This document shows positions 1 through 64,000 of a stretch of 64,000 bases of DNA, piece after piece. A program made the translations under genes and the position numbers. Every line of letters begins with the position of its first letter. The first letter of the stretch is position 1. Under the pieces are notes generated by a model, which searched no databases, was not told the origin of the DNA, and was given only the letters and a program-made list of their open reading frames with translations. Origin of the DNA: Spirochaeta thermophila DSM 6578. GTDB lineage: Bacteria > Spirochaetota > Spirochaetia > Winmispirales > Winmispiraceae. The stretch covers positions 124,001-188,000 of the forward strand of contig NC_017583.1 in NCBI RefSeq assembly GCF_000184345.1, written 5' to 3'.

Positions 1-1585
1 CGTCGAGGGGGAGGGTTTCCTCGGGGCGTATGATCTCGACGTCCTTGTGGTCGTGGGGTTCCCTCGGTGGGGGTGTGGTCCGGGGCGGTGTCTTGGCGGG
101 GGGGTGGTCCTTCTCCGCGTGGTGCCCGCCGTCCGCGTGGGTGGCGGCGGCGCGGGCGCCGTTCACGATGCGGTTGAGGACGACCACGACCTCACGGAGT
201 TGTTCCACCTGGGAGAGGAGCTCCTCCCCTGCACTGGCGGTCTCCTCGGAGGAGGCGGCCGTCCCCTGTACCACGGTGTTGACCTGGGAGATGGCCTTGG
301 TGACCTGGGAGACACCCCTGGACTGTTCCTTGAAGGCGGTGGTGATCTCGTCGAGGAGGACGTTGACCTTGCCGGCGAGGGTGCTCACCTTGAGGGCGCT
401 CTCCTTGACGGTGGAGAGTTTCTCCTGGCCTGAGTCGATGCTGTCGACCACGGTCTCGATGAGCTCGGTGGTCTCCTTTGCGGCCTCGGCGCTCTTCTGG
501 GCGAGGGACTTGACCTGCTCGGCGACGACGGCGAAACCCCTGCCGGCCTCACCGGCCCTGGCGGCCTCCACGGCGGCGTTGAGGGCGAGGATGCTCGTCT
601 GGAAGGCGATGTCGTCGATGACCTTGTTGATCTTGACGATCTTCCTGGCGTTCTCGCTTATGAGGGTCATGGCGTTCTGGAGTTCCTCGGTCTGTTGGGT
701 GGAGAGGCCGGCGCTCTCGTTGGTCTCTTTCATGAGGAGCTCGGCCTCGGTGACGGTCTTGGTGTTGGACTCGATGATGGACTGGAGTTCCTCCATGTTG
801 CTGGTGATCTCCTCGACCGAGCTTGCGAGCTCGCTCGCGCCGCTGGAGAGTTCCTGGCTGGAGGAGGAGACCTGGGTGGCGGCCGATTCGAGCTGGTTGG
901 AGGAGGCGAGGAGGTTGCTGCTCACGCTGGTGATGGGAAGGGAGATGCTCCGTGCCATGAGGATGGTGAGACCGAGGGCGATGGCCACGATGACGGTGAT
1001 GGAGATGAGGATGAGGTTGAAGAGGGCCCCGGTCTCGGCCTCCACGTCGTCGAGGTAGATCCCGCTCCCTATGATCCAGTTCCACGGCTTGAACAGCTTC
1101 ACGTACGAAATCTTGGGTACGGGCTTGTCGAAACCCGGTTTGGGCCACATGTAGTCCACGAACCCGGCGCCTGCCTCCTTACACACCTTCACCATCTCCA
1201 CGAAGAGCTTCTTGCCGTTGGGGTCCTCGTAGTCGGAGAGATCTGTGCCATCAAGCTCGGGTTTATAGGGGTGCATCACCATGTAAGGACGCATGTCGTT
1301 TATCCAGAAGTATTCTTCCTCCTCATATCTGAATGTCTTTATCTCTTCCTTTGCGAGGGTCTGGGCTTCTTCGAGGGAGAGGGAGCCTTCCTCCACCTTC
1401 TGCGCGTAGAACTCGAAGACGCTGTAGGCCACTTCGACCACGTGTCGGGTTTTGAGGTATTTCTCCGCGTAGAGGTCCTTCCTCACCTCCGGATAGACGT
1501 AGAGCAGCACAAAGAGCGAGTAGAGCACGATGATGATGAGGGCGATGAGGATGATCTTGTAGGACAGCCTCAGGTTCTTGAGCAT
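1..1585 (-). CDS. Methyl-accepting chemotaxis protein, Cache type (copy 1, 3' end outside the window)
   Basis: Membrane chemoreceptor that would control CheA. The ATG at 1585 follows a GGAGG ribosome binding site and lies 15 nt after the stop of copy 2, so the two are probably co-transcribed. By alignment with copy 2, only about six C-terminal codons are missing. Order: N-terminal membrane helix, a single Cache (sCache_2-like) periplasmic domain with the FRY...HP...W(P)KPG...KISYVK pattern, a second helix, and a long helical MCP signalling domain with the usual hairpin tip. No clear HAMP domain is visible. The C-terminal tail is proline-rich. The nucleotide sequence nearly matches copy 2 except at about 1097-1340, which encodes the centre of the ligand pocket. 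The assignment is certain; the ligand is unknown. Confidence 0.93.
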
Positions 1586-1600
1586 GGACGGTTTCCTCCC

Positions 1601-3202
1601 TCAGAAGTCCTTGAAGTCTTCGAGGGGGAGGGTCTCCTCGGGGCGTATGATCTCGACGTCCTTGTGGTTGTGGGGTTCCCTTGGTGGGGGTGTGGTCCGG
1701 GGCGGTGTCTTGGCGGGGGGACGGTCCTTTTCCGTGTGGTGTTCGCCGTCCGCGTGGGCGGCGGCGCGGGCGCCGTTCACGATGCGGTTGAGGACGACCA
1801 CGACCTCGCGGAGCTGTTCCACCTGGGAGAGGAGTTCCTCACCGGCGCTGGCCGTCTCCTCGGAGGAGGCGGCCGTCCCCTGTACCACGGTGTTGACCTG
1901 GGAGATGGCCTTGGTGACCTGGGAGACACCCCTGGACTGTTCCTTGAAGGCGGTGGTGATCTCGTCGAGGAGGACGTTGACCTTGCCGGCGAGGGTGCTC
2001 ACCTTGAGGGCGCTTTCCTTGACGGTGGAGAGTTTCTCCTGGCCTGAGTCGATGCTGTCGACCACGGTCTCGATGAGCTCGGTGGTCTCCTTTGCCGCCT
2101 CGGCGCTCTTCTGGGCGAGGGACTTGACCTGCTCGGCGACGACGGCGAAACCCCTGCCGGCCTCACCGGCCCTGGCGGCCTCCACGGCGGCGTTGAGGGC
2201 GAGGATGCTCGTCTGGAAGGCGATGTCGTCGATGACCTTGTTGATCTTGACGATCTTCCTGGCGTTCTCGCTTATGAGGGTCATGGCGTTCTGGAGTTCC
2301 TCGGTCTGCCGGGTGGAGAGGCCGGCGCTCTCGTTGGTCTCCTTCATGAGGAGTTCGGCCTCGGTGACGGTCTTGGTGTTGGACTCGATGATGGACTGGA
2401 GTTCTTCCATGTTGCTGGTGATTTCCTCGACCGAGCTTGCGAGCTCGCTCGCGCCGCTGGAGAGTTCCTGGCTGGAGGAGGAGACCTGGGTGGCGGCCGA
2501 TTCGAGCTGGTTGGAGGAGGCGAGGAGGTTGCTGCTCACGTTGGTGATGGGGAGGGAGATGCTCCGCGCCATGAGGATGGCGAGACCGAGGGCGATGGCC
2601 ACGATGACGGTGATGGAGACGAGGATGAGGTTGAAGAGGGCCCCGGTCTCGGCCTCCACGTCGTCGAGGTAGATCCCGCTCCCTATGATCCAGTTCCACG
2701 GCTTGAACAGCTTCACATACGAGATCTTGGCTATGGGTTCTTCGGTCCCCGGTTTGGGCCAGTGGTAGTCCACGAAACCCTCACCCTCTTCCAAGGCTAT
2801 TTTCAGCATCCTTTGATTGAAATAGTCTCCTGTCACGGGATCTTCCTGTTTGGAGAGATCCTTTCCTATCAGTTCGGCATTGAACGGGTGCATGAGCATG
2901 TGGTTCTGCGTATCCTGAATGAAAAAATAGTCGTTATCCCCATAACGGAATACCTTTATCTCTTCCTTTGCGAGGGTCTGGGCTTCTTCGAGGGAGAGGG
3001 AGCCTTCCTCCACCTTCTGCGCGTAGAACTCGAAGACGCTGTAGGCCACTTCGACCACGTGTCGGGTTTTGAGGTATTTCTCCGCGTAGAGGTCCTTCCT
3101 CACCTCCGGATAGACGTAGAGCAGCACAAAGAGCGAGTAGAGCACGATGATGATGAGGGCGATGAGGATGATCTTGTAGGACAGCCTCAGGTTCTTGAGC
3201 AT
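1601..3202 (-). CDS. Methyl-accepting chemotaxis protein, Cache type (copy 2)
   Basis: Chemoreceptor of 533 residues. The start at 3202 ([10 protein letters not shown]) follows an AGGAGG box; an in-frame upstream start at 3241 would only add a non-conserved leader before the first membrane helix. Order: TM helix about residues 10-30, one Cache domain to about 185, TM helix about 190-212, then the coiled-coil MCP signalling domain with the conserved tip ([22 protein letters not shown]). The tail is rich in proline and ends EDFKDF; no NWETF-like CheR tether is seen. It is first in a tandem pair with copy 1. The Cache pocket sequence at about 2716-2954 differs from copy 1 while the flanks are almost identical, which suggests duplication plus gene conversion or domain swapping. 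Confidence 0.95.
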
Positions 3203-3256
3203 GGGACGCCTCCTCCTGGTCTGCGGGAAGTGCTCATACACGGACCACCATAATCT

Positions 3257-3285
3257 ATTGTTTTACATGAGTCGGGAGATTTCAA
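3257..3285 (-). promoter_or_regulatory. Putative sigma70-type promoter of the tandem receptor genes
   Basis: Read on the minus strand: TTGAAA, a 17-nt spacer, then AACAAT. This puts the transcript start near 3250 and leaves about 48 nt before the receptor start. The -10 matches the consensus at 4 of 6 positions only. No flagellar sigma28 pattern was recognised. Confidence 0.4.
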
Positions 3286-3308
3286 TAGAAGATGACGAGA
3301 AAACGATA

Positions 3309-3337
3309 TTTTCTTTTCACCGGAATTGTGCTACAAC
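3309..3337 (+). promoter_or_regulatory. Weak extended -10 promoter candidate for pyk
   Basis: TTTTCT, a 17-nt spacer and TACAAC preceded by TGC (extended -10). The predicted start of transcription is near 3344, 24 nt before the pyk ATG. The -35 match is poor, so this is tentative. Confidence 0.25.
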
Positions 3338-3367
3338 ACCTGGGATCATACTGACGGGGAGCCGGCC

Positions 3368-4792
3368 ATGAGAAAGAATACCAAAATCATAGCGACGATC
3401 TCCGACAGTCGGTGCGACTTCTCCTTCATCAAGGCCCTCATCGAGGAAGGGGTGGACGCGTTCAGGCTCAACACCGCGCACCAGACACCCGAGACGAGCA
3501 AACGGGTGGTGGATGCGATCCGCAAGGTCTCATCCCATGTGGCGATCGTGCTCGATACCAAGGGCCCCGAGGTGAGGACACGGCTCGGTGGGGCCCCGCT
3601 CGAGGTGCAGGAGGGAGATGTGGTATGGGTGGGGGGTGAACCTATTGAGGATGCCCCCTGGTTCTCCACCTCGTACGAGCGGTTCGTCGAGGATGTGCCG
3701 GAAGGGGCGAGGCTCCTCATCGACGACGGGGAGATCGGCCTCCTGGTGGAGGAGCGGAAGGCAGGGCGGCTGGTATGCAGGGTGGAGAACGAAGGGATGG
3801 TCAAGGACAGGAAGAGCATCAACGTCCCGGGCGTGCACCTCTCGCTTCCGGCGCTCACCGGCAAGGACAGGGAATACGTACGCTTCGCCGTGGAAGAAGG
3901 GGTGGACTACATCGCTCACTCCTTCGTGCGCAGCCGGGAGGATGTGGAGGAGGTGAGAGAGGCCCTGGAGAGGGCGGGAGGGGATGCCGGCACGGTGGGG
4001 ATCATCGCCAAGATCGAGAACCGGGAGGGGGTGGACCACGCCGAGGGTATCCTCGACACATGTGACGGGCTCATGATCGCGCGGGGAGACCTGGGGATAG
4101 AGATACCGGCCGAGGAGGTCCCGGCGATCCAGAAGAGGCTCATACGGCTGTGCATGGAGCGGGCGAAGCCGGTGATCACCGCTACCCAGCTTCTCCACTC
4201 CATGATAGAGAACCCCCGGCCGACCAGGGCCGAGGTGACGGATATCGCCACCGCGGTGCTCGACGGTACGGACGCCCTCATGCTCAGCGGAGAGACTGCG
4301 TACGGCAAGTACCCCGTGGAGGCGGTGAAGACCATGGTGCGAGTGGCCTCCACGGCCGAGAAGATGAGGCCCGAGCTCCCTGAGCACGACATCGTAGGCT
4401 ATACCAACCCTGTGCGCTACTTCCTCTCGCAGGTGGCCATGAAGGCGAGCTACCGGCTTCCCATCGCGGCCATCATCGTGCATACCTACACAGGGAGGAC
4501 CGCGAGGCTGGTGTCCTCTTTCAGGGGCAAGACACCGGTGTATGTCTTCTGCCATGATCCCCGCGTGGCCCGAAGGTTGGCCCTCTCGTATGGGGTGTAT
4601 CCCCGGGTGATAGAGCTTCCCGACAGCACCGACGAGCTGGTGAAGGAGAGCATCTCCTCTCTCCTCACGGAAGGGGATGTCCGTCCCGAGGATCTGGTGT
4701 TGATCCTCGCAGGATCCCCGCCGCATCAGAGCAACAGCTCGAACTTCCTGGAGATCAACACCGTCGCCACCTATCTCAAGGAGCGGGGATAG
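3368..4792 (+). CDS. pyk: Pyruvate kinase
   Basis: Converts phosphoenolpyruvate and ADP to pyruvate and ATP, the last step of glycolysis, in the cytoplasm. 474 residues, a normal length. The N-terminal barrel strand TKIIATISD and RLNTAH, the substrate/metal segment with IAKIENREGVD and ARGDLGIEIPAEEVP, and the signature ATQLLHSMIENPRPTRAE followed by LSGETAYGKYP are all present. The C-terminal third is the usual pyruvate kinase C-domain. The ATG at 3368 follows a GGGGAG box; an in-frame start at 3326 has no ribosome site. It is transcribed away from the receptor pair, and the transporter gene begins 50 nt downstream. Confidence 0.97.
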   Translation: MRKNTKIIATISDSRCDFSFIKALIEEGVDAFRLNTAHQTPETSKRVVDAIRKVSSHVAIVLDTKGPEVRTRLGGAPLEVQEGDVVWVGGEPIEDAPWFSTSYERFVEDVPEGARLLIDDGEIGLLVEERKAGRLVCRVENEGMVKDRKSINVPGVHLSLPALTGKDREYVRFAVEEGVDYIAHSFVRSREDVEEVREALERAGGDAGTVGIIAKIENREGVDHAEGILDTCDGLMIARGDLGIEIPAEEVPAIQKRLIRLCMERAKPVITATQLLHSMIENPRPTRAEVTDIATAVLDGTDALMLSGETAYGKYPVEAVKTMVRVASTAEKMRPELPEHDIVGYTNPVRYFLSQVAMKASYRLPIAAIIVHTYTGRTARLVSSFRGKTPVYVFCHDPRVARRLALSYGVYPRVIELPDSTDELVKESISSLLTEGDVRPEDLVLILAGSPPHQSNSSNFLEINTVATYLKERG

Positions 4793-4842
4793 GGGCGCCT
4801 CGCCTTCACAGGACGCGAAGATCCTTATACTGAGGAGCAGGT

Positions 4843-7143
4843 ATGCTTTCCCAGAGAGAGCTCAAGCGGACCATGCGCTATTCCCTCCTGAGCGGGGTGT
4901 CGTTCGTCTTCTGGTTCCAGGTGTGTTCCCCTCAGTCGCTCTTCAACGTGTTCATAAAGAATTATCTCGGAGCAGGGGCGAGCGGCCTGGGGCTCCTCAT
5001 CGCGGTCATCTCCATGATGGGGGTGCTTCAGATCTTCGCGGTGCCCCTCTTCAACATGGTGAAGACGCCGAAATGGGTGTGGCTCGTCACGCATCTCATC
5101 CATCGGCTCCACAGTTTCGTGCTCGCCGGTGTGGCCTTCTCCGTGGCATCGGGGGGCGACAAGGAGACGGGGTTCTGGATCATTGTCGTGACCATGGGGA
5201 TGAGCTGGGCCCTCACCAACCTCACGGGTTCAGGGTGGTGGTCCTGGATGGCGGATCTCTTCCCCGAAGAGATCCGGGCGGAGTTCTTCGGAAAACGTTC
5301 CGCCCTTTCCAATGTGGTGAACATGATCTGGTTCTTCGCGGTGAGCCTTTCGCTCGATCTGGTTCCCGAGGAGGGCGTGTTCCTCTTCTGGGGTGTGGTG
5401 TTCATCATCGGGGGGATAGGAGGGCTCGCGGACATTCTCTTCCATCTGCCCATGCCGGCGAGACCTCATGAGCGGGAGCAGGGTGTCGGTTTCAAGGGGC
5501 TGTGGGAACCTCTCAAGGACGAGCGTTTCAGGCCCTTCCTCTTCGTCATAGGGACCATCCTCTTCGCCGTGAACCTTTCGATGCCCTTCCTGTCCCCCTA
5601 TATCGTGGATCCGCGGCACGTGGGGGCCCCCAACTTCTGGCTGGGGATCCAGTTCATACTCTTCCAGATCACCTGGGTGCTCACCGCACCCCTCTGGGGG
5701 CTCTCCATGGACCGGTTCGGGAGGAAACCGGCGGTGGTGCTCGGCGTCCTGGGACGTCTCTCGTGGGTGGGGTTCCTGTTCCTCTCGCCGACGAACTACC
5801 AGGTCATCATCCCCCTCGCTTCCATCGTCACCGGCATCTTCGGTCCCCCGCTCTGGGACGGTATGCAACAGATGATGCTCTCCCTCGCCCCTGAGCGGGG
5901 AAGGGTCTCCTACGTGGCCTGGTTCTGGCTCGTGTGGGGTGTGGCATCGGCGGGAGGATCGGCGCTGGGCGGTGTGATAAGCGATGCCGTGGATGCAGCC
6001 TCCTTCACCATCCGGGGAGTGGGACCGGTGGACGGGTTCCAGGTGGTGCTCTCGCTCTCGTTGTTCCTGTGCGCCGTGGCCCTCATGGTGCTCGTGGGTA
6101 TCGAAGAAGGGAAGGGCAAGACGGCCCGGTATGTCCTCGCCCGACTCGCCAACCCGGGGGTGGTCCGGACCTACGTGAACATGGGGATCATCCGGGGATC
6201 CGTCCCCTCCGAGCGTGTGGTCTCGGCCCTAAGGGCGGTGAACGAACGCGACAGCCTCCTCCTGGAGGAAGTGAAGGCGCGGCTCAACGACCCCGACGAG
6301 GAGGTGCGGCGTGAGGCGATACAGGCGCTCGCCCGACTGCGGGCCTCCTCGGCCGTGGACCTGCTCGTCTCCCACCTCCGTGACGACTCCTCTTCCCTCA
6401 GGGTGGAGGCGGCCCGGGCTCTGGGGGCGATCGGTGACCCGCGGGCCATCCCGGCGCTCATCGAGGGGCTCACTTCTTCTTCCCCGGAGCTCCAGCTCGC
6501 CTGTACCTATGCCCTGGGAGAGATTGGGGGCGAGGAGGCCGCAGGCGTGCTCCTCTCCACCCTCAAGGACGAGGAGTCGCCCGAGCATCTTAAGGTCTCG
6601 GGGGCCACGGCCGCGGCGAAACTGGGTGTGCTGGAGGCGGCATGGGAGATCATTCCTCTCATGCACCGTTCTCCGAATCGCGTACTCAAGACACAGCTCG
6701 CCATCGCCCTCGCGAACCTCCTCGGGAGACCGGGGGAGTTCTACCGACTGGTGACCGGGGGTGAACAGGAAGAGGTGCGGGAGAGAATGCTCCGGTCGCT
6801 CCCTGCCCAATGCAGCAGACTCCTCTTCAGGATGGGCCTTCCTTCGAAGGAGGTGGAGACGATCCGGAAGGGAATCACGGAAGCGGTCGACCTCTTCCTC
6901 GAGGGGAGGAAGGAGGAGTGCAGGGAAACGCTCGGAGAGGTGGGCAAGAGGCTCGTCCTCCTGTGTGCAGAGGCGAGGAACATAGGAGAGGGCACGGTGT
7001 TCGAAAAGGCCTGCCGGCTGGATCAGCGCCTCGGCGTGTGGTGGTGGCTCCTCAAGAAGGCCCGGGAGACCGACGATCCAGGGCAGCTCGAACTCGATCT
7101 TCTCGTCCTCCTCTACGCCCTCGGGGTGATGGAGATCCCGTGA
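4843..7143 (+). CDS. Major-facilitator transporter fused to a C-terminal HEAT-repeat domain
   Basis: 766 residues. Roughly residues 1-425 form a 12-helix MFS-like permease, with helices FVFWFQVCSPQSLFNVFI and GLGLLIAVISMMGVLQIF and a cytoplasmic loop with DRFGRKPAVV. From about residue 450 there are tandem HEAT/PBS-lyase-type repeats such as LNDPDEEVRREAIQALARL, DDSSSLRVEAARALGAIGD and SSPELQLACTYALGEIGGE, then a helical tail. The start has a GAGGAG box. The substrate cannot be read from sequence. HEAT repeats usually bind proteins, so the tail may be a regulatory or docking platform; that is an inference. It lies 50 nt after pyk and may be co-transcribed with it. Confidence 0.85.
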   Translation: MLSQRELKRTMRYSLLSGVSFVFWFQVCSPQSLFNVFIKNYLGAGASGLGLLIAVISMMGVLQIFAVPLFNMVKTPKWVWLVTHLIHRLHSFVLAGVAFSVASGGDKETGFWIIVVTMGMSWALTNLTGSGWWSWMADLFPEEIRAEFFGKRSALSNVVNMIWFFAVSLSLDLVPEEGVFLFWGVVFIIGGIGGLADILFHLPMPARPHEREQGVGFKGLWEPLKDERFRPFLFVIGTILFAVNLSMPFLSPYIVDPRHVGAPNFWLGIQFILFQITWVLTAPLWGLSMDRFGRKPAVVLGVLGRLSWVGFLFLSPTNYQVIIPLASIVTGIFGPPLWDGMQQMMLSLAPERGRVSYVAWFWLVWGVASAGGSALGGVISDAVDAASFTIRGVGPVDGFQVVLSLSLFLCAVALMVLVGIEEGKGKTARYVLARLANPGVVRTYVNMGIIRGSVPSERVVSALRAVNERDSLLLEEVKARLNDPDEEVRREAIQALARLRASSAVDLLVSHLRDDSSSLRVEAARALGAIGDPRAIPALIEGLTSSSPELQLACTYALGEIGGEEAAGVLLSTLKDEESPEHLKVSGATAAAKLGVLEAAWEIIPLMHRSPNRVLKTQLAIALANLLGRPGEFYRLVTGGEQEEVRERMLRSLPAQCSRLLFRMGLPSKEVETIRKGITEAVDLFLEGRKEECRETLGEVGKRLVLLCAEARNIGEGTVFEKACRLDQRLGVWWWLLKKARETDDPGQLELDLLVLLYALGVMEIP

Positions 7144-7191
7144 TCCCTTGAGGGGCTCGGCGAAAAAGTGCGGACATTCCCCCCTGTTTCC

Positions 7192-7220
7192 TTGAATTTC
7201 ACGAGGGAGGCTACCATACT
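7192..7220 (+). promoter_or_regulatory. Putative promoter of the che operon
   Basis: TTGAAT, 17-nt spacer, CATACT. The predicted +1 is near 7227. This places an upstream GTG at 7226 at or before the transcript start and supports GTG 7250 as the cheA start. Confidence 0.5.
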
Positions 7221-7249
7221 GTATAGTGTCGAACGGCCAGGGGGTGAGA

Positions 7250-9460
7250 GTGAAGGCTCTTCTCAAGAACCTGAAGACGTTGGAACGGCGTCTCTCCTCG
7301 TATGTTCCAGGGGATGTGATCGCACTCGCCGAGATCCGGGAGCTCCTCGGTGAGGTCCGGAGGGAGTTCGAGAGGACCCCTTCGCTCAAGAAACTCGAAG
7401 GCGTGCTCGTTACCTTTCTCCAGATCTCGGACCGGCTCGCCTCGGATCCGGGGTTGGAGGCTGGCTTCGTGGAGCTCCTCTCGGGGGTGGTGAGTGATCT
7501 CATCCTCTTCTTCACGAGGAAGATCGAGGCGAAGACCTTCGCGGCCCACCTCAGATCCTTCATCCCTCGACTCAAGGAGATGCTCTCCTCCTCTGCCCCA
7601 CGGGAGGAGAAGGGGCGTCCCCGTTATCCCTCCGATTACTTCGACGCCCTCGTGGACGACGGCCGGCTTCTCTCGCAGTTCTTCCACGAGGCGTCCGACC
7701 ACCTCAACGAGGCCCAGTACACGCTCCTCGATCTCGAGTACGATCCCACGAACAAGGAACTCGTCAACGACATTTTCCGGAACTTCCATACGATCAAGGG
7801 GTCTTCCGCGTTCCTCGGCCTCAGGAACATAGAGGAGGTCAGTCACAGGATAGAGGACCTCTTCGTCCTCGTACGCGATGACAAGATCTTTCTCTCTCGG
7901 GATCTCATCGATGTGGTGTTCTACGGGATAGAACTCATCAGGGTCTTGCTCGACATCATGGAGACCTCCGGATTCGAACGGGAGAAGATGACCCAGGCAT
8001 TCCTCCAGGTGGATATCTTCACCTACCTCCACCTCATGGAGCGTATACTCACGGAATATACGGTGAAGAAGATCGGCGAGATCCTCCAGGAGGAGGGCAA
8101 GCTGAAGCCCGAAGACCTCCACGTGCTCCTCGAGCGTCAGGAGAAGGAAGGGGGAGAACGGATGCCCCTGGGGAAACTCGCTGTTGAGGAGCGGCTCGTG
8201 ATGCCGGAGGACGTGGTGGGGGCCCTCAAGAAACAGCAGGATCAGCGGGCCAAGGCGAGACGGCTGGGATACGTGAAGGTCTCCAACGAGAAGCTCAACA
8301 TGCTCATCGATCTGGTGGGGGAGCTGGTGATCCATCAGTCGATGCTCCAGCAACACCTCCTGGCGGAGGAGGACAGGGAGCGGCTCGACAGGACGCTCAC
8401 GAGCCTGGAGACGACCACCTCGACCATCAAGAACCTGGTCCTCTCACTCGGCATGCTCCCCATGGGCGATCTCTTCAACCGGCTCAGGGTGGCCATACGG
8501 CATACCGCGGAGGAGCTCGGCAAGGCGATCATCGTGGACACCGAGGGAGAGGAGACGGAACTCGACAGGAACATGCTGGAGGTGCTCTACGACCCCCTGC
8601 TCCACCTCGTGCGGAACGCCGTGGATCACGGTATCGAATCCCCCGAGGAACGGGAGAAGGCGGGGAAGCTCAGGGTCGGCAAGATCTCCCTGCGGGCGGA
8701 ACACCGGGGGAGCGGCATCCAGATCGTGGTGGAGGACGACGGACGGGGTATCGACCGCAAGAAGGTGGTGGAGAAGGCCCTGCTCCTCGGCCTCGTCCGC
8801 AAGGAGGATGCGGGGCGGATGAGCGAGAAGGAGGTCTACGACCTCCTCTTCCTTCCGGGGTTCTCCACCAAGGAGCGGGTGGACACCACCTCGGGCAGGG
8901 GGGTGGGGATGGACGTGGTGAAGAAGAATCTCGAGTCCATCCACGGCAGGGTCGAGGTGGAGAGCGAAGAGGGGAAGTTCACCCGATTCATCATCGGACT
9001 TCCCCTCACCCTGGCCATCATCGACGGACTCGTCACGGTGATCGGGAAGAACCGGTACATCTTCCCCTTCGGGGCGGTGGAGGAGATCGCCGTGATACCC
9101 CGGGACCGACTCCGTATGGAGGAGGATCAGAACGCCACCCTCCTGTTCCATCGGGGGCGGCACATCCCCGTGCTCTTCTCCCATCGCATCCTGGGAGAGG
9201 AGAGGCACGAAGAAGGGGATTCCTTCCTCGGGGTCCTCGTGCTCCACGAGCGTTCCTCCTACTGCGTGGTGGTGGACGAGATCGTGGGAAAGCAGGAGGT
9301 GGTGATCAAGAATCTGGGGGGATTGCTCTCCGGCTATCGCTATCTCTCCGGTGGTACCATATTCGGGGACGGGAGTATAGGTTTCGTCCTCGACATCCAG
9401 GGATTGATAGAAGAGGCGGAGGCCGGATCGGCGGCCAAGACGGTATTGAGGGAGGTGTGA
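7250..9460 (+). CDS. cheA: Chemotaxis histidine kinase CheA with an atypical N-terminus and an MshEN-like insert
   Basis: Receptor-coupled kinase that phosphorylates CheY and CheB. GTG start at 7250 with GGGGGTGA upstream; 736 residues. Order: an unassigned helical N-terminal segment (about 1-125); an HPt (P1) domain with phospho-His180 in FHTIKGSS; a segment at about 272-332 with two copies of an IGEIL..EG....EDL...L..Q pattern where the P2 domain would normally be; the dimerisation helices; the ATPase domain with N456 in NAVDHG, the DDGRG box and GRGVGMD; and a C-terminal CheW-like domain. The paired Leu-Gly...Gln repeats resemble the MshEN/T2SSE_N fold, some members of which bind cyclic di-GMP. 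First gene of a seven-gene operon; its stop abuts the cheY start. Confidence 0.95.
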   Translation: MKALLKNLKTLERRLSSYVPGDVIALAEIRELLGEVRREFERTPSLKKLEGVLVTFLQISDRLASDPGLEAGFVELLSGVVSDLILFFTRKIEAKTFAAHLRSFIPRLKEMLSSSAPREEKGRPRYPSDYFDALVDDGRLLSQFFHEASDHLNEAQYTLLDLEYDPTNKELVNDIFRNFHTIKGSSAFLGLRNIEEVSHRIEDLFVLVRDDKIFLSRDLIDVVFYGIELIRVLLDIMETSGFEREKMTQAFLQVDIFTYLHLMERILTEYTVKKIGEILQEEGKLKPEDLHVLLERQEKEGGERMPLGKLAVEERLVMPEDVVGALKKQQDQRAKARRLGYVKVSNEKLNMLIDLVGELVIHQSMLQQHLLAEEDRERLDRTLTSLETTTSTIKNLVLSLGMLPMGDLFNRLRVAIRHTAEELGKAIIVDTEGEETELDRNMLEVLYDPLLHLVRNAVDHGIESPEEREKAGKLRVGKISLRAEHRGSGIQIVVEDDGRGIDRKKVVEKALLLGLVRKEDAGRMSEKEVYDLLFLPGFSTKERVDTTSGRGVGMDVVKKNLESIHGRVEVESEEGKFTRFIIGLPLTLAIIDGLVTVIGKNRYIFPFGAVEEIAVIPRDRLRMEEDQNATLLFHRGRHIPVLFSHRILGEERHEEGDSFLGVLVLHERSSYCVVVDEIVGKQEVVIKNLGGLLSGYRYLSGGTIFGDGSIGFVLDIQGLIEEAEAGSAAKTVLREV

Positions 9461-9826
9461 ATGAAACACATCATGGTGGTGGATGACTCGGAGGTCATCC
9501 TCAGGATCGTGAGTCAGACACTCCAGATGCATGGGTATTCCCAGATACTCACGGCATCCAACGGGAAGGATGCCCTGCCTATCATCAAGGAACACCTGGG
9601 CAAGATCGCGCTCTACATCTTCGATGTGAACATGCCGGAGATGGACGGTCTCTCCCTCCTCAAGGAGGTGAGGACCCTGGACAAGACCACGCCCATCATC
9701 ATGCTCACCACGGAGACCGACAAAGAGAAGATCATGGCTGCCAGGGAGTCCGGTGCCACCGGATGGATCATAAAGCCCTTCGAGGGCGAGAAGTTCATCA
9801 AGGTGGTGAAGATGTACCTCGGGTAA
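9461..9826 (+). CDS. cheY: Chemotaxis response regulator CheY
   Basis: Single receiver domain of 121 residues that carries the signal from CheA to the flagellar motor. Acidic pocket D8/D9, phosphoacceptor D55 in IFDVNMPEMDG, conserved Thr in MLTTE and Lys in IIKPFEG. The start codon follows the cheA TGA directly, with GAGGTG just upstream, so translation is probably coupled. Confidence 0.95.
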   Translation: MKHIMVVDDSEVILRIVSQTLQMHGYSQILTASNGKDALPIIKEHLGKIALYIFDVNMPEMDGLSLLKEVRTLDKTTPIIMLTTETDKEKIMAARESGATGWIIKPFEGEKFIKVVKMYLG

Positions 9827-9843
9827 TCTGAAGAGGAGGCCCT

Positions 9844-10365
9844 ATGGCTGATCCGGTTCTCAACAAGTATCTGCTCTTTTCCCTGGGGGAGGAACACTAC
9901 GGGATCCCCATCGCCAAGGTCCAGGAGGTGGTACGATACATCCCCATCACCAGGTTGCACGACACCTCCCGCTTCCTCAAGGGGGTGGTCAATCTCAGGG
10001 GAAGGATCGTGCCGATCATAGATCTGAGGCTCAAGTTCGGCTTCGAGGAGAGACCCTATACGGATCGAACGGTCTTCATCGTGGTGGAGGTCTTGAGTCC
10101 CCGCAGCCCCTACCTGGTCGGCCTCGCCGTCGATGCGGTGGAGGACGTGGTGGAGGTACCCGATACACGGGTGGAGAAGATGCCCAGCGTGGGCGGCAAG
10201 ATGAAGTCGCACTACCTCTACGGACTGGTGCAGTTGGGTGACCGACTCGTCCTCCTCCTCAACCTCGAGGAGATCCTGAGCACCGAAGAAGTGGTGAAGA
10301 TCTCGGAGAAGGTGGAGACCCATAAGGTCTCACCGGAACCCTCTTCCTCACAGCGTAAAGGATGA
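9844..10365 (+). CDS. cheW: Chemotaxis coupling protein CheW
   Basis: Adaptor of 173 residues that bridges chemoreceptors and CheA. Typical features are FSLGEEHYGIPIAKVQEVV near the start, GVVNLRGRIVPIIDLR and the late VQLGDRLVLLLNLEEIL. A hydrophilic tail of about 25 residues rich in Ser/Pro follows the domain. The stop overlaps the next start (ATGA at 10362). Confidence 0.95.
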   Translation: MADPVLNKYLLFSLGEEHYGIPIAKVQEVVRYIPITRLHDTSRFLKGVVNLRGRIVPIIDLRLKFGFEERPYTDRTVFIVVEVLSPRSPYLVGLAVDAVEDVVEVPDTRVEKMPSVGGKMKSHYLYGLVQLGDRLVLLLNLEEILSTEEVVKISEKVETHKVSPEPSSSQRKG

Positions 10366-11945
10366 GCATGAAACGAACGAGCTCCTGGTTCGCCTCGATC
10401 CGTGCACTCACCGTCCTCGCTGAAGTAGGGCTTCTCGCTTCTCTGTTGCTCCTCGTGATGATGCAGGTGTTCGACATGGAGGGGTGGACGTTCCTCCCTC
10501 TCCTCCTCGTGGTGCTTTTCGTCCTCCTCGGCCTCGTGGTTTTCCTGAGGAGGGAGCGGCGCTACATAGTGGAGTTGGAACAGGTGGTAGAGCACACCAT
10601 CGATGCCTATCGGGGCGTCTCCCTCCAGCTTCTCCTCGCGATCGGCGACATCTACAGGGACATGCTCTCCCTTCAAGAGGAGTACCTCTCTCCTCTGCCT
10701 GCCGAGGTCGAGGAGTCCCGGTCCATGTTGGATAGGGTGTTCTCCTCGGAGACCGAGTTCGCGAAACTCATAGAGGAGGAACGGAAGAGGATCGACGGCC
10801 TCAAAGGCGTCGATCTCAAGAAGCTCCTCCGTGGCGTGGCGGGATTCGAAGTGATCAGCCGACGGTACATCCTCGCCTCTCTGGTGATCCTGGGGACAGT
10901 CGTAAAGAAGATGAAGGAGGTGATCGCAGAGAAGCTCGAGCTCTCCAGGAGCATGTCCCGCGGGCTGGTGGAGGTCTCCATCGTCCACGACCTCATAAAA
11001 CGGTGGGACGAGCTGTCGGATCAGCTCATCGTGAAGGAGGTCTCCCAGAGCTTCCAGGAGATCGCGCCGATGCGGGAGATGCTGGAGAAGACCCTCAAGG
11101 TCCTCGCCGGGGACATCCCCGAGATGAAACGGCAACAGGAGGAGGCGAGGGAGTTCCTGCTCTTCCAGCGGAGGCGGCTCGAGGAATTCTTCGAAGTGAT
11201 GGAGAAGGTGAAGCACGAGTTCTCTCTCAGCATGGAGCGGTACTTCGATGAACTCAAGGGTATCCCCTCCGTGGTGAAGGAGATTGCAGAGATCGCGGAG
11301 AATGTGAAGATGGTCTCGTTCAAACTGAGCATCGAGGCGAGCAAGGCGGGTGACAGGAGCTTCACCCTCATCGCCAGGGAACTCAGGACCCTCTCCGAGA
11401 AGGTCTCCCTCTTCGCGAAGGAGATCACAGGGAGGGTGAGCCTCACCACCCAGACCGTGGAGAAGGAGAGGAGGATCCAGATCGAGAAACTCGAGGAACT
11501 CGAACGGATCATGGGGGAATCGAGTTCCCTCACCCAGGAGCTCGATCGATACGACGAGAGTGTCCGCAGGATCTCGGATTCGTTCGAGATGCAGCTCAAG
11601 CGTATCGGCAATATCGAGGAGTACGGACGCGAGGCGAACCGGCTCCTCATGCGGTTCTTCGAGATCGCCCAGCAACTGGTGATCGTCCAGGAGGAGTTGC
11701 TCCACCGGGATGCCTTTGTCGAGGAGCTCATGCAGGGGCTCCAGAAGAATCTCGAGGACTTCGTCTCCCGGGAGGAGAGTTACAGGGAGAACAAGGAGGT
11801 GGTGAGGGCCATCCTCGAGCGACTCAAATCGAGGATCACGACCAAGCGGGAACGTCTCCTCCTCAAGGATTTCTACAGGAAGTTCCTGGGAGAGGAATGG
11901 GAAGAGGATGTCTCGCCCACGGACGACTCCATCATCATCTTCTAG
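10362..11945 (+). CDS. Membrane-anchored coiled-coil protein resembling a chemoreceptor signalling domain, no sensor domain
   Basis: 527 residues. Two adjacent TM helices (about 15-36 and 42-62) are separated by only about six residues, so there is no periplasmic sensor domain. The rest is long helical coiled coil. Around residues 300-350 the stretch IAEIAENVKMVSFKLSIEASKAG, followed by FTLIARELRTLSEKVSLFAKEI, keeps the spacing of the MCP hairpin tip, but the core NLLALNAAIEAARAGE is strongly altered. It overlaps cheW by 4 nt and precedes cheR, so it is very probably part of the chemotaxis machinery, perhaps a scaffold or a cytoplasmic-signal receptor. An in-frame ATG at 10368 is an alternative start. 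Confidence 0.7.
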   Translation: MSMKRTSSWFASIRALTVLAEVGLLASLLLLVMMQVFDMEGWTFLPLLLVVLFVLLGLVVFLRRERRYIVELEQVVEHTIDAYRGVSLQLLLAIGDIYRDMLSLQEEYLSPLPAEVEESRSMLDRVFSSETEFAKLIEEERKRIDGLKGVDLKKLLRGVAGFEVISRRYILASLVILGTVVKKMKEVIAEKLELSRSMSRGLVEVSIVHDLIKRWDELSDQLIVKEVSQSFQEIAPMREMLEKTLKVLAGDIPEMKRQQEEAREFLLFQRRRLEEFFEVMEKVKHEFSLSMERYFDELKGIPSVVKEIAEIAENVKMVSFKLSIEASKAGDRSFTLIARELRTLSEKVSLFAKEITGRVSLTTQTVEKERRIQIEKLEELERIMGESSSLTQELDRYDESVRRISDSFEMQLKRIGNIEEYGREANRLLMRFFEIAQQLVIVQEELLHRDAFVEELMQGLQKNLEDFVSREESYRENKEVVRAILERLKSRITTKRERLLLKDFYRKFLGEEWEEDVSPTDDSIIIF

Positions 11946-11951
11946 GGGAAG

Positions 11952-12767
11952 ATGATGTCCACCCTCTCTCCCGCGATGTTCACCCGGCTCTCCGGGCTCT
12001 TCTACGAGATCACCGGGATACGGCTCAAGGAGTACAAGCGATACCTCCTCGAATACCGCCTCATGCGGCTCGTGGGGCCCGATCGGAGGTTCTCCTCGTT
12101 CGAGGAGCTCTACGAGGCGCTCCGTGAGGACCACACGGGGGAGCTCAGGGGACTCTTCGTCCACCTCCTCACCACGAACTACACATACTTCTTCCGTGAG
12201 TCCCTGCACTTCTCGGTGGTACGGGAGTATCTCCAGGGAAGAGGCAGGGAGGAACCCTATGTGAGGATATGGAGCGCGGGATGCGCCACCGGAGAGGAGA
12301 CGTACAGTATCGCCATGGTGGTGAGGGATGCCCTCCCCGATGTGGATGCGAGGGATCTCAAGATCCTGGGTACGGACATCTCGCCCGAGGTCTTGTACGT
12401 GGCGCACGCGGGTGTGTATCCGATCAGGAAGGTGCAGACCTCGCCGTATGATCATCTTCTCGCGCGTTATTGCAGGTTCGACGAGGGGGAGGGTATCCTC
12501 GAGGTGAAGGATGAGGTGAAGAGGCTGGTGACGTTCAGGCGCCTCAACCTCATGGAACCCTATCCGTTCAGACGCATGTTCGATGTGGTGTTCCTCCGGA
12601 ATGTGCTCATCTATTTCGACCTTCCCGAGAAGGAGCGGATCCTCTCGAAGGTCTACGACGTGGTGAAGCCGGAAGGGTATCTCATCCTGGGGCTCTCGGA
12701 GAGCCTCGTGGGGGTGCGTCACCGGTTTCTTCACCTCAAGGCTTCCATCTACAGCAAGAGAGGGTGA
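11952..12767 (+). CDS. cheR: Chemoreceptor glutamate methyltransferase CheR
   Basis: SAM-dependent enzyme that methylates receptor glutamates for adaptation. 271 residues: N-terminal helical domain (FTRLSGLFYEITGIRLKEYKRYLLEYRL), then the catalytic fold with WSAGCATGEETYSIAM (SAM-binding loop), GTDISPEVL and VFLRNVLIYFD. The second ATG of the ATGATG pair is an equally possible start. It lies 6 nt after the coiled-coil gene and 1 nt before cheD. Confidence 0.96.
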   Translation: MMSTLSPAMFTRLSGLFYEITGIRLKEYKRYLLEYRLMRLVGPDRRFSSFEELYEALREDHTGELRGLFVHLLTTNYTYFFRESLHFSVVREYLQGRGREEPYVRIWSAGCATGEETYSIAMVVRDALPDVDARDLKILGTDISPEVLYVAHAGVYPIRKVQTSPYDHLLARYCRFDEGEGILEVKDEVKRLVTFRRLNLMEPYPFRRMFDVVFLRNVLIYFDLPEKERILSKVYDVVKPEGYLILGLSESLVGVRHRFLHLKASIYSKRG

Positions 12768-12768
12768 T

Positions 12769-13257
12769 ATGCACGAGTACTTCCTGCATCCCGGAGAGCT
12801 TATCTTCTCCCGACGCCACATGCTCGTAAAGACCGTGCTGGGGTCATGTGTGGCGGTGTGCATACACGACAAGGTGCAGCGTATAGGGGGGATGTGCCAC
12901 TACCTCCTTCCGGTGGCCCCCACGGACGAACAGCGGAGCACCAAGTACGGTGACGTGGCCATACGGGTCTTGCTCTCGAAGTTCCTGGGGAAGGCGGGAT
13001 CCCGGAAGGAGGATCTGCTGGCCTCGGTGATAGGTGGGGCGTTCGTGGTCTTCGACGAGCGGGAGATCTTCTTCGTGGGTGACAGGAACGTGGAGGTCGC
13101 ACTCAGATTGCTCAAGGAATATGGGGTCTATGTGCTCCAGATGAACACCGGCGGGGACTACGGGAGGAGGGTTCTCTTCGAACCTCACACCAACAAGCTG
13201 GTCGTCGAACAGATAAAGGGCGTGACCGTGGATGATCTCTACGACCCGGAGGCGTGA
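12769..13257 (+). CDS. cheD: Chemoreceptor glutamine deamidase CheD
   Basis: Converts receptor glutamines to glutamates and interacts with CheC-type phosphatases in organisms that have them. 162 residues. Catalytic Cys27 in LGSCVAV and His44 in GMCHYLLP are present, along with the late GGDYGRRVLFEP segment. No cheC or cheX gene is found in this window. Its ATG begins 1 nt after the cheR stop and cheB follows after 3 nt. Confidence 0.95.
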   Translation: MHEYFLHPGELIFSRRHMLVKTVLGSCVAVCIHDKVQRIGGMCHYLLPVAPTDEQRSTKYGDVAIRVLLSKFLGKAGSRKEDLLASVIGGAFVVFDEREIFFVGDRNVEVALRLLKEYGVYVLQMNTGGDYGRRVLFEPHTNKLVVEQIKGVTVDDLYDPEA

Positions 13258-13260
13258 TTC

Positions 13261-14328
13261 ATGAGCGAGAAGATCCGTGTGCTGGTGGTGGACGACTCGG
13301 CGATCGTGAGGGAGGTCCTCTCACGGCTCATCGGGGGGGCTCCTGACATGGAGCTCGCGGGGACCGCCCCGGATCCCTTCATCGCGAGGGACAAGATCCT
13401 CAGGACGAACCCCGATGTCCTCACCCTGGACATCGAGATGCCTCGTATGGACGGGCTCTCGTTCCTCGAGCGGCTCATGCACTACCGCCCCCTCCCGGTG
13501 GTCGTGGTGAGCTCGGTGACCACGAAGGACTCGACGGCGGTGGTGAGGGCTCTGGAACTGGGGGCCTTCGACGTGGTGAACAAGCCGGGGGATAGCACGA
13601 GCGTGGGGGAGGTGGGTGAGCAGATCCTGGAGAAGATCCGTGCGGCCTACAGGTACAGGGATCAGTTCATCGGCAAGTGGTGCCTCCTCAAGGAGAAGGG
13701 GGCGAGATCAGGTCCTCCTTCCCACCATCTCTCGGTGGTGGAGACCACCGAGAAGCTCGTAGTGGTGGGTGCTTCCACCGGCGGCACGGTGGCGTTGGAG
13801 GAGGTGCTCTCCCGGCTCCCGAGGGGGATGCCGCCTGTGGTGGTGGTGCAGCACATGCCGCCGGTGTTCACCGCCCAGTTCGCGCGGCGTCTGGACGAGC
13901 TCTGCACGCTGCGGGTGAAGGAGGCCGAGGATGGGGAACGTCTCGAGAAGGGAACGGTGTACATCGCACCGGGTGGGTACCACCTCGTCCTGGAGAGACG
14001 GGGGGAATTCCTCTACGTGCGTCTCACCCGTGACGAGAAGGTGAACTTCCAGCGTCCCTCGGTCGATGTGCTCTTCGAGTCTGCGGCGGAAGTGGCCGGG
14101 AAGAACACCCTTGGTGTGCTTCTCACCGGGATGGGCAAGGACGGAGCGGAGGGACTCCTGAGGATAAAGGAGTCGGGAGGACACACCATCGCACAGGACG
14201 AGGCCTCTTCGATCGTGTGGGGGATGCCGAGGGTTGCGGTGGAGATGGGGGCAGCGAAGGAGGTCCTCCCTCTGGATCGGATCGCCGAACGGATGGTGAC
14301 GCTCGTCTCCTCAGAGGGCGGGGGATGA
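13261..14328 (+). CDS. cheB: Chemotaxis protein-glutamate methylesterase CheB
   Basis: Phosphorylation-activated esterase that removes receptor methyl groups. 355 residues. Receiver domain with D57 in TLDIEMPRMDG, then the esterase domain with the triad S172 (GASTGG), H198 (QHMPP) and D294 (GMGKDGAEG). Last gene of the che operon. The presence of CheR, CheB and CheD together indicates full methylation-based adaptation. Confidence 0.96.
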   Translation: MSEKIRVLVVDDSAIVREVLSRLIGGAPDMELAGTAPDPFIARDKILRTNPDVLTLDIEMPRMDGLSFLERLMHYRPLPVVVVSSVTTKDSTAVVRALELGAFDVVNKPGDSTSVGEVGEQILEKIRAAYRYRDQFIGKWCLLKEKGARSGPPSHHLSVVETTEKLVVVGASTGGTVALEEVLSRLPRGMPPVVVVQHMPPVFTAQFARRLDELCTLRVKEAEDGERLEKGTVYIAPGGYHLVLERRGEFLYVRLTRDEKVNFQRPSVDVLFESAAEVAGKNTLGVLLTGMGKDGAEGLLRIKESGGHTIAQDEASSIVWGMPRVAVEMGAAKEVLPLDRIAERMVTLVSSEGGG

Positions 14329-14382
14329 TAGCCGAGGCTCACTATTTTTGATATGTTTAGTCATAAAAAGGAAGGAGTGACC

Positions 14383-15786
14383 ATGGCCGGGAAGACCCTC
14401 TTTCAAAAGGTGTGGGAGGCACACGTGGTGGATCGACTGCCCACGGGGCAGTACCAGCTCTTCATCGGGCTCCACCTCATCCACGAGGTGACGAGCCCCC
14501 AGGCGTTCGCGGCCCTGAGGGAGAAGGGGCTCAAGGTGGCGTTCCCTGAGCGCACCTTCGCCACGGTGGATCACATCGTCCCCACCCACGACCAGGGACG
14601 GCCCTTCGTGGATCCACAGGCGGAACGCATGATGCAGGAGCTCGAGAAGAACGTGCGTGAGTTCGGCATCAGGTTCTTCAACCTGGAGAGCGGACGGCAG
14701 GGGATCGTCCATGTGATAGGGCCGGAGCTCGGTCTCACCCAGCCCGGCATGACCATCGCGTGCGGCGATTCGCATACCTCGACGCATGGGGCCTTCGGGT
14801 CGCTCGGATTCGGTATCGGTACGAGTCAGATCCGTGATGTGCTCGCCACGGGTACCCTCGCCATGGAGCCGCTCAAGGTGAGGAAGATAGAGGTGAACGG
14901 GCGACTCGGTCCGGGGGTGACCCCGAAGGACGTGATCCTCTTCATCATCAACCGGCTCGGTGTGAAGGGGGGTATAGGGTACGCCTATGAGTATGCAGGG
15001 GATGTCTTCGAGAACATGGAGATGGATGGTCGGATGACGGTGTGCAACATGTCGATAGAGGGTGGGGCGAGGATCGGATACGTGAACCCCGATGAGAAGA
15101 CCTTTGCCTATCTCAAAGGCAGGGAGTTCGCCCCCAGGGGAGAGGCATGGGACAGGGCCGTCTCGTACTGGAGGAGTGTGGCCTCTGATCCGGATGCGGT
15201 CTACGATGACGTGGTGGTCTTCGATGCTGCCGAGATCGCGCCCATGGTGACGTGGGGGATCACGCCGGGACAGAGTGTGCCCGTGGACGGGGTGCTCCCG
15301 GATCCTGCGGCCCTGCCCGAGAGCGAGCGGGAGATCGCCGAGTTGGCGTACCGCCATATGGGGTTCAGGCCGGGCATGCGGATCCTCGGCACCAGGATCG
15401 ACGTGGCCTTCGTGGGGAGCTGTACGAACGGCCGGATCTCCGACCTCAGGGCCGCGGCGGAGGTGGTGAGGGGCAAGAAGGTGGCGCCTCATGTGCGGGC
15501 CTTCGTGGTGCCGGGATCGATGCAGGTGAAGCGGCAGGCCGAGGAGGAGGGGCTTCACGAGATCTTCATGGATGCCGGATTCGAGTGGCGCGGGGCCGGA
15601 TGCTCGATCTGTCTGGGGATGAACCTCGACAGGCTCGAGGGCGACCAGATCAGCGCGAGCTCGAGCAACAGGAACTTCATCGGTCGTCAGGGGAGTCCCA
15701 AGGGGCGTACCCTGCTCATGTCCCCGCAGATGGTGGCTGCTGCGGCCATCGCAGGGGAAGTAGTGGATATACGAGAGGTAGGATAG
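14383..15786 (+). CDS. leuC: 3-isopropylmalate dehydratase large subunit
   Basis: With LeuD it isomerises 2-isopropylmalate to 3-isopropylmalate in leucine synthesis. 467 residues. [4Fe-4S] ligands are C347 (GSCTNGR) and C407/C410 (GCSICLGMN). [23 protein letters not shown] and [12 protein letters not shown] are characteristic. The ATG at 14383 has an AAGGAG box. The short A+T-rich stretch at 14340-14372 may carry a promoter, but no clear hexamers were found. No leuA or leuB lies in the window. Homoaconitase-like activity cannot be excluded from sequence alone. Confidence 0.93.
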
Positions 15787-15795
15787 GAGCGCCTT

Positions 15796-16392
15796 ATGAC
15801 GAACATCATCCGCATAGCGGGTACCATGGTGCCGGTTCGTGGAAACGATATCGATACCGACAGGATCATCCCGGCCCGGTATCTCAAGGAGATCACCTTC
15901 GAGAGGATGGGTGAGTACGCCTTCTACGACGAGCGTTTCGGAGAGGACGGCACGCCCACGGACCATCCGTTCAACCGCTACAAAGGGGCGAGCATCCTCG
16001 TGGCGAACGCCAACTTCGGATGCGGGTCGAGCAGAGAACACGCTGCCCAGGCGGTGATGCGCTGGGGGATCCGGGCGATCGTGGCCGAGTCGTACGGGGA
16101 GATCTTCGCGGGCAACTGCACCATGATAGGGGTTCCACCGGTCGTGGCCTCGCAGGAGGTGGTGGAGGCCCTCCAGACCCTCGCCGAGGCACGCCCCGAG
16201 GCCCGGGTGGAGATCGACCTCGAGGAGATGGTGGTGCGGGGGGAGGATTTTTCCTACCCCGTTTCCATGCCCGAAGGAAGGAGGGAAGCCTTCCTGAAGG
16301 GGTATTGGGATTCCACGGCCCTGCTCCTGAGCAACCTCGAGAAGACCCGGAAGGTGGCGGCGGGCCTTCCCTATGTGAGGGGTTTCGAGTAA
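15796..16392 (+). CDS. leuD: 3-isopropylmalate dehydratase small subunit
   Basis: Partner of LeuC, 198 residues. The N-terminal GNDIDTDRIIPARYLKEITF, the NANFGCGSSREHAAQA active-site loop and the YGEIFAGNCTMIGVPPV segment are typical of the swivel domain. It starts 9 nt after leuC, so the two form an operon. Confidence 0.95.
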   Translation: MTNIIRIAGTMVPVRGNDIDTDRIIPARYLKEITFERMGEYAFYDERFGEDGTPTDHPFNRYKGASILVANANFGCGSSREHAAQAVMRWGIRAIVAESYGEIFAGNCTMIGVPPVVASQEVVEALQTLAEARPEARVEIDLEEMVVRGEDFSYPVSMPEGRREAFLKGYWDSTALLLSNLEKTRKVAAGLPYVRGFE

Positions 16393-16445
16393 GCTTTTCG
16401 GGCCGATACGTGCATCGGCCGAATCCGAAGAAGAAGGAGTTCTCG

Positions 16446-17567
16446 GTGCGTTTCCTCGCTATGGGTATCCACGACGAACGTCTCGTAAGGCCCGCGCGGG
16501 CCGTGGTGCAGGAGAGTCTCGGCGTGAAGGCTGGTGAACGGGTCCTCATCGTGACCAATCCGGGGGCGGAGATCTTCCGCATCGCCTGTGCGGTCTACGA
16601 TGCAGCGGCAGAGCTGGGGGCACGGCCGGTCCTCGTGGTGCAGCCCAGGAAGACGAGCCTCGACTACGCAGAGGATGCGGTGATAGAGGCCCTCGCGAGC
16701 GAGCCGGAGGTCTTCTGCTCCCTTTCTGAAGAGAAACTCGGTAAGGACAGACGGGGGCTCTCCCGGCCGTACGTCTGGGAGGGCAAGGAGTACGACCACA
16801 TACACGGCTTCCTCCGCGAGGGGAAGAAGGTGATGAGGAGCTTCTGGTCTCCTTCGCTCACACTCGATACCTTCCTGAGGACGGTGGACATCGACTACGA
16901 GACCCTTGCCTCGGTATGCCGGAAGGTGAAGGCGCGACTCGAAGGTGCCGTGGAGGTGCACGTCACCTCACCTTCGGGCACCGATCTGCGGTTTTCGGTG
17001 GAGGGGCGCACCCCGTTTCTCGACGACGGGCTCTTCAGGGAGCCGGGTGAGGGGGGAAACCTCCCGGCGGGTGAGGTCTTCGTCTCGCCCGTGGTGGGTT
17101 CGGCCGAGGGGGTGGTCTCCTTCGACGGGAGCATCGCCCTTGCGGACGGTATCGCCATCCCTTCCACTCCGGTGCGGGTGACGTTCGAGGAGGGGTATGT
17201 CGTCTCGGTGGAAGGGGAAGACGAGGCGGCGGAGCTCCTCTCGGCTTCCCTCGAGGCAGGCAAGAAGCAGGCCCTGGACTTCGAGCAGGAGGGGTTGCTC
17301 CCTCGGGGGCAGGGGCAGGTCTACGCGAGAAACGCGCGGCATCTCGGTGAGTTCGGAATAGGGCTCAACGAGAAGGCACGGATCGTGGGCAACATGCTCG
17401 AGGACGAGAAAGTCTACGGCACGTGTCATTTCGCCATAGGAAGCAACTACGACGAGGATGCGAAGGCCCTCATCCACCTGGATGCCCTGGTGAAGAACCC
17501 TACCATCAGGGTGAGACGGGACTCCTCCTGGGAGGTCCTGATGGAGGAAGGGACGCTCGTCGGTTAG
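16446..17567 (+). CDS. M29-family aminopeptidase (AmpS/aminopeptidase T-like)
   Basis: Metallo-aminopeptidase that releases N-terminal residues from peptides. 373 residues from a GTG start with an AAGGAG box 6 nt before it. C-terminal metal-site motifs typical of the family are visible: GEVFVSPVVGSAEGVVSFDG, LGEFGIGLNEKAR and GTCHFAIGSNYDEDA followed by IHLD. Cytoplasmic; no signal peptide. Its stop overlaps by 3 nt the stop of the convergent CBS-domain gene. It sits 53 nt after leuD, so it may be read from the leu transcript. Confidence 0.9.
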   Translation: MRFLAMGIHDERLVRPARAVVQESLGVKAGERVLIVTNPGAEIFRIACAVYDAAAELGARPVLVVQPRKTSLDYAEDAVIEALASEPEVFCSLSEEKLGKDRRGLSRPYVWEGKEYDHIHGFLREGKKVMRSFWSPSLTLDTFLRTVDIDYETLASVCRKVKARLEGAVEVHVTSPSGTDLRFSVEGRTPFLDDGLFREPGEGGNLPAGEVFVSPVVGSAEGVVSFDGSIALADGIAIPSTPVRVTFEEGYVVSVEGEDEAAELLSASLEAGKKQALDFEQEGLLPRGQGQVYARNARHLGEFGIGLNEKARIVGNMLEDEKVYGTCHFAIGSNYDEDAKALIHLDALVKNPTIRVRRDSSWEVLMEEGTLVG

Positions 17568-18826
17568 CGGGGGAGAGGGCCCTCCCCGTGTTCCTCCCTT
17601 CCCGGTGGCAGGTACTCGACCCAATCGATCGATGTCTTCGAGCGGGCCGTCACCTTGAAGGTGCCGAGAGGTGTCTCGATCACCTCTCCCGGCTCGGGGA
17701 GGGTGCCGCGTACTTCCGTGAGATAACCGGCGACCGTGGAGGCATCCGGTTTTTCCTCCAGATCGAGCTCGAAGGTCTCCAGGAGGAGATAGAGAGGAGC
17801 CTTCCCCGCGACCTTGTACCAGCCGTGTGGGAGGCGCCGGAGGGGGGTCTCCTCCTTCTGCTCGTTCTCGTCGTAGAGTTCTCCCACGATCTCCTCGATG
17901 ATGTCCTCGGTGGTCACGAGACCGGCGAGGCCTCCGTATTCGTCGAGTACGATGGCCATCTTGTGTTGCGCCTTGGTGAGGGCGGTGAAGGCGTCGTAGA
18001 TCCGCATGGTCTCGGGGAGGAAGAGGGGGGTGACGGCGAGTCTGAAGAGGGGGGTGTCTGCCTTTCCCCCTGCGTGAGCCTTGAGGAGATCCCTGAGGTG
18101 CACGATTCCGCTGATGTCCTCGGGGTTCTGGTGGTAGAGGGGAATTCGTGAGAAGGGTCGTGAGAGGACGTGGGGGAGGGCTTCTCCCACGGTGAGTGCC
18201 TGAGGAAGGCTGAAGATGCGTGTCCTGTGGGTCATGATGGTGTGGAGCGTGGCCTCGCTGAAGCGTATGATGCGCCGCATCATACGGGTCTTGTAGGGCT
18301 CGAGGGCGCCGGTGCTGTGGGCGAGGGAGAGGGTGTGGAGTATGGCCTCTTCGGTGAGCGGGGGTTGTTCGTTCCGGGGGAGGAGGATGCGGGTGATGCC
18401 GGAGAGGATCCAGATCACGGGCCTGAAGGCGAACGAGAGTATCCAGAGGATGCGGACGGTGTGGAGCGCGATGAAGGTGTTGTGGTGGAAGGCGAGGCGT
18501 TTGGGCAGGATTTCCGAGAAGAGGAGGACCACCATGGTGAGTACGCCTGTGGAGAGTCCCACCGCGGTACTTCCTGCGAGCCGGATGGTGAGGGTGGTGG
18601 TGAAGGCGGAGGCGCTGAGGTTTGCGAGGTTGTTTCCGATGAGCACCGTGGTGAGGAAGATGTCGGGCTGCGAGAGCATCTTCTCTATGAGGTGTCCCTT
18701 CTTCGGGGCCTTTTTCTTGAGTGTCTGGATATCCACGAAGGAGAGGGAGGTGAAGGCCGTTTCGGTCCCCGAGAAGAAGGCCGAGAGAAAGAGGAGAAAG
18801 GCGAGGACCAGGAGGGGTACGATCAT
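17564..18826 (-). CDS. CorC/HlyC-type membrane protein (DUF21, CBS pair, transporter-associated domain)
   Basis: 420 residues. The N-terminal DUF21 domain has four hydrophobic segments, including FFSGTETAFTSLS and VLIGNNLANLSASAFTT. A CBS pair follows (FSRIPLYHQNPEDISGIVHLRDLL; MAIVLDEYGGLAGLVTTEDIIEEIVGEL), then a C-terminal CorC_HlyC domain ending near EVIETPLGTFKV. The family includes magnesium/cobalt efflux factors and proteins labelled hemolysin C; the transported ion is not evident. The ATG at 18826 has an AAGGAG box and overlaps the stop of a 51-residue ORF in an ATGA junction. Confidence 0.9.
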   Translation of the reverse strand: MIVPLLVLAFLLFLSAFFSGTETAFTSLSFVDIQTLKKKAPKKGHLIEKMLSQPDIFLTTVLIGNNLANLSASAFTTTLTIRLAGSTAVGLSTGVLTMVVLLFSEILPKRLAFHHNTFIALHTVRILWILSFAFRPVIWILSGITRILLPRNEQPPLTEEAILHTLSLAHSTGALEPYKTRMMRRIIRFSEATLHTIMTHRTRIFSLPQALTVGEALPHVLSRPFSRIPLYHQNPEDISGIVHLRDLLKAHAGGKADTPLFRLAVTPLFLPETMRIYDAFTALTKAQHKMAIVLDEYGGLAGLVTTEDIIEEIVGELYDENEQKEETPLRRLPHGWYKVAGKAPLYLLLETFELDLEEKPDASTVAGYLTEVRGTLPEPGEVIETPLGTFKVTARSKTSIDWVEYLPPGREEHGEGPLPR

Positions 18827-18978
18827 ACCTGTGCTCCTTCTCGATGCACGGACGTGTTGTGGGGGGTATGCGCTTTGTTCGGGGGAAGGGAATGGGTATG
18901 CGGGAAGGGGTTGTCGGATAAGGCCACCTTCACGGGGAAGGCAGCCTGTCTTCGTGGGTAAGGGTCGTCGTCTTCCAT
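18823..18978 (-). CDS. Small ORF of 51 residues, translationally coupled to the CBS-domain gene
   Basis: Starts MEDDDPYPRRQAAF, rich in Pro and His, with no recognised domain and no membrane segment. An AGGGAG box lies upstream of the ATG, and its TGA overlaps the downstream ATG (ATGA), the junction type used by true gene pairs in this window. It fills nearly all of the gap between thioredoxin and the CBS gene. It could be a leader or coupling ORF rather than a functional protein. Confidence 0.4.
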   Translation of the reverse strand: MEDDDPYPRRQAAFPVKVALSDNPFPHTHSLPPNKAHTPHNTSVHREGAQV

Positions 18979-18984
18979 GGCGCT

Positions 18985-19000
18985 CCCTGAGACCTCAGGG
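18985..19000. repeat. Perfect 16-bp palindrome between trx and the small ORF
   Basis: CCCTGAG, AC, CTCAGGG. On the minus-strand mRNA the hairpin would include part of the ribosome site of the small ORF. No T tract follows, so it is not an intrinsic terminator. It may tune translation or mark an operator. Confidence 0.45.
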
Positions 19001-19005
19001 GTGCA

Positions 19006-19362
19006 TCACTCCACGTGGAGCACTTCTTTGATGGCCTGATCGAAGACTTCCCGAGGGATGGCGCCCACGGCGAGCTGAGGTTGTTCTTCCACAGGGATGA
19101 AGAGAATGGAAGGGATGCTCTGAATGCCGAAGACCATCGCCAGTTCCTGTTCTTCGTCTGTGTTCACCTTGTAGACCACGAGCTTGCCTTCGTACTCGTC
19201 GGCGATTTCTTCCAGGATGGGCGCCACCATCTTGCAGGGGCCGCACCAGTCGGCATAGAAGTCGATGATGGCGGGAACGTCTCCTTTATACTTCCATTCG
19301 GTCTCGTTCTCGTAGTCGAAGACCTTTTCCTTGAAGTCTTCGGTGGTAAGTTTGTGTGTCAT
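19006..19362 (-). CDS. trxA: Thioredoxin
   Basis: 118-residue dithiol/disulfide oxidoreductase with active site C40-G-P-C43 in FYADWCGPCKM, the cis-Pro segment SIPSILF and normal length. The ATG at 19362 has a GAGGTG box; the TTG just before it is less likely. It is the third gene of a five-gene minus-strand run. The two upstream genes encode envelope proteins, but this thioredoxin has no signal peptide and should be cytoplasmic. Confidence 0.95.
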   Translation of the reverse strand: MTHKLTTEDFKEKVFDYENETEWKYKGDVPAIIDFYADWCGPCKMVAPILEEIADEYEGKLVVYKVNTDEEQELAMVFGIQSIPSILFIPVEEQPQLAVGAIPREVFDQAIKEVLHVE

Positions 19363-19389
19363 CAAGCACCTCTACATAAAGTATTTCTT

Positions 19390-20064
19390 TCAATATAGCA
19401 TAGAAGAGGCGCGCCGTCCACTGAAGAGGGCGCCGAGTGCGCGGCGGGCGGAGCGGGTGGCGTGTTCGAGTATGTCTTCCACCGGGAGGATGGAGGGGGC
19501 GTGGGAGATGATGAAGGCTGAGGTCTCCTTCCACTGGGAGGCGCTGAGCCTGATGGCGGGGTAGTCCTCGGTGTGAGGGGTGTCCCCCATGGTGATGGAG
19601 AGGATGGCGGTGGGGGGGACCTCCAGGAGGCCGTCTTCGTTCCACCACGCGGCGGGAGGGGGGAGGGTGGGGTCCGAGAAGTCGTAGCCTGCACGTACGG
19701 TGAGGTCGACCACGATGAAGTCGTAGGGGAAGAGGTAGAAGGGGTGCCCCATGCGATCGAGGAAGTCGTAGACTTCCATGTTGGCCGTCTCCTCCGGGGT
19801 GAGGGGCTCTCCTGAGGCGGCTTTTCGCGTGAGGGTGCGGTAGACCGAGGGGGTGGTGCCGGCAGGGAGGAAGTCGTGGGGGAAGACGATCTTCACGGTG
19901 TACTCGGTGGTGACGAGGAGGGAGAGCTCGCGTTCCGAGAGGAACTGTGGGGTGCTGTTGTCGATCGATGGCGGTGTGTCGAGGCGGAAGCGGAGGAGGA
20001 CGAGGGTGATGGCGAGGAGGATGACGACGATCGCCATGGGGAGGGCAAGGAGGATCCGTTTCAT
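19390..20064 (-). CDS. Membrane-anchored protein, possibly DUF4230-like
   Basis: 224 residues. One N-terminal TM helix (about 4-26), then a soluble, presumably extracytoplasmic domain. LSERELSLLVTTEYTVKI and DFIVVDLTVRAGYDFSD resemble the alternating pattern of the DUF4230 neighbour, and it is probably a diverged paralogue; that is a judgement by eye. The start overlaps the upstream stop (ATGA). Function is unknown. Confidence 0.65.
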   Translation of the reverse strand: MKRILLALPMAIVVILLAITLVLLRFRLDTPPSIDNSTPQFLSERELSLLVTTEYTVKIVFPHDFLPAGTTPSVYRTLTRKAASGEPLTPEETANMEVYDFLDRMGHPFYLFPYDFIVVDLTVRAGYDFSDPTLPPPAAWWNEDGLLEVPPTAILSITMGDTPHTEDYPAIRLSASQWKETSAFIISHAPSILPVEDILEHATRSARRALGALFSGRRASSMLY

Positions 20065-20615
20065 CCTTCGGGTCCTCCGCTCTCGATGTGCCACTCGATG
20101 GTGGTATAGCCCGCTTCACGGAGGAGTTCCTCCACGAGGAGGTGGGCTCTGGCCTGGGCCTTCTCCAGGAGCCCTTGCGAGATGGCCAGCTGTTCCACGG
20201 CCGGTTTCCTCCGGTTGATCTCCTCGAGGAGGCGGGGATGAGGGTAGGTGTTGGGGGCTCCGAAGTACTCGTGGATCGCGCGCTCGTCGGCGTCGATGGA
20301 GAGAATGCGGGCGGGTTCGTGGCTGATGATGAGGTGTCCGGGATCGGTGGGGTGCCGGGTGATGGTGAGGGTGGAGAGGTCTATGCCGGCCTGGATGTGG
20401 TAGACGATGGAGAAGAGGAGCGGGTGGTCGACTTTGAAGAGTCGGGCGAGCCAGTTCGGGTCTTCTATGTAGATGATGTCCCTGTAGGTGTATTCGTAGG
20501 TTCCGAGGAGGAGTACTTCCTTGATGTGGTATGCGATCCGTTCGGGTGGGGGCGGGGAGGGTCTGCAGGTGGACAGGAGGAGAGGAAGGAGTGCGAACGG
20601 GAGGAGAGGTTTCAT
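20061..20615 (-). CDS. DUF4230-type putative lipoprotein
   Basis: 184 residues. Signal peptide MKPLLPFALLPLLLSTC with a Cys at 17 that fits a relaxed spirochaetal lipobox. The body has IKEVLLLGTYEYTYRDIIYI and HIQAGIDLSTLTI followed by LIISHEPARILSI, the pattern of DUF4230 proteins, which have no firm function. A purine run precedes the ATG, but the nearby -10 element suggests the mRNA begins only about 2 nt before it. First gene of the minus-strand run. Confidence 0.7.
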   Translation of the reverse strand: MKPLLPFALLPLLLSTCRPSPPPPERIAYHIKEVLLLGTYEYTYRDIIYIEDPNWLARLFKVDHPLLFSIVYHIQAGIDLSTLTITRHPTDPGHLIISHEPARILSIDADERAIHEYFGAPNTYPHPRLLEEINRRKPAVEQLAISQGLLEKAQARAHLLVEELLREAGYTTIEWHIESGGPEG

Positions 20616-20623
20616 CCCCCTTC

Positions 20624-20651
20624 AGTATACCCCAAAATCGGGATTTGTGGA
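20624..20651 (-). promoter_or_regulatory. Promoter candidate of the DUF4230-trx-CBS run (near-leaderless)
   Basis: TCCACA, 16-nt spacer, TATACT on the minus strand. The predicted +1 is near 20617, two nucleotides before the ATG at 20615. The -10 is strong (5 of 6); the -35 is moderate (4 of 6). Confidence 0.4.
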
Positions 20652-20682
20652 GGGGTGTGTGTATTTTTCTGCGCGAATGGCG

Positions 20683-20688
20683 TATACT
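20683..20688 (+). promoter_or_regulatory. -10 element candidate upstream of hisA
   Basis: TATACT with predicted +1 near 20695, 33 nt before the hisA start. No good -35 hexamer is found 16-18 nt upstream, so the site is tentative. Confidence 0.3.
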
Positions 20689-20727
20689 CCTTGGGTAAAG
20701 GGATATCCTATGCGGGAGGGTTCACGG

Positions 20728-21489
20728 ATGTGGTGTGTGCCTGCAATCGATGTGCTGGAAGGTCGGGGGGTGCGGCTCCTGCAGGGGGACTATGGGCGGG
20801 TGACGGTGTACGACGAGGATCCCGTGGCCCGCGTGCGGGCCTTCGTGGAGGCGGGGGCGAGGAGGGTCCATGTGGTGGATCTGGATGCGGCGAGGGGGAG
20901 GGGGGACAATCGGGGGGTGATCGCTCGGATGGTGAGAGCGGCGGGGGAGGGTGTGGTGGTGGAGGTGGGTGGAGGGGTGCGTACGGAGAGGGACGTGGAG
21001 GAGCTCCTCTCGGTCGGGGCGGGGGCCCTGGTGGTGGGGACGGTGCTGGTGCGGGATCCCGGGCGTGTGGAGCGGTGGGTGCAGCAGTACGGGAGGGTGT
21101 TCTGGGCGGGGATCGATGCGAGGGACGGGGTGGTGAGGGTGCAGGGGTGGGAGGAGGAGGGGGGTGTGGAGGATGTGGCTCTCGCGGGGAGGGCGAGGGA
21201 CCTGGGGTTGTGCGGGGTGATCTACACCAATATCGCACGGGACGGGATGCTCTCAGGGCCCGATGTGGAGGGTGCACGGCGGGTGGGTGAGGCGGCGGGG
21301 CTCCCGGTGGTGGTTTCGGGAGGGGTCGGGGGGGTGGAGGATGTGCGGCGGGTGGCCGCGGAGGGGGGGAGGTGGGTGTGCGGGGTGATCCTGGGGAAGG
21401 CGGTCTACGAGGGGAGGGTCGACCTGCCTGCGCTCTTCCGGGAGTTCCCGCAGGGGGGTCTCGTCCGACTCGAGGGGAGGATGATGTGA
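20728..21489 (+). CDS. hisA: HisA isomerase (ProFAR isomerase)
   Basis: Isomerises ProFAR to PRFAR in histidine synthesis; a TIM barrel of 253 residues. Begins MWCVPAIDVLEGRGVRLLQG with a GGAGGG box 7 nt upstream; an in-frame ATG at 20710 is less well placed. The barrel has VHVVDLDAARG, VEVGGGVR and WAGIDARDG, IYTNIARDGMLSGPD and VVSGGVGGVEDV, with both catalytic Asp positions (AID and TNIARDG). Codons are very G-rich. Its TGA overlaps the next ATG (TGATG). Confidence 0.94.
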   Translation: MWCVPAIDVLEGRGVRLLQGDYGRVTVYDEDPVARVRAFVEAGARRVHVVDLDAARGRGDNRGVIARMVRAAGEGVVVEVGGGVRTERDVEELLSVGAGALVVGTVLVRDPGRVERWVQQYGRVFWAGIDARDGVVRVQGWEEEGGVEDVALAGRARDLGLCGVIYTNIARDGMLSGPDVEGARRVGEAAGLPVVVSGGVGGVEDVRRVAAEGGRWVCGVILGKAVYEGRVDLPALFREFPQGGLVRLEGRMM

Positions 21490-22055
21490 TGCACAAGAGC
21501 GAGACCAAGGAGGCGTTCGTGAAAGAGGCGGTGTTCCCTGCAGTGTGTGTGGACGGGGAGGGGCGGGTGGTGGGGGCGGTGCTCCAGAACGAGAAGGCGA
21601 GGGACAAGAGTCTCGAGCAGAAGGAGGTCTGGATGGTCCACCCCGCGACGGGGCGGGTGGTGCCGGCGGGGATGGGGCCGGTGGTGCGGGTGGTGCAGGA
21701 GGAGGGGTGGGTGCGGGTGGTGGTGAGGGGCGAGGGGAGGGGGGAGGTGCGGGAGGAGGAGGGGGTGGTGCGGGGGGATGAGGGGGGGGTGTTGGAACGG
21801 CTCGAGGGGGTGGTGCGGGCGAGGCGGAGCGCCATGCCTGAAGGATCGTATACCACCCACCTGTTCTCGTCCGGAGGGGAGAAGATACGGAAGAAGACCG
21901 GAGAGGAGGCGATCGAGCTCCTTCTCGCACCTTCCCGGGAGAGGATCGTCTACGAGGCGGCCGACTTCCTGTATCATCTCATGGTCCTCCTGGTATGGGA
22001 AGGGATCGCGTTTCGGGACGTGCTGGAAGAGCTCTCCCGCCGGTTCGATCGGTGA
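21489..22055 (+). CDS. hisE: HisIE-like protein: intact HisE (phosphoribosyl-ATP pyrophosphatase) with a decayed HisI domain
   Basis: 188 residues. The C-terminal half (about 105-188) is a good HisE: PEGSYTTHLF, GGEKIRKKTGEEAIELL and YEAADFLYHLMVLL. The N-terminal half follows the start of HisI (VFPAVCVDGEGRVVGAVLQNE...SLEQKEVW) but lacks the zinc/catalytic cysteines and the DCDGD-type segment, so it is not expected to act as phosphoribosyl-AMP cyclohydrolase. A Gly/Glu/Arg-rich linker joins the halves. If the pathway is complete, a separate HisI must exist elsewhere. It overlaps hisA by 1 nt. Confidence 0.85.
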   Translation: MHKSETKEAFVKEAVFPAVCVDGEGRVVGAVLQNEKARDKSLEQKEVWMVHPATGRVVPAGMGPVVRVVQEEGWVRVVVRGEGRGEVREEEGVVRGDEGGVLERLEGVVRARRSAMPEGSYTTHLFSSGGEKIRKKTGEEAIELLLAPSRERIVYEAADFLYHLMVLLVWEGIAFRDVLEELSRRFDR

Positions 22056-22061
22056 GGTGAT

Positions 22062-23201
22062 ATGAGGTCCTCCGTCCTCCGGTACGTGGTGGTCGTCCTC
22101 GTGGTTCTCGGTGTGGTGGCCGGAGGGATCTGGATCGCCTCTTCCGGCCCTCGCCGGCCGGTCTATACCGTGGGAGTCCTGCTTCCCCTGGGGGATCGAG
22201 AGCTCGCCCCCATCGGAAGGAGGATAAAGGCCCTCGTGGAACGCTTCTCCGAGGAGGTGGTGGAGCCGGAGGAGCTTCCCTGGCGGCTTCGTTTCGAGTT
22301 CCTCGATACCGGTGGGGATCCGGCGCAGGTGATCCGTACGATGAGATCGCTCCTTCTCTCGGGGAAGGACGTGGTTGCCTTCATCGGTCCTCACATCTCC
22401 CGGACGGCCATCCCTGCCGGAGGGGTGGCGGAGAGCCTGGGTATACCCCTCATCGCCCCGATCGCCACTCATCCGGAGGTGGTGGGAGGACGTCGGTATG
22501 TCTTCAGGCTGGTGGCTTCCGACGAGTTCCAGGCCAGAGTCCTCTGCCGGTATGCGTACGAACGGCTCGGAGTCAGACGGTTGGGGGTCCTCTTCGATGG
22601 GGCCGACGACTACAGCAGGGATATGGCCGCTCAGATCTCCCGTATCTTCCCCGCCGGGGGGGGTGAGGTGGTGGTGGAGGGGTTCGTCTCCGACGAGGAG
22701 CGGAGTGAGGCCCTCCAGAGGCTCGTGGGGTACGAGCCCGAGGGGATCGTGCTTCCCCTCTTCAGGGAGCAGCTCGTTCGGGTCGCGGGAGAACTCGAAG
22801 CGGCGGGGTATACCGGTTTCTTGCTCGGCCCGGATTCGTGGGGTACGCTCACGCCTGAGGACAGGATTTCCGGGTACTGGGTGACCCACTGGGACTTCAC
22901 GTTCAACGAGAGTCCTTCCTCCCGATTCCTCGAGCGGTTTCTCGCCGAAAGAGGGGAGGAGCCGGACGTGTACGTATACTTCTGCGACGCGCTCTTCTTC
23001 CTTTGGGAGGGTGTGAAGGGGATGGATCGCCTCTCCCCCGAGGAGGTGCGGAATGCGTTGATGATGAAGAGGGGGTTCGTCGGAGCGTTGGGTTCGTGCG
23101 AGTTCCTGGAGGACGGGGAGCCGTGGAGACACCTGTACGTGATGGAACGGCTGCCCGGAGGGAGGACGGTGGTGAGAGATTTGCTGGACCCTGTGGAGTA
23201 G
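22062..23201 (+). CDS. Leu/Ile/Val-type periplasmic substrate-binding protein (membrane-anchored)
   Basis: 379 residues. An N-terminal hydrophobic helix (about 8-26) with no lipobox, then a type I periplasmic-binding fold: VGVLLPLGDRELAPIGRRI, FIGPHISRTAIPAGGVAESLGIPLIAP and RLGVLFDGADDYSRDMA. The family includes amino-acid ABC receptors and sensory binding proteins. No permease genes are adjacent. The next gene, 2 nt away, is a kinase-like sensor, so a signalling role is more likely than uptake; that is inferred from context. GAGGTGAT box before the ATG. Confidence 0.85.
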   Translation: MRSSVLRYVVVVLVVLGVVAGGIWIASSGPRRPVYTVGVLLPLGDRELAPIGRRIKALVERFSEEVVEPEELPWRLRFEFLDTGGDPAQVIRTMRSLLLSGKDVVAFIGPHISRTAIPAGGVAESLGIPLIAPIATHPEVVGGRRYVFRLVASDEFQARVLCRYAYERLGVRRLGVLFDGADDYSRDMAAQISRIFPAGGGEVVVEGFVSDEERSEALQRLVGYEPEGIVLPLFREQLVRVAGELEAAGYTGFLLGPDSWGTLTPEDRISGYWVTHWDFTFNESPSSRFLERFLAERGEEPDVYVYFCDALFFLWEGVKGMDRLSPEEVRNALMMKRGFVGALGSCEFLEDGEPWRHLYVMERLPGGRTVVRDLLDPVE

Positions 23202-23203
23202 CG

Positions 23204-24745
23204 ATGCGGGGAGGAAGGTTCCACCTCGCAGTGGTCACGGGCGTGCTCCTCCTCATTCACGTGGGGGGACTCTTTCTCGTGGTGGAGACCGCTAAGAGCG
23301 GGGTGCAGCGGGATCTCCGGCAGGAGCTCGATCGGGCCCACGAGGTGGCCGCCCTCTGGCGTGAGGGGGCTCTCGCCGCGGTGGAGGTGCTGGCGGCTCA
23401 TCCCACGGTGAGGACGGTCCTTCTCGAGGAGGGAGCCCCCTCCGACCTGATCCCTTTCCTGGAGGATCTCCTCGGACGCGCTCCTCTCTTCGAGCGTGTG
23501 TGTGTGCTTTCTCCTCTGGGGGACGCGCGTGTTTCGATTCCGGCCGGAGACCTCCCGTTCTGGAGGGAGCCTTTCTTCAGGAGGGCTTCCTCGAAGGCGG
23601 AGCGTCCGGTGTGGGAGGGGGTCTACCTCTCTCCCGTGTTCCTTTCGCACAAGGCCGTGGTGTGGATGAGGAGCCGGAGAGGGGCTCTCCTGGTGGTCTA
23701 CCTCTCTCTGGATGATCTGGAGGAGAGGCTCCGCCGCGTGGGATCCCATGTGGTGCTGCTCGATGGGTTCGGAACTCCTCTCGAAGAGGAGATCCTGGAG
23801 GAGCGATTCCTCTCTATCCTCCGCCGAGGGGATGGGGGTGTGGGGAGGATGCGGTATCAGGGAAGGTCGTGGTACTACGGGATTTCCTGGATGGACGAGG
23901 TGGGTCTCTTTTTCGTGGCGATGCGTCCGGCCTCTATTGTGTTTCCTCCGCTCTTCTTCTTCCTGTGGGGTGTGCTCGCCGTGGGGGGCTACCTTGCGAT
24001 CCTCCTGAGCGTGAAGGTAGGGGAGGGGCGCGTGAGGGCCACGATCGATACGGTGTCCCGATCCAAGGGGGAGGATCTCTCCCTGTTGGGATTGACGGCC
24101 GATGTGGTTTCCAACCTCTTCACCGGTATGTACGGAATGGTGAAGACGATGCTGGGGGAGCTCGCACAGAGGGGAGGGGATGTGGCCGAGAGGGGCGTGG
24201 TCCTCGCCCGGGAGCTTGCGAAGGCCCGTGCCTTTGCGCACCAGGTCCGGATCCTCTCCAGGGGGGAACCCGGGGATGTGGGGGTATGGACGGTGGTGAG
24301 CCTCATTGCACTGGTGGGGGAACGTCTGGGTGAGGATCTGGTCCGGAGGTTGGATGTGATTTCGGATCCCTCCCTTTCCTTCAGGGGAAGCCGGGAGCAT
24401 GCAGCGATCGCCTTGGAGAATGTCGTGCGTGTGCTGTTCTCCTTCGACGAGGATGCGTTCGTGGTGTGCAGGACCACACGGAGGGTCCTCGAGGGGAACG
24501 AGTACACGATGGTTTCGCTCTATACCCCGGCAGGGGCCGAGGGTTTCGCCTCCTCCTTTGGGGGTGGGCCCATGGAGGGGAAAGATACCGGGGTGCAGGA
24601 CCCAGGCATCCTCCTCGCGGAGAGAATCCTCTCCTTGCAGGGCGGGTTTCTTGGATTCAGGGGGGTGGCGGGAGGGCTCCTGTGTGAGATGGCGCTCCCT
24701 GCCGGTGAGGATGTTCCCGGGAGCCGGGGTAGGCAGAAAGGGTGA
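23204..24745 (+). CDS. Two-TM sensor with a degenerate histidine-kinase core
   Basis: 513 residues. TM helices at about 7-27 and 245-268 flank a periplasmic Cache-like domain of about 215 residues. The cytoplasmic part lines up with a histidine kinase, but the position that should be the phosphoacceptor His in the helix ADVVSNLFTGMYG (compare HDFNNLLTGI) appears to be Asp300, and the N box (ALENVVRVLF) lacks the usual Asn. A late G-box-like segment (DPGILLAERILSLQGGFLGF) remains. No response regulator is adjacent. It is probably a pseudokinase sensor partnered with the binding protein upstream. Confidence 0.65.
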   Translation: MRGGRFHLAVVTGVLLLIHVGGLFLVVETAKSGVQRDLRQELDRAHEVAALWREGALAAVEVLAAHPTVRTVLLEEGAPSDLIPFLEDLLGRAPLFERVCVLSPLGDARVSIPAGDLPFWREPFFRRASSKAERPVWEGVYLSPVFLSHKAVVWMRSRRGALLVVYLSLDDLEERLRRVGSHVVLLDGFGTPLEEEILEERFLSILRRGDGGVGRMRYQGRSWYYGISWMDEVGLFFVAMRPASIVFPPLFFFLWGVLAVGGYLAILLSVKVGEGRVRATIDTVSRSKGEDLSLLGLTADVVSNLFTGMYGMVKTMLGELAQRGGDVAERGVVLARELAKARAFAHQVRILSRGEPGDVGVWTVVSLIALVGERLGEDLVRRLDVISDPSLSFRGSREHAAIALENVVRVLFSFDEDAFVVCRTTRRVLEGNEYTMVSLYTPAGAEGFASSFGGGPMEGKDTGVQDPGILLAERILSLQGGFLGFRGVAGGLLCEMALPAGEDVPGSRGRQKG

Positions 24746-24751
24746 ATAGGT

Positions 24752-24774
24752 GTATCATTGTGGTACGAGTTTTT
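24752..24774 (+). terminator. Weak intrinsic terminator candidate after the sensor gene
   Basis: A 6-bp stem (GTATCA/TGGTAC with one G-U pair), 3-nt loop, then GAG and five T residues. The stem is short, so termination may be partial. Confidence 0.3.
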
Positions 24775-24828
24775 AAATGCCGATTATAAATCAACACTGC
24801 CCTATTCCACAAACCGAAAGGAGTCTGT

Positions 24829-26799
24829 ATGGACAGGAAAGCTCTGGAGAAGATAGCGCTCTCGGTACGGAGTCTCTCCATGGACGCGGTGGAGGCGGCC
24901 AAGTCGGGACATCCTGGCCTTCCTCTGGGTGCGGCAGAGATAGGTGCGGTGCTCTTCGGGGAGGTGCTCAGGCTCTCGCCTCATGATCCGGCCTGGATCA
25001 ATCGTGACCGGTTCGTCCTCTCGGCAGGTCATGGTTCCATGTGGCTCTACTCACTCCTCCATCTCGCCGGTTTCGATCTCCCCTTGGACGAGATCAAACG
25101 GTTCCGCCAGCTCGGTTCCAAGACGCCGGGGCATCCGGAGTACGGTCACACGGCCGGGGTGGAGACCACCACGGGCCCCCTCGGGCAAGGGTTTGCGAAC
25201 GCGGTGGGCATGGCCATCGCGCAGGAGATGCTCGCCGCCAGGTTCAACACTCCGGAGTTTCCCCTCATCGATCACTACGTGTACGCCCTTGCAGGCGACG
25301 GCTGTCTCATGGAGGGGGTGAGCGCAGAGGCCGCCTCACTCGCGGGGCACCTCAAGCTCGGCAGGCTCATCGTGTTCTACGATTCGAACCGTATCACCAT
25401 AGAGGGTGAGACCGACCTCGCCTTCACCGAGGATGTGGGTGCTCGTTTCGGTGCGTATGGCTGGCAGGTCCTGGAAGGCGACGGGTACGACATGGAGGGG
25501 ATCCTCTCCCTGGTCGAGGAGGCAAAGGCCGAACGGGAACGCCCGACGCTCATCATCCTTCACACCACGATCGGGAAAGGCGCTCCGAACAAGGCCGGTT
25601 CCCACGAGGTACACGGCGCTCCGTTGGGGTCCGAGGAGGTGAAGGCTTCGAAACGGGCCCTGGGAATCCCCGAGGACGCGCAGTTCTACGTGGCACCCGA
25701 GGCCTACGCCTACTTCGAGGAACGACGGAAGGCCTGGAGGGAGGAGTACGACAGGTGGCAGCGGATGTTCTCCGACTGGGCGCGCACGTACCCCGAGAAG
25801 AAGGCGGAATGGGACAGGTTCTTCGGCCCGGTCGATCTCTCGAAGGTGAGCTTCCCCTCTTTCGAGCGTGGGAGCAAGGTGGCGACCAGAAAGGCGAGCG
25901 GCGAGGTGCTCAAGGCCCTTGCCGCAGGTGTCCCGAACCTGGTGGGCGGGTCCGCGGATCTCGCGCCGTCCAACAACACGGCCCTCCCCGGATATGGGGA
26001 CTTCAGCGTCGGGGATCGTACGGGGAGGACCCTCCACTACGGGGTGAGGGAGCACGCCATGGGTGCCGTGGCGAACGGCATCGCCCTCTATGGTGGATTG
26101 AGGACCTTCTGCGCCACCTTCCTGGTCTTTTCGGACTACATGCGTCCCCCCATCAGGCTCGCCGCCCTCATGGGGCTCCCCGTGACGTACATCTTCACCC
26201 ACGACTCGATCTTCGTCGGAGAGGACGGCCCGACCCACCAGCCGGTGGAGCACCTGGCCTCCCTCCGTGCCGTTCCCAACCTCCTGGTGCTGAGGCCGGG
26301 GGATGCGGAGGAGACGGTGCTGGCCTGGAGGCTCGCCATGGAGAGCGCCTCCACCCCGGTGGTGCTCGCCCTCTCACGGCAGGGACTGCCCGTCTACGAG
26401 AAGCCTGCAGCCTGGGAAGAGGACGCACGGCGTGGGGCTTACGTGGTGAAGGACTGCGAGGGCACCCCCGATGTGGTGGTGGTGGCCACCGGGTCCGAGG
26501 TTTCGCTCGCCCTTGCGGCCGCAGGAGAGGCGGAGGGAAGGCGGGTCAGGGTGGTCTCCATGCTTTCGAGGGAGCTCTTCCTCTCACAGGACGAAGCCTT
26601 CCGGGAGAGGATCGTTCCCCGCGATGTGAGGACCGTGGTGGTGGAAGCCGGTGTGGCCCTCGGGTGGGAGGGGTTCGTCTCCCGGAGGGACGACCTCGTC
26701 ACCCTGGATCGATTCGGCCTGTCCGGTCCCGGGGGCCAGGTGGCCGAGGCGCTCGGCCTCTCGAAGGAGCGGGTGAAGCAGAGGATCATGGGGCAATGA
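24829..26799 (+). CDS. tkt: Transketolase
   Basis: Thiamine-diphosphate enzyme of the non-oxidative pentose phosphate pathway that moves two-carbon units between sugar phosphates. 656 residues, normal for bacterial transketolase. [13 protein letters not shown] near the start, the ThDP/metal motif [74 protein letters not shown] and [19 protein letters not shown] are all present. AAAGGAG box before the ATG. A strong terminator follows, and xylulokinase lies downstream under its own promoter. Confidence 0.97.
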
Positions 26800-26808
26800 G
26801 AGACGTCG

Positions 26809-26834
26809 ACCGCCCGGAGACCGGGCGGTTTTTT
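26809..26834 (+). terminator. Strong intrinsic terminator of tkt
   Basis: A perfect 9-bp stem ACCGCCCGG/CCGGGCGGT with an AGA loop, followed by six T residues. Confidence 0.93.
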
Positions 26835-26867
26835 CGTGGGGGATAGTGTACGAGGCTTTTTAAAAGG

Positions 26868-26898
26868 TTTTGCAAAACACGGGAGAGTGTGCTAGTAT
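26868..26898 (+). promoter_or_regulatory. xylB promoter overlapped by a 10-bp palindrome
   Basis: TTGCAA (26870-26875), 17-nt spacer, TAGTAT (26893-26898) preceded by TGC (extended -10). Predicted +1 near 26905. The perfect palindrome TTTTGCAAAA at 26868-26877 covers the -35 element and could be a repressor half-operator or operator. No regulator gene is adjacent. Confidence 0.5.
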
Positions 26899-26929
26899 GT
26901 GAGTATCACCTTTACGAAAGGAGTTGGTC

Positions 26930-28432
26930 ATGGCATACCTTCTCGGATTCGATGTGGGAAGCTCTTCCATAAAGGCCTCTCTCCTGGATGCGGACACGGG
27001 AAAGAGGGTGGCCCAGGCCGTCTCTCCGCAGGTTGAACTGGAGATCAAGGCGCTGAAACCGGGGTGGGCCGAGCAGAGCCCCCTCACCTGGTGGGAACAC
27101 GTAAAGCGGGCCGCGGCCATGCTGAGGGAGCAGGCCCCCTCCGGGATGGCCCAGGTGGCGGGTATCGGGATCTCCTACCAGATGCACGGGCTCGTGACGC
27201 TGGACAGGGAGGGGAGGCCGCTCCGTGATGCCATCATCTGGTGTGACAGCAGGGCCGTGCCCTATGGGGAGAAGGCCTTCAGAGCGCTTGGACCCGAGCG
27301 ATGTCTCGCCGAGTTGCTCAACTCGCCCGGCAATTTCACGGCCGCGAAGCTCGCGTGGGTGAAGGAGCATGAACCCGATGTCTTTGAGAGGATCTGGAAG
27401 ATCATGCTCCCCGGGGACTACATCGCGTACCGTTTCACGGGGAGGGTGGCGACCACCCCTTCGGGGTTGAGCGAAGGTATCCTCTGGGACGTGAAGGATG
27501 ACGGACCCGCCCGCTTCCTCATGGAGTACTTCGGCTTCCCCGAGGATATCCTGCCCGAGGTGGTACCCTCGTTCTCCGATCAGGGGCGCGTCCTCAAGGA
27601 GGTGGCCGAGGAACTGGGGATTCCCGCGGGGGTCCCCGTGGCCTACCGGGCGGGGGACCAGCCGAACAACGCCTTCTCCCTGGCGGTGCTCAATCCGGGA
27701 GAGGCGGCCACCACGGCGGGTACTTCGGGGGTGGTCTACGGCGTGACCGACCGACCGGCCTATGATACCCGATCCCGTGTGAACACCTTCGTCCACGTGA
27801 ACCACGGGAAAACCCATCCCCGTTACGGGGTGCTCCTCTGCCTCAACGGTACGGGGATCCTCAACCGGTGGGTCAAGCAACAGGCGGTGGATCTCGACGA
27901 TCGTACGGTGGGCTACGAGGTCCTCAACGAGTGGGCCTCCCGGGTGCCCGTGGGGAGCGAGGGGGTGGTGATCCTGCCGTACGGGAACGGGGCGGAACGG
28001 ACCCTGGAGAACAGGGACATCGGAGGCTCGATCCATCACCTCAACTTCAACATACACCGGCGGGAGCATCTCCTCAGGGCCGCACAGGAGGGGATCGTCT
28101 TCGCCCTTGCGTATGGCATGGAGATCATGGAGGAGATGGGGATGCCCACCGAGGTGGTACGCGCCGGGCATGCGAACATGTTCCTGAGCCCCCTCTTCAG
28201 GGAGGCCTTTGCGAACACCACGGGTGCGAGAATAGAGTTGTTCGATACGGATGGTTCGGAAGGTGCGGCGAGGGGTGCGGGCGTGGGTGTCGGGATCTAC
28301 TCCAGGCCGGAGGAGGCCTACGTGGGGCTCTCCCGGAAGGGGGAGGTCTCGCCGGAGCCGGACCTCATGGAGCGATACCGCGAGGCCTACGAACGGTGGA
28401 AGGAGACCCTCCGCACCGTGTTGGGCGGGTAG
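26930..28432 (+). CDS. xylB: Xylulokinase (FGGY carbohydrate kinase)
   Basis: Phosphorylates D-xylulose to xylulose 5-phosphate, a transketolase substrate. 500 residues. FGGY features: LLGFDVGSSSIKASLLD (phosphate loop), SYQMHGLVTLD with the MHG of xylulokinases, AIIWCDSRA, D243 in RAGDQPNNAF (catalytic base), TTAGTSGVVYG and the late DTDGSEGAARGAG. The ATG at 26930 has an AAAGGAG box; an in-frame TTG at 26924 is unlikely. No xylose isomerase gene is nearby. Confidence 0.92.
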   Translation: MAYLLGFDVGSSSIKASLLDADTGKRVAQAVSPQVELEIKALKPGWAEQSPLTWWEHVKRAAAMLREQAPSGMAQVAGIGISYQMHGLVTLDREGRPLRDAIIWCDSRAVPYGEKAFRALGPERCLAELLNSPGNFTAAKLAWVKEHEPDVFERIWKIMLPGDYIAYRFTGRVATTPSGLSEGILWDVKDDGPARFLMEYFGFPEDILPEVVPSFSDQGRVLKEVAEELGIPAGVPVAYRAGDQPNNAFSLAVLNPGEAATTAGTSGVVYGVTDRPAYDTRSRVNTFVHVNHGKTHPRYGVLLCLNGTGILNRWVKQQAVDLDDRTVGYEVLNEWASRVPVGSEGVVILPYGNGAERTLENRDIGGSIHHLNFNIHRREHLLRAAQEGIVFALAYGMEIMEEMGMPTEVVRAGHANMFLSPLFREAFANTTGARIELFDTDGSEGAARGAGVGVGIYSRPEEAYVGLSRKGEVSPEPDLMERYREAYERWKETLRTVLGG

Positions 28433-28447
28433 GTGAGTCGGACCATG

Positions 28448-28478
28448 CACGGGAGGGGCCGCACCGGCCCCTCCCGTG
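28448..28478. repeat. 14-bp perfect hairpin between convergent genes
   Basis: CACGGGAGGGGCCG, CAC, CGGCCCCTCCCGTG. It lies between the ends of xylB and the minus-strand gene. Neither strand has a T tract after it, so it is not a canonical intrinsic terminator. It could still act as an mRNA 3' stabiliser or a bidirectional termination aid. Confidence 0.6.
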
Positions 28479-28487
28479 TGGGGAGGA

Positions 28488-30308
28488 TCAGTAGGTGACG
28501 AGGATCCGCTCCTTCTGCTCCCTGTGCCGGTACTTCACGTAGAGGGTCTCGTTCCCGGGAGTATAGTACGCACCCATGGGATAGATCTCGAACACCGGGG
28601 TGGTACGCCAGGTGAGTCTGAGTATCTCGAGCCGGGTGTAGGGGCGGACGCCCTGGATCACCATGTGATGGATCCACCCTTCCGGGAACTCGAACTCCAT
28701 GAGCAGTTCCGTCTCTGAGACCGAGATCCGGGGAAACTTGAGGATGGTCCACACCCACCCTGTGAGATCCTCTCCCTGCAGGAGGGGGACGATGTGAGGA
28801 AGGGGGGCGTCGGGCATCACGAAGGGGTAGACTTCTTCGGGGAAGACGATCCCTTCCCTCTGCCGGGGGTCGTCCACCGGGAACGAGGCGGGAAGGGTAC
28901 CCGAGGGCCCCACGAGTTTGAGCGAGGAGACGTAGAGGTCGCGGGAGACTTCCTCCATGAGGGGGTCTCCCCTCCGTGCGCCCTCCATGGAGAGGATGGC
29001 TGCGGCGGCCAGGGAGAGCCGGATGTCGGCCCGTCCGCCGCTCGCCACGAAGAGTCCCTCGTCGGTGAGGGTGAGTGCGGGGTAGAGGACGGTGTCGAAG
29101 AGAGGCTCGATGGGTGTCGTATCGAGGAGCGCGGGGGAGGATCGCCGGACGCGGTGGAAGAGCCGGAGGAGTTCGAGCGCCTGGGCAGGAGAGAGACGTT
29201 CCGGATCGAGGGACGAGAGGAGTCCCTGCACCCGGGAGAGCCATCTCCCGCTTCCCCCGAGGGTCCGGCTCATGACGAGCAGGTCGTAGAGATCGGGCAC
29301 CGTGTGGAGCGGGGAGGGTGCGCCGGGGGAGAGCGAGTCGAGGTAGGCCTCGAGGAGGTCGTCCAGTTCCTGGAAGAAGGCCTCGGAGGTGCGTTGGAGA
29401 TTTCCCACATAGGGATTCGAGAGAAAGGTGAAGGCCGCAGGATGTGCCTCCCTCATGCGGGCGAGGGTGTCCACCACGTCCGGGAAGGTGTTCCTGCGTA
29501 TGGCTTCCGCGGCATACGCGATCACCGTCTCCTCATGGATCCCTCGTTCCGTCTCGTAGCTCCAGACGAGCCGGTCCGGGAGGAGACGCGACTGCCAGCC
29601 CTTGTAGGCCGAGTCCACGAACTGTTGGATGGCCGCGGCGACCTGGCGCGGAGTGATGGACCTGTTCTGACTCCGGTACCAGAAGGCGAAGACCGCTTTC
29701 CCTCCGGAGGGCGCGCCGAGGGTAAGCGTTCCGTTCCCGTCCCGGGAGAGCCCCACCTCGAGTATCCGCTGTTCGAGGAGGATGCGGGAGGTTCCGGGAA
29801 GGGAGAGGTAGTACTGGTCGTCCCCCGAGGGGTTGAGGGCGAGTATCGGGAGGTCTTCGGCGACCTGCGCCTTGAGGCCACCTGAGAGGGAGAAGGGTAT
29901 GGTGAGCCTAGTCATCCGCGGTGGAGCACTGAGGACGATCCGAAGGGAGTCTCCGACCGAAGGAATGATGCGGATTCGGACCCCTTCCGAGGCCTCGAGG
30001 GTGAGTTCATCCGAGGACGCGGTGAAGGAGAGGGGTATCACGGGGAGTCTCCCGCCGGAATCGGTGGAAGCTTCCAGTGGCGTTTTCCGCGAAAAGCGAA
30101 GGGAGAGACCGTGGTAGTCGATGCGCACCTCCTCGAGTATGGATAGCCCTTCCGGTCCCGGTACCTCACGGGTGTGGACGGTGAGACCGTGCCAGGAGGA
30201 GGTGAGCACCCTGCCTCCCGAGAAGGAGAGGAGGACGACGAGGAAGAGAAGGAAGAGATAGCCGACAGGGAGGAGGAGACGGTACCACGTTCTTTTGACC
30301 TCGATCAT
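28488..30308 (-). CDS. Membrane-anchored extracytoplasmic protein of unknown function
   Basis: 606 residues from ATG 30308 (MIEVKRTWYR). One N-terminal TM helix (about 10-30) and no other membrane segment. The first half is beta-rich in appearance (HGLSLRFSRKTPLEAS, GVRIRIIPSVGDSLRIVLSA). The middle, around 240-500, is helical with alpha-solenoid-like segments. The end (PMGAYYTPGNETLYVKYRHR) is again beta-like. I recognise no family. The start has no ribosome site; a near-consensus promoter puts +1 within one base of the ATG, so the message is probably leaderless. Confidence 0.8.
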   Translation of the reverse strand: MIEVKRTWYRLLLPVGYLFLLFLVVLLSFSGGRVLTSSWHGLTVHTREVPGPEGLSILEEVRIDYHGLSLRFSRKTPLEASTDSGGRLPVIPLSFTASSDELTLEASEGVRIRIIPSVGDSLRIVLSAPPRMTRLTIPFSLSGGLKAQVAEDLPILALNPSGDDQYYLSLPGTSRILLEQRILEVGLSRDGNGTLTLGAPSGGKAVFAFWYRSQNRSITPRQVAAAIQQFVDSAYKGWQSRLLPDRLVWSYETERGIHEETVIAYAAEAIRRNTFPDVVDTLARMREAHPAAFTFLSNPYVGNLQRTSEAFFQELDDLLEAYLDSLSPGAPSPLHTVPDLYDLLVMSRTLGGSGRWLSRVQGLLSSLDPERLSPAQALELLRLFHRVRRSSPALLDTTPIEPLFDTVLYPALTLTDEGLFVASGGRADIRLSLAAAAILSMEGARRGDPLMEEVSRDLYVSSLKLVGPSGTLPASFPVDDPRQREGIVFPEEVYPFVMPDAPLPHIVPLLQGEDLTGWVWTILKFPRISVSETELLMEFEFPEGWIHHMVIQGVRPYTRLEILRLTWRTTPVFEIYPMGAYYTPGNETLYVKYRHREQKERILVTY

Positions 30309-30315
30309 CGGCCGC

Positions 30316-30344
30316 ATTCTAACAACAGGGAGGTGGAATGTCAA
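30316..30344 (-). promoter_or_regulatory. Near-consensus sigma70 promoter producing a leaderless mRNA
   Basis: TTGACA, exactly 17 nt, TAGAAT on the minus strand. The predicted +1 is 30309 and the ATG begins at 30308. Among the best promoter matches in the window. Confidence 0.7.
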
Positions 30345-30376
30345 AGAGGACCGGTGTGTGAAGGGGAAGTGACTCC

Positions 30377-30405
30377 TTGCACCTCGTGAGGGGCTCGGGT
30401 AAAGT
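30377..30405 (+). promoter_or_regulatory. Promoter candidate of the TPR lipoprotein operon
   Basis: TTGCAC, 17-nt spacer, TAAAGT. Predicted +1 near 30412, 14 nt before the ATG at 30426, leaving room for the GGGAGG box. Confidence 0.45.
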
Positions 30406-30425
30406 TGTGGTCGCGGGAGGTACCG

Positions 30426-31790
30426 ATGAGACTGCGGATCATTCCGGTCTGCGCGGCGTTGTTTCTGGTGGTGATCTCGATGGGCTGCAGGACGACACAG
30501 CCCGCCGAGACCGTGCTGCCCGAGGAGGAGCTCCCCTATCAGGCGATCAGCTACTTCGTGGAACTCGGCAGGCCCGAGGACGCCATCAAGGCCTTCGAGG
30601 AGGCCTCCGCCCGTGCTCCGGAAGATCCCGAGACGCGACTCCTCTACGTGAACCTCCTCCTCATGGCGGGGAAGGAGACGGAGGCCGAGGCGGAGCTCTC
30701 ACGGCTCCTCGAGGAGTACCCCGACCACGTGGGGGCCCTCTACACCCTCGCCCTCCTCGAGGGTGCCCGGGGCAGAGAAGAGGAACACCGACGTCTCCTC
30801 GAGCGCGTCCTGGCTCTGGATCCCCATCACACGGGTGCGAGAGCCGCGCTCGGCGAGCTCCTTCTCTCGAAGAAACAGTACGCACGGGCCGAGAAGGAGT
30901 TCACCACGGTTCTCGAGGAAGATCCCGGGGACCTGGTGGCCCTCGTAGGACTCGGCAACGTGTACCTCAGGACCAGGAAGGCCGAGAAGGCGGCCGAGGT
31001 GCTCACCCAGGCGATCCGGCAGGCGCCCGACTATCCTTTCGCCTATGCCGACAGGGCGAGGGCCTGGCAGATGCTGGATGAGCCCGAGAAGGCGGAGCAG
31101 GACATCTCACGGGCGATCGAACTCGATCCGGGGTTCTCATGGCACTACTACGACCGCGCGAGGATCCTCATCTCGGAGGGACAGATGGATCGGGCCCTGG
31201 AGGATCTCTCACGCGCGATCCTCCTGGATCCTTCCAATTTTCTCGCCTATGTCTACAGGGCGAGGATATACGACGGCAAGGAGATGATGAAGGAGGCCTG
31301 CAGCGACTATGCCCGGGCCCTGGAGCTCAGGCCGGACTACTATTACATCTACGTCCCTTACGCGGTGACGCTCTACCATGAAAAGGACTACCGAGGGGCT
31401 GCGGTGTACTTCGACAAGGGGTTCGATGCGTACCCCTCCGAATACCCTCTGATCCTCCTTGCGGCCACGGCCTACAAGCGTGCCGGGGACGACCGGATGA
31501 TGCGGGACTATCTCACCCGGAGGATGCCTCAGATCCCCCGGGACTCCATCTACTACTTCGTGGCGCGTTACTACCTCGAGGGGAAGGGTGACAGCCTGGT
31601 CCTCACCAGGCTTCGGGACATAGCGGACAAGGTCGAGAGGACGAGGGTGTACTTCTTCCTGGGGATCATGGCCGAAGAGGAGGGGCATCCACGGCTCGCC
31701 CAGACCTACTTCACCGAGGTGGCGGACAACCCGTCCCTCCGGGCGATCGAGGGAAGGATGGCGTCGTGGGAGATGGAGAAGTACCGATGA
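30426..31790 (+). CDS. TPR-repeat lipoprotein
   Basis: 454 residues. Signal peptide with lipobox VISMGC (Cys near residue 21), so it is exported and lipid-anchored. From about residue 35 there are about ten tetratricopeptide repeats, for example AISYFVELGRPEDAIKAFEE, AALGELLLSKKQYARAEKEF and GLGNVYLRTRKAEKAAEVL. TPRs mediate protein-protein contacts; no enzymatic part is seen. First of four genes joined by ATGA overlaps or 1-nt gaps. Confidence 0.9.
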   Translation: MRLRIIPVCAALFLVVISMGCRTTQPAETVLPEEELPYQAISYFVELGRPEDAIKAFEEASARAPEDPETRLLYVNLLLMAGKETEAEAELSRLLEEYPDHVGALYTLALLEGARGREEEHRRLLERVLALDPHHTGARAALGELLLSKKQYARAEKEFTTVLEEDPGDLVALVGLGNVYLRTRKAEKAAEVLTQAIRQAPDYPFAYADRARAWQMLDEPEKAEQDISRAIELDPGFSWHYYDRARILISEGQMDRALEDLSRAILLDPSNFLAYVYRARIYDGKEMMKEACSDYARALELRPDYYYIYVPYAVTLYHEKDYRGAAVYFDKGFDAYPSEYPLILLAATAYKRAGDDRMMRDYLTRRMPQIPRDSIYYFVARYYLEGKGDSLVLTRLRDIADKVERTRVYFFLGIMAEEEGHPRLAQTYFTEVADNPSLRAIEGRMASWEMEKYR

Positions 31791-32749
31791 GGGTGTCCGA
31801 GCTCCTGGACGTGCTCGTTCCGGGTGTGCCGGTGTGCGTCCTGGTGCACGACTATCCCGACCATGATGCGGTGGCCTCGGCTGCAGGACTGGTGTGGCTC
31901 CTTTCGCGGAGGGGGTGGGAGGCGCAGGTGGTTTACAGGGGGATGCTGGAGAGTGAATCGCTCAAGGAAGCGCTCTCCCGCTATCCCGTGCCGCTTTCGT
32001 CCCTCGACGGGGTGGACGAGACGAGTGTCCAGTTCGTGGTGGTGGACGGGTTCTATGGAAGCGGCCACGTGCCCTCCGTGGGCGGGAAGGTGATGGGAGT
32101 GATCGACCACCACGAACCGGAGGCGTTTCCCCCGCCTGAGGGGATTCCCTTCGTGGATGTGAGGCCTTCGTACGGGGCGTGCGCCTCCATCGTGTACGAG
32201 TATCTCCGGGATCTCGACCTCTCCCCCCCCTCCTGGCTCGCGACGTTCCTCATGCTCGCCATCCTCATGGACACCGAGTTCCTGGCAAGGGGTGTCTCGC
32301 CTGCGGAGATGGACGCCCTCGCCGGGCTCTATAGAAAGGGAGATCTCTCCGAGGCGACGGGTATCCTTTCCAATTCGCTCGTGATCGAGGACCTTCCTGT
32401 GCTCTCCGGGATGTGGCGCAGGCTCGAGTTGTCTCCGCCGGGGGCCTTCGTGTTCGTGGATGGGCCGGCGAGGAGCGAGGTCATGGCGGTCATGGGGGAC
32501 CTCATCCTCCGGTTCAGGGAGATCACCTGCGTCTTCCTCTGTGCGAGGGACGGGGACGGCTACAGGATCTCGGTGAGGAGCGAGGACGGGCGGCTGCCGG
32601 CCTGGATGGTGGTACGCCGGGTGCTCGAGGGGTATGGTGTGGGAGGAGGACACGTCCACATGGGTGGGGGACGGGTGGATGCAGGGGTGTGGCCGGGCGA
32701 GAAGGCGATGAGGGAGCGATTCATATCGGTGGTAAAGGAGTTGGTATGA
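31787..32749 (+). CDS. DHH-family phosphoesterase (NrnA-like)
   Basis: 320 residues. Manganese-binding motifs: HDYPDHDAVAS with D25/D27, VVVDGF, the DHH signature at 107-109 (VIDHHEPE) and the fourth ligand in MDTEFL. The C-terminal DHHA1 substrate loop is GGGHVHMGGGR. The family includes nanoRNase/pAp phosphatase and cyclic-dinucleotide phosphodiesterases; the exact substrate is not evident. Its ATG overlaps the stop of the TPR gene. Confidence 0.88.
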   Translation: MRVSELLDVLVPGVPVCVLVHDYPDHDAVASAAGLVWLLSRRGWEAQVVYRGMLESESLKEALSRYPVPLSSLDGVDETSVQFVVVDGFYGSGHVPSVGGKVMGVIDHHEPEAFPPPEGIPFVDVRPSYGACASIVYEYLRDLDLSPPSWLATFLMLAILMDTEFLARGVSPAEMDALAGLYRKGDLSEATGILSNSLVIEDLPVLSGMWRRLELSPPGAFVFVDGPARSEVMAVMGDLILRFREITCVFLCARDGDGYRISVRSEDGRLPAWMVVRRVLEGYGVGGGHVHMGGGRVDAGVWPGEKAMRERFISVVKELV

Positions 32750-33939
32750 GCGATGTGCACACGACGGATACGGTGAAGCGGTTGGTCTTCGCCGGCAGGG
32801 AGATCATTCTGGTGGGCACGGCGCACGTCTCGAAGCAGAGCGTGGAGGAAGTGCGAGGGGTGATCAGGGAGGAGGCGCCGGACGGGGTGTGCGTGGAGAT
32901 CGATCCACAGCGGCTTTCCGCCCTGAGGCAGGAGGAGAGGTGGTCGAACCTCGATGTCTATCGGGTGCTCCGGGAGGGGAGGGGGTTCATGCTCCTGGCC
33001 AACCTGGTCCTCTCCTCGTTCCAGCGGAGGATTGGGCTCGAGACCGGGGTGAAGCCGGGGGAGGAGATGAAGGCTGCGGTGGAGAGCGCCGAGGAGCTGG
33101 GAATACCGTACCACACGTGCGACAGGGATGTGCAGGTGACCCTGCGAAGGGCCTGGGCGCGGACTTCCTTGTGGGGGAGGGCGAAGTTGCTCGCCGCTCT
33201 CCTGGCTTCCGCATTCGAGGACGAGAAGATATCGGCCGAGGAGGTGGAACGGCTCAAGAGAACCGACGCCCTCCAGGCCATGATGGAGGAGCTTGCCTCG
33301 TACCTCCCCGAGGTCAAGGAGGTGCTCATCGACGAACGGGACGTGTACCTGGCGCGGAGGATATGGGAGAGTCCGGGGCGGAAGCTGGTGGTGGTGGTGG
33401 GGGCAGGGCACCTGGAGGGGATCGTGCGCCACCTCGAGCGGTGCGCCGCAGGCGATGAGGGGGTGGCGTTCGGGGATCTGGAGACGGTTCCTCCTTCCGG
33501 AAGGGCGGGGAAGGTGTTGGGGTGGCTCGTCCCGGCGGTGGTGCTGGGGCTCATCGCGGGCGGGGTGGTGCGACATGGCTGGGAAGGTGGTCTGCGTATG
33601 TTCCTCCTGTGGGTGGGGGTGAACGGGGGGCTCGCGGGGTTGGGGACGATCCTGGCGGGCGGTCATCCTCTTACCATACTCGCCGGGGTTCTCTCCGCTC
33701 CGTTCACCTCGATGACACCCGTGGTGGGGGTGGGGCTGGTCACAGGCCTGGTGGAGGCCTCGCTCCGCAGGCCTCGGGTGGGCGATCTCGAGCGGCTCAA
33801 CGAGGATATCGCCTCCTGGAAGGGGTTCTTCCGGAATAGGGTCACTCGCATCCTCCTGGTGTTCTTCTTCTCTTCCGTGGGGAGCGTGATAGGGACCTTC
33901 GTGGGTATCCCTTGGCTCGCTTCGTTCCTGGGGGGATGA
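32746..33939 (+). CDS. TraB/PrgY-family membrane protein
   Basis: 397 residues. The N-terminal TraB domain begins with the typical ILVGTAHVSKQSVEEVRGVI, then CVEIDPQRL, DVYLARRI and VVVVGAGHLEGIVRHL. The C-terminal 140 residues hold several hydrophobic helices and a cytoplasmic segment. The family is related to the TIKI/EreA fold with proposed metalloprotease activity and was named for pheromone shutdown in enterococci; its role in spirochaetes is not known to me. ATGA overlap with the DHH gene. Confidence 0.88.
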   Translation: MSDVHTTDTVKRLVFAGREIILVGTAHVSKQSVEEVRGVIREEAPDGVCVEIDPQRLSALRQEERWSNLDVYRVLREGRGFMLLANLVLSSFQRRIGLETGVKPGEEMKAAVESAEELGIPYHTCDRDVQVTLRRAWARTSLWGRAKLLAALLASAFEDEKISAEEVERLKRTDALQAMMEELASYLPEVKEVLIDERDVYLARRIWESPGRKLVVVVGAGHLEGIVRHLERCAAGDEGVAFGDLETVPPSGRAGKVLGWLVPAVVLGLIAGGVVRHGWEGGLRMFLLWVGVNGGLAGLGTILAGGHPLTILAGVLSAPFTSMTPVVGVGLVTGLVEASLRRPRVGDLERLNEDIASWKGFFRNRVTRILLVFFFSSVGSVIGTFVGIPWLASFLGG

Positions 33940-33940
33940 G

Positions 33941-34690
33941 GTGCGTTTCCTCCTTTCCAAGGTCGTGGGGTCGCTCCTCGTGCCTCCGGGGCTGTGGGTG
34001 GTCTTCGCCCTGCTCGTGGGGGCGGTCTCTCTGCGTCGGGGCTCCCGACGGGGGGCCGTCGCGGCCTGGGTGTTCGCGGGGCTCCTCTACCTGGGGAACA
34101 CGCACCTGGTCGAACACCTCCTCCTCGCACCGCTCGAGCGGGCTTTCCCGGTGTGGGATGCTGGGGGCGGGGTGCGCTACGTGGTGGTGCTGGGGGGAGG
34201 GGCACAGGCGGGGACCCCGGCCGGGGATGTGCCGGGGGTGGTGAGTCTCGCGCGGTTGTGGGGCGGGCTGCGGTACGCCCGGATGCTCGGGGTGCCGCTC
34301 GTGCTCGCGGGGGGGAGTGTGTGGGATGAGGGGAAGAGCGAGGGGGAGATGATGGCGGATCTGGTACGGGAGCTCGGGTGGGAGGAGGTGGTGGTGGAGG
34401 GGGAGAGCAGGACCACCTGGGAGAATGCCCGCAACACGGCCCGTATGGTGGGGAGGGGGCCCGTGCTCCTGGTGACCTCGGCCTATCACATGCAGCGGGC
34501 GGTGTGGTGTTTCAGGGCGCAGGGGGTGGAGGTAATCCCCGCCCCGGTGGACTTCCGGGATGAGCGGCCCGCGCACTGGATCTTCTACCTGGGGATCTCC
34601 GCCGAGGCGGCCAGGGATGTACAGGCGGCCCTCAGGGAATACGTGGGCATGGTCTGGTACCGGGTCGCTTATGGGTCCGGGCTTCCTTGA
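33941..34690 (+). CDS. YdcF/ElyC-type DUF218 membrane protein
   Basis: 249 residues with a GTG start 1 nt after the TraB stop. Two N-terminal TM helices, then a DUF218 domain: YVVVLGGG, GLRYARMLGVPLVLAGGSVW, ESRTTWENARNTARMV and LVTSAYHMQRAVWCF, which is the motif order of the ElyC/YdcF/SanA group. Members affect envelope or undecaprenyl-lipid-linked processes in E. coli. The promoter of the next gene overlaps its stop codon. Confidence 0.87.
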   Translation: MRFLLSKVVGSLLVPPGLWVVFALLVGAVSLRRGSRRGAVAAWVFAGLLYLGNTHLVEHLLLAPLERAFPVWDAGGGVRYVVVLGGGAQAGTPAGDVPGVVSLARLWGGLRYARMLGVPLVLAGGSVWDEGKSEGEMMADLVRELGWEEVVVEGESRTTWENARNTARMVGRGPVLLVTSAYHMQRAVWCFRAQGVEVIPAPVDFRDERPAHWIFYLGISAEAARDVQAALREYVGMVWYRVAYGSGLP

Positions 34691-34715
34691 CCTCGGAGAG
34701 GGGTCCTACTACCAT
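34687..34715 (+). promoter_or_regulatory. Promoter of the hybrid kinase, predicted leaderless
   Basis: TTGACC, 17-nt spacer, TACCAT. Counting 7 nt from the -10 places +1 at 34722, exactly the G of the GTG start codon. The -35 overlaps the end of the upstream gene. Confidence 0.5.
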
Positions 34716-34721
34716 TAAGGG

Positions 34722-36980
34722 GTGAAATCCCTCGTCTCCCTCATCTCGAGTCAGAGACTCAAGCAGTATCTCTTCGGACTCCCCCTCCTGGAGGAGGAGC
34801 TCCTTCGGGGTGAGCGGCTCATCAACAGGGCCAGGGTAGGGGTCACCTTGCTCCTCGGTTTAGCCCTCCTCGGGTATGTGGCGCTTCAGGGCTACGTGCT
34901 TCCAAGGGTGCATGGCTACGGTGCCGTGCTCCTTCTTCTCTCGGTGCTCCACATCATCTGGGTCGAATGGCGGATTCGAAAGAAAAAGATCGAGCACATA
35001 GGGTACATCTCGATCAGTATCGATACCGTGCTGGTCTCGGGGGCCTTCCTCGTCTTCGTGCTCAGGTTCCCCTTCGTCTCGCTCATCACCCTGCTCTACG
35101 TGATGTATTTCGGGATGATCTTCTCCTCGCTCGCACGGTACAGCCCGCTCTCGACGGTATACGCCGGTGTGTGCGGGGCGGTGGGGTTCTCGGTGGTGGG
35201 TTTCGTCCTCCGCGAGAGTGGGAGCGTGGGAGAGGGGGCGCCGTACTTCTCGTTTCTCCTGGATCCGGTGGGCATCGTGGCGGGGGGGGCCGTGCTCCTC
35301 TTCTACAGTGGTCTCGGGGCCGCGTATCTGGTGACGGTGATCGACTTCATCGCCAAGGCGGCCCGTTCCGAGATCCAGCTGAAGAAGAGCGAGGAGCGGC
35401 TCGAGGGTATCGTGCAGAACATCCCGGGGGTCATCCTCCAGCTCGAGATGAGTGTCTCGGGCAACATCTACTATACCTACATAAGCGATCAGGCCCGCGA
35501 GATCTTCGGAGAGAAGGTGGACCGGATACTCCAGAACCCCTTCGCCACCCTGCGGTTCATGCCGAAGGAGAAGCTCAGGGCCATCGTTCATACCATCCGG
35601 AACTTGGATCGGATCTCGGTGCCGTTGGGATGGGATGTGCGACTTCGGACGAGGAGGGGGTATCGCTGGTTCAGGGTCACGGTGTCGGTGACGCCCTCGG
35701 CCGAGGGGACGTTCTATCTCAACGCGATCGTCCTGGATACCGAGGAGATCCATGCCTATCAGGAGCGGCTCAAGGAGGCGAAGGAGGAGGCGGAGCGGGC
35801 CGACAGGGCGAAGAGCGCCTTCCTCGCCACGATGAGCCACGAGCTCCGTACGCCTCTCAACGGGATCATAGGGATGAGCGAGCTGCTCATGTCGAGCGGG
35901 CTTTCGGGCGAGCTGGTCGAGTATGCGCGCACCATCCAGACCGCGGGTGAGAACTTGTTGGCCCTCATCAACGATATCCTCGATGTTTCGCAGCTCGAGT
36001 CCGGGAAGCTCAAGGTGGAACGACGGCCGTGCGATCTCAAGGCCGTGCTCCTCCACGTATACAAGACGCTCTATCCTCAGACCATCCACAAGAGCCTCAG
36101 GTTCGTGCTGGAGGTGGCTTCCGAGGTTCCGGCGGTGGTGGTCTCGGACGAGGCGCGGCTCTCCCAGGTGCTCTTCAACCTGGTGGGGAACGCCATCAAG
36201 TTCACGAGTCGGGGGGAGGTGGTGCTGCGGGTGTGGATGGAGGAGGCGGAAGAGGGTCGGGCGAAGATCGTCTTCCAGGTGCGGGATACGGGGATCGGGA
36301 TCCCCAGGGAGGAGCTCCCCCGGGTGTTCGAGCGGTTCCACCAGGTGGATCAGGGTGTCACGCGCCGTTTCCAGGGCTCGGGGCTGGGGTTGTCGATCGC
36401 CAGGGATCTGGTGGAGCTCATGGGGGGGAGGATCGAGGTGGAGAGCGAGGAGGGGAAGGGGTCGTGTTTCACGGTGAGGATTCCTTTCCAGGTGCCGGTG
36501 TCCTCCGCCCGGGTCCTCCCGTTCGTGAGGGATGGGCTCGAGGAAAAGGTGGAGTGGCGGGGGAGTCTGGGGGAGGAGGTGGTGGAGGACGAGGAGCCGG
36601 GTGGGTTCTGGGTGCTCGTGGCCGACGACAACGAGGCGAACAGGGTCCTCCTCCACAGGATGTTCTCGCGGATGGGTGGACGGGTGGTGACGGTGGAGAA
36701 CGGGAAGGAGGCGGTGGAGCGGGTGCGGGAGCGATCGTTCGACCTGGTGGTGCTCGACTACCACATGCCGGTCATGGACGGGGTGACGGCCGCAGGGGTG
36801 ATGCGTCGGGAGGGGTCGGTGGGGGAGGGGGTGCTCGTGGTGCTCACGGGTCAGGCGCTCGCGGAGGACAAGGAGTTCTTCATGAGGGAAGCGTTCGACG
36901 ATATGCTGCTCAAGCCGGTGCGCCTGGAGGATCTCAGGCGGCTGGTGGAGAGGTGGGTGAAGGGGAGGAAGCGGACGTGA
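34722..36980 (+). CDS. Hybrid sensor histidine kinase with receiver domain
   Basis: 752 residues, GTG start without a properly spaced ribosome site. Order: six or so TM helices (about 40-215), a PAS-like domain (about 220-350), a coiled linker, HisKA with H373 in SHELRTPLNGIIGMSELL, HATPase with NLVGNAIKFTSRGE, DTGIGIP and GSGLGLSIARDLVELMGG, then a receiver domain with D679 in VVLDYHMPVMDG and Lys in LLKPVRLEDL. The multi-helix sensor probably detects a membrane or small-molecule cue. No partner with HPt or an output domain is adjacent. radA follows after 10 nt. Confidence 0.93.
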   Translation: MKSLVSLISSQRLKQYLFGLPLLEEELLRGERLINRARVGVTLLLGLALLGYVALQGYVLPRVHGYGAVLLLLSVLHIIWVEWRIRKKKIEHIGYISISIDTVLVSGAFLVFVLRFPFVSLITLLYVMYFGMIFSSLARYSPLSTVYAGVCGAVGFSVVGFVLRESGSVGEGAPYFSFLLDPVGIVAGGAVLLFYSGLGAAYLVTVIDFIAKAARSEIQLKKSEERLEGIVQNIPGVILQLEMSVSGNIYYTYISDQAREIFGEKVDRILQNPFATLRFMPKEKLRAIVHTIRNLDRISVPLGWDVRLRTRRGYRWFRVTVSVTPSAEGTFYLNAIVLDTEEIHAYQERLKEAKEEAERADRAKSAFLATMSHELRTPLNGIIGMSELLMSSGLSGELVEYARTIQTAGENLLALINDILDVSQLESGKLKVERRPCDLKAVLLHVYKTLYPQTIHKSLRFVLEVASEVPAVVVSDEARLSQVLFNLVGNAIKFTSRGEVVLRVWMEEAEEGRAKIVFQVRDTGIGIPREELPRVFERFHQVDQGVTRRFQGSGLGLSIARDLVELMGGRIEVESEEGKGSCFTVRIPFQVPVSSARVLPFVRDGLEEKVEWRGSLGEEVVEDEEPGGFWVLVADDNEANRVLLHRMFSRMGGRVVTVENGKEAVERVRERSFDLVVLDYHMPVMDGVTAAGVMRREGSVGEGVLVVLTGQALAEDKEFFMREAFDDMLLKPVRLEDLRRLVERWVKGRKRT

Positions 36981-36990
36981 GGGGGGTGGT

Positions 36991-38334
36991 ATGGGCAAGG
37001 GGGTGAAGTCGAGGTTCGTGTGCACGGAGTGCGGGTACGAGGTGTCGAAGTGGGTGGGGAAGTGTCCGGGGTGCGGTGCGTGGAACAGCATGGTGGAGCA
37101 GGTGCGGGGTGGGGAAAGGGAACGGGGGGAGCGGAGGGGAGGATCGGGTGTGGTGTGGCTCCCGGAGGTGGTGGCGCAGGGTGAGGAGCGGATCGTGACG
37201 GGGGTGGGGGAGTTCGACAGGGTGCTGGGGGGTGGGTTGGTACGGGGTTCGGTGGTGCTGGTGGGGGGGGAGCCGGGGATCGGCAAGTCCACGCTCGTGC
37301 TCCAGGTGGCGGCGCGTCTCGCAGGGGGGGTGAAGGTGGTGTACGCGGCGGGGGAGGAGTCGGTGGGGCAGGTGGCGGCGCGGGCGGCGCGGCTGGGGTG
37401 CGGGAAGGCCGAGGTGGAGCTTGCGGCGGAGACGCAGGTGGAGAGCCTCGAGGCGCTCCTCAGGCAGCGGAGGGCGGACGTGGTGGTGGTGGACTCGTTG
37501 CAGATGCTCTACTCGCCGCAGATGGGGAGCGCACCGGGCACGGTGAACCAGCTCAAGTTCTGCGCCTACGAGCTCGCGCAGTGGGCGAGGGAGCAGGGGG
37601 GGGTGGTGCTGCTGGTGGCGCACGTGACCAAGGAGGGGGTGATCGCAGGGCCCAAGCAGGTGGAGCACATGGTGGACACGGTGCTCTACGTGGAGGCGGC
37701 CGAACACAACCTTCGTATCCTCAGGGGGGTGAAGAACAGGTTCGGATCGGTGGATGAGATAGGGGTGTTCGAGATGACGGGGAAGGGGTTGGTGGAGGTG
37801 GCGGAGGTGAGCAGGCTCTTCCTGGTGCAGCGGGAAGGCGGGGTGCCGCCTGGGGTGGTGGTGGCGCCGGTGGTGGAGGGGTCGAGGGCCTTCCTGGTGG
37901 AGATACAGGCCCTCACGGTGCCGGCGAAGTCGGGGGTCTCGCGGGTCTATGCGGGGAGCATCGAGCCGGCTCGGGTTTCCCGGGTGGCGGCGGTGCTGGA
38001 GAAGCACGTGGGGGTCCAGTTCGGAAGTCAGGATCTGTACGTGAATGTGGCGGGGGGGCTTCGGGTGCAGGAGGTGGGGGTGGAACTGCCGCTCGCCATG
38101 GCCCTCTACTCGGCGCGCACCGGGCTCGCGGTGCCGGCCGGCCTGGTGGTGGTGGGGGAGCTGTCGCTCGCAGGGGAGGTGAGGGCGGTGCGGGACCTGC
38201 GCAGGCGGGTGCGGACCGCGAGGGAGCTGGGCTTCGAGCGGGTGGTGAGTCCGCCGGGTGACGGAGCGGACCCCCTCCTGGTGGTGAGGAACGTGAAGGA
38301 GGCGGTGCGGGCGGTGTTCGGGGCAGGGGGGTGA
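36991..38334 (+). CDS. radA: DNA repair protein RadA (Sms)
   Basis: Branch-migration/recombination ATPase, 447 residues. N-terminal zinc finger C11-X2-C14...C25-X2-C28, Walker A GGEPGIGKST (about 91-100), Walker B VVVVDSLQM, the RadA signature KNRFGS beginning at K248, and a C-terminal Lon-like domain (VNVAGGLRV...LPLAMALYSA). The coding strand is very G-rich. It ends 4 nt from the end of the convergent thiC. Confidence 0.96.
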   Translation: MGKGVKSRFVCTECGYEVSKWVGKCPGCGAWNSMVEQVRGGERERGERRGGSGVVWLPEVVAQGEERIVTGVGEFDRVLGGGLVRGSVVLVGGEPGIGKSTLVLQVAARLAGGVKVVYAAGEESVGQVAARAARLGCGKAEVELAAETQVESLEALLRQRRADVVVVDSLQMLYSPQMGSAPGTVNQLKFCAYELAQWAREQGGVVLLVAHVTKEGVIAGPKQVEHMVDTVLYVEAAEHNLRILRGVKNRFGSVDEIGVFEMTGKGLVEVAEVSRLFLVQREGGVPPGVVVAPVVEGSRAFLVEIQALTVPAKSGVSRVYAGSIEPARVSRVAAVLEKHVGVQFGSQDLYVNVAGGLRVQEVGVELPLAMALYSARTGLAVPAGLVVVGELSLAGEVRAVRDLRRRVRTARELGFERVVSPPGDGADPLLVVRNVKEAVRAVFGAGG

Positions 38335-38338
38335 GGGA

Positions 38339-39613
38339 TCAGGGGTGGGGGGCCGCCTCCTGCATGCGCTTGATCGAGCACATCCTCCCGCACATGGTGC
38401 ACACACGGGGATCCCCGGGCACCGACTCGGCCCGCATCCTGGAGGGCTTTTCCGGATCGAGGGCCTCCTCCATCATGGCATCCCAGTCGAGCCTTCCCCG
38501 CGCCTCGCTCATGCACCTGTCCCATGCCTCTGCCCCGGGGATGCCCTTGGCGAGGTCGGCGGCGTGGGCTGCGATCCGGGCCGCGATGATCCCCTCGCGC
38601 ACGTCCTCGAGGGTGGGAAGCCTCACGTGTTCGGCAGGGGTCACGTAGCAGAGGAAGTCGGCGCCGAACCAGGCGGCGAGGGCTCCCCCTATGGCCGAGG
38701 TGATGTGGTCGTAACCCGGAGCCACGTCGGTGACCACGGGACCGAGCACGTAGAAGGGAGCGCCGTGACAGAGCTTCTTCTGGAGGAGGACGTTCGCCTC
38801 TATCTCGGGGAGTCGCATGTGCCCCGGTCCTTCCACCATCACCTGTACGCCGGCCTTCCGCGCCCGCTTCACGAGTCTCCCCAGGGTGATGAGTTCCTGG
38901 ATCTGGAGGCTGTCGGTCGCGTCATGGACCGCCCCGGGCCTGCATGCGTCGCCCAGGCTGATGGTCACGTCGTACTCCCTGCAGATCTCGAGCACCCGAT
39001 CGAAGCAGGCGTAGAAGGGATTCTCCTCCCCCGTCTTCCTCATCCATTCCGCGATGAGGGAACCACCGCGGGAGACCACGGGCATGATCCGCTCCCCCTC
39101 TTCCAGGAGATCGAGGCACTCCCGGGTGATGCCTGCGTGGAGGGTGACGAAGTCCACACCATCCTCGGCGTGGCGCGCGAGCATGGAGAGGAAATCGTCG
39201 GCGGTGAGGTCCTCGAGACTCTTGCCCATGCCCTCCGCGTCATAGACCGGGACCGTTCCCACGGGAAGCCTGGTTCGGGCGATGAGCGCCTTCCTGAACG
39301 GTCGCGTGTCCCCCTCGCAGCTCAGATCCATGAGTGCGTTCGCTCCCATCCGTTCGGCGAGTTCTGCCTTGGCGAACTCCACCTCGTGGTTCCGACAGTC
39401 GGGGGATATGCCGAGGTTCACGTTCACCTTGGTGCGCAGTCCCCTCCCTATTCCACAGGCCGAAACCCCGCTATGGTTCCTGTTGGCGGGGATCACCGCC
39501 GCGCCCTCGGCCACCAGGGCCCGGATCTCCTCAGGGGCGCGCCCCTCGTTGCGCGCCACCTCCTCCATCTCTGGGGTGATGATGCCCTTCCGGGCCGCTT
39601 CAAGCTGGGTCAT
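38339..39613 (-). CDS. thiC: Phosphomethylpyrimidine synthase ThiC (short form)
   Basis: Radical-SAM enzyme that turns aminoimidazole ribotide into HMP phosphate for thiamine. 424 residues, the short form that lacks the long N-terminal domain of the E. coli type. Has [56 protein letters not shown] and [25 protein letters not shown]. The C-terminal cluster ligands are C405-X2-C408-X3-C412 (CTMCGRMC), one residue shorter than the CX2CX4C of E. coli ThiC. ATGA overlap with the upstream gene. Last gene of the thi operon. Confidence 0.95.
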
Positions 39614-40761
39614 GGTTCCTCCTCTCCTGTAGGTCGTGTCTGATCGGTAGGCGCCTCCTGTCTGGCGAGCACCGCCTCCCACTCCTTCACCCACCTCGGC
39701 TCAGGGCCCCTCTCCCTCCACCCCTCCACCCTCTCCCGCACCCTCCGCACCTTCCCCCTCACATCCTCCGCCCCCACGATCTCCGTCACCATGGCCACGC
39801 ACCGCGCCCCCAGCTCGCACACCGCATCCAGGTTGTGCTCCTTTATCCCGCCTATCGCCACCCAGGGGATCCTCACCTCCCTGCTCGCGTAGGCCACGTA
39901 CTCCAGGCCCACCGGGGCGCACACATCCTTCTTCGTACTGGTGGGGAAGACCGGCCCCACCCCGATGTAGTCCACCACCCCCCGCTCCACCGCCTCCTGC
40001 GCCTGGGCAGGCCCGTGCGTGGAGAGCCCCACCACCATCCCCGGCCCCACCACCCTCCGCACCTCCTCCACCGGCCAGTCGTCCTGTCCCACGTGCACCC
40101 CGTCCGCCTCCACCATGAGGGCCAGCTCCACGTGGTCGTTCACCACAAAGAGCGCGCCGTACTCCCGGCAGAGCTCCCTGATCGCCCGCGCTTCCTCGTA
40201 CATCGCCCGGTACGACTTCTCCTTCTCCCGGTACTGCACGATCCGCGCCCCCCCCTCGAGCGCCTCCCTCATCACACGCAGGTTCCCCCTCCCCCGCGAG
40301 TACTCCTCCGCCGTGATCGCGTACACCCCCCCGTCGAAGGCCCTCGCCACCCGCACCCGCCTGAGCCACCCCGCGAGCCGCCCCTCCACCTCGTACACCC
40401 CGTACCGCACCTCCTCGCACACCCCCGCCTTCCGCTCCAGCCCCATGCTCCGCAGCGCCTCCTCCATGCTCCGCAGCGCCTCCTCCACCCTCGCACAGTT
40501 CCCCCGCACCAGCCCCTCGAGCCCCTCCCTCCCATCCCCCCGCACCCCCATCCCCTTCCCCACATCCCCCTCCACATCCCTCGCCCCTGCCATGAGCCCC
40601 TCCCGCTCCCGCAGCACCCCCCTCACCCGGTGCCGCATCCCCTTGAGCCGTTCCGCGAGCGGCCCGTCGTTCCACACGAACCGCGCCACATCCTCCAGCA
40701 CCCGAAGCCCCTCGGCCGCTCTGTTCCAGTTCGCATCGAGCATCCGGTAGAGCCCCCTCAT
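39610..40761 (-). CDS. thiE: ThiD2-ThiE fusion: HMP-P kinase-type domain plus thiamine-phosphate synthase
   Basis: 383 residues. The N-terminal part (about 1-150) opens [23 protein letters not shown], the hallmark of the ThiD2 domain, which I recall as a monofunctional HMP-P kinase often fused to ThiE. The C-terminal part (about 165-365) is a ThiE barrel: [45 protein letters not shown] and [14 protein letters not shown]. This would give both activation and coupling of the pyrimidine in one chain and would explain why no thiD is in the operon. A 21-nt tandem duplication repeats EEALRSM within the ThiD2 part. GGGAGG box and ATGA overlap at the start. Confidence 0.88.
40444..40485. repeat. Exact 21-nt tandem duplication inside the ThiD2 domain
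   Basis: Two identical 21-nt units (40444-40464 and 40465-40485) encode EEALRSM twice in frame. It lengthens a helix by two turns; it looks recent because no base differs. Confidence 0.9.
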
Positions 40762-41462
40762 ACATCCTCCCACAACCTCGTATGGCCGAGCACGAACGAA
40801 ACCACCGCATCCGCCTCCATGGACGCCGCAACCCACACCCGTGGGGCCAGCGGCGGCACCCCTTCCCCCACCTCGCGCACCCCGTCGCCCACCACCACCC
40901 ATCCCTCCCCCACCTCGCGCACCCGCACCTCATCCGCCGCCCCCCAGCCCGCCACCCCCGAGGCGCTCACCAGCAGGTACGGCGCCCACACCCTCCCCCG
41001 CGGGCCTCCCTCTGCCTCCTGCCGCCTGCGCACCTCCTCGGCCACCATCCGCTTCACCTCAGCCCTGTCCACCGCCTCCACCAGGACCTCGCACCCCCTG
41101 AAGACCCGCTCCAGATCCTCCGCCGATCGCACCTCCAGCCGGTGACCCTCCACCTCCACCTCGGGATTGATCCGCCTGAGGTTCTCCCCCAGCGCCTCCA
41201 CCTTGGTCCGCCCCACCTGATCGACGAAGTAGAACTGCCGGTTGAGGTTGGAGGCCTCCACCACATCCGGATCTACCACCACCAGGTGCCGCACCCCGGT
41301 CCGGACCAACGCCTGCGCCGCCATGGACCCCAGCCCTCCCGCCCCCAGGATCCCCACCCGCACCCTCGCGAGCACCCCCCGCTCCCGGGGCCCCAGATAC
41401 CGGGAGAGCCCCTCCTCGAAGACCCGAGCCGCCGGTTCACCCACCGTCCCCTCCTTCCTCAT
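40758..41462 (-). CDS. thiF: ThiF-family ThiS adenylyltransferase
   Basis: Adenylates the C-terminal glycine of ThiS before sulfur transfer. 234 residues. E1-like fold with VRVGILGAGGLGSMAAQALVRTGVRHLVVVD (ATP loop), NLNRQFYF and VEAVDRAEVK. No CxxC zinc pair is visible, which fits the shorter ThiF type found in anaerobes. The ATG at 41462 overlaps the thiH stop. Confidence 0.88.
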   Translation of the reverse strand: MRKEGTVGEPAARVFEEGLSRYLGPRERGVLARVRVGILGAGGLGSMAAQALVRTGVRHLVVVDPDVVEASNLNRQFYFVDQVGRTKVEALGENLRRINPEVEVEGHRLEVRSAEDLERVFRGCEVLVEAVDRAEVKRMVAEEVRRRQEAEGGPRGRVWAPYLLVSASGVAGWGAADEVRVREVGEGWVVVGDGVREVGEGVPPLAPRVWVAASMEADAVVSFVLGHTRLWEDV

Positions 41463-42586
41463 CGCCCACCTCCTACCCCCGCGAGCCCCTCCACCCAGTT
41501 CTGGAAGACCGGCTGGAACCCCCGCGCCCTGATCGCCTCGCACACTTCCCGGACCCCGCGGGTGTCGGCCACCTCGAACTGCCCCTCCTCTGCGCGCGTC
41601 GCATGCCCACCCACCGCCGTCACCGAGGCCGCCGACATCCTCGTCACCCCCAGCCCGATGAGGTGATCCCGCACGAAGGCCCGCTCCCGCGTCGAGAGCG
41701 AGATCCCGCAGTGGGGGGAAAAGAGCCTATGGGCGAGCACCGCCTGCACCAGATCTCGCTCGCCCGCAGGATGCGGAGCGGTGAACCCGCCCACGCACGG
41801 CCGGAGCCGCGGCAGTGAGACCCCCACCTCCACCTCGGGGAACGCCCGCGAAAGGTACCTCGCATGGAGGGCCGTGAAGAAGGTCTCCCTGCGCCATTCC
41901 CCAAGCCCGAGCAGGGCCCCCACCGTGATCGCCCGTATCCCGGCCCGCGCGGCCCGCTCGGGGGCGAGGAGCCGGTATGCGTAGTCGGCCTTGGGTCCAC
42001 CCGGATGGAAGCGGGGATACTCCTCGGGGTGATACACCTCCTGGTAGAGGGTGAGGTAGTCCACCCCGGCCCGGACGAGCCTCCGGTACTCATCCTCTTC
42101 GAGGGGGTAGATCTCGATCCCCACCGAGGGGAAGAACCGCGTGAGGATCCGTATCCCCTCCTCGATGTAGGAGATCGGGCTGCGACGCCGGTCCTCCCCC
42201 GTGAGGAGTAGGACATCCCTGAACCCCCGGCGGGCGATGGCCTCGGCCTCCTGCTCGATCTCCTCGAATGAGAGCCGCCTCCTCTGTACCGGGGCACCGG
42301 CGTGGAACCCACAGTACACACACCGGTTCACGCAGTAGTTGCTCACGTAGAGCGGGGTATAGAGCGAGATCACCCGGCCGAAGTGCTGGACAGTCAAGCG
42401 GTGTGCCTTCCGGGCCATCTCCTCAATGAACGGTACTGCAGCAGGAGAGAGGAGCACGAGCAGGTCATGAGGCGAGAGCCCTCCCTCCTTTGCGAGCACT
42501 GCTTCCACATGGGTGGGCCTCACCGAGGCGAAAAACCCCTCAAAGTCGAATCTCTTCCACTCTTCGATTACCGCACGCACGCTCAT
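41459..42586 (-). CDS. thiH: 2-iminoacetate synthase ThiH (radical SAM)
   Basis: Cleaves tyrosine to dehydroglycine for thiazole formation. 375 residues. Cluster motif C85-X3-C89-X2-C92 in [10 protein letters not shown], the ThiH segments [11 protein letters not shown] and [13 protein letters not shown] followed by [14 protein letters not shown], and [10 protein letters not shown]. The use of ThiH rather than the oxygen-dependent ThiO fits an anaerobic organism. ATGA overlap with thiG. Confidence 0.94.
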
Positions 42587-43368
42587 GTGCCCTGCTCCAG
42601 CTCAGCCAGAAACCCGGTGAGCGGTGAGGATGCCTCTGCATACTCCCGCACGGGTCCGAGCCCTGCGAGGAAGGCCCTGCGTCCCGCCTCCACCGCAAGG
42701 GCAAAGGCCCGCGCCATACCCACCGGATCCCCTGCGGTGGCGACGGCCGTGTTCACCAGCACCGCCGCACACCCCATCTCCATGGCCGCCGCCGCCTCCG
42801 ACGGCCTCCCGATCCCCGCATCCACGATGATGGGCACCTCCAGCTCCTCCACCAGCATCCGGATGAGCTCGGCGGTCTTGAGCCCCCTGTTGCTCCCTAT
42901 GGGCGCACCGAGGGGCATCACCGCCGCCGCCCCTGCATCCTGGAGCTTCCGCCCGATGACCAGGTCGGGGAGCACGTAGGGAAGCACCACGAACCCCTCC
43001 TTCACCAGGATCTCGGTGGCCCGGAGCGTCTCCTGATTGTCGGGCATGAGGTAGACCTGATCCGGCACGATCTCGATCTTCACCCAGTTCCCGCACCCTG
43101 CAGCACGAGCGAGCCGGGCGATCCGCACCGCCTCCTCTGCACACCGTGCGCCCGAGGTGTTGGGCATCACCACCACACCCTCGGGGATGTAGGAGAGCAC
43201 ATTGTCTTCGGGGTTCGCCAGGTTCACACGCCGCAGGGCCACGGTCACCACCTGGGCCTTGCTCTCGGCGATGACCCGCGGGATGAGATGCCGGTCGGGG
43301 AACTTGCCGGTACCCAGCACGAGCCTGCTCTCGAGGCTGGTGCCGCCTATGACGAGGGAATCGTTCAT
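42583..43368 (-). CDS. thiG: Thiazole synthase ThiG
   Basis: Condenses DXP, dehydroglycine and ThiS-thiocarboxylate into the thiazole phosphate. 261 residues, TIM barrel with [17 protein letters not shown]-like [20 protein letters not shown] with the Schiff-base Lys, DDPVLA-like [31 protein letters not shown] and [12 protein letters not shown]. Start ATG 43368 shares one base with the thiS stop (TGATG). Confidence 0.95.
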
Positions 43369-43565
43369 CAACCACCTCCCACGAACGAAACGATCTCAAC
43401 CCGCGCCCCCTCGGAGAGTGGGGTGCGCTCGAATTCCTCTCGGGGGACGATCCTGCCCTCGAGTTCCACGACCACGCGTTCAGGGAGGATCCCTCTCTCC
43501 TCGAGCAGACCTCCCACCGTGGTGGCTCCGGTCTCGAGCCACTCTCCGTTCACGATGAGCCTCAT
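43368..43565 (-). CDS. thiS: Sulfur carrier protein ThiS
   Basis: 65-residue ubiquitin-fold carrier. [17 protein letters not shown] at the start and EIVSFVGGG at the end; the C-terminal Gly-Gly is the site of thiocarboxylate formation, here preceded by one extra Gly. An AGGAGG box precedes the ATG. First coding gene after the riboswitch leader. Confidence 0.93.
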
Positions 43566-43604
43566 GTGCGCCTCCTGACGGTGCAGGGGAAAGGGGGAGG
43601 GAAA

Positions 43605-43632
43605 GAAAAAAGGCATACCGTAGGGTATGCCT
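43605..43632 (-). terminator. Riboswitch-controlled intrinsic terminator in the thi leader
   Basis: Minus strand: AGGCATACC, CTAC, GGTATGCCT followed by a T run. It lies between the TPP aptamer and thiS. The stem-loop includes CCCTACGGT, an exact complement of ACCGTAGGG in the aptamer 3' end, so formation of this hairpin can be switched. Confidence 0.9.
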
Positions 43633-43684
43633 GCTTCTGGTCGAAGGACGTCCGCGTACTCGAGTGCGCGGTCATACTCCGGCC

Positions 43685-43777
43685 GAAGTTCCCTACGGTG
43701 GGATTACCCACGTCAGGTTCGAAGGGTAAGGGCACCGCCCTTTCTCAGCCCGGCCTCATGCCGAGCACCCCCACTTC
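43685..43777 (-). promoter_or_regulatory. TPP riboswitch (Thi box)
   Basis: Minus strand leader with the conserved features in order: GGGGTGCTCGG, GGCTGAGAA, ACCCTTCGAACCTGA, TGGGTAAT and CGTAGGGAA. P1 pairs 43773-43777 with 43685-43689 (GAAGT/ACTTC). It should sense thiamine pyrophosphate and lower expression of the downstream thi genes by favouring the terminator at 43605-43632. Confidence 0.95.
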
Positions 43778-43807
43778 AGCCCTGCACTCTCAAAGATCGT
43801 TACACAA

Positions 43808-43836
43808 AGTATACACCCGCCTCACTCATCTGTCCA
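43808..43836 (-). promoter_or_regulatory. Promoter of the thi operon
   Basis: TGGACA, 17-nt spacer, TATACT on the minus strand, with +1 near 43801, about 24 nt before the aptamer. The -35 overlaps the last codons of serA, and no terminator separates the two operons, so some read-through from serA is likely. Confidence 0.65.
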
Positions 43837-45019
43837 GAGGTGAGAATTCCTTCGGCCTCAGTACCCGCACCATGATCACCCCCTCGATCTGAGAGAGTTG
43901 CTCGGTCGCCTCGCTCGGGATATCGCCGTCCACGTCGATGATGTTGTAGGCGATGTTCCCCTTGTGTTTGTTGATCATGTCGCTGATGTTGATGTGTGCG
44001 CTGCCCAGCACGCCGGTGATCTGCCTCACCATGTCGGGGATGTTCCGGTTGGCGATGAGGATGCGCGTATCGCCGCTTATGTCAAGTTGGCACGTGGGGA
44101 AGTTCACCGAGTTCCTGATGTTGCCTCGCTCGAGGAAGTCCCTGAGTTGCTGTACCGCCATGATGGCGCAGTTTTCCTCGGCCTCGGGCGTGGAGGCACC
44201 CAGGTGGGGAATAGGGATCACGTTCTCGCACTGGAGGAGGTCTGCTTCGGGGAAGTCGGTGACATAGCGGTCCACGATCCCCTCTTCGATGGCCTTGAGG
44301 ATGTCCCTGTTGTTCACCAGACCCCCGCGGGCGAAATTGAGGATTTTCACCCCACGCTTCATCATGCGGAACTTCTCGTAGTTGAGCATGCCTCGGGTGT
44401 CGTCGTTGAGCGGCACGTGGAGGGTGATGTAGTCCGCCTCCCTGATGAGCTTCTCCAGGGTCTCGGCCCGCTGCACCTTGCTCGAGAGGCCCCAGGCCGC
44501 CTCCACCGAGATATAGGGATCGTATCCTATCACCTCCATCTCGAGGGCCACGGCCGCGTTCGCCACCATCACACCGATGGAACCGAGCCCGATCACCCCC
44601 AGCTTCTTGCCCTTGATCTCGGGCCCCGTGAACCGTGATTTCTCCTTCTCCACCAGCTCGGACACCCTGTCGCCCTCATCCGCGATCGAGCGCACCCACT
44701 CCACGGCCCTGATGATCTTGCGCGAGGCGATGAGCAGGCCCGCGATCACGAGCTCCTTCACGCTGTTCGCATTGGCGCCCGGTGTGTTGAAGACCACGAT
44801 TCCCCGTTCGGTACACCTCTCCACGGGGATGTTGTTCACCCCGGCCCCTGCCCGTGCGATGGCGAGCACCGAGGGAGGGATTTCCATCTGGTTCATATCC
44901 GCACTCCGCACCAGTATGGCGTCCGGGTGGGTGAACTCTGAGGCCACCTCGTAGAGGTCGCGCGGGAAGATCTCGAGCCCCTTGGGAGAGATCTTGTTGA
45001 GCGTCTGGATCTTGAACAT
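43826..45019 (-). CDS. serA: D-3-phosphoglycerate dehydrogenase with ACT domain
   Basis: First step of serine synthesis: oxidises 3-phosphoglycerate with NAD+, making NADH. 397 residues. Nucleotide-binding GKKLGVIGLGSIGVMVANAA followed by D in GYDPY, catalytic NFARGGLV Arg, and PIPHLGAST with the His. The C-terminal 75 residues (VRQITGVLGSAHINISDMINKHKG) form an ACT domain, usually the serine-feedback site. The start lies in TGATG with serC. Co-transcribed with rex. Confidence 0.94.
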   Translation of the reverse strand: MFKIQTLNKISPKGLEIFPRDLYEVASEFTHPDAILVRSADMNQMEIPPSVLAIARAGAGVNNIPVERCTERGIVVFNTPGANANSVKELVIAGLLIASRKIIRAVEWVRSIADEGDRVSELVEKEKSRFTGPEIKGKKLGVIGLGSIGVMVANAAVALEMEVIGYDPYISVEAAWGLSSKVQRAETLEKLIREADYITLHVPLNDDTRGMLNYEKFRMMKRGVKILNFARGGLVNNRDILKAIEEGIVDRYVTDFPEADLLQCENVIPIPHLGASTPEAEENCAIMAVQQLRDFLERGNIRNSVNFPTCQLDISGDTRILIANRNIPDMVRQITGVLGSAHINISDMINKHKGNIAYNIIDVDGDIPSEATEQLSQIEGVIMVRVLRPKEFSPLDR

Positions 45020-46110
45020 CACCTCCTCCTTCCATACCGTCGTTCGAAGTCCTTCATGAAGGCCACCAGGGCCTCCACCCCTTCTTTGGGCATGGCATTG
45101 TAGATGCTCGCCCTCAGCCCCCCTACACTCCTGTGCCCTTTGAGGTTCACCAGGCCCTGCGCTTCCGCCTCTTTGAGAAAGGTCTGTGTGAGCTCTTCAG
45201 AGGGGAGGAAAAAAGGCACGTTCGTGAGCGACCGGTAGGCCGGCTCCACCATGGTGGAGAAGAGATCCGACTGATCCAGGAACCAGTAGAGAAGCTCGGC
45301 CTTCTCCTGGTTTTGCGCATAGATGGTCTGCACGCCGCCCTGGGCTTCCACCCACTCCAGTACCAGGCCCACCATGTAGATGGCATAGCACGGCGGTGTG
45401 TTGTAGAGCGATCGTTTCTCCACGTGAATATCATACCTGAGCATGGTGGGAGTCTTCGGCAGGTGCCCTCCTGCAAGATCCTTGCGGATGATCACCACGG
45501 TCACCCCTGCGGGGCCCAGGTTCTTCTGCGCCCCTGCGTAGTAGATGCCGAACTTCCGTATGTCCACAGGCTCTGAGAGGATGTTGGACGAAGCGTCGGC
45601 CACCAAAGGAATATCCCCTGTGTCGGGAAGAGAGGTGTACCTCGTGCCGTAGATGGTGTTGTTGGTGGTGATGTGCACATAGGAGAGACCTTCGGGGATG
45701 GGGGACATCGCAGGGATATAGGTGTACCCTCTGTCGGCAGAGGAGGCGAGCACCTCCACCTCGCCGAAGAGCCCTGCCTCCTTGATCGCGCGGCTCGACC
45801 AGTGACCCGTATCGATGTAGCCGGCCCTGCCCGTGCGACCCATGAGATTCATGGGCACCATGGCGAACTGGAGCGAGGCCCCGCCTTGAAGGAAGAGCAC
45901 CGCGTAGTCGTCGGGTATGTCCATGAGCCTGCGAAGCCGCTCCTCGGCTTCACCTATGATCTTCTCAAAAATCCTGGAGCGATGTGACATCTCCATCACG
46001 GACATGCCCGAGCCTCTGTAGTTAAGCATCTCATCAGATGCCTTCTTTAACACCTCCTCAGGGAGCACTGAAGGCCCTGCAGAGAAGTTGTACACACGCT
46101 CTCCTGTCAT
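45019..46110 (-). CDS. serC: Phosphoserine aminotransferase
   Basis: PLP enzyme for the second step of serine synthesis. 363 residues. Begins VYNFSAGPSVLPEEVLKKA; MSHRSRIFEKII, VADASSNILSEPVDI, the PLP-lysine segment YYAGAQKNLGPAGVTVVIIRKDL and the late HRSVGGLRASIYNAMP are typical. AAAGGAG box; the ATG overlaps the rex stop (ATGA). Confidence 0.96.
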   Translation of the reverse strand: MTGERVYNFSAGPSVLPEEVLKKASDEMLNYRGSGMSVMEMSHRSRIFEKIIGEAEERLRRLMDIPDDYAVLFLQGGASLQFAMVPMNLMGRTGRAGYIDTGHWSSRAIKEAGLFGEVEVLASSADRGYTYIPAMSPIPEGLSYVHITTNNTIYGTRYTSLPDTGDIPLVADASSNILSEPVDIRKFGIYYAGAQKNLGPAGVTVVIIRKDLAGGHLPKTPTMLRYDIHVEKRSLYNTPPCYAIYMVGLVLEWVEAQGGVQTIYAQNQEKAELLYWFLDQSDLFSTMVEPAYRSLTNVPFFLPSEELTQTFLKEAEAQGLVNLKGHRSVGGLRASIYNAMPKEGVEALVAFMKDFERRYGRRR

Positions 46111-46796
46111 GTTATATCTCCTTTCTGTGAGGGGTTGCCCGCCGTAAGGAGGGCAGAGAGCACGCGCATCTCTGCGCGGAGCGATATGGTACGCACCCAT
46201 ACCCCTTCGGAGGGGGGAAGGGGGCGGGAGGTGAAGTTGATAAGGCCGCGTATCCCCCCTGCCTTGAGGCGTTCTACCGTGGTCTCCACGGCCTCAGGAG
46301 GCACGGCAAGGATGCCCACCTCTATCTCCTCCCGCATGACCACCTCTGGAATCCTGAAGGCAGGGTAGAGAGGGATGCGGGTTGAGATGAGTTCAAGCCG
46401 GTTGGTGTTGCTGTCAAACCCTGCCACCACCTCATACTCCGGGAAGGACTCTTCGCTGTAGTGGAGGAGAGCGGTCCCAAGTCGCCCGAGCCCCACGATA
46501 CACGCCCGTCTCTTACTCGTGAGCCCTAATGCGCGAGAGAGAAGGGCAAGGAGGCCCTCCACCGCATATCCTCTGTGACCTTCGCCGGGCCCCTCGTGGC
46601 TATTCCCGTATTTAAGGAGAAGGCTTATATCCTTGCGCACAAGGTGAGCCGGGTAGCCCAGAAGCCTGCCGAGCTCTCGTGATGAGAGGCGAGCTACGCC
46701 CGATGTGGCTGCACTCTCCAGCACACTGTAGAGAGCCGAGAGCCGTTCCAGCGTGGGGAGGGGGAGGGATGGTGGAGTATTTGTGATTTTTTTCAC
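46107..46796 (-). CDS. rex: Redox-sensing transcriptional repressor Rex
   Basis: NADH/NAD+-responsive repressor, 229 residues, GTG start. N-terminal winged helix (LERLSALYSVLESA; LVRKDISLLLKYGNSHEGPGEGHRGY) and Rossmann domain with IVGLGRLGTALLHYSEE and AGFDSN, then the C-terminal swap helix. Slightly longer than the common 210 residues and with GLGRLG in place of GVGNLG. No ribosome site; the mRNA is probably leaderless. A Rex-type operator covers the start codon, implying autoregulation and redox control of serC-serA. Confidence 0.9.
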   Translation of the reverse strand: MKKITNTPPSLPLPTLERLSALYSVLESAATSGVARLSSRELGRLLGYPAHLVRKDISLLLKYGNSHEGPGEGHRGYAVEGLLALLSRALGLTSKRRACIVGLGRLGTALLHYSEESFPEYEVVAGFDSNTNRLELISTRIPLYPAFRIPEVVMREEIEVGILAVPPEAVETTVERLKAGGIRGLINFTSRPLPPSEGVWVRTISLRAEMRVLSALLTAGNPSQKGDIT

Positions 46797-46798
46797 AG
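46781..46798. promoter_or_regulatory. Putative Rex operator over the rex start codon
   Basis: TTGTGATTTTTTTCACAG compared with the Rex consensus TTGTGAAnnnnTTCACAA: 12 of the 14 specified positions match. It spans the predicted +1 (46797) and the GTG start codon (46796), a position that would block transcription initiation. Confidence 0.75.
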
Positions 46799-46803
46799 AT
46801 TTG

Positions 46804-46833
46804 AGTATAGTAATGTTTTGTTCCTTATGTCAA
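46804..46833 (-). promoter_or_regulatory. Promoter of the rex-serC-serA operon
   Basis: TTGACA, 18-nt spacer, TATACT on the minus strand. Predicted +1 at 46797, one base before the GTG at 46796, so the mRNA is leaderless or nearly so. Confidence 0.7.
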
Positions 46834-47087
46834 TGGGGATGAGAAGGGTATGAAATTTTCATGGAGAGCTATGCATTATGCATAGATTCATAAAGAAGAA
46901 AGGAACCCATGAAGCAGCGTGCTCATATCTGATGTTATGTTAAGTGAATGGAAGCGCACTTGATAGAGACATGGCATACTTTTTGAATTTTAATGAACCG
47001 GAGGAAAATAATATGAAAAACCTAGGAGTACATAAGTACAGGTCTCGTGACCGAAGAAATAGAGAGATTTTCCTTGTGGAGGGGGTT
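46834..47087. other. A+T-rich intergenic region before the giant lipoprotein gene
   Basis: This region holds the palindromic repeat (46863-46886). A possible seven-codon ORF starts at 46909 (MKQRAHI) with a GAAAGGA box. A weak promoter candidate TTGATA-17-TTGAAT lies near 46961-46990. A strong GGAGG site at 47000-47004 lies 8 nt before an in-frame ATG at 47013. Marked A+T richness contrasts with the genome average. No longer gene is seen. Confidence 0.5.
46863..46886. repeat. Left copy of a 24-bp palindromic direct repeat
   Basis: Core CTATGCATTATGCATAG (46869-46885), a perfect palindrome with 8-bp arms. It matches the copy at 61902-61925 at 20 of 24 positions in the same orientation. It lies 202 bp upstream of the giant lipoprotein ATG at 47088 and about 30 bp upstream of the rex -35. 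Confidence 0.85.
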
Positions 47088-50000
47088 ATGAAGCATATAA
47101 CAAAACTCACAGGATACGTGGTGGCGGTGATCACCCTCTTTATCGTAGTCCTTGGAGGGTGTGATGTGGGTCTGGGCGAACAGGTCGATGTGGCCCGTCC
47201 AAGAGTTGCGCTCACCAGCCATGAGTCGGGGGAGTACGTAAAAGGGGTGGTGACCCTATCGGGTACAGCCGAGGATGACACTGGGATCGAGGAGGTTCAG
47301 ATCTCCTTCGACAGAGGGGCCACCTTCAAGAAGGTGAGCAACCTCGTGAGCAAGGATGGGAAGATCGAGTGGAGTTATGCATGGGACACCACCAAGATCA
47401 CCGACGGCCGATACTATGTGGTGATCAAGGCCTTCGATTCCGGCGGCCACCAGTATCAGACCGAGGAGATTGTCTTCACTGTTGACAATCATCCTCCGGT
47501 CCTTCTCGTCTCTTCTCCTTCGAAGGTCGCGGATCCCACACAGAACCCCCACAACCAGCAGGCGATCCTGAGCGTCCATGCGGCGGACTATTCTCCCCTC
47601 GTCTCCTTCACGGTGGATGTGTGGGCGAGTGATAATCCGGAGGACGATCCCTCTACCTGGGAACATCTCTCCGGATTCCCACACACAGAGGCCCACACGG
47701 CCTCTCCGTGGAACTACACCTTTCAGTCGACTCCCTACACCCTGGACATAGGGAAGCCCCAGAGATCGTTCCATTTCGTCGTGTCCGCCGAGGACAAGGC
47801 AGGGAACATCTCGCAGACGTTCTACCATACTGATGACATATATCAGCTTGGGGGTATCACACTCACGGTGGAACAGGTACGCCAGATCCTGGAGGGGAGT
47901 CCTCCTGAAGGGATCTCGGTCACCCCTCAGGATCTTGGGGCTGTGGCCCTCTCGGCTGATGCGCCCTTCACCCTCTACTTCGACGAGGAAGAAGACAATC
48001 CGAAGATAACCTTTCTGGAGGGAGGAACCAAGTTTTTCACCTCGGAAGATATCACCATCGAGGTGGAAGACGACGATGCGGTGGACAAGGACTCGCTTGT
48101 CTTCACCCTCTCCAAATCCACGGATGGGGGACTCACCTATTCCCTCGAACCTGGATTCCCCCTCACCGGGTGGACGAACATCGTAGCTGATTCCCATATT
48201 TCCGTAAAGAAGAATGAGACCCGCCTCGTGCAGTTTGCCTTCGCCTGCACGGACCTCGAAGCGGGGAATTTTTACAAGATAGAGGTGGAGTCCAAGGATC
48301 CTTATGGTAACGATACTTCTGAGTTCAAGGAATTCGAGGTGATAACCAGCGACAATGAACCTCCCCAGATCACGGGTGTACAGATAGACGGAACCTCTCT
48401 TCCCTCGGGAGGCTTCCACGTGAGCAGTGGGTCCTACACTCTCTCCTTTACCGTTTCGGACAACGAGGAAGTCTCTACGGTGGAAGTACTTGAGAACGGC
48501 ACCTCGATCTTCCAGCAGGCCGTGAACAAGATCTCCGAGAGTTTCAGTGTTCCGGTTTCGGGGAATCCGGATGGATCGTATACGTACGAGATCATCGCAC
48601 GGGATGTGGGGGATCTCTCCACCAACGTGGTGCGCCAGGTGATAGTCGACAGCGTGGCTCCCCAGATCGAGTTTTCCATCGTGCCGCCGGTCACCAGCCC
48701 GGCCCCGGCATTCAACGGGGTGGTGAACCTCTCTGGCCTCATCTCCGACGACAATCCTGTGGATCTCCTCTACTACTACATCGGCCCGGACGACACCGAT
48801 CCTGCTGGTAGTGTCACCGTCCAGCGTGATGCGAACGGAAGGGCCATAGGAGTCTCCGGCCTCCCCGCCGGATGGCAGTCGTATGGGGGACCGAGCAACA
48901 ACGCCTGGACTCTGGAGTACGATACCACGGTCCTCTCGGATGGTACGTATTATATAGGTCTCTTGGCGGCCGACAGGAACGGGAATCTCGCAAGTTCGTT
49001 CTACACCATGGTAGTGGATCAATCCAGCGATGTGCCGGTCGTCACGGTCTCCAGCCCCAGCGACGGAGGATTTGCCGGTGCAGGCCATGTGGTGAGCGGC
49101 ACGGTGGCCGATGACGATGGTGTGGACACCACGAGCATCGAGCTGCGCTATTCGACCGACGGCGGGAGCACATGGAGCGGGTGGACGCCTGTCTCGGTGA
49201 CCGGCACGGGGAAGAACGTGTCGTTCACGTACACGCTTCCCGATCTCGGAGCGGATGGGCTCAAGCAGATAGAGATGCGGGCGAGCGACGATCCTTCGAA
49301 GAAACTGGGGAGCGCTCCCGCGGCAATAACCACTACCGAAGGGCCGGTCTCGTTCACCTACGATGCCACCGGTCCGGATGTCGACATCACCACACCCGCG
49401 ATGAATGAAGCGTTTGTGAGTAGTTTCACCGCGACAGGCACGGTGCTGGAGGAGAACTTGCAGACGTTGAGACTCAAGATCGACACCGGTTCGTGGCAAA
49501 CGCTCACACCGAGCGGTACTGCGCCCAACTACTCGTGGACCTATGATGTGGATACTACACTCTTTGATTCACTCTCCCAGGGGCCGCATTCCCTCACAGT
49601 GGAGGCTGTGGACAAGGTGGGCCAGACGGATGCCGTCCAGGTCACGTTCTACAAGGATAGTGCAGGTCCGGGTATCGTGTTCACCAGCATCCAGGAGGGT
49701 GTCAACACCATCCTCACCTCCACCAGTCCGGTGGTGGCGGGGAGTATCTCGGATGACTACTCGAACATAGCTTCCCAGATAGAGTATCGTATCGACGGGG
49801 CCGATCCCGATCCATGGCAGCAGGCCGGTGTGAGCGGGTCGGGTAAGACGGTGAGCTTCAGCATCGATGTGAGCAGCCTCTCCGATGGCCAGCACGATCT
49901 CGATATAAGGGCAACCGATGCCCTCGGGAACCAGACCGAGATAGTGGACGTACAGTTCAGGATAGATCGTGCCGCTCCCTCCCTCTCCATTACAGGTCCT

Positions 50001-53000
50001 GCGGAGGGAACGGTGTACGGTACTGTCCCCTCTGGAGTGGTCTTCACGCTCACCGGCACAGCGTCCGATGCCCTCCTCGATACCGTGACAGCCGATCTCG
50101 AGGGTACGCCTCTGAGCAACGGAGGATCCGCGACGACCTGGTCCTTCGATGTGGATAAGACAGTCTTTGATGCCCTTACTGAAGGAGCGCACACCATACA
50201 GGTGACCGCTATGGATCTGGCAGGAAGAAGTACACTCATTTCCTGGCAGTTCATCAAAGATGGTCAGCCGCCTGTCATCTCGTTCAGCAACATCAACGAG
50301 GATGGGAGCACGGTGCTCCAGGACGCCTCGCCTGTGATAAATGGTGTTGTCTCCGATATGTATGGTGTGGGGACAGTAGAGACAAGGATAGAGCAGTATA
50401 ACTACAGCACCTCCTCCTGGGAGCCTGTAGAGGACTGGATGGGTGTGGGTAACCCGGCTGGAGCCACGGTGTACGTGTGGAGCAAGGATCTCGGCCCCTC
50501 AGGTCTCAATCTGGGGGCAGGGAGGTATCGAATCTCGGTGCGGGCCACCGATACAGCTCAGAATACTCCGAACCAGGGAGAAAAGCTCCATATAGAGTTT
50601 GCAATAGACCAGCAGGCACCTGATCTTACGATAGACCCCATAGCTATGTATCAAAATGGTGACTTCACGCTCACAGGGACAGCCTCTGATGATGGGGCGA
50701 TAGCGAGCGTGAAGATAAAGGTGGACGATACCGACTTCTCCACCGGTGCCGTGGATGCGACCTATGATAGTGGAACCGGAACCTGGTCTGTCTCTGTGCC
50801 CACCGGTGGGCTTCTCTCAGGCGACCACACAGTGTATGTGCAGGCGAAAGACAGTGCGGGTAAGACGGTGATGCTCAACAAGCCGTTTGTCTTCGACAAT
50901 GAGGACCCGGGGGTAAGTATCCTCGAACCCACTCACCAGACCCGGGTGAATGGAGAAGTTACCATCCGTGGAACCACCTCTGACAATGTGGCAGTTGCAA
51001 CCGTTGAGTACAGATTTGGTAAGAACGCCACTACCTGGCAGACGAGCGGCCTTAGTGGTCTCTACAGCTGGAGCTACACCTTTACGCAGATCGAGTCTTA
51101 TGCAAACGATACGTACGCTACAGAGATAGATCCTGCGACGGGTCTGCCTCAGGCGGGAACTAATGTGTGGGCCCTCCCCTTCCAGGTGAGGGTCACCGAC
51201 GTGGCGGGGAATGTCTATGAGGAGCTCTCCTACGAGCTCTGGATCGATCCGGACATGGATACCCCGCTGGTCTACATCACGAGCCACACGAACAACCAGA
51301 CCGTGGGCGGCACGGTGCGGCTCGCAGGGTATGCCACCGACGACGACTGGGTCTACGATGTGGAGTATCGTGTGGATCCCACGGGCACGGGCTCCGGCTA
51401 TGGCTCGTGGGCCAGTGCGAACAGGATAGGTGCGGGCACCCAGGTCAACTGGTATGTGAACCTCAATGAGGACGGATCCCTCAATCCGCCTCCGGGCGAG
51501 ATCAACGAGGTCCTGGTACAGGTGAGGGCAGTAGACAGCAAAGACAATGGGCTTAGTCGCGGCATAGAAGGGGATGTGGCGAGCATCCGACTCAGGTTCG
51601 ACAGCAACGTCCCGGTGATAGAGGACGTGGAGGTCTTCAAGGCCGACGGCACGAAGGTACCGTACACCGCAGGCGAGCGTGTGGCAGGGACCTTCACCGT
51701 CGAGGCGGTGATGAGGGATGAGGGCGGTCTCTCCGAGATCGAGTGGCGGGGTGAGGGGACTACGCTCTTCACCGATGTACTCTCCGATCCCACGGTGGTG
51801 ACCACCCCGCCCGAGGTGGGTGCCTCCGAGATACGGGCCGGGGTGAAGTACCTCATCACCTCGGTGGGTACCACCGATTTCACGGCCATAGGGGCGAGCT
51901 CCAACGACGTGGGTATCACGTTCACCGCCACAGGGCCCGGAACCGGTACCGGCACGGCCTACATGGCCGTCACCCCGCCGCTCGTACCCGCAGCAGAGCT
52001 GGTCTCCGGTGAGGCTTACGCCATCTTCGATCCCGGCACCACCGACTGGACGGCGGTGGGTGCGCCCGACAACAGCGTAGGGACGCCGTTCGTGGCGACC
52101 GGTGCCGGCACGGGCGACGGCATCGCCTTCCGGATCGTGGCTGCTACGGAGCTCGTGGCAGACGAGGCCTACCGTATCTATGAGCCCGGTACCACCGACT
52201 GGACCGCAGTGGGGGCACCCGACAACAACGCAGGCACCACCTTCACGGCCACAGGTGCTGGTACCGGAGATGGGTTTGCCATAGAGCCTGAGAAGCTGAG
52301 CTTTGTGTACCGGTTCCACCTCCAGCTCGACTCCACCACCCTCAACGGCGGTGCCTATGCCGCCACGAGCGGGTTCTACCAGCTCGACCTCAGGGTGACC
52401 GACAACGCCTCGCCCACGCCCTACATGAGCCAGCAGAGCCTCAACCTGCAGATCGACAACTACTATCCGTCGGGCGAATATCTGGCCTCTCCCAATGCTG
52501 CCACAGCCGAGTACTACATTCAGGGTCGTGGCTGGGATAGCGGTACCGGGTCGGGACCCATCCAGGGGATCGGTGAGGTGGTAGTCTACTTCGAGCGTGA
52601 GGGCTCATTCATCGACCTCGCAGGAGGGGCTGGTTCCTGGACAACCCGATACGTCAAGGATGAGGCCGCAGGAGGGACCTACCAGGACGTGACCTTCCCG
52701 GCCGATACGGCGAGCGGTATCTGGGTGGATACGAACGAGATCGGGGTCGATATCGACGGTGACGGATACGTGGAAGGGTTCTCCACCGATGGAATCTACA
52801 AGAACTGGTATGCCATCTATGATACCACAGTGCTCGCGGATGGACCTGTGACCCTCCACTACGTGATCATCGATGCAGCAGGCAACGCCACCCACTATAC
52901 CCAGGATCTCTACATCCAGAACAACATTCCCCAGATCGACAACGTAGTGATAGGAACCGACCTTGACAACAGTAGCACGATCGATCCTGGCGAGACTAAG

Positions 53001-55634
53001 CTCTACAACACCAACTATGAAACTACCAACTTCACGGTCCGGAACCACTACCTCCAGTTCCAGATCAACGCCTCCTCAGGTAACGGCCAGCTCTACTACC
53101 GCGTGGGCTACGTGACGGGAACGACGAGTGTGCCGGCCTCGAGCCTCGTGAGGGGTGGTGTGTACACCATAGAGACCGTAGGCGATACGGACTGGACCAG
53201 GATCGGTGCCCTGGCCAACCAGGCGGGCATCACATTCGTGGCCACAGGACCTGGCACAGGGTCTGGTACGGCCATCTCGTACACTACCACTGAGCTCAAC
53301 GCCACCCTCACCAGCAACGTGGTGGATCTCACCGACTTCTCGAGCATCCCGGATTCAGCGGTTGCGAACGACCGCCGGTTCATCATCAAGGTGTACGATT
53401 CTACCGTGCCGGCGGGTGGTGAGGAGGAGCAGCTTGCTGCTGCCGTGCTGGTAGGGCTCACGGTGGACAACACCGATGAGGCGGTACCTGAACTTGCAGT
53501 CGCTGATATGGGACAGACATACTCCGTGGCTGAGGCGTATGTCGACAGAGTTCTCCAACCTGTGAGCTCATACGAAGACAATATCGTCACCTCTGGGGAT
53601 GGCACACGACAGGGATACGTGCAGTACGCAGCTGCGAGTAGTGACGCCGATGCCGACGTGAGCGGAAAGGTGATCTTCTTTGGTAAGGCATACGACAACC
53701 AGAACCTGCAGCGCATCCAGGTGCAGATTACAGGCTATGACGGTGGAACCGGCATCGGGCAGCCCTTCGAGATCGCCGTGGCCTCTGGTGGCACCCTCGT
53801 CTCAGCCAACAGCGCCACGATCGCCGATGTGGAGGCAGGGAATGCTGACTGGGCCTTCGAGGTGGTCTCCGGCAGTGAGTCCCTCACTGTGGACAACGGG
53901 CATGTGATCAACTGGAAGTTCGCATGGAACACCGCAACCGTGCAGAACGTGGCCCAAGACAACGTGACGTTGACCTTCACCGTGGAGGATACCTCAGGCA
54001 ATACAGGAACCCCTGTGAGCTATACGGTGGATGTACGGCCCTACATCACCGATGTGCAGCGCGATCCCGCGAACTTCAACACCTACCGGTCGAAGTACGG
54101 ATGGTACTCCCTGCGGAGGGGTGAGACTGTCCAGATCACGGGCTTCAACCTCTACAGCTCCCCATCCGATACCATAAGCTTTGGTGGAGCGGCTGTGAAT
54201 CTCCCATCCAGCGCTACGACCACCTCGTTCTCCCTGACTGTGCCGGCTACCGCGGTCTCCGGCGCCATCACCCTCATGGTGAATGGTCTTGAGGCCCTCA
54301 ACAACATCAACGACAACACGGAGACCTACAACCAGGAGTACGATACTGCTGAGCCGCGTTCGACCCTCTGGACAGATGATCGCTACGCCCACATCTGGCA
54401 GTCCAACGACACCACCGGTACCCTCGATGCAGGGTACTTCCCCGGGAGCGACAACCCTGTGCATCCTGCCATGACCGTAGATCCCTCAACCGGAAGGCTG
54501 TATGCGAGCTGGTCCCACTATGCCACCTCGCAGGTCTATCGAGCGGCGATAGATGATGCTGGAAGGACCACGGTGTTCCGGATTTACGATCCCTCAGAGC
54601 ATACCGATATCGATTACGGCGTCCGACCGGTCATCGCCTACAACGCGAACTATTACAATGGTGCTACTACCTATGGCGGTCTCTATGTCTGGGATCCACA
54701 AGCCCCGTATCAGTTCAGTTCAGCGGGAGTGGACAACTACTTCTATCAGGGTGAGAATATGGGGCACGACCAGTATCTCATGCAGTTCATCAATGAGCGC
54801 GTGGTCACGGTGGGGGATAACATCCACGTGAGCTACTACGATACCGAGACCAAGGCTCTCAAGTATATGTACATCCAGAGCGGCGATACCAGTACTGCGG
54901 AACACTCCTGGGTAAATCTCGACGGAGGCTCTGATGGGGATGATATCCAGGTGGTCTCTACCGGTCGGGTCTCTGCAGCAGGTGAGTTCAGCGCCATCGA
55001 CGTGACCCCGTTGGGCTACCCGGTAATCGCCTACTACGATATCTCCCGGCAGACCGTGCGGATCGCCCGAGCAACGAGCACCACGCCCACTACTGCAGCC
55101 GATTGGGTACTCCAGGACGTGATCAGCACCTCTGATCCCAACTACCGGTACTCTGGCAAGTACATCTCCATGCGGATCGACAGTCAAGGCTATGTCCACC
55201 TTGCCTTCTTCAGGGTGAGCACAGGTGATCTCATCTACATGAAGTCCACCAACAACCCGCAGGACGGGAGCACAGACTACACGTTCGGTCCCACTGTGGT
55301 GGTCGACAACGAAGGCTCGGTAGGTATCTGGGCCGACATCTCCCTCACCGACGACGACAGGCCGGTGATCACCTACCTCGACTTCTCGCTGGTCAACACC
55401 TTTGATGGCCTCAAGATGGCCTTCTACGATCCTGCGCTCGAACGTGAGGACGGAGATGTGGCAGGAGAACCCGACACCTCTGACGGATGGGAGACCATGT
55501 ACGCAGCCCTTGGGTATGACATCGACAACAAGCGGCTGAGCATCGAGTACGATACGGGCGGCCACAACGGATGGTGGGCTGCAATAGGGTACGCTTCGAG
55601 CGACTACTATCGAGTGGCCTACTACGTAAAGTAA
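47088..55634 (+). CDS. Giant Ig-like repeat surface lipoprotein (2848 residues)
   Basis: Signal peptide MKHITKLTGYVVAVITLF with Cys25 in the lipobox VVLGGC. Most of the protein is tandem Ig-like (Big_7-like) modules of about 90-110 residues with the pattern V.GTA.DD.G...V.....G....W.Y..DTT...DG.Y.....A.D..GN. Four copies of a phage-tail-like 45-residue repeat interrupt it (three at about residues 1580-1731, one near 2015-2065). An IPT/TIG-like domain lies at about 2314-2415, and the last 420 residues look like a beta-propeller (ASWSHYATSQVYRAAIDD; GNIHVSYYDTETKALKYMYI-type strands). Expected on the cell surface as an adhesin or structural protein. GGAGGGGG box before 47088; an in-frame ATG at 47013 with a good box is an alternative. 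A strong terminator follows. Confidence 0.88.
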   Translation: MKHITKLTGYVVAVITLFIVVLGGCDVGLGEQVDVARPRVALTSHESGEYVKGVVTLSGTAEDDTGIEEVQISFDRGATFKKVSNLVSKDGKIEWSYAWDTTKITDGRYYVVIKAFDSGGHQYQTEEIVFTVDNHPPVLLVSSPSKVADPTQNPHNQQAILSVHAADYSPLVSFTVDVWASDNPEDDPSTWEHLSGFPHTEAHTASPWNYTFQSTPYTLDIGKPQRSFHFVVSAEDKAGNISQTFYHTDDIYQLGGITLTVEQVRQILEGSPPEGISVTPQDLGAVALSADAPFTLYFDEEEDNPKITFLEGGTKFFTSEDITIEVEDDDAVDKDSLVFTLSKSTDGGLTYSLEPGFPLTGWTNIVADSHISVKKNETRLVQFAFACTDLEAGNFYKIEVESKDPYGNDTSEFKEFEVITSDNEPPQITGVQIDGTSLPSGGFHVSSGSYTLSFTVSDNEEVSTVEVLENGTSIFQQAVNKISESFSVPVSGNPDGSYTYEIIARDVGDLSTNVVRQVIVDSVAPQIEFSIVPPVTSPAPAFNGVVNLSGLISDDNPVDLLYYYIGPDDTDPAGSVTVQRDANGRAIGVSGLPAGWQSYGGPSNNAWTLEYDTTVLSDGTYYIGLLAADRNGNLASSFYTMVVDQSSDVPVVTVSSPSDGGFAGAGHVVSGTVADDDGVDTTSIELRYSTDGGSTWSGWTPVSVTGTGKNVSFTYTLPDLGADGLKQIEMRASDDPSKKLGSAPAAITTTEGPVSFTYDATGPDVDITTPAMNEAFVSSFTATGTVLEENLQTLRLKIDTGSWQTLTPSGTAPNYSWTYDVDTTLFDSLSQGPHSLTVEAVDKVGQTDAVQVTFYKDSAGPGIVFTSIQEGVNTILTSTSPVVAGSISDDYSNIASQIEYRIDGADPDPWQQAGVSGSGKTVSFSIDVSSLSDGQHDLDIRATDALGNQTEIVDVQFRIDRAAPSLSITGPAEGTVYGTVPSGVVFTLTGTASDALLDTVTADLEGTPLSNGGSATTWSFDVDKTVFDALTEGAHTIQVTAMDLAGRSTLISWQFIKDGQPPVISFSNINEDGSTVLQDASPVINGVVSDMYGVGTVETRIEQYNYSTSSWEPVEDWMGVGNPAGATVYVWSKDLGPSGLNLGAGRYRISVRATDTAQNTPNQGEKLHIEFAIDQQAPDLTIDPIAMYQNGDFTLTGTASDDGAIASVKIKVDDTDFSTGAVDATYDSGTGTWSVSVPTGGLLSGDHTVYVQAKDSAGKTVMLNKPFVFDNEDPGVSILEPTHQTRVNGEVTIRGTTSDNVAVATVEYRFGKNATTWQTSGLSGLYSWSYTFTQIESYANDTYATEIDPATGLPQAGTNVWALPFQVRVTDVAGNVYEELSYELWIDPDMDTPLVYITSHTNNQTVGGTVRLAGYATDDDWVYDVEYRVDPTGTGSGYGSWASANRIGAGTQVNWYVNLNEDGSLNPPPGEINEVLVQVRAVDSKDNGLSRGIEGDVASIRLRFDSNVPVIEDVEVFKADGTKVPYTAGERVAGTFTVEAVMRDEGGLSEIEWRGEGTTLFTDVLSDPTVVTTPPEVGASEIRAGVKYLITSVGTTDFTAIGASSNDVGITFTATGPGTGTGTAYMAVTPPLVPAAELVSGEAYAIFDPGTTDWTAVGAPDNSVGTPFVATGAGTGDGIAFRIVAATELVADEAYRIYEPGTTDWTAVGAPDNNAGTTFTATGAGTGDGFAIEPEKLSFVYRFHLQLDSTTLNGGAYAATSGFYQLDLRVTDNASPTPYMSQQSLNLQIDNYYPSGEYLASPNAATAEYYIQGRGWDSGTGSGPIQGIGEVVVYFEREGSFIDLAGGAGSWTTRYVKDEAAGGTYQDVTFPADTASGIWVDTNEIGVDIDGDGYVEGFSTDGIYKNWYAIYDTTVLADGPVTLHYVIIDAAGNATHYTQDLYIQNNIPQIDNVVIGTDLDNSSTIDPGETKLYNTNYETTNFTVRNHYLQFQINASSGNGQLYYRVGYVTGTTSVPASSLVRGGVYTIETVGDTDWTRIGALANQAGITFVATGPGTGSGTAISYTTTELNATLTSNVVDLTDFSSIPDSAVANDRRFIIKVYDSTVPAGGEEEQLAAAVLVGLTVDNTDEAVPELAVADMGQTYSVAEAYVDRVLQPVSSYEDNIVTSGDGTRQGYVQYAAASSDADADVSGKVIFFGKAYDNQNLQRIQVQITGYDGGTGIGQPFEIAVASGGTLVSANSATIADVEAGNADWAFEVVSGSESLTVDNGHVINWKFAWNTATVQNVAQDNVTLTFTVEDTSGNTGTPVSYTVDVRPYITDVQRDPANFNTYRSKYGWYSLRRGETVQITGFNLYSSPSDTISFGGAAVNLPSSATTTSFSLTVPATAVSGAITLMVNGLEALNNINDNTETYNQEYDTAEPRSTLWTDDRYAHIWQSNDTTGTLDAGYFPGSDNPVHPAMTVDPSTGRLYASWSHYATSQVYRAAIDDAGRTTVFRIYDPSEHTDIDYGVRPVIAYNANYYNGATTYGGLYVWDPQAPYQFSSAGVDNYFYQGENMGHDQYLMQFINERVVTVGDNIHVSYYDTETKALKYMYIQSGDTSTAEHSWVNLDGGSDGDDIQVVSTGRVSAAGEFSAIDVTPLGYPVIAYYDISRQTVRIARATSTTPTTAADWVLQDVISTSDPNYRYSGKYISMRIDSQGYVHLAFFRVSTGDLIYMKSTNNPQDGSTDYTFGPTVVVDNEGSVGIWADISLTDDDRPVITYLDFSLVNTFDGLKMAFYDPALEREDGDVAGEPDTSDGWETMYAALGYDIDNKRLSIEYDTGGHNGWWAAIGYASSDYYRVAYYVK
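51829..52280 (+). repeat. Three tandem phage-tail-like 45-residue repeats in the giant lipoprotein
   Basis: Each unit follows G..Y.I...GTTD[FW]TA[IV]GA..N..G..F.ATG.GTG.G.A; units begin near 51829, 51994 and 52147. The same pattern is common, to my knowledge, in tail-fibre and structural proteins of tailed phages. Confidence 0.85.
53131..53281 (+). repeat. Fourth copy of the phage-tail-like repeat
   Basis: SLVRGGVYTIETVGDTDWT, then IGALANQAGITFVATGPGTG. Same unit as at 51829-52280, separated by about 850 nt of other sequence. Confidence 0.85.
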
Positions 55635-55651
55635 GGGTGTTACGCAGAGGT

Positions 55652-55683
55652 AAGGGGCTGCCTTCCGGCAGCCCCTTCTTTTT
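55652..55683 (+). terminator. Intrinsic terminator of the giant lipoprotein gene
   Basis: 11-bp perfect stem AAGGGGCTGCC/GGCAGCCCCTT, TTCC loop, then CTTTTT. Begins 17 nt after the stop codon. Confidence 0.93.
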
Positions 55684-55714
55684 GTCTTCATCGACTCCCT
55701 GGAAGAAGGCGGTC

Positions 55715-56710
55715 TTAGTGTAGGCCTTCCACCACCAGCCTTGTACTCGCATCCCATGCGGCCTTTGCCCGCCACGCGAGGGGGTTGGGCGCCTCTGCTC
55801 CCCGTACCGTCGGCACCAGCCCTGTCCTCATCGCAAGGGCCTCCTGCACCTCCCGCTCCCCTGCCCACGCACGCCCCTGCGCCACCGCTCCCCTATTCCT
55901 CCAGCCCACAGGCACAGCCCACAGGACCCGCACGGGAAGCTCGTACTCGGCCACCTCAGCCGGATCGGGGAACCGGTCTGCCTCGAGAAGCCCCACCTTC
56001 CCCGGTCCCAGTCTCACCGCCTCTGCGAGCGGCGCGTACACCCACAGCCCCTGCTCCGCAAAAAACCGCGCCCACACATCCTCCCACACCGCAGTCTCCG
56101 ACCCCCTTGCCCACACCCCCGCATCCAGCCACGTCCTCACGCTCTCCTCCCCCCCCACGCCAAACCGTGCCCCCTGCACCCCTGCGCTCCACCTGCCCCG
56201 CGGCGTCCCCCCCGCCACCAGCACCCGGCCTCGGCCTGCGGCTAGATCCCCGCGCGTCAGCCTCTCCTGCCTTGCGCGCCGGAACACCATCCACACATCC
56301 ACCACCAGTGGCACACTCCCTGCCGGTACCGCCCCATCCCTCACGAGCCTCACATACCCCTCGGGAAACCCCGTATCCTCGCTCTCCCCCCATTCGAACG
56401 CATGGGCCTTCCCTTCGGGAACCCCCCACGTGATGAGGACCCCCGGCGCCCTGCACGCCTCATAGCTGCCGGGAAACACCTCCACCCGCCGGAAGGGAGC
56501 ATCCTCCCTCTCTTCCAGGAACGCGCGCCACAGCTCATCGGTCTCCGGGGTCACATACCACCGTGGAGCATAGTACGTCACGTACCACCACAGCCCACCC
56601 GCAAGCACAATTGCCACCAGGACCCCTCCCAGCACCATCCACACCCATGGGGGAAAGAACGACCTCACTTCCCTGTCAGTCCTCTGTCTTTGTTTGCTTC
56701 TCCTGTTCAT
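55715..56710 (-). CDS. Single-pass membrane protein of unknown function
   Basis: 331 residues from ATG 56710 (MNRRSKQRQRTDREV) with an AGGAG box. A basic N-terminus, one TM helix (about 24-46) and an extracytoplasmic domain of about 285 residues: VLITWGVPEGKAHAFEWGES, PLVVDVWMVFRRARQERLTRGD, ADRFPDPAEVAEYELPVRVLW. The pattern (an object taken up, deposit of a value, a list of allowed outputs) recalls extracytoplasmic binding folds, but no family is recognised. It lies between the two giant genes, downstream of giant B. Confidence 0.7.
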   Translation of the reverse strand: MNRRSKQRQRTDREVRSFFPPWVWMVLGGVLVAIVLAGGLWWYVTYYAPRWYVTPETDELWRAFLEEREDAPFRRVEVFPGSYEACRAPGVLITWGVPEGKAHAFEWGESEDTGFPEGYVRLVRDGAVPAGSVPLVVDVWMVFRRARQERLTRGDLAAGRGRVLVAGGTPRGRWSAGVQGARFGVGGEESVRTWLDAGVWARGSETAVWEDVWARFFAEQGLWVYAPLAEAVRLGPGKVGLLEADRFPDPAEVAEYELPVRVLWAVPVGWRNRGAVAQGRAWAGEREVQEALAMRTGLVPTVRGAEAPNPLAWRAKAAWDASTRLVVEGLH

Positions 56711-56788
56711 ACCCACTCCTGCAACGGTATATCCTGGGAACCGTATCACATGAGGTATTCTCCTCTTCACATTGTAGTACCACCCTAC

Positions 56789-56819
56789 GAAAAAGGCGAG
56801 CTCCCTCAGGAAGCCCGCC
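56789..56819 (-). terminator. Intrinsic terminator of the barrel-ended Ig-like protein
   Basis: Minus strand: 11-bp stem with two G-U pairs, TGA loop, then five T residues, 25 nt after the stop at 56844. Some read-through into the 331-residue gene is possible. Confidence 0.85.
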
Positions 56820-56843
56820 TCTCACCTCTTTCGGCGCACCGGT

Positions 56844-59800
56844 CTAGAACATCACCACATGGGTGCCGAAGGTGAGCTTGGGCACGATCTTCGGATCCAC
56901 GTCCGAGGGGATGAACCAGAGTTCCGGCTCCACGTAGAGGCTGTAGGTGTGGAAGGCCGGGAAGCGCTTCACCTCCACGATCGGGAACTCCAGCTGGGCG
57001 AGGATGGCGCTCAAGACCACGGAGGAGATCGTCCTGGTCCCTTGGGCCTCCTCCACCTCGATGGGATCGTAGAGGAGGATGTAGCTGAAATCCGCTCCGA
57101 GGGCCAGCTTCAACGAGAGCCAGTCCCAGTCGGGCCCCAGGAACGACTCGAACGGCACGGAGAGGAGGCTCGCGAGGAGCTTGCCGCTTATGAACTGGCC
57201 CGAGAGGCGGGCCGGCTTGCCCTCGGCGGTGGTCCGCGGGCCGAGACCATAGCTCACCTGGAGCTTCACGTTGTTGTCGAAGAAGGTGAGGCCAAGGCCC
57301 GCCTTCCAGTAGGTCATGCCGAGGAAATGGGCGTCGAGGTACATCCCCTGGATGAACTCGGGTATCTCGTACCCGGCCTTGTCTCCGGCCCTGAGGCTTA
57401 TCTGCACGTCCTTAAGCCCGAAGTTGTCGTCCGCAATACCAAACGCCACGAGCTTCTCGTTGACCCTGTCGCCCTCGAGCGGGGCTATCACCTTCACCTC
57501 GGGCGGGATCTTGTCCACCACGAAGAGGGTGCGCAGGACGGCGGTCTCACCGTTCCGGAAGGAGGCCTGCACCAGGACAGGGAGCGGACCATTGGGGAGG
57601 AAGCCCGTCTCCACGCGGTACTCCCACTCCTCTCGGGCCGGAATCTCCTCGAACGTCCTCCCGTTGTCGAGACTCACCTGTATGCGCACCACTTCGAACT
57701 CCCGTATCTTCTTCCTGTAGTCCGGATCTTCGGGATCGAGCGTGGTGAGGTAGGCAGCGGTCCCTCTGATCCAGGGCCTGTTGGTGAGCATATCGCCTAT
57801 CATGTGGCTCTCGAGGGTGAGGTAGGGCCCTGTCTTCTGGTAGATGAAGCTCCGCGGCTCGCTCTCCACCCGCGCCCCATCGTGGGAGAGCACGGCCTTC
57901 AGGGTGACCTCGCCGTCGGGGACCTTGCCGGGATCGAGGACTGCCCTGAAATATCCGCGGGGGTTCACGTCGGCCGAGGTGAGGAATCCGTCCTCGAGGA
58001 AGAGTTGCACCTTCTCCACCGGCGAGGGAGCCGTCGCCACACCTTCGACCACCACGGGCCCGTGGACGACCTCACCCTCGGAGGGGAAGAGGATGTGCAC
58101 CGAGGCGCCCTCGGTCCGTGCCACCACGAAGAGGTTCCTGTCCACGAGGGCCACATTGCCTGCCTTATCCCTGGCCTCGAGTCTCAGGTTGTACCACCCG
58201 GGCGAGAGCTCACCCAACGGTATGCGAGTGGTGAGCACCCTCTCGAGCGGGAGCGTCACCTCCACCGGTTCCAGCTGGTTGTTGATGGGCTCGAGGATCC
58301 CCTTGAAGGAGGTGAGCTGGATGTTGTCGGAGACACGGCCTGAGAGCCGGACCTCTCCCGAGACGGTGGCCCCTTCTTCCGGGGTGGTGATGGTGATCTC
58401 GGGAGGCGTGTTGTCCACGTTCACCAGCGCAGAGTACGAGGCCTCTATGCCATATCCATCGCGTACCACGAACTGCACCGCGTACGTACCGTCCGTGAAG
58501 ATGGTGGTATCGAGCGGGTAGGTCCACTCCGTACCTTCTATGGTGAGGTGGGCGAAGTGGAAGGAGTTCCCGTTGTCGAAGGAGACCCGTACCGAATCGA
58601 TCCCGTTCGCGTCACCCGCCGTTCCCCTGAGGATCACCGTTCCTCTTACGGTCTCCTCGACCGTGGGGGAGACCATGGCACCCTCCGGTTCGCTGAGACT
58701 CACCCTGAGTGTTTTCGAGGCGATCTCCCCCTGCAACCCGAACAGATCCACGGCGTAGATCTCCACGGTGTGTTCATTGTCGGAGAGGGAGGAGAGGGGA
58801 ATGGTGAAGGAGAAGGTGTGCTGCGCAGGCACCTCCTGCCAGGTGCCGTCGTCGAGCTTCCATACGATCTTGGAGATGCCGTCGTCGTCGAAGGCCATGC
58901 CCGCAATCGTGACGTCCTTGGTGACCACGAAGTCGTCGGGTGGTGTCTGGATCTCCACGTGGGGTTTGTCGAGCGAGAGGTCCACGGAGGGTGAGAGGAT
59001 GGTCTCCGAGGTGTTCCCTGCCGCATCTTCCGCAATGAGCTTCATGGTCTTTCCCTCCTCGGCGAGGTGGGAGAAGTCGACCGTGAACGAGAAGATCCCG
59101 TCTTCCGGAGAGAGGGGGGTGAAGGAGGGCTCCGGGGTACTGGCGGCTGCTTCCTCGGAGTCCCCCGATGAGGCAGAGGGTTCAGACGGTCCCTGTTCCA
59201 GGAGGTAGCCGAACCGCACCACCGGGGCCTCGGAGATGATGGAGCCTGCCACCAGGATGGTGCCGTTCACCGTCTTTCCCGCCTCGGGGGTGGTGAAGGC
59301 GAGGGTGGGCGGGGTGGCGTCGTAGAAGAGGTGGATGCGCCGGTGGGTCATGTGACCTGCGTCGTCCACTGCCTTTACCTCCAGGAGGTGTGGGCCGGGG
59401 GTGAGCTGGGACACGGCCATCGTGGTGGAAAACCGGGGTTCTGAGGCGGATACGCTCACCCAGGGGGCACCGTCGAGCCTGTAGGAGAGCCGGGGCAGAC
59501 CGGCGTCGTCCTGCACCTCTCCCTCGATGGTGAGCGACGTGTTGAGGTACGCCCCATCCGAGGGGGTACTAAGCGTGAGTACAGGGGCATCGAGATCGAT
59601 CTCGGCATTGAAGCGGGGTGAACGGTAGGTGCGGCCGTCGGTTGAGGTCACCACCACCTGAACGCCCGAGGCCTTTCCCGCCTTCTGAGGCGTGATGATG
59701 AGGTGGGTGTCCTCGTGTCTCACGCTGAGGAGATCGTCGGCCCCTTCGAGTACCACCTCTCGTATCCCTTTTCCCGAGAAGAAGCCTACGAGGGGGGTGC

Positions 59801-61709
59801 GATCCGTCCAGACCATGGTCCCATGGGAGAGGCGGTAGTCGAGGAGGAACACCTCATCGGGCTTGACAGGCGGGGGGAGACTCTCGCCTTCCTTCTTCGG
59901 CGGAGGTGCCTGATAGGAGATGACCTGGGGAAAGAGAGAGGTACGCCCGTCGCGCATGGTGAGCGCAAAGACCGCGGCGAGGGCCCCATGGCCTGCCTTG
60001 GGATCAAGAGAGGCCTCGAAGACATAGCCGCCTTCTTCGTCAGGACTGATCTTGAGACCCGTCTTTCTCACCGTGTTCGGGAACTGCGGGATGTTCTCGG
60101 GATCGAGGGGCATGAGGGCCCAGAGGTCGTCCCCTCCCACGTAGAGCACGCCGGAGGAGGGCTTCTCCTGGGCAGTGATCCTTCCCCGGAGGACGGCCTT
60201 GCGGGAGGCATCGTAGGTGAGGCCGTTCTTCCAGGTGAGGGATTCGCCCGTGTCGGTATAGAACAGCTCCTCGACCGTGAGGATCGGCGCGTTGGGGGCG
60301 ATCTGGAACGAGACCTTCACCGGAGGGCTCTCCAGACCGTAGACGTCCACCCCCATGAGGGTGAGGGTGTGTCGGCCCGGGGGAAGTCCCTCGAGGGGTA
60401 CGTAGAATCCCATGGAGGCGGGGATCTCAACCCCCTGTTTGGGATCGTCTCCCATACCGAGGACCCTTACCTTCTCAGGCGGGTTGGGTCCCACGATACG
60501 GCCCACGAGCACCTCATCCGAGGTGAGGAGCGGCTCACCCTCTTCCTGGGTGGGGAAGAGGATCTCCACCCGAGGCTGGAAGGCCTTTCTGTCGTTTTTG
60601 AGCCGGAGCTTCCGGGAAGAGAGGTTGCCGCTCGCATCCTCTGCATGCACGATGAGTTCGAGCGTGCCGTCCTTTTCCTGCGTGGTGTCGAGGGTGAGGT
60701 GCCAGTACGGGTTCCCTGGTATGATCTCGAGGTCGTGCTCTTCGCCCTTGAAGGTGTACCAGAGCCGTTTCACCCCTATGGCATCCCTCACCGTGCCAGT
60801 GATGCCCACCTTCCCGAAGACCACGGCCTCGTCTTCAGGGTTGAGTACGCTGAGTGTGGCCGGTTCGTTGTCCACGAAGAGGAGGAAGGGGGTGCGGACT
60901 TCTGTCCCGGTGCCGTCGGTGGCGGTGAACCACCACACATAGGGGCCGTCGGGGAAGGGCCTGGTATCGAGAGGAAGGGAAAATCGGTAGACTCCTTCGC
61001 CCTTGTCGTACTTGAGACCCATCGTGAGGGTTTTCTCCGGGATGTGCTCCTCCTCTCCCTTTTTGTTTACTGCGGTATAGGAGGGTATGGTGACGGTGAG
61101 TGCTTCCACGCCGGTCTCGTCCCTCACCACACCTTCGAGAGCCATCTTCCCCGAGACAAGGGCGCCACTCTGATGCGAGGTGAACTCGATCACCGGCGGA
61201 GCGGTGTCGAGCACGAATGTGGAGGTGATCTCCGGTCCCTCGGTGCCGTTCACGTCCACCGCCTTCACCGAGATGGTGTGGGTTCCCTCGGTGAGTCGTG
61301 AGGCGGGTACTGCGACCCGCCAGTACTCGGTTCCCTCGGCCGTCTGGTAGGAACCGTCGTCGAGCTTCACGAGGACCCGTGCCACGCCGTCGTCGTCGAC
61401 CGCCACGCCCACGATGTTGAAGGCATTACGCACCACCTCGTACTCCTGTGGGGAGACGATCCGCACCACCGGGAGGTCGGAGGCAGGATCCACCTTGATG
61501 TTGAACGGTCCGGCGATGGACTCGTTTCCTGCAAAATCGATGGCCTTTATGATCACGTTGTGGGTACCGGGTTTTGTCTCCTGGAGGTCGAACTCTTTTT
61601 TCCAGTCCTCCTTCCCCTCTGCTTCCTGCCACTCGGTGGTACCGCCAGCATAGAGCCAGACGGAGATGAGGAGAAGAAAGAGAAATGTCGTGAGGCTACG
61701 CAGCTTCAT
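56844..61709 (-). CDS. Ig-like repeat protein with C-terminal beta-barrel-like domain (1621 residues)
   Basis: Cleavable signal peptide MKLRSLTTFLFLLLISVWLYA, no lipobox. About a dozen Ig-like modules related to those of the giant lipoprotein follow (VVRIVSPQEYEVVRNAFNIVGVAVDDDGVA; VMAFDDDGI-type AFDDDGISKIVWKLDDGTW). The last 190-220 residues alternate polar and hydrophobic residues (YLDAHFLGMTYWKAGLGLTFF; WDWLSLKLALGADFSYILLY; SLYVEPELWFIP) and end in Phe, which suggests an outer-membrane beta-barrel or beta-sheet anchor. AAGGAGG box. A 218-nt leader region separates it from the LysM gene upstream. Expected at the outer membrane. Confidence 0.85.
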   Translation of the reverse strand: MKLRSLTTFLFLLLISVWLYAGGTTEWQEAEGKEDWKKEFDLQETKPGTHNVIIKAIDFAGNESIAGPFNIKVDPASDLPVVRIVSPQEYEVVRNAFNIVGVAVDDDGVARVLVKLDDGSYQTAEGTEYWRVAVPASRLTEGTHTISVKAVDVNGTEGPEITSTFVLDTAPPVIEFTSHQSGALVSGKMALEGVVRDETGVEALTVTIPSYTAVNKKGEEEHIPEKTLTMGLKYDKGEGVYRFSLPLDTRPFPDGPYVWWFTATDGTGTEVRTPFLLFVDNEPATLSVLNPEDEAVVFGKVGITGTVRDAIGVKRLWYTFKGEEHDLEIIPGNPYWHLTLDTTQEKDGTLELIVHAEDASGNLSSRKLRLKNDRKAFQPRVEILFPTQEEGEPLLTSDEVLVGRIVGPNPPEKVRVLGMGDDPKQGVEIPASMGFYVPLEGLPPGRHTLTLMGVDVYGLESPPVKVSFQIAPNAPILTVEELFYTDTGESLTWKNGLTYDASRKAVLRGRITAQEKPSSGVLYVGGDDLWALMPLDPENIPQFPNTVRKTGLKISPDEEGGYVFEASLDPKAGHGALAAVFALTMRDGRTSLFPQVISYQAPPPKKEGESLPPPVKPDEVFLLDYRLSHGTMVWTDRTPLVGFFSGKGIREVVLEGADDLLSVRHEDTHLIITPQKAGKASGVQVVVTSTDGRTYRSPRFNAEIDLDAPVLTLSTPSDGAYLNTSLTIEGEVQDDAGLPRLSYRLDGAPWVSVSASEPRFSTTMAVSQLTPGPHLLEVKAVDDAGHMTHRRIHLFYDATPPTLAFTTPEAGKTVNGTILVAGSIISEAPVVRFGYLLEQGPSEPSASSGDSEEAAASTPEPSFTPLSPEDGIFSFTVDFSHLAEEGKTMKLIAEDAAGNTSETILSPSVDLSLDKPHVEIQTPPDDFVVTKDVTIAGMAFDDDGISKIVWKLDDGTWQEVPAQHTFSFTIPLSSLSDNEHTVEIYAVDLFGLQGEIASKTLRVSLSEPEGAMVSPTVEETVRGTVILRGTAGDANGIDSVRVSFDNGNSFHFAHLTIEGTEWTYPLDTTIFTDGTYAVQFVVRDGYGIEASYSALVNVDNTPPEITITTPEEGATVSGEVRLSGRVSDNIQLTSFKGILEPINNQLEPVEVTLPLERVLTTRIPLGELSPGWYNLRLEARDKAGNVALVDRNLFVVARTEGASVHILFPSEGEVVHGPVVVEGVATAPSPVEKVQLFLEDGFLTSADVNPRGYFRAVLDPGKVPDGEVTLKAVLSHDGARVESEPRSFIYQKTGPYLTLESHMIGDMLTNRPWIRGTAAYLTTLDPEDPDYRKKIREFEVVRIQVSLDNGRTFEEIPAREEWEYRVETGFLPNGPLPVLVQASFRNGETAVLRTLFVVDKIPPEVKVIAPLEGDRVNEKLVAFGIADDNFGLKDVQISLRAGDKAGYEIPEFIQGMYLDAHFLGMTYWKAGLGLTFFDNNVKLQVSYGLGPRTTAEGKPARLSGQFISGKLLASLLSVPFESFLGPDWDWLSLKLALGADFSYILLYDPIEVEEAQGTRTISSVVLSAILAQLEFPIVEVKRFPAFHTYSLYVEPELWFIPSDVDPKIVPKLTFGTHVVMF

Positions 61710-61901
61710 ATATGGCCCTCCTTAAGATGGGGATAAGTGTTCCATGCCCTTCTGACTCACAGTGTTCAAAGCAAATAACATACCAAAATAACGTCTTGCT
61801 TCATATGCTTCCAGGCATTTTTGATGAGGATATCTCTCAGTCATACAGGAAAATACATTCTCACCGTAGGAGAGGGTGAGGAGTGCCTCATCTCTTTGGG
61901 A

Positions 61902-61925
61902 GGAGCACTATGCACCATGCATAGA
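61902..61925. repeat. Right copy of the 24-bp palindromic direct repeat
   Basis: Core CTATGCACCATGCATAG (61908-61924), arms CTATGCA/TGCATAG. It starts 3-4 nt beyond the LysM gene stop codon and 198 bp upstream of the giant B start at 61709, mirroring the left copy. Confidence 0.85.
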
Positions 61926-61927
61926 CC

Positions 61928-62932
61928 TCATTCCTGCGGTCTGATGTGCGGGATCCTGAGGGGTTTTCCCGCATAGATGAGGTCGGGGTTGGGGATGTGG
62001 TTCTCCTCGGCGATGGCAGGATAGAGCCATGGGTTGTTGTAGAAGGAGTCGGCAAGGTCCCAGAGGGTATCCCCCCATGTGGGGGTGTAGATGATGGTGA
62101 ACTCGGAGGGTGCAGGTCGTGCTGCCTCGGGTGCCTGCGTGGGGGCGGGGATTGGGGTGGCGGCGGGTGTGGTCCGGGGTGGGGCGGACACCTGGGGAGC
62201 CGTCACCTCTCCCAGGAGACGGGGGAGGAACAGGTAGGAGAGTACTCCCCCTACGAGTACGCCCAGGATGAAGCCGAGGATGAAGGGGACCCACATGGAG
62301 GGCTTTCTCTTGACGGGAAGGGCGGCCGATCGTTCTTCTTCCTCCCGCTCGAATCCCGACTGGAGCAGGTTCTGTTCCTCCTCGCTCATGAGGCTGGAGG
62401 AGGAACCCCGCTCTTCTTCGAACGAAAACCCTTCCTCTTCCTCGCCCTCCTCGTATGAGAGGGAAGCCTCCTCATCGAACGGGGTGCCGAAGTCCTCGTC
62501 GTAGGAACGTTCCGTGAGGGATTCCTCCTCTTCCTCGAAGTCCTCTTCCTCGGCGGACTCCTCTTCTTCGGGCATCCGGGTGAGCATGGAGAAGTCTGTG
62601 TCGGGAGAGGGCTCTTCCATGGTGAGTTCGAGGTGCCGCGTCTCACCCGAAGTCCTCTCTCGGGCGGTGGCGGAGAGGTGCTCGTGTGCATCCATCTCCA
62701 GGACGAGTTCCACCTCGGGCTTCTCACCGTCATAGTCGGGGAGGTCGACGGTGAGGGTCCCCAGATATTCCCCTCCCTCCTCGTCGAGGGTGCGATAGAG
62801 ATCTATGTGGACCGCTCGTTGATGGGTGTGGGCAGGTTCGAGAACCACGCGCTTCCGCGAAGGGGTGCCCTCTTCCAGAACGGGAAAGAGGCTGTTGTCA
62901 GCGAGCTTTATGGCGATACGAGGTCGTGCCAT
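61928..62932 (-). CDS. Membrane protein with Hsp70 substrate-domain-like N-terminus and LysM C-terminus
   Basis: 334 residues from ATG 62932 (GAGAGGA box). Residues about 1-105 match the beta-subdomain pattern of the DnaK substrate-binding domain: FPVLEEGTPSRKRVVL, QRAVHIDLYR, YLGTLTVDLPDY, VELVLEMDAHEHLSATARER. There is no ATPase domain. A very acidic linker (about 105-200), one TM helix (about 214-236, FILGFILGVLVGGVLSYLF), a Pro-rich segment and a LysM domain (about 283-332, YTPTWGDTLWDLADSFYNNP) follow. The predicted topology is a cytoplasmic Hsp70-like domain and a periplasmic, peptidoglycan-binding LysM. Function unknown. Confidence 0.8.
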   Translation of the reverse strand: MARPRIAIKLADNSLFPVLEEGTPSRKRVVLEPAHTHQRAVHIDLYRTLDEEGGEYLGTLTVDLPDYDGEKPEVELVLEMDAHEHLSATARERTSGETRHLELTMEEPSPDTDFSMLTRMPEEEESAEEEDFEEEEESLTERSYDEDFGTPFDEEASLSYEEGEEEEGFSFEEERGSSSSLMSEEEQNLLQSGFEREEEERSAALPVKRKPSMWVPFILGFILGVLVGGVLSYLFLPRLLGEVTAPQVSAPPRTTPAATPIPAPTQAPEAARPAPSEFTIIYTPTWGDTLWDLADSFYNNPWLYPAIAEENHIPNPDLIYAGKPLRIPHIRPQE

Positions 62933-62962
62933 TGGGATCCTCTCCATTGACCGTCTATGTTA

Positions 62963-62991
62963 ATTATCGTCACTCCAAGGTATAAAAACAA
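62963..62991 (-). promoter_or_regulatory. Promoter of the LysM/Hsp70-like gene
   Basis: TTGTTT, 17-nt spacer, GATAAT on the minus strand. Predicted +1 near 62956, 24 nt before the ATG. Confidence 0.5.
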
Positions 62992-62999
62992 GGGGCCCC

Positions 63000-63028
63000 T
63001 TGCACGGTGTACGATCTTGTGCTGAGAT
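63000..63028 (+). promoter_or_regulatory. Promoter candidate of the TrmJ-like gene, predicted leaderless
   Basis: TTGCAC, 17-nt spacer, TGAGAT; +1 falls on 63035, the A of the ATG. The hexamers are only moderate matches. Confidence 0.35.
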
Positions 63029-63034
63029 AGGGCC

Positions 63035-63745
63035 ATGGTCCGCGTGATTCTGGTTGAGCCTGAAGGAGCGGAGAACGTGGGGATGGTGGCCCGGGCCATG
63101 GCGAACATGGGACGCGAGAGGCTCGTCCTGGTGCGGCCTGCGTGTGACCACCTCTCACCACCGGCCCAGAGGTATGCGGTGCACGCCGAATCGATCCTGG
63201 AAGGGGCGAGGGTGTGTGAGACCCTGGCGGAAGCCCTGGATGGTGTGGATCTCAGGGTGGCGGTCACCCGCCGGCACGGCCAGTACCGGATGCCCGATCT
63301 CTACCTCCCGGAGTTCCCCGCCTTTCTCGCGGAGTTCACCGGGAGGGAGGTGGCGCTCGTCTTCGGAAGGGAACGGACGGGCCTCACCTCGGAAGAAGTG
63401 CAGGCGTGCGACCTCATCCTCACCATTCCCTCGTCGGGCTCGTGTCCTTCGCTCAATCTCGCCCAGGCGGTGATGGTGGTGCTCTACGAGCTCATGCGGG
63501 CGAGTTTCCTCTCGCTCGCACCGAACCGGGAGGAGGATCTGCGGCCCTATCTCGAGGAGGCGGTTGTCAGGGCCAGGGAGGTGCTCGAAAAACTGGGCTA
63601 CTACCGGAACATCCCCGAGGAAAAGGTGGCCTTCTCGGTGAGGAAGGTGATCGCCCGCATGGTGAGGGACAGGGAGACCGCCGTGAGGGTCTCCCGCTTC
63701 TTCTCGCACGTGGCGGCCAGGCTCGACCTCCACGGGAAGGACTAG
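63035..63745 (+). CDS. TrmJ-like tRNA/rRNA 2'-O-methyltransferase (SPOUT family)
   Basis: 236 residues. SPOUT motifs in order: [43 protein letters not shown] and [23 protein letters not shown], which give the SAM-binding knot. The C-terminal helical extension ([19 protein letters not shown]-like region) is like that of TrmJ, which modifies position 32 of tRNAs; the exact target is inferred. No well-spaced ribosome site precedes the ATG. It ends with a 3-nt overlap of the convergent aspS. Confidence 0.88.
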
Positions 63746-64000
63746 TCCTCTTCGGGGAGTACCACCCGCAGGTGGAGTTCCTCGAGCTGTGCAGGGTCGA
63801 CCTCGGCGGGTGATCCGTCGAGCGGGGAGAGCCCTGCGGCGGTCTTGGGAAAGGCGATGACCTCTCGTATGGTCTCCTCCCCCGCCATGATCATCACGAG
63901 CCTGTCGAGCCCGGGGGCGATGCCTCCGTGGGGGGGCGGACCGTACTTGAAGGCCGTGGTGAGGAACCCGAACCGGGAGGCGGCCTCCGCCTCGCTGAAT
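63742..64000 (-). CDS. aspS: Aspartyl-tRNA synthetase, C-terminal part
   Basis: The last 85 codons are in the window; the 5' part lies beyond position 64000. [20 protein letters not shown] followed by [11 protein letters not shown] is class II motif 3 of AspS, then [13 protein letters not shown] and the short tail ending [12 protein letters not shown]. Charges tRNA-Asp. Stop at 63742. Confidence 0.95.

Follow-up and report, generated by a model that had tools for sequence, protein, structure and literature searches.

Palindromes upstream of two giant surface-protein genes of Spirochaeta thermophila are probable enhancers of a sigma-54-dependent activator

Verified UAS of the Escherichia coli activator AtoC, such as GCTATGCAGAAATTTGCACA, lie upstream of the sigma-54 promoter of atoDAEB (PMC3118216), and NtrC-type sigma-54 regulons have been reconstructed in Clostridiales and in Desulfovibrio (PMC6615313, PMC4641369). 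Sigma-54 has also been proposed to have a general connection with the cell exterior (PMC3162934). Here we analyzed a 64,000-nucleotide stretch of the Spirochaeta thermophila DSM 6578 genome (NC_017583.1, positions 124,001 to 188,000; this whole stretch is called the window), in which two genes for giant Ig-like proteins, giant A and giant B, are each preceded by a palindrome. Our comparison with related genomes indicates that the palindrome is very probably the UAS (enhancer) of one sigma-54-dependent activator of the REC-AAA+-Fis-type HTH kind, which would switch on giants A and B, an MCP, and a lipoprotein together.

The palindrome CTATGCA-N3-TGCATAG has two exact copies in the window, one in the gap between rex and giant A and one beginning 3 nt beyond the stop of the LysM gene (Table 1). 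The preliminary description had reported these as the only copies in the window, with 20 of 24 bases matching when flanks are included, the right copy just past the LysM stop, and distances of 202 and 198 bp to the starts of giant A (47088) and giant B (61709), respectively; pattern search and recomputation (46863–46886 versus 61902–61925) returned the same coordinates and values. It had also proposed a whole-genome scan, and across all 2,560,222 bases the exact palindrome has these two copies, 202 and 198 bp upstream of the giants, and a reversed control pattern has none. A motif scan reveals a weak second palindrome, P1, located 21 bp centre-to-centre from the exact copy at giant A, P2; the spacing is also 21 bp in a second species of the same genus (G001), where P1 reads CTATGAAAATGTCATAG. 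P1 and the two sigma-54-type promoters of Table 1 had been missed in the preliminary description.

Table 1. Features of the giant A–giant B block (window coordinates)
Feature	Coordinates	Strand	Basis
Weak second UAS (P1) of giant A, GTATGAAATTTTCATGG	46848..46864	.	Motif scan; 21 bp centre-to-centre from P2
UAS (P2) of giant A, CTATGCATTATGCATAG	46869..46885	.	Exact match; counterparts align in G001 and G002
Sigma-54 promoter of giant A, TGGCATACTTTTTGAAT, atypical TTGA at −12	46972..46988	+	Match to TGGYAYRNNNNTTGMWT
Giant A, 2848-aa Ig-like surface protein, lipoprotein signal peptide	47088..55634	+	Translation; Big_7, Big_13, Big_3_3 domains
331/351-aa membrane protein gene	55715..56770	-	Directly downstream of giant B, same strand; same neighbor in G001 and G002
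Giant B, 1621-aa Ig-like protein, C-terminal 8-stranded outer-membrane barrel	56844..61709	-	Domain search, structure prediction, Foldseek
Sigma-54 promoter of giant B, TGGTATGTTATTTGCTT	61769..61785	-	Match to TGGYAYRNNNNTTGMWT; conserved in G001 and G002
UAS of giant B, CTATGCACCATGCATAG	61908..61924	.	Exact match; G001 CTATGCGAAATGCATAG on +, G002 TTATGCATAATGCATTG, same position

The giant A gene has an alternative in-frame ATG at 47013, and the start at 47088 encodes the lipoprotein signal peptide. The predicted structure of the giant B barrel has OprF, NspA, and OmpA as its best Foldseek matches, and this OmpA/OprF-like C-terminus (56847–57350, minus strand) is kept in at least 17 other spirochaete genomes. 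The membrane protein gene likely shares an operon with giant B. In several other families of the class (G028, G032, G035, and G053 are examples), genes resembling giant A are found close to genes resembling giant B, an indication that the two form a conserved surface pair. A perfect Rex-type operator, TTGTGATTTTTTTCACA (46781–46797), stands where the rex gene begins; G001 and G002 (the latter from another genus of the family) have comparable sequences, and Rex probably regulates its own gene through this box. The palindrome was itself considered as a Rex operator and was rejected: Rex has its own conserved box, unlike the palindrome.

The sigma-54 pattern TGGYAYRNNNNTTGMWT has seven matches in the genome, among them the promoters of giant A and giant B; its reversed control has none. 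The giant B, MCP, and lipoprotein promoters each have the −24 GG/−12 GC element with ~10-bp spacing, and the giant A promoter is atypical, having TTGA in place of TTGC at −12 both here and in G001. Alignment of the three giant A upstream regions places a near-perfect counterpart, TGGCACGGTTATTGCAT, with TTGCA at −12, at the same position in G002, and TGGCACGCTTATTGAAT in G001; the giant B promoter has counterparts at the same position in G001 (TGGTATGTTATTTGC, the same as here) and in G002 (TGGCATGCTTATTGCAT). By coordinates, the palindromes are separated from the promoters by 86 and 107 bp at giant A and by 122 bp at giant B, within the range of UAS (~70–200 bp upstream); the corresponding class loci span 60–189 bp. 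A sigma-54 promoter 86–122 bp downstream is the anatomy of an enhancer, and we therefore read the palindromes as candidate UAS of a sigma-54 activator. The genome has one rpoN gene. Sigma-54 promoters having no palindrome within reach also exist and were checked as negatives; one of these is a perfect promoter (L107:6483–6525) upstream of a gltB-like gene, probably under a different, nitrogen-related activator.

Allowing up to two mismatches, the genome contains four palindromes: the exact pair and two further sites. Because the control pattern also gives four at this threshold, the two further sites are assigned by context and conservation, not by their letters. One of them, together with two neighbors having three mismatches, lies between a dCache MCP gene and a lipoprotein gene divergent from it; both genes have a strong sigma-54 promoter, and the three palindromes are letter-identical in G001. 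The lipoprotein itself has 217 aa here (L102:9215–9868) and 295 aa in G001, a repeat expansion in its linker. The other site, TTATGCATTTTGCATAA, lies just upstream of a gene for a REC-Sigma54_activat-HTH_8 activator, as its counterparts do in G001 and G002. Specifically, it is positioned between a sigma-70-like promoter, read by eye (TTGCTT-17-TATGAT here and in G001; TTGAAA-17-TATTAT in G002), and the start codon. Since the palindrome directly follows this promoter, autorepression of the activator is suggested. Transposase-like reading frames occur directly upstream of the activator gene (~2374.5–2377.3 kb; L101:6554–9260), and the equivalent stretch of G001 looks different.

The candidate activator gene (2,377,364–2,378,785 of the genome) is far from the giant block. 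Its product combines REC, Sigma54_activat with a GAFTGA-type loop, and HTH_8, the composition of an NtrC-type activator. By count of strong matches, the genome encodes ~10 clear sigma-54 activators; among those whose recognition helices were read out, the candidate is the only one with the helix QSTLSRR (end, GNQSAAAQILGISQSTLSRRLKK). The palindrome-adjacent activators of distant spirochaetes have the same helix, with GNQSxAAxxLGxxQSTLSRR common to all, and in a tree the palindrome-linked activators form one branch with 100/100 support, apart from the eight other activators of the genome that the tree includes. No partner kinase gene adjoins the candidate activator gene in S. thermophila. In one large spirochaete genome (G140), the activator gene and a gene for a 7TMR-DISM histidine kinase overlap, and the kinase is a possible partner.

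Across the Spirochaetia, the palindrome and the activator occur together. An ortholog, defined as a match to the recognition-helix profile at E ≤ 1e-18, is present in 66 of 390 genomes: 18 of the 20 having an exact palindrome versus 48 of the 370 others (Fisher 2e-13), and, leaving out the genomes from which the profile was built, 9 of 11 exact-palindrome genomes (7e-7). Palindromes with at most one mismatch number 66 in 55 ortholog-bearing genomes, versus 15 for the control pattern, and 11 in 55 genomes without an ortholog, versus 18 for the control; one of those 11, in G109, adjoins an ortholog falling just short of the E cut-off. The palindrome lies within ~300 bp after the end of the activator gene in at least 15 genomes that did not contribute to the profile. 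In genomes with the ortholog, 30 of 39 palindrome loci have a strong sigma-54 promoter 40–230 bp downstream, on one side, versus 0 of 6,575 random positions taken from these loci and 0 of 11 ortholog-negative loci; the remaining 9 of the 39 have no recognizable sigma-54 promoter. Distances between palindrome and promoter recur near 77 and 162 bp. Among 84,980 genomes, a palindrome with a sigma-54 promoter 70–100 bp away was found in 7 contigs, all of Spirochaetes/Spirochaetaceae/Spirochaetales. Sequence comparison thus shows that the sites and the sigma-54 promoters exist and are conserved, and that they co-occur with, and are physically linked to, a single activator family.

The predicted targets in S. 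thermophila are giant A, giant B, the MCP, and the lipoprotein; elsewhere in the class, lipoproteins bearing domains of surface type (Listeria-Bacteroides repeats, laminin-G) take their place. Downstream of the promoter that follows the activator gene, many lineages encode a CheY-like protein whose conserved N-terminus contains DFP. This arrangement of activator gene, UAS, sigma-54 promoter, and CheY-like gene (MK[STA]K[SGT]DFP...) recurs as a conserved module at eight of the loci inspected, sometimes with ABC-transporter genes next. G140 and G207, both large genomes, have 11 palindromes each (exact in G140, with at most one mismatch in G207), often paired 18–20 bp apart, together with several related activators, and their predicted regulon is much expanded. 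Near the giant A and giant B homologs of other families (L032–L047), no palindrome with at most one mismatch was found, except in G048, where a site separates the giant B homolog from a divergent MCP gene and has no clear sigma-54 promoter; that this is the only such site indicates that regulon content shifts between lineages. The target lists suggest that surface proteins are coupled to chemotaxis. The broader proposal, that one activator family runs a "surface and taxis" regulon across many Spirochaetia lineages, in which giant Ig-like proteins and lipoproteins would be coupled to chemotaxis (through the MCP in S. thermophila and the CheY-like protein in many others) and the activator would repress its own gene, we consider evenly balanced between being right and being wrong.

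The preliminary description had offered two readings of the repeat: operators of one regulator co-controlling both surface proteins, or, alternatively, scars marking the ends of a surface-protein cassette that had inserted there (an attachment site or a duplicated target), to be sought as an empty rex/LysM junction in relatives. A direct repeat matching at 20 of 24 bases does flank a 15-kb block, and the genome has no other exact copy. However, G001 and G002 share this gene order (rex, giant A, membrane gene, giant B, LysM), and in both relatives the block has palindromes at the two homologous places: one between rex and giant A, the other directly beyond the LysM stop, upstream of giant B. 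The letters of the A-side and B-side palindromes have diverged separately among the three genomes, as binding sites would be expected to do. In addition, no integrase or transposase lies between the two copies, such sites are also present at unrelated loci alongside sigma-54 promoters or the activator gene, and A/B-like pairs are present in other families of the class. The locus thus shows none of the marks of a mobile-element boundary (a repeat made by insertion, an empty site in relatives, an internal integrase or transposase), and we regard insertion scars as very improbable. Co-control of the two giants is strongly supported by the comparisons, and is refined here to predicted UAS of a sigma-54 activator.

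Two further explanations concern what recognizes the palindrome. Its size is typical of the sites of many dimeric regulators, so that a different regulator, an ordinary repressor or another activator, could be imagined, with the sigma-54 promoters and the activator linkage incidental; dozens of genomes, however, show the sites accompanied by and physically linked to one activator family, with sigma-54 promoters at recurring distances, which makes this unlikely, if less so than insertion scars. Alternatively, the palindromes might act as RNA hairpins (terminators, attenuators, or processing sites): the arms can pair, 3 nt separate the LysM stop from the right copy, and the weak giant A site stays symmetric in G001 despite changed letters. 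The stem, though, is short, A/T-rich, and lacks a T run; at giant A, transcription from the sigma-54 promoter is predicted to start downstream of the site; the symmetric site serves promoters on either strand; and the same letters, not merely the same pairing, are kept across many loci. An RNA hairpin accordingly seems scarcely credible to us.

If the palindromes are UAS of the sigma-54 activator, the following sequence of events can be envisaged, in which site binding, promoter activation, receiver phosphorylation, autorepression, and an environmental signal are all inferred. The receiver domain would be switched on, presumably by phosphorylation, and activator dimers on the palindromes would oligomerize, with looping of the DNA between. 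ATP would then be spent to open the sigma-54 RNA polymerase waiting at −24/−12 promoters ~90–120 bp downstream, resulting in co-expression of giant A, giant B with its downstream membrane gene, the chemotaxis receptor, and the lipoprotein. By binding the palindrome just past the sigma-70 promoter of its own gene, the activator would probably limit its own synthesis.

For this proposed spirochaete regulon, the comparison yields a predicted binding motif, one candidate regulator, and a handful of targets, two giant surface proteins among them, and the motif is specific enough for target prediction in dozens of genomes. In the open-access literature searched, we found no earlier description of the motif, of the regulon, or of sigma-54 enhancers in free-living spirochaetes; in particular, the main texts of the Clostridiales and Desulfovibrio studies (PMC6615313, PMC4641369) contain neither the CTATGCA-N3-TGCATAG motif nor spirochaetes. 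Those regulons resemble the present one in having Fis-type HTH activators and palindromic, often multiple UAS, mostly 100–250 bp upstream of −24/−12 promoters, and in Desulfovibrio many sigma-54 targets are likewise of the cell exterior (PMC4641369). AtoC is likewise a REC-AAA-HTH_8 activator, and its sites share the half-site CTATGCA with the S. thermophila palindrome (PMC3118216). AtoC (NF008469) is also the best NCBIfam match of the candidate activator, at 335.6 bits, far below the membership cut-off of 714. The two differ in the spacer between half-sites, which is 6 in AtoC (CTATGCA-N6-TGCACA, a 20-bp site) versus 3 here, and in their targets. The Borrelia Rrp2-RpoN-RpoS pathway is similar in that a spirochaete sigma-54 response-regulator activator leads to expression of surface lipoproteins; there, sigma-54 acts through RpoS, whereas here the surface genes themselves bear predicted sigma-54 promoters and enhancer sites. 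The architecture is thus of a known kind, and the regulator, the motif, and the targets appear to be new.

Follow-up and report, generated by a model that had tools for sequence, protein, structure and literature searches.

Does a short repeat unit in the surface lipoprotein of a spirochaete truly share ancestry with units of phage structural proteins, and if so, how might it have arrived there and why has it been kept? The question is raised by the window, that is, the whole 64,000-nucleotide stretch of the Spirochaeta thermophila DSM 6578 genome analysed here, in which a 2896-aa ORF running from GTG 46944 (46944-55634, + strand) carries four such units, all in frame. The likely start of the lipoprotein gene is ATG 47088, which leaves a protein of 2848 aa whose signal peptide ends in VLGGC with a lipobox-like LGGC. 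Each unit is about 47 aa long. Units 1 to 3 stand in tandem with short linkers at site 1, between the LSEIEWRGEGTTLFTDVL part and the FVYRFHLQLDSTTL part of an Ig-like host module whose limits were set by eye, while unit 4 lies about 0.85 kb downstream at site 2, placed after YYRVGYVTGTTSVPAS in another Ig-like host module. A search of the window's genome found these four units only. The features are as follows, with bit scores from a profile of viral units only.

46944..55634, + strand: giant Ig-array surface lipoprotein gene, with Big_7 in 8 stretches and the lipobox judged by eye
51606..52475, + strand: site-1 Ig-like host module, with homologous modules lacking the unit in genomes G344, G409, G346 and G408
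51825..51968, + strand: unit 1 (67.0 bits), with same-site orthologues in G001, G002, G376 and G355
51993..52136, + strand: unit 2 (64.1 bits), with orthologues in G001 and G002
52146..52289, + strand: unit 3 (72.5 bits), 71% identical to unit 2 in amino acids
52923..53489, + strand: site-2 Ig-like host module, the site being empty in G048 and occupied in G294, a member of the same family
53139..53282, + strand: unit 4, isolated (57.9 bits), with same-site orthologues in G001, G002, G376, G355 and G294

Beyond the units, the C-terminal part of the lipoprotein (54012-55631, + strand) has a weak TIG match as its sole domain match, and short repeated motifs, noted by eye, suggest a propeller. The adjoining 1621-aa protein (56844-61709, - strand) is another Ig array. 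It has seven Big_7 stretches, and the Ig-like domain of phage tip protein J matches it below threshold, at 23.4 bits against a cut-off of 29.

The profile was built from 79 viral units with no bacterial members. Outside the four units, its best score across 997 window frames was 4.1 bits, and the top score in 1000 shuffles of the window protein was 9.1 bits. The earlier note was therefore right to place four units among Ig-like modules, and the kinship it claimed with units of phage structural proteins proved stronger than stated, given the match to a viral-only profile and the 38 clusters of viral ORFs described below. An independent origin, in which low-complexity repeats rich in Gly and Thr came to be alike by chance, could draw on a composition rich in Gly, Thr and Ala and on tblastn matches that tend to end before the Gly-rich part, probably because of the BLAST low-complexity filter, but it is refuted by viral-only profile scores of 57.9-72.5 bits against at most 9.1 in the shuffles and runs against the occurrence of the same fold in predicted viral models; we give it next to no chance.

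By tblastn, 3 of 50,697 phage records contained the unit, namely a Synechococcus cyanophage and two spring podovirus genomes. The unit is rare in this collection at the sensitivity used, and the early ending of the matches perhaps adds to the rarity. Across 2.9 million viral contigs, at least 428 relatives of the unit were present among the 600 candidate stretches listed, and the best 80 of these were kept for analysis. An iterated profile found 111 units in 91 viral ORFs over the kept loci, and 17 units in 13 ORFs of GTDB contigs. When the units were masked and the 104 ORFs and the window protein were compared by all-against-all BLAST with single linkage, they fell into 46 clusters; 38 of these include viral ORFs and are mutually unrelated, many being virion proteins, and 10 include bacterial ORFs, two being common to both. 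The unit is present as a single copy, mostly in loops, in 84 of the 104 ORFs. Among 78 unit-carrying ORFs or ORF pieces scanned against Pfam and PHROG, matches were obtained to tail fibre J (phrog_31) and tail protein phrog_2048 (7 each), Phage-tail_3 (6), internal virion protein phrog_511 (4), and the tail tube family Phage_tube_2 and the T7 tail fibre N-terminus Phage_T7_tail (2 each). Four viral contigs (L028, L043, L044 and L087) each have the unit in two different nearby ORFs. Two queries against plasmids gave no match to the unit.

The manner in which the unit enters its host proteins was examined by cutting the units out, aligning the host proteins and comparing unit positions. The site was common to both proteins in 161 pair comparisons, many of them from near-identical contigs. 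Empty sites were revealed by the filled L047/L048 against L069, which is without the unit (56% identity over 1194 aa), by L049 against L065/L066 (54%), by L085 against L061 (46%) and by L072 against L041 (52%). In these pairs the flanks still align, and the difference amounts to about 47 residues, at times with a few neighbours; phage homologues with and without the unit differ by a clean in-frame insertion. Pfam matches the tail tube protein L025 in two stretches; the better one ends at residue 171, shortly after the unit (163-206) begins, which fits insertion within the domain. An optional in-frame loop insertion was likewise found in the spirochaetes, where site 2 is empty in G048, whose module aligns to either side of it, and filled in same-family G294 and in the window's family.

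Palindromic elements insert into Rickettsia genes, and an active in-frame DNA insertion element, instead of a protein domain, might similarly account for the clean in-frame insertions seen at numerous places in unrelated genes and for the abrupt unit boundaries. Nucleotide conservation, however, is no greater than that of the protein accounts for. Across host families, nucleotide and amino acid identity of the units are both about 57%, and fourfold sites are identical at 0.310 against 0.296 expected from codon use (119,361 site comparisons). Being barely above the codon-use expectation, these sites indicate that the protein is conserved and the DNA is not. Units at different sites of the same contig reach 0.578 nucleotide identity, against 0.570 for units of different contigs and families. 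At fourfold sites, same-contig unit pairs show a slight excess (0.396 vs 0.341; 381 sites), matching what a few intragenic duplications would give. A mobile DNA element is rejected on the silent sites, and the confident protein fold predicted for the unit (pLDDT 96.1) also speaks against it; we regard it as very improbable.

The consensus of the unit reads AGxFVxGxxYxIxxVGTTDFTxIGAxxNxVGTxFTATGxGxGTGTA. AlphaFold2, run on 87 units, predicted for the unit alone a structure with a pLDDT of 96.1 and a pTM of 0.78, comprising strands at 11-16, 35-37 and 47-50 and a short helix at 22-25; the unit is thus confidently predicted to fold autonomously. The strongly conserved residues, mostly Gly, Thr, Phe, Tyr and Ile with one Asp, may all be structural. 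In an AlphaFold2 model of site 2, the unit was predicted at a pLDDT of 90-95 and the host module poorly, at about 46-76; for the second model a misaligned L098 row was left out of the alignment. Using Foldseek, we recovered seven predicted viral proteins from BFVD at E<=0.001 (TMq 0.82-0.97), and 17 rows from the PDB with none at E<=0.001, such an absence being no proof of a new fold. A profile search of the PDB returned two rows (best E 0.18) with no convincing match to the unit, and Pfam and PHROG gave few and weak matches (best 0.0047 and 0.014, respectively) with no convincing model.

A stretch matching the last 647 aa of the window protein (its C-terminal part, 53691-55631) was found in 47 of 392 Spirochaetota genomes. 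The unit occurs in 12 of the 392, all within those 47, and in each of the 12 the units lie in giant ORFs of the lipoprotein family that share this C-terminal part. At the threshold used, the remaining 35 genomes are without the unit, although G346, among these, shows a weak copy at 22 bits; the unit is therefore dispensable. In one spirochaete genome, G256 (L182, L183), diverged units are spread over five giant ORFs (2038-6178 aa).

The earlier note had described three tandem, very similar copies and one isolated copy, suggesting recent duplication. The arrangement is correct, but close similarity is limited to units 2 and 3 (71% amino acid identity), with unit 1 sharing 50-52% with units 2 and 3 and 56% with the isolated unit 4. 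When repeat number was compared among relatives, as the note had proposed, three plus one proved to be kept in the window genome and in both sister genomes at the same two sites: G001, whose protein is 80% identical to the window protein, and G002, of another genus, at 60%. Positional orthologues of the window units are 88-96% identical in G001 and 62-75% in G002. Recent tandem duplication is thus rejected. The shared layout and the orthologue identities place the three-plus-one arrangement before the split of the two genera, and comparison of the positional orthologues with the 71% within the window dates the duplication behind units 2 and 3 to about the time of that split. Further afield, a single unit occupies site 1 in G376 and G355; at site 2 there is one unit each in the window genome, G001, G002, G376, G355 and G294, while G256 and G346 have weak copies there; and units stand at other loops in G406, G393, L098, G404, G331 and G391. 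No unit was detected at E 0.01 in G344, G409, G045, G408, G398, G309, G048, G123 and G129. Composition was uninformative about recent transfer: the units have a GC3 of 66.7-85.4, against 71.2 +/- 8.8 in 48-codon windows of the gene.

Among GTDB species genomes, 13 of 48 candidate stretches were relatives of the unit, 11 of the 13 records being MAGs. Nine of the unit proteins were scanned: three have FG-GAP, PATR or GEVED/fn3 domains above the cut-off, one begins with a weak PilX-like match that stays below it, phage tail-fibre families are matched by two, and the other three match nothing. Cellular surface proteins are thus among them, and proviral ones may be too. A unit widespread in bacterial surface proteins with no phage relatives, the outcome that the earlier note had named as telling against it, is not what was found, though some bacterial surface proteins carry the unit. 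FG-GAP_2 was matched by 3 of the 78 unit-carrying ORFs, including L100, which with L101 and L102 forms a set of related proteins having the unit at a similar place, two of them from Planctomycetota records. A Verrucomicrobia MAG (L094 / G426) has six units, three of them in one 9621-aa ORF.

In other phyla, the unit was present in 1 of 294 Planctomycetota, 3 of 288 Verrucomicrobiota and 2 of 299 Pseudomonadota genomes, counts that each include one genome per phylum chosen because it carries the unit. The phylum scans used thresholds of 0.001 and 0.0001, and all 12 Spirochaetota genomes also pass 0.0001. One could thus propose that the unit arose in bacterial surface proteins, with the spirochaete family near the source, and was taken up by phages: it is commoner in Spirochaetota (11 of 391 with the window genome excluded, against 3 of 878 in the three phyla with the centre genomes excluded; Fisher p 0.0003) and is retained at two sites in the spirochaete family. 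Host proteins, however, are far more varied on the viral side, as the cluster counts above indicate, and at least 428 viral stretches stand against 13 in GTDB species genomes, a comparison made with slightly different patterns and with more loci retained on the viral side. We judge a bacterial origin to be unlikely. The direction of transfer was also sought in a tree of the units, which gave no resolution: it rests on 45 columns, stars 13 of 97 inner branches and needs seven label changes, and the spirochaete units were not placed inside a phage clade.

Considering all of this, our preferred and fairly probable explanation is that phage virions carry an uncatalogued mini-domain which inserts promiscuously into loops, and that spirochaetes acquired it long ago and kept it as a surface decoration. 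The spirochaete and viral units are kin, they are inserted in frame, and they have been retained. The unit would be a self-folding, beta-rich mini-domain of about 47 aa by prediction, set in frame into loops of unrelated proteins, with its main pool probably in tailed-phage virion proteins. An ancestral giant Ig-array lipoprotein of spirochaetes would have gained it by illegitimate recombination, most likely from phage DNA, so that the direction we infer is from phage to bacterium. Probably one unit arrived first in a loop of each of two Ig-like modules; site 1 may then have expanded to three units in the window's family, and several loops of the spirochaete family may have come to be occupied, the unit presumably being retained by selection on the protein. 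Promiscuous Ig-like add-ons on phages are thought to aid weak binding to glycans or surfaces. By analogy, the most likely role of the units would be a putative adhesive one, as extra surface contact patches that widen or strengthen such weak binding. Weighing against the preferred explanation are the unit tree, in which the spirochaete units do not nest among phage ones, the rarity of the unit in the 50,697 phage records at the sensitivity used, and its absence, at the threshold applied, from 35 of the 47 Spirochaetota genomes with the C-terminal part.

The unit might instead be a structural spacer that fills, rigidifies and protects long loops from proteolysis without any ligand. Conserved positions that are Gly, Thr or hydrophobic, like a fold core, the varying presence of the unit among relatives and its occurrence in virion proteins unlikely to touch a receptor, namely tail-tube and internal ones, are consistent with this, yet T-D-[FW]-T and GxGxGTG stay conserved from one host family to the next (about 57% identity, with silent sites saturated), a high level for filler; we consider this role possible but doubtful. 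It is quite improbable, in our estimation, that a shared ligand, or binding of the mini-domain to itself, explains its display on the outer surfaces of both phage virions and spirochaete or other cells, with the retained bacterial copies then acting as a competitor or docking site for unit-bearing phages.

The unit enlarges the set of modules common to phage virions and bacterial surface proteins by a highly promiscuous domain that is apparently undescribed, has a confidently predicted fold and lacks a convincing relative of solved structure. With one profile, portions of hundreds of proteins from uncultured phages would be annotated, and in the spirochaetes the gain, loss and retention of such a module in cells can be traced along a bacterial family.

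As for known systems, the accessible portions of the literature yielded no paper with the motif letters and nothing naming the unit. The SH3-like FeoA (PDB 2k5f) was the sole chain with Z >= 2 among 38 compared with the predicted unit (Z 3.6, rmsd 2.5 over 46 residues), but profile similarity is absent (hhalign probability 0.7%, 9 columns), and kinship with it was rejected. Small beta add-on domains of phage virion proteins include the Ig-like, fn3 and BACON domains. Like them, the unit is a small beta domain common to unrelated virion proteins, optional between relatives and present in bacterial surface proteins too; unlike them, it is about half the size, has no Pfam or PHROG model that we found, occurs mostly as single loop copies and, over 90 units at E<=0.1, had no Ig family among its Pfam matches. 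According to the accessible part of Smug et al. 2023 (PMC10684548), in which mosaicism was detected through ECOD domains and sequence in 133,574 representative phage proteins, otherwise unrelated phage proteins share fragments, markedly so among receptor-binding proteins. Although the unit is not named in that part of the article and is nearly absent from the 50,697 phage records, it resembles this mosaicism (PMC10684548) in being a fragment common to otherwise unrelated phage proteins.
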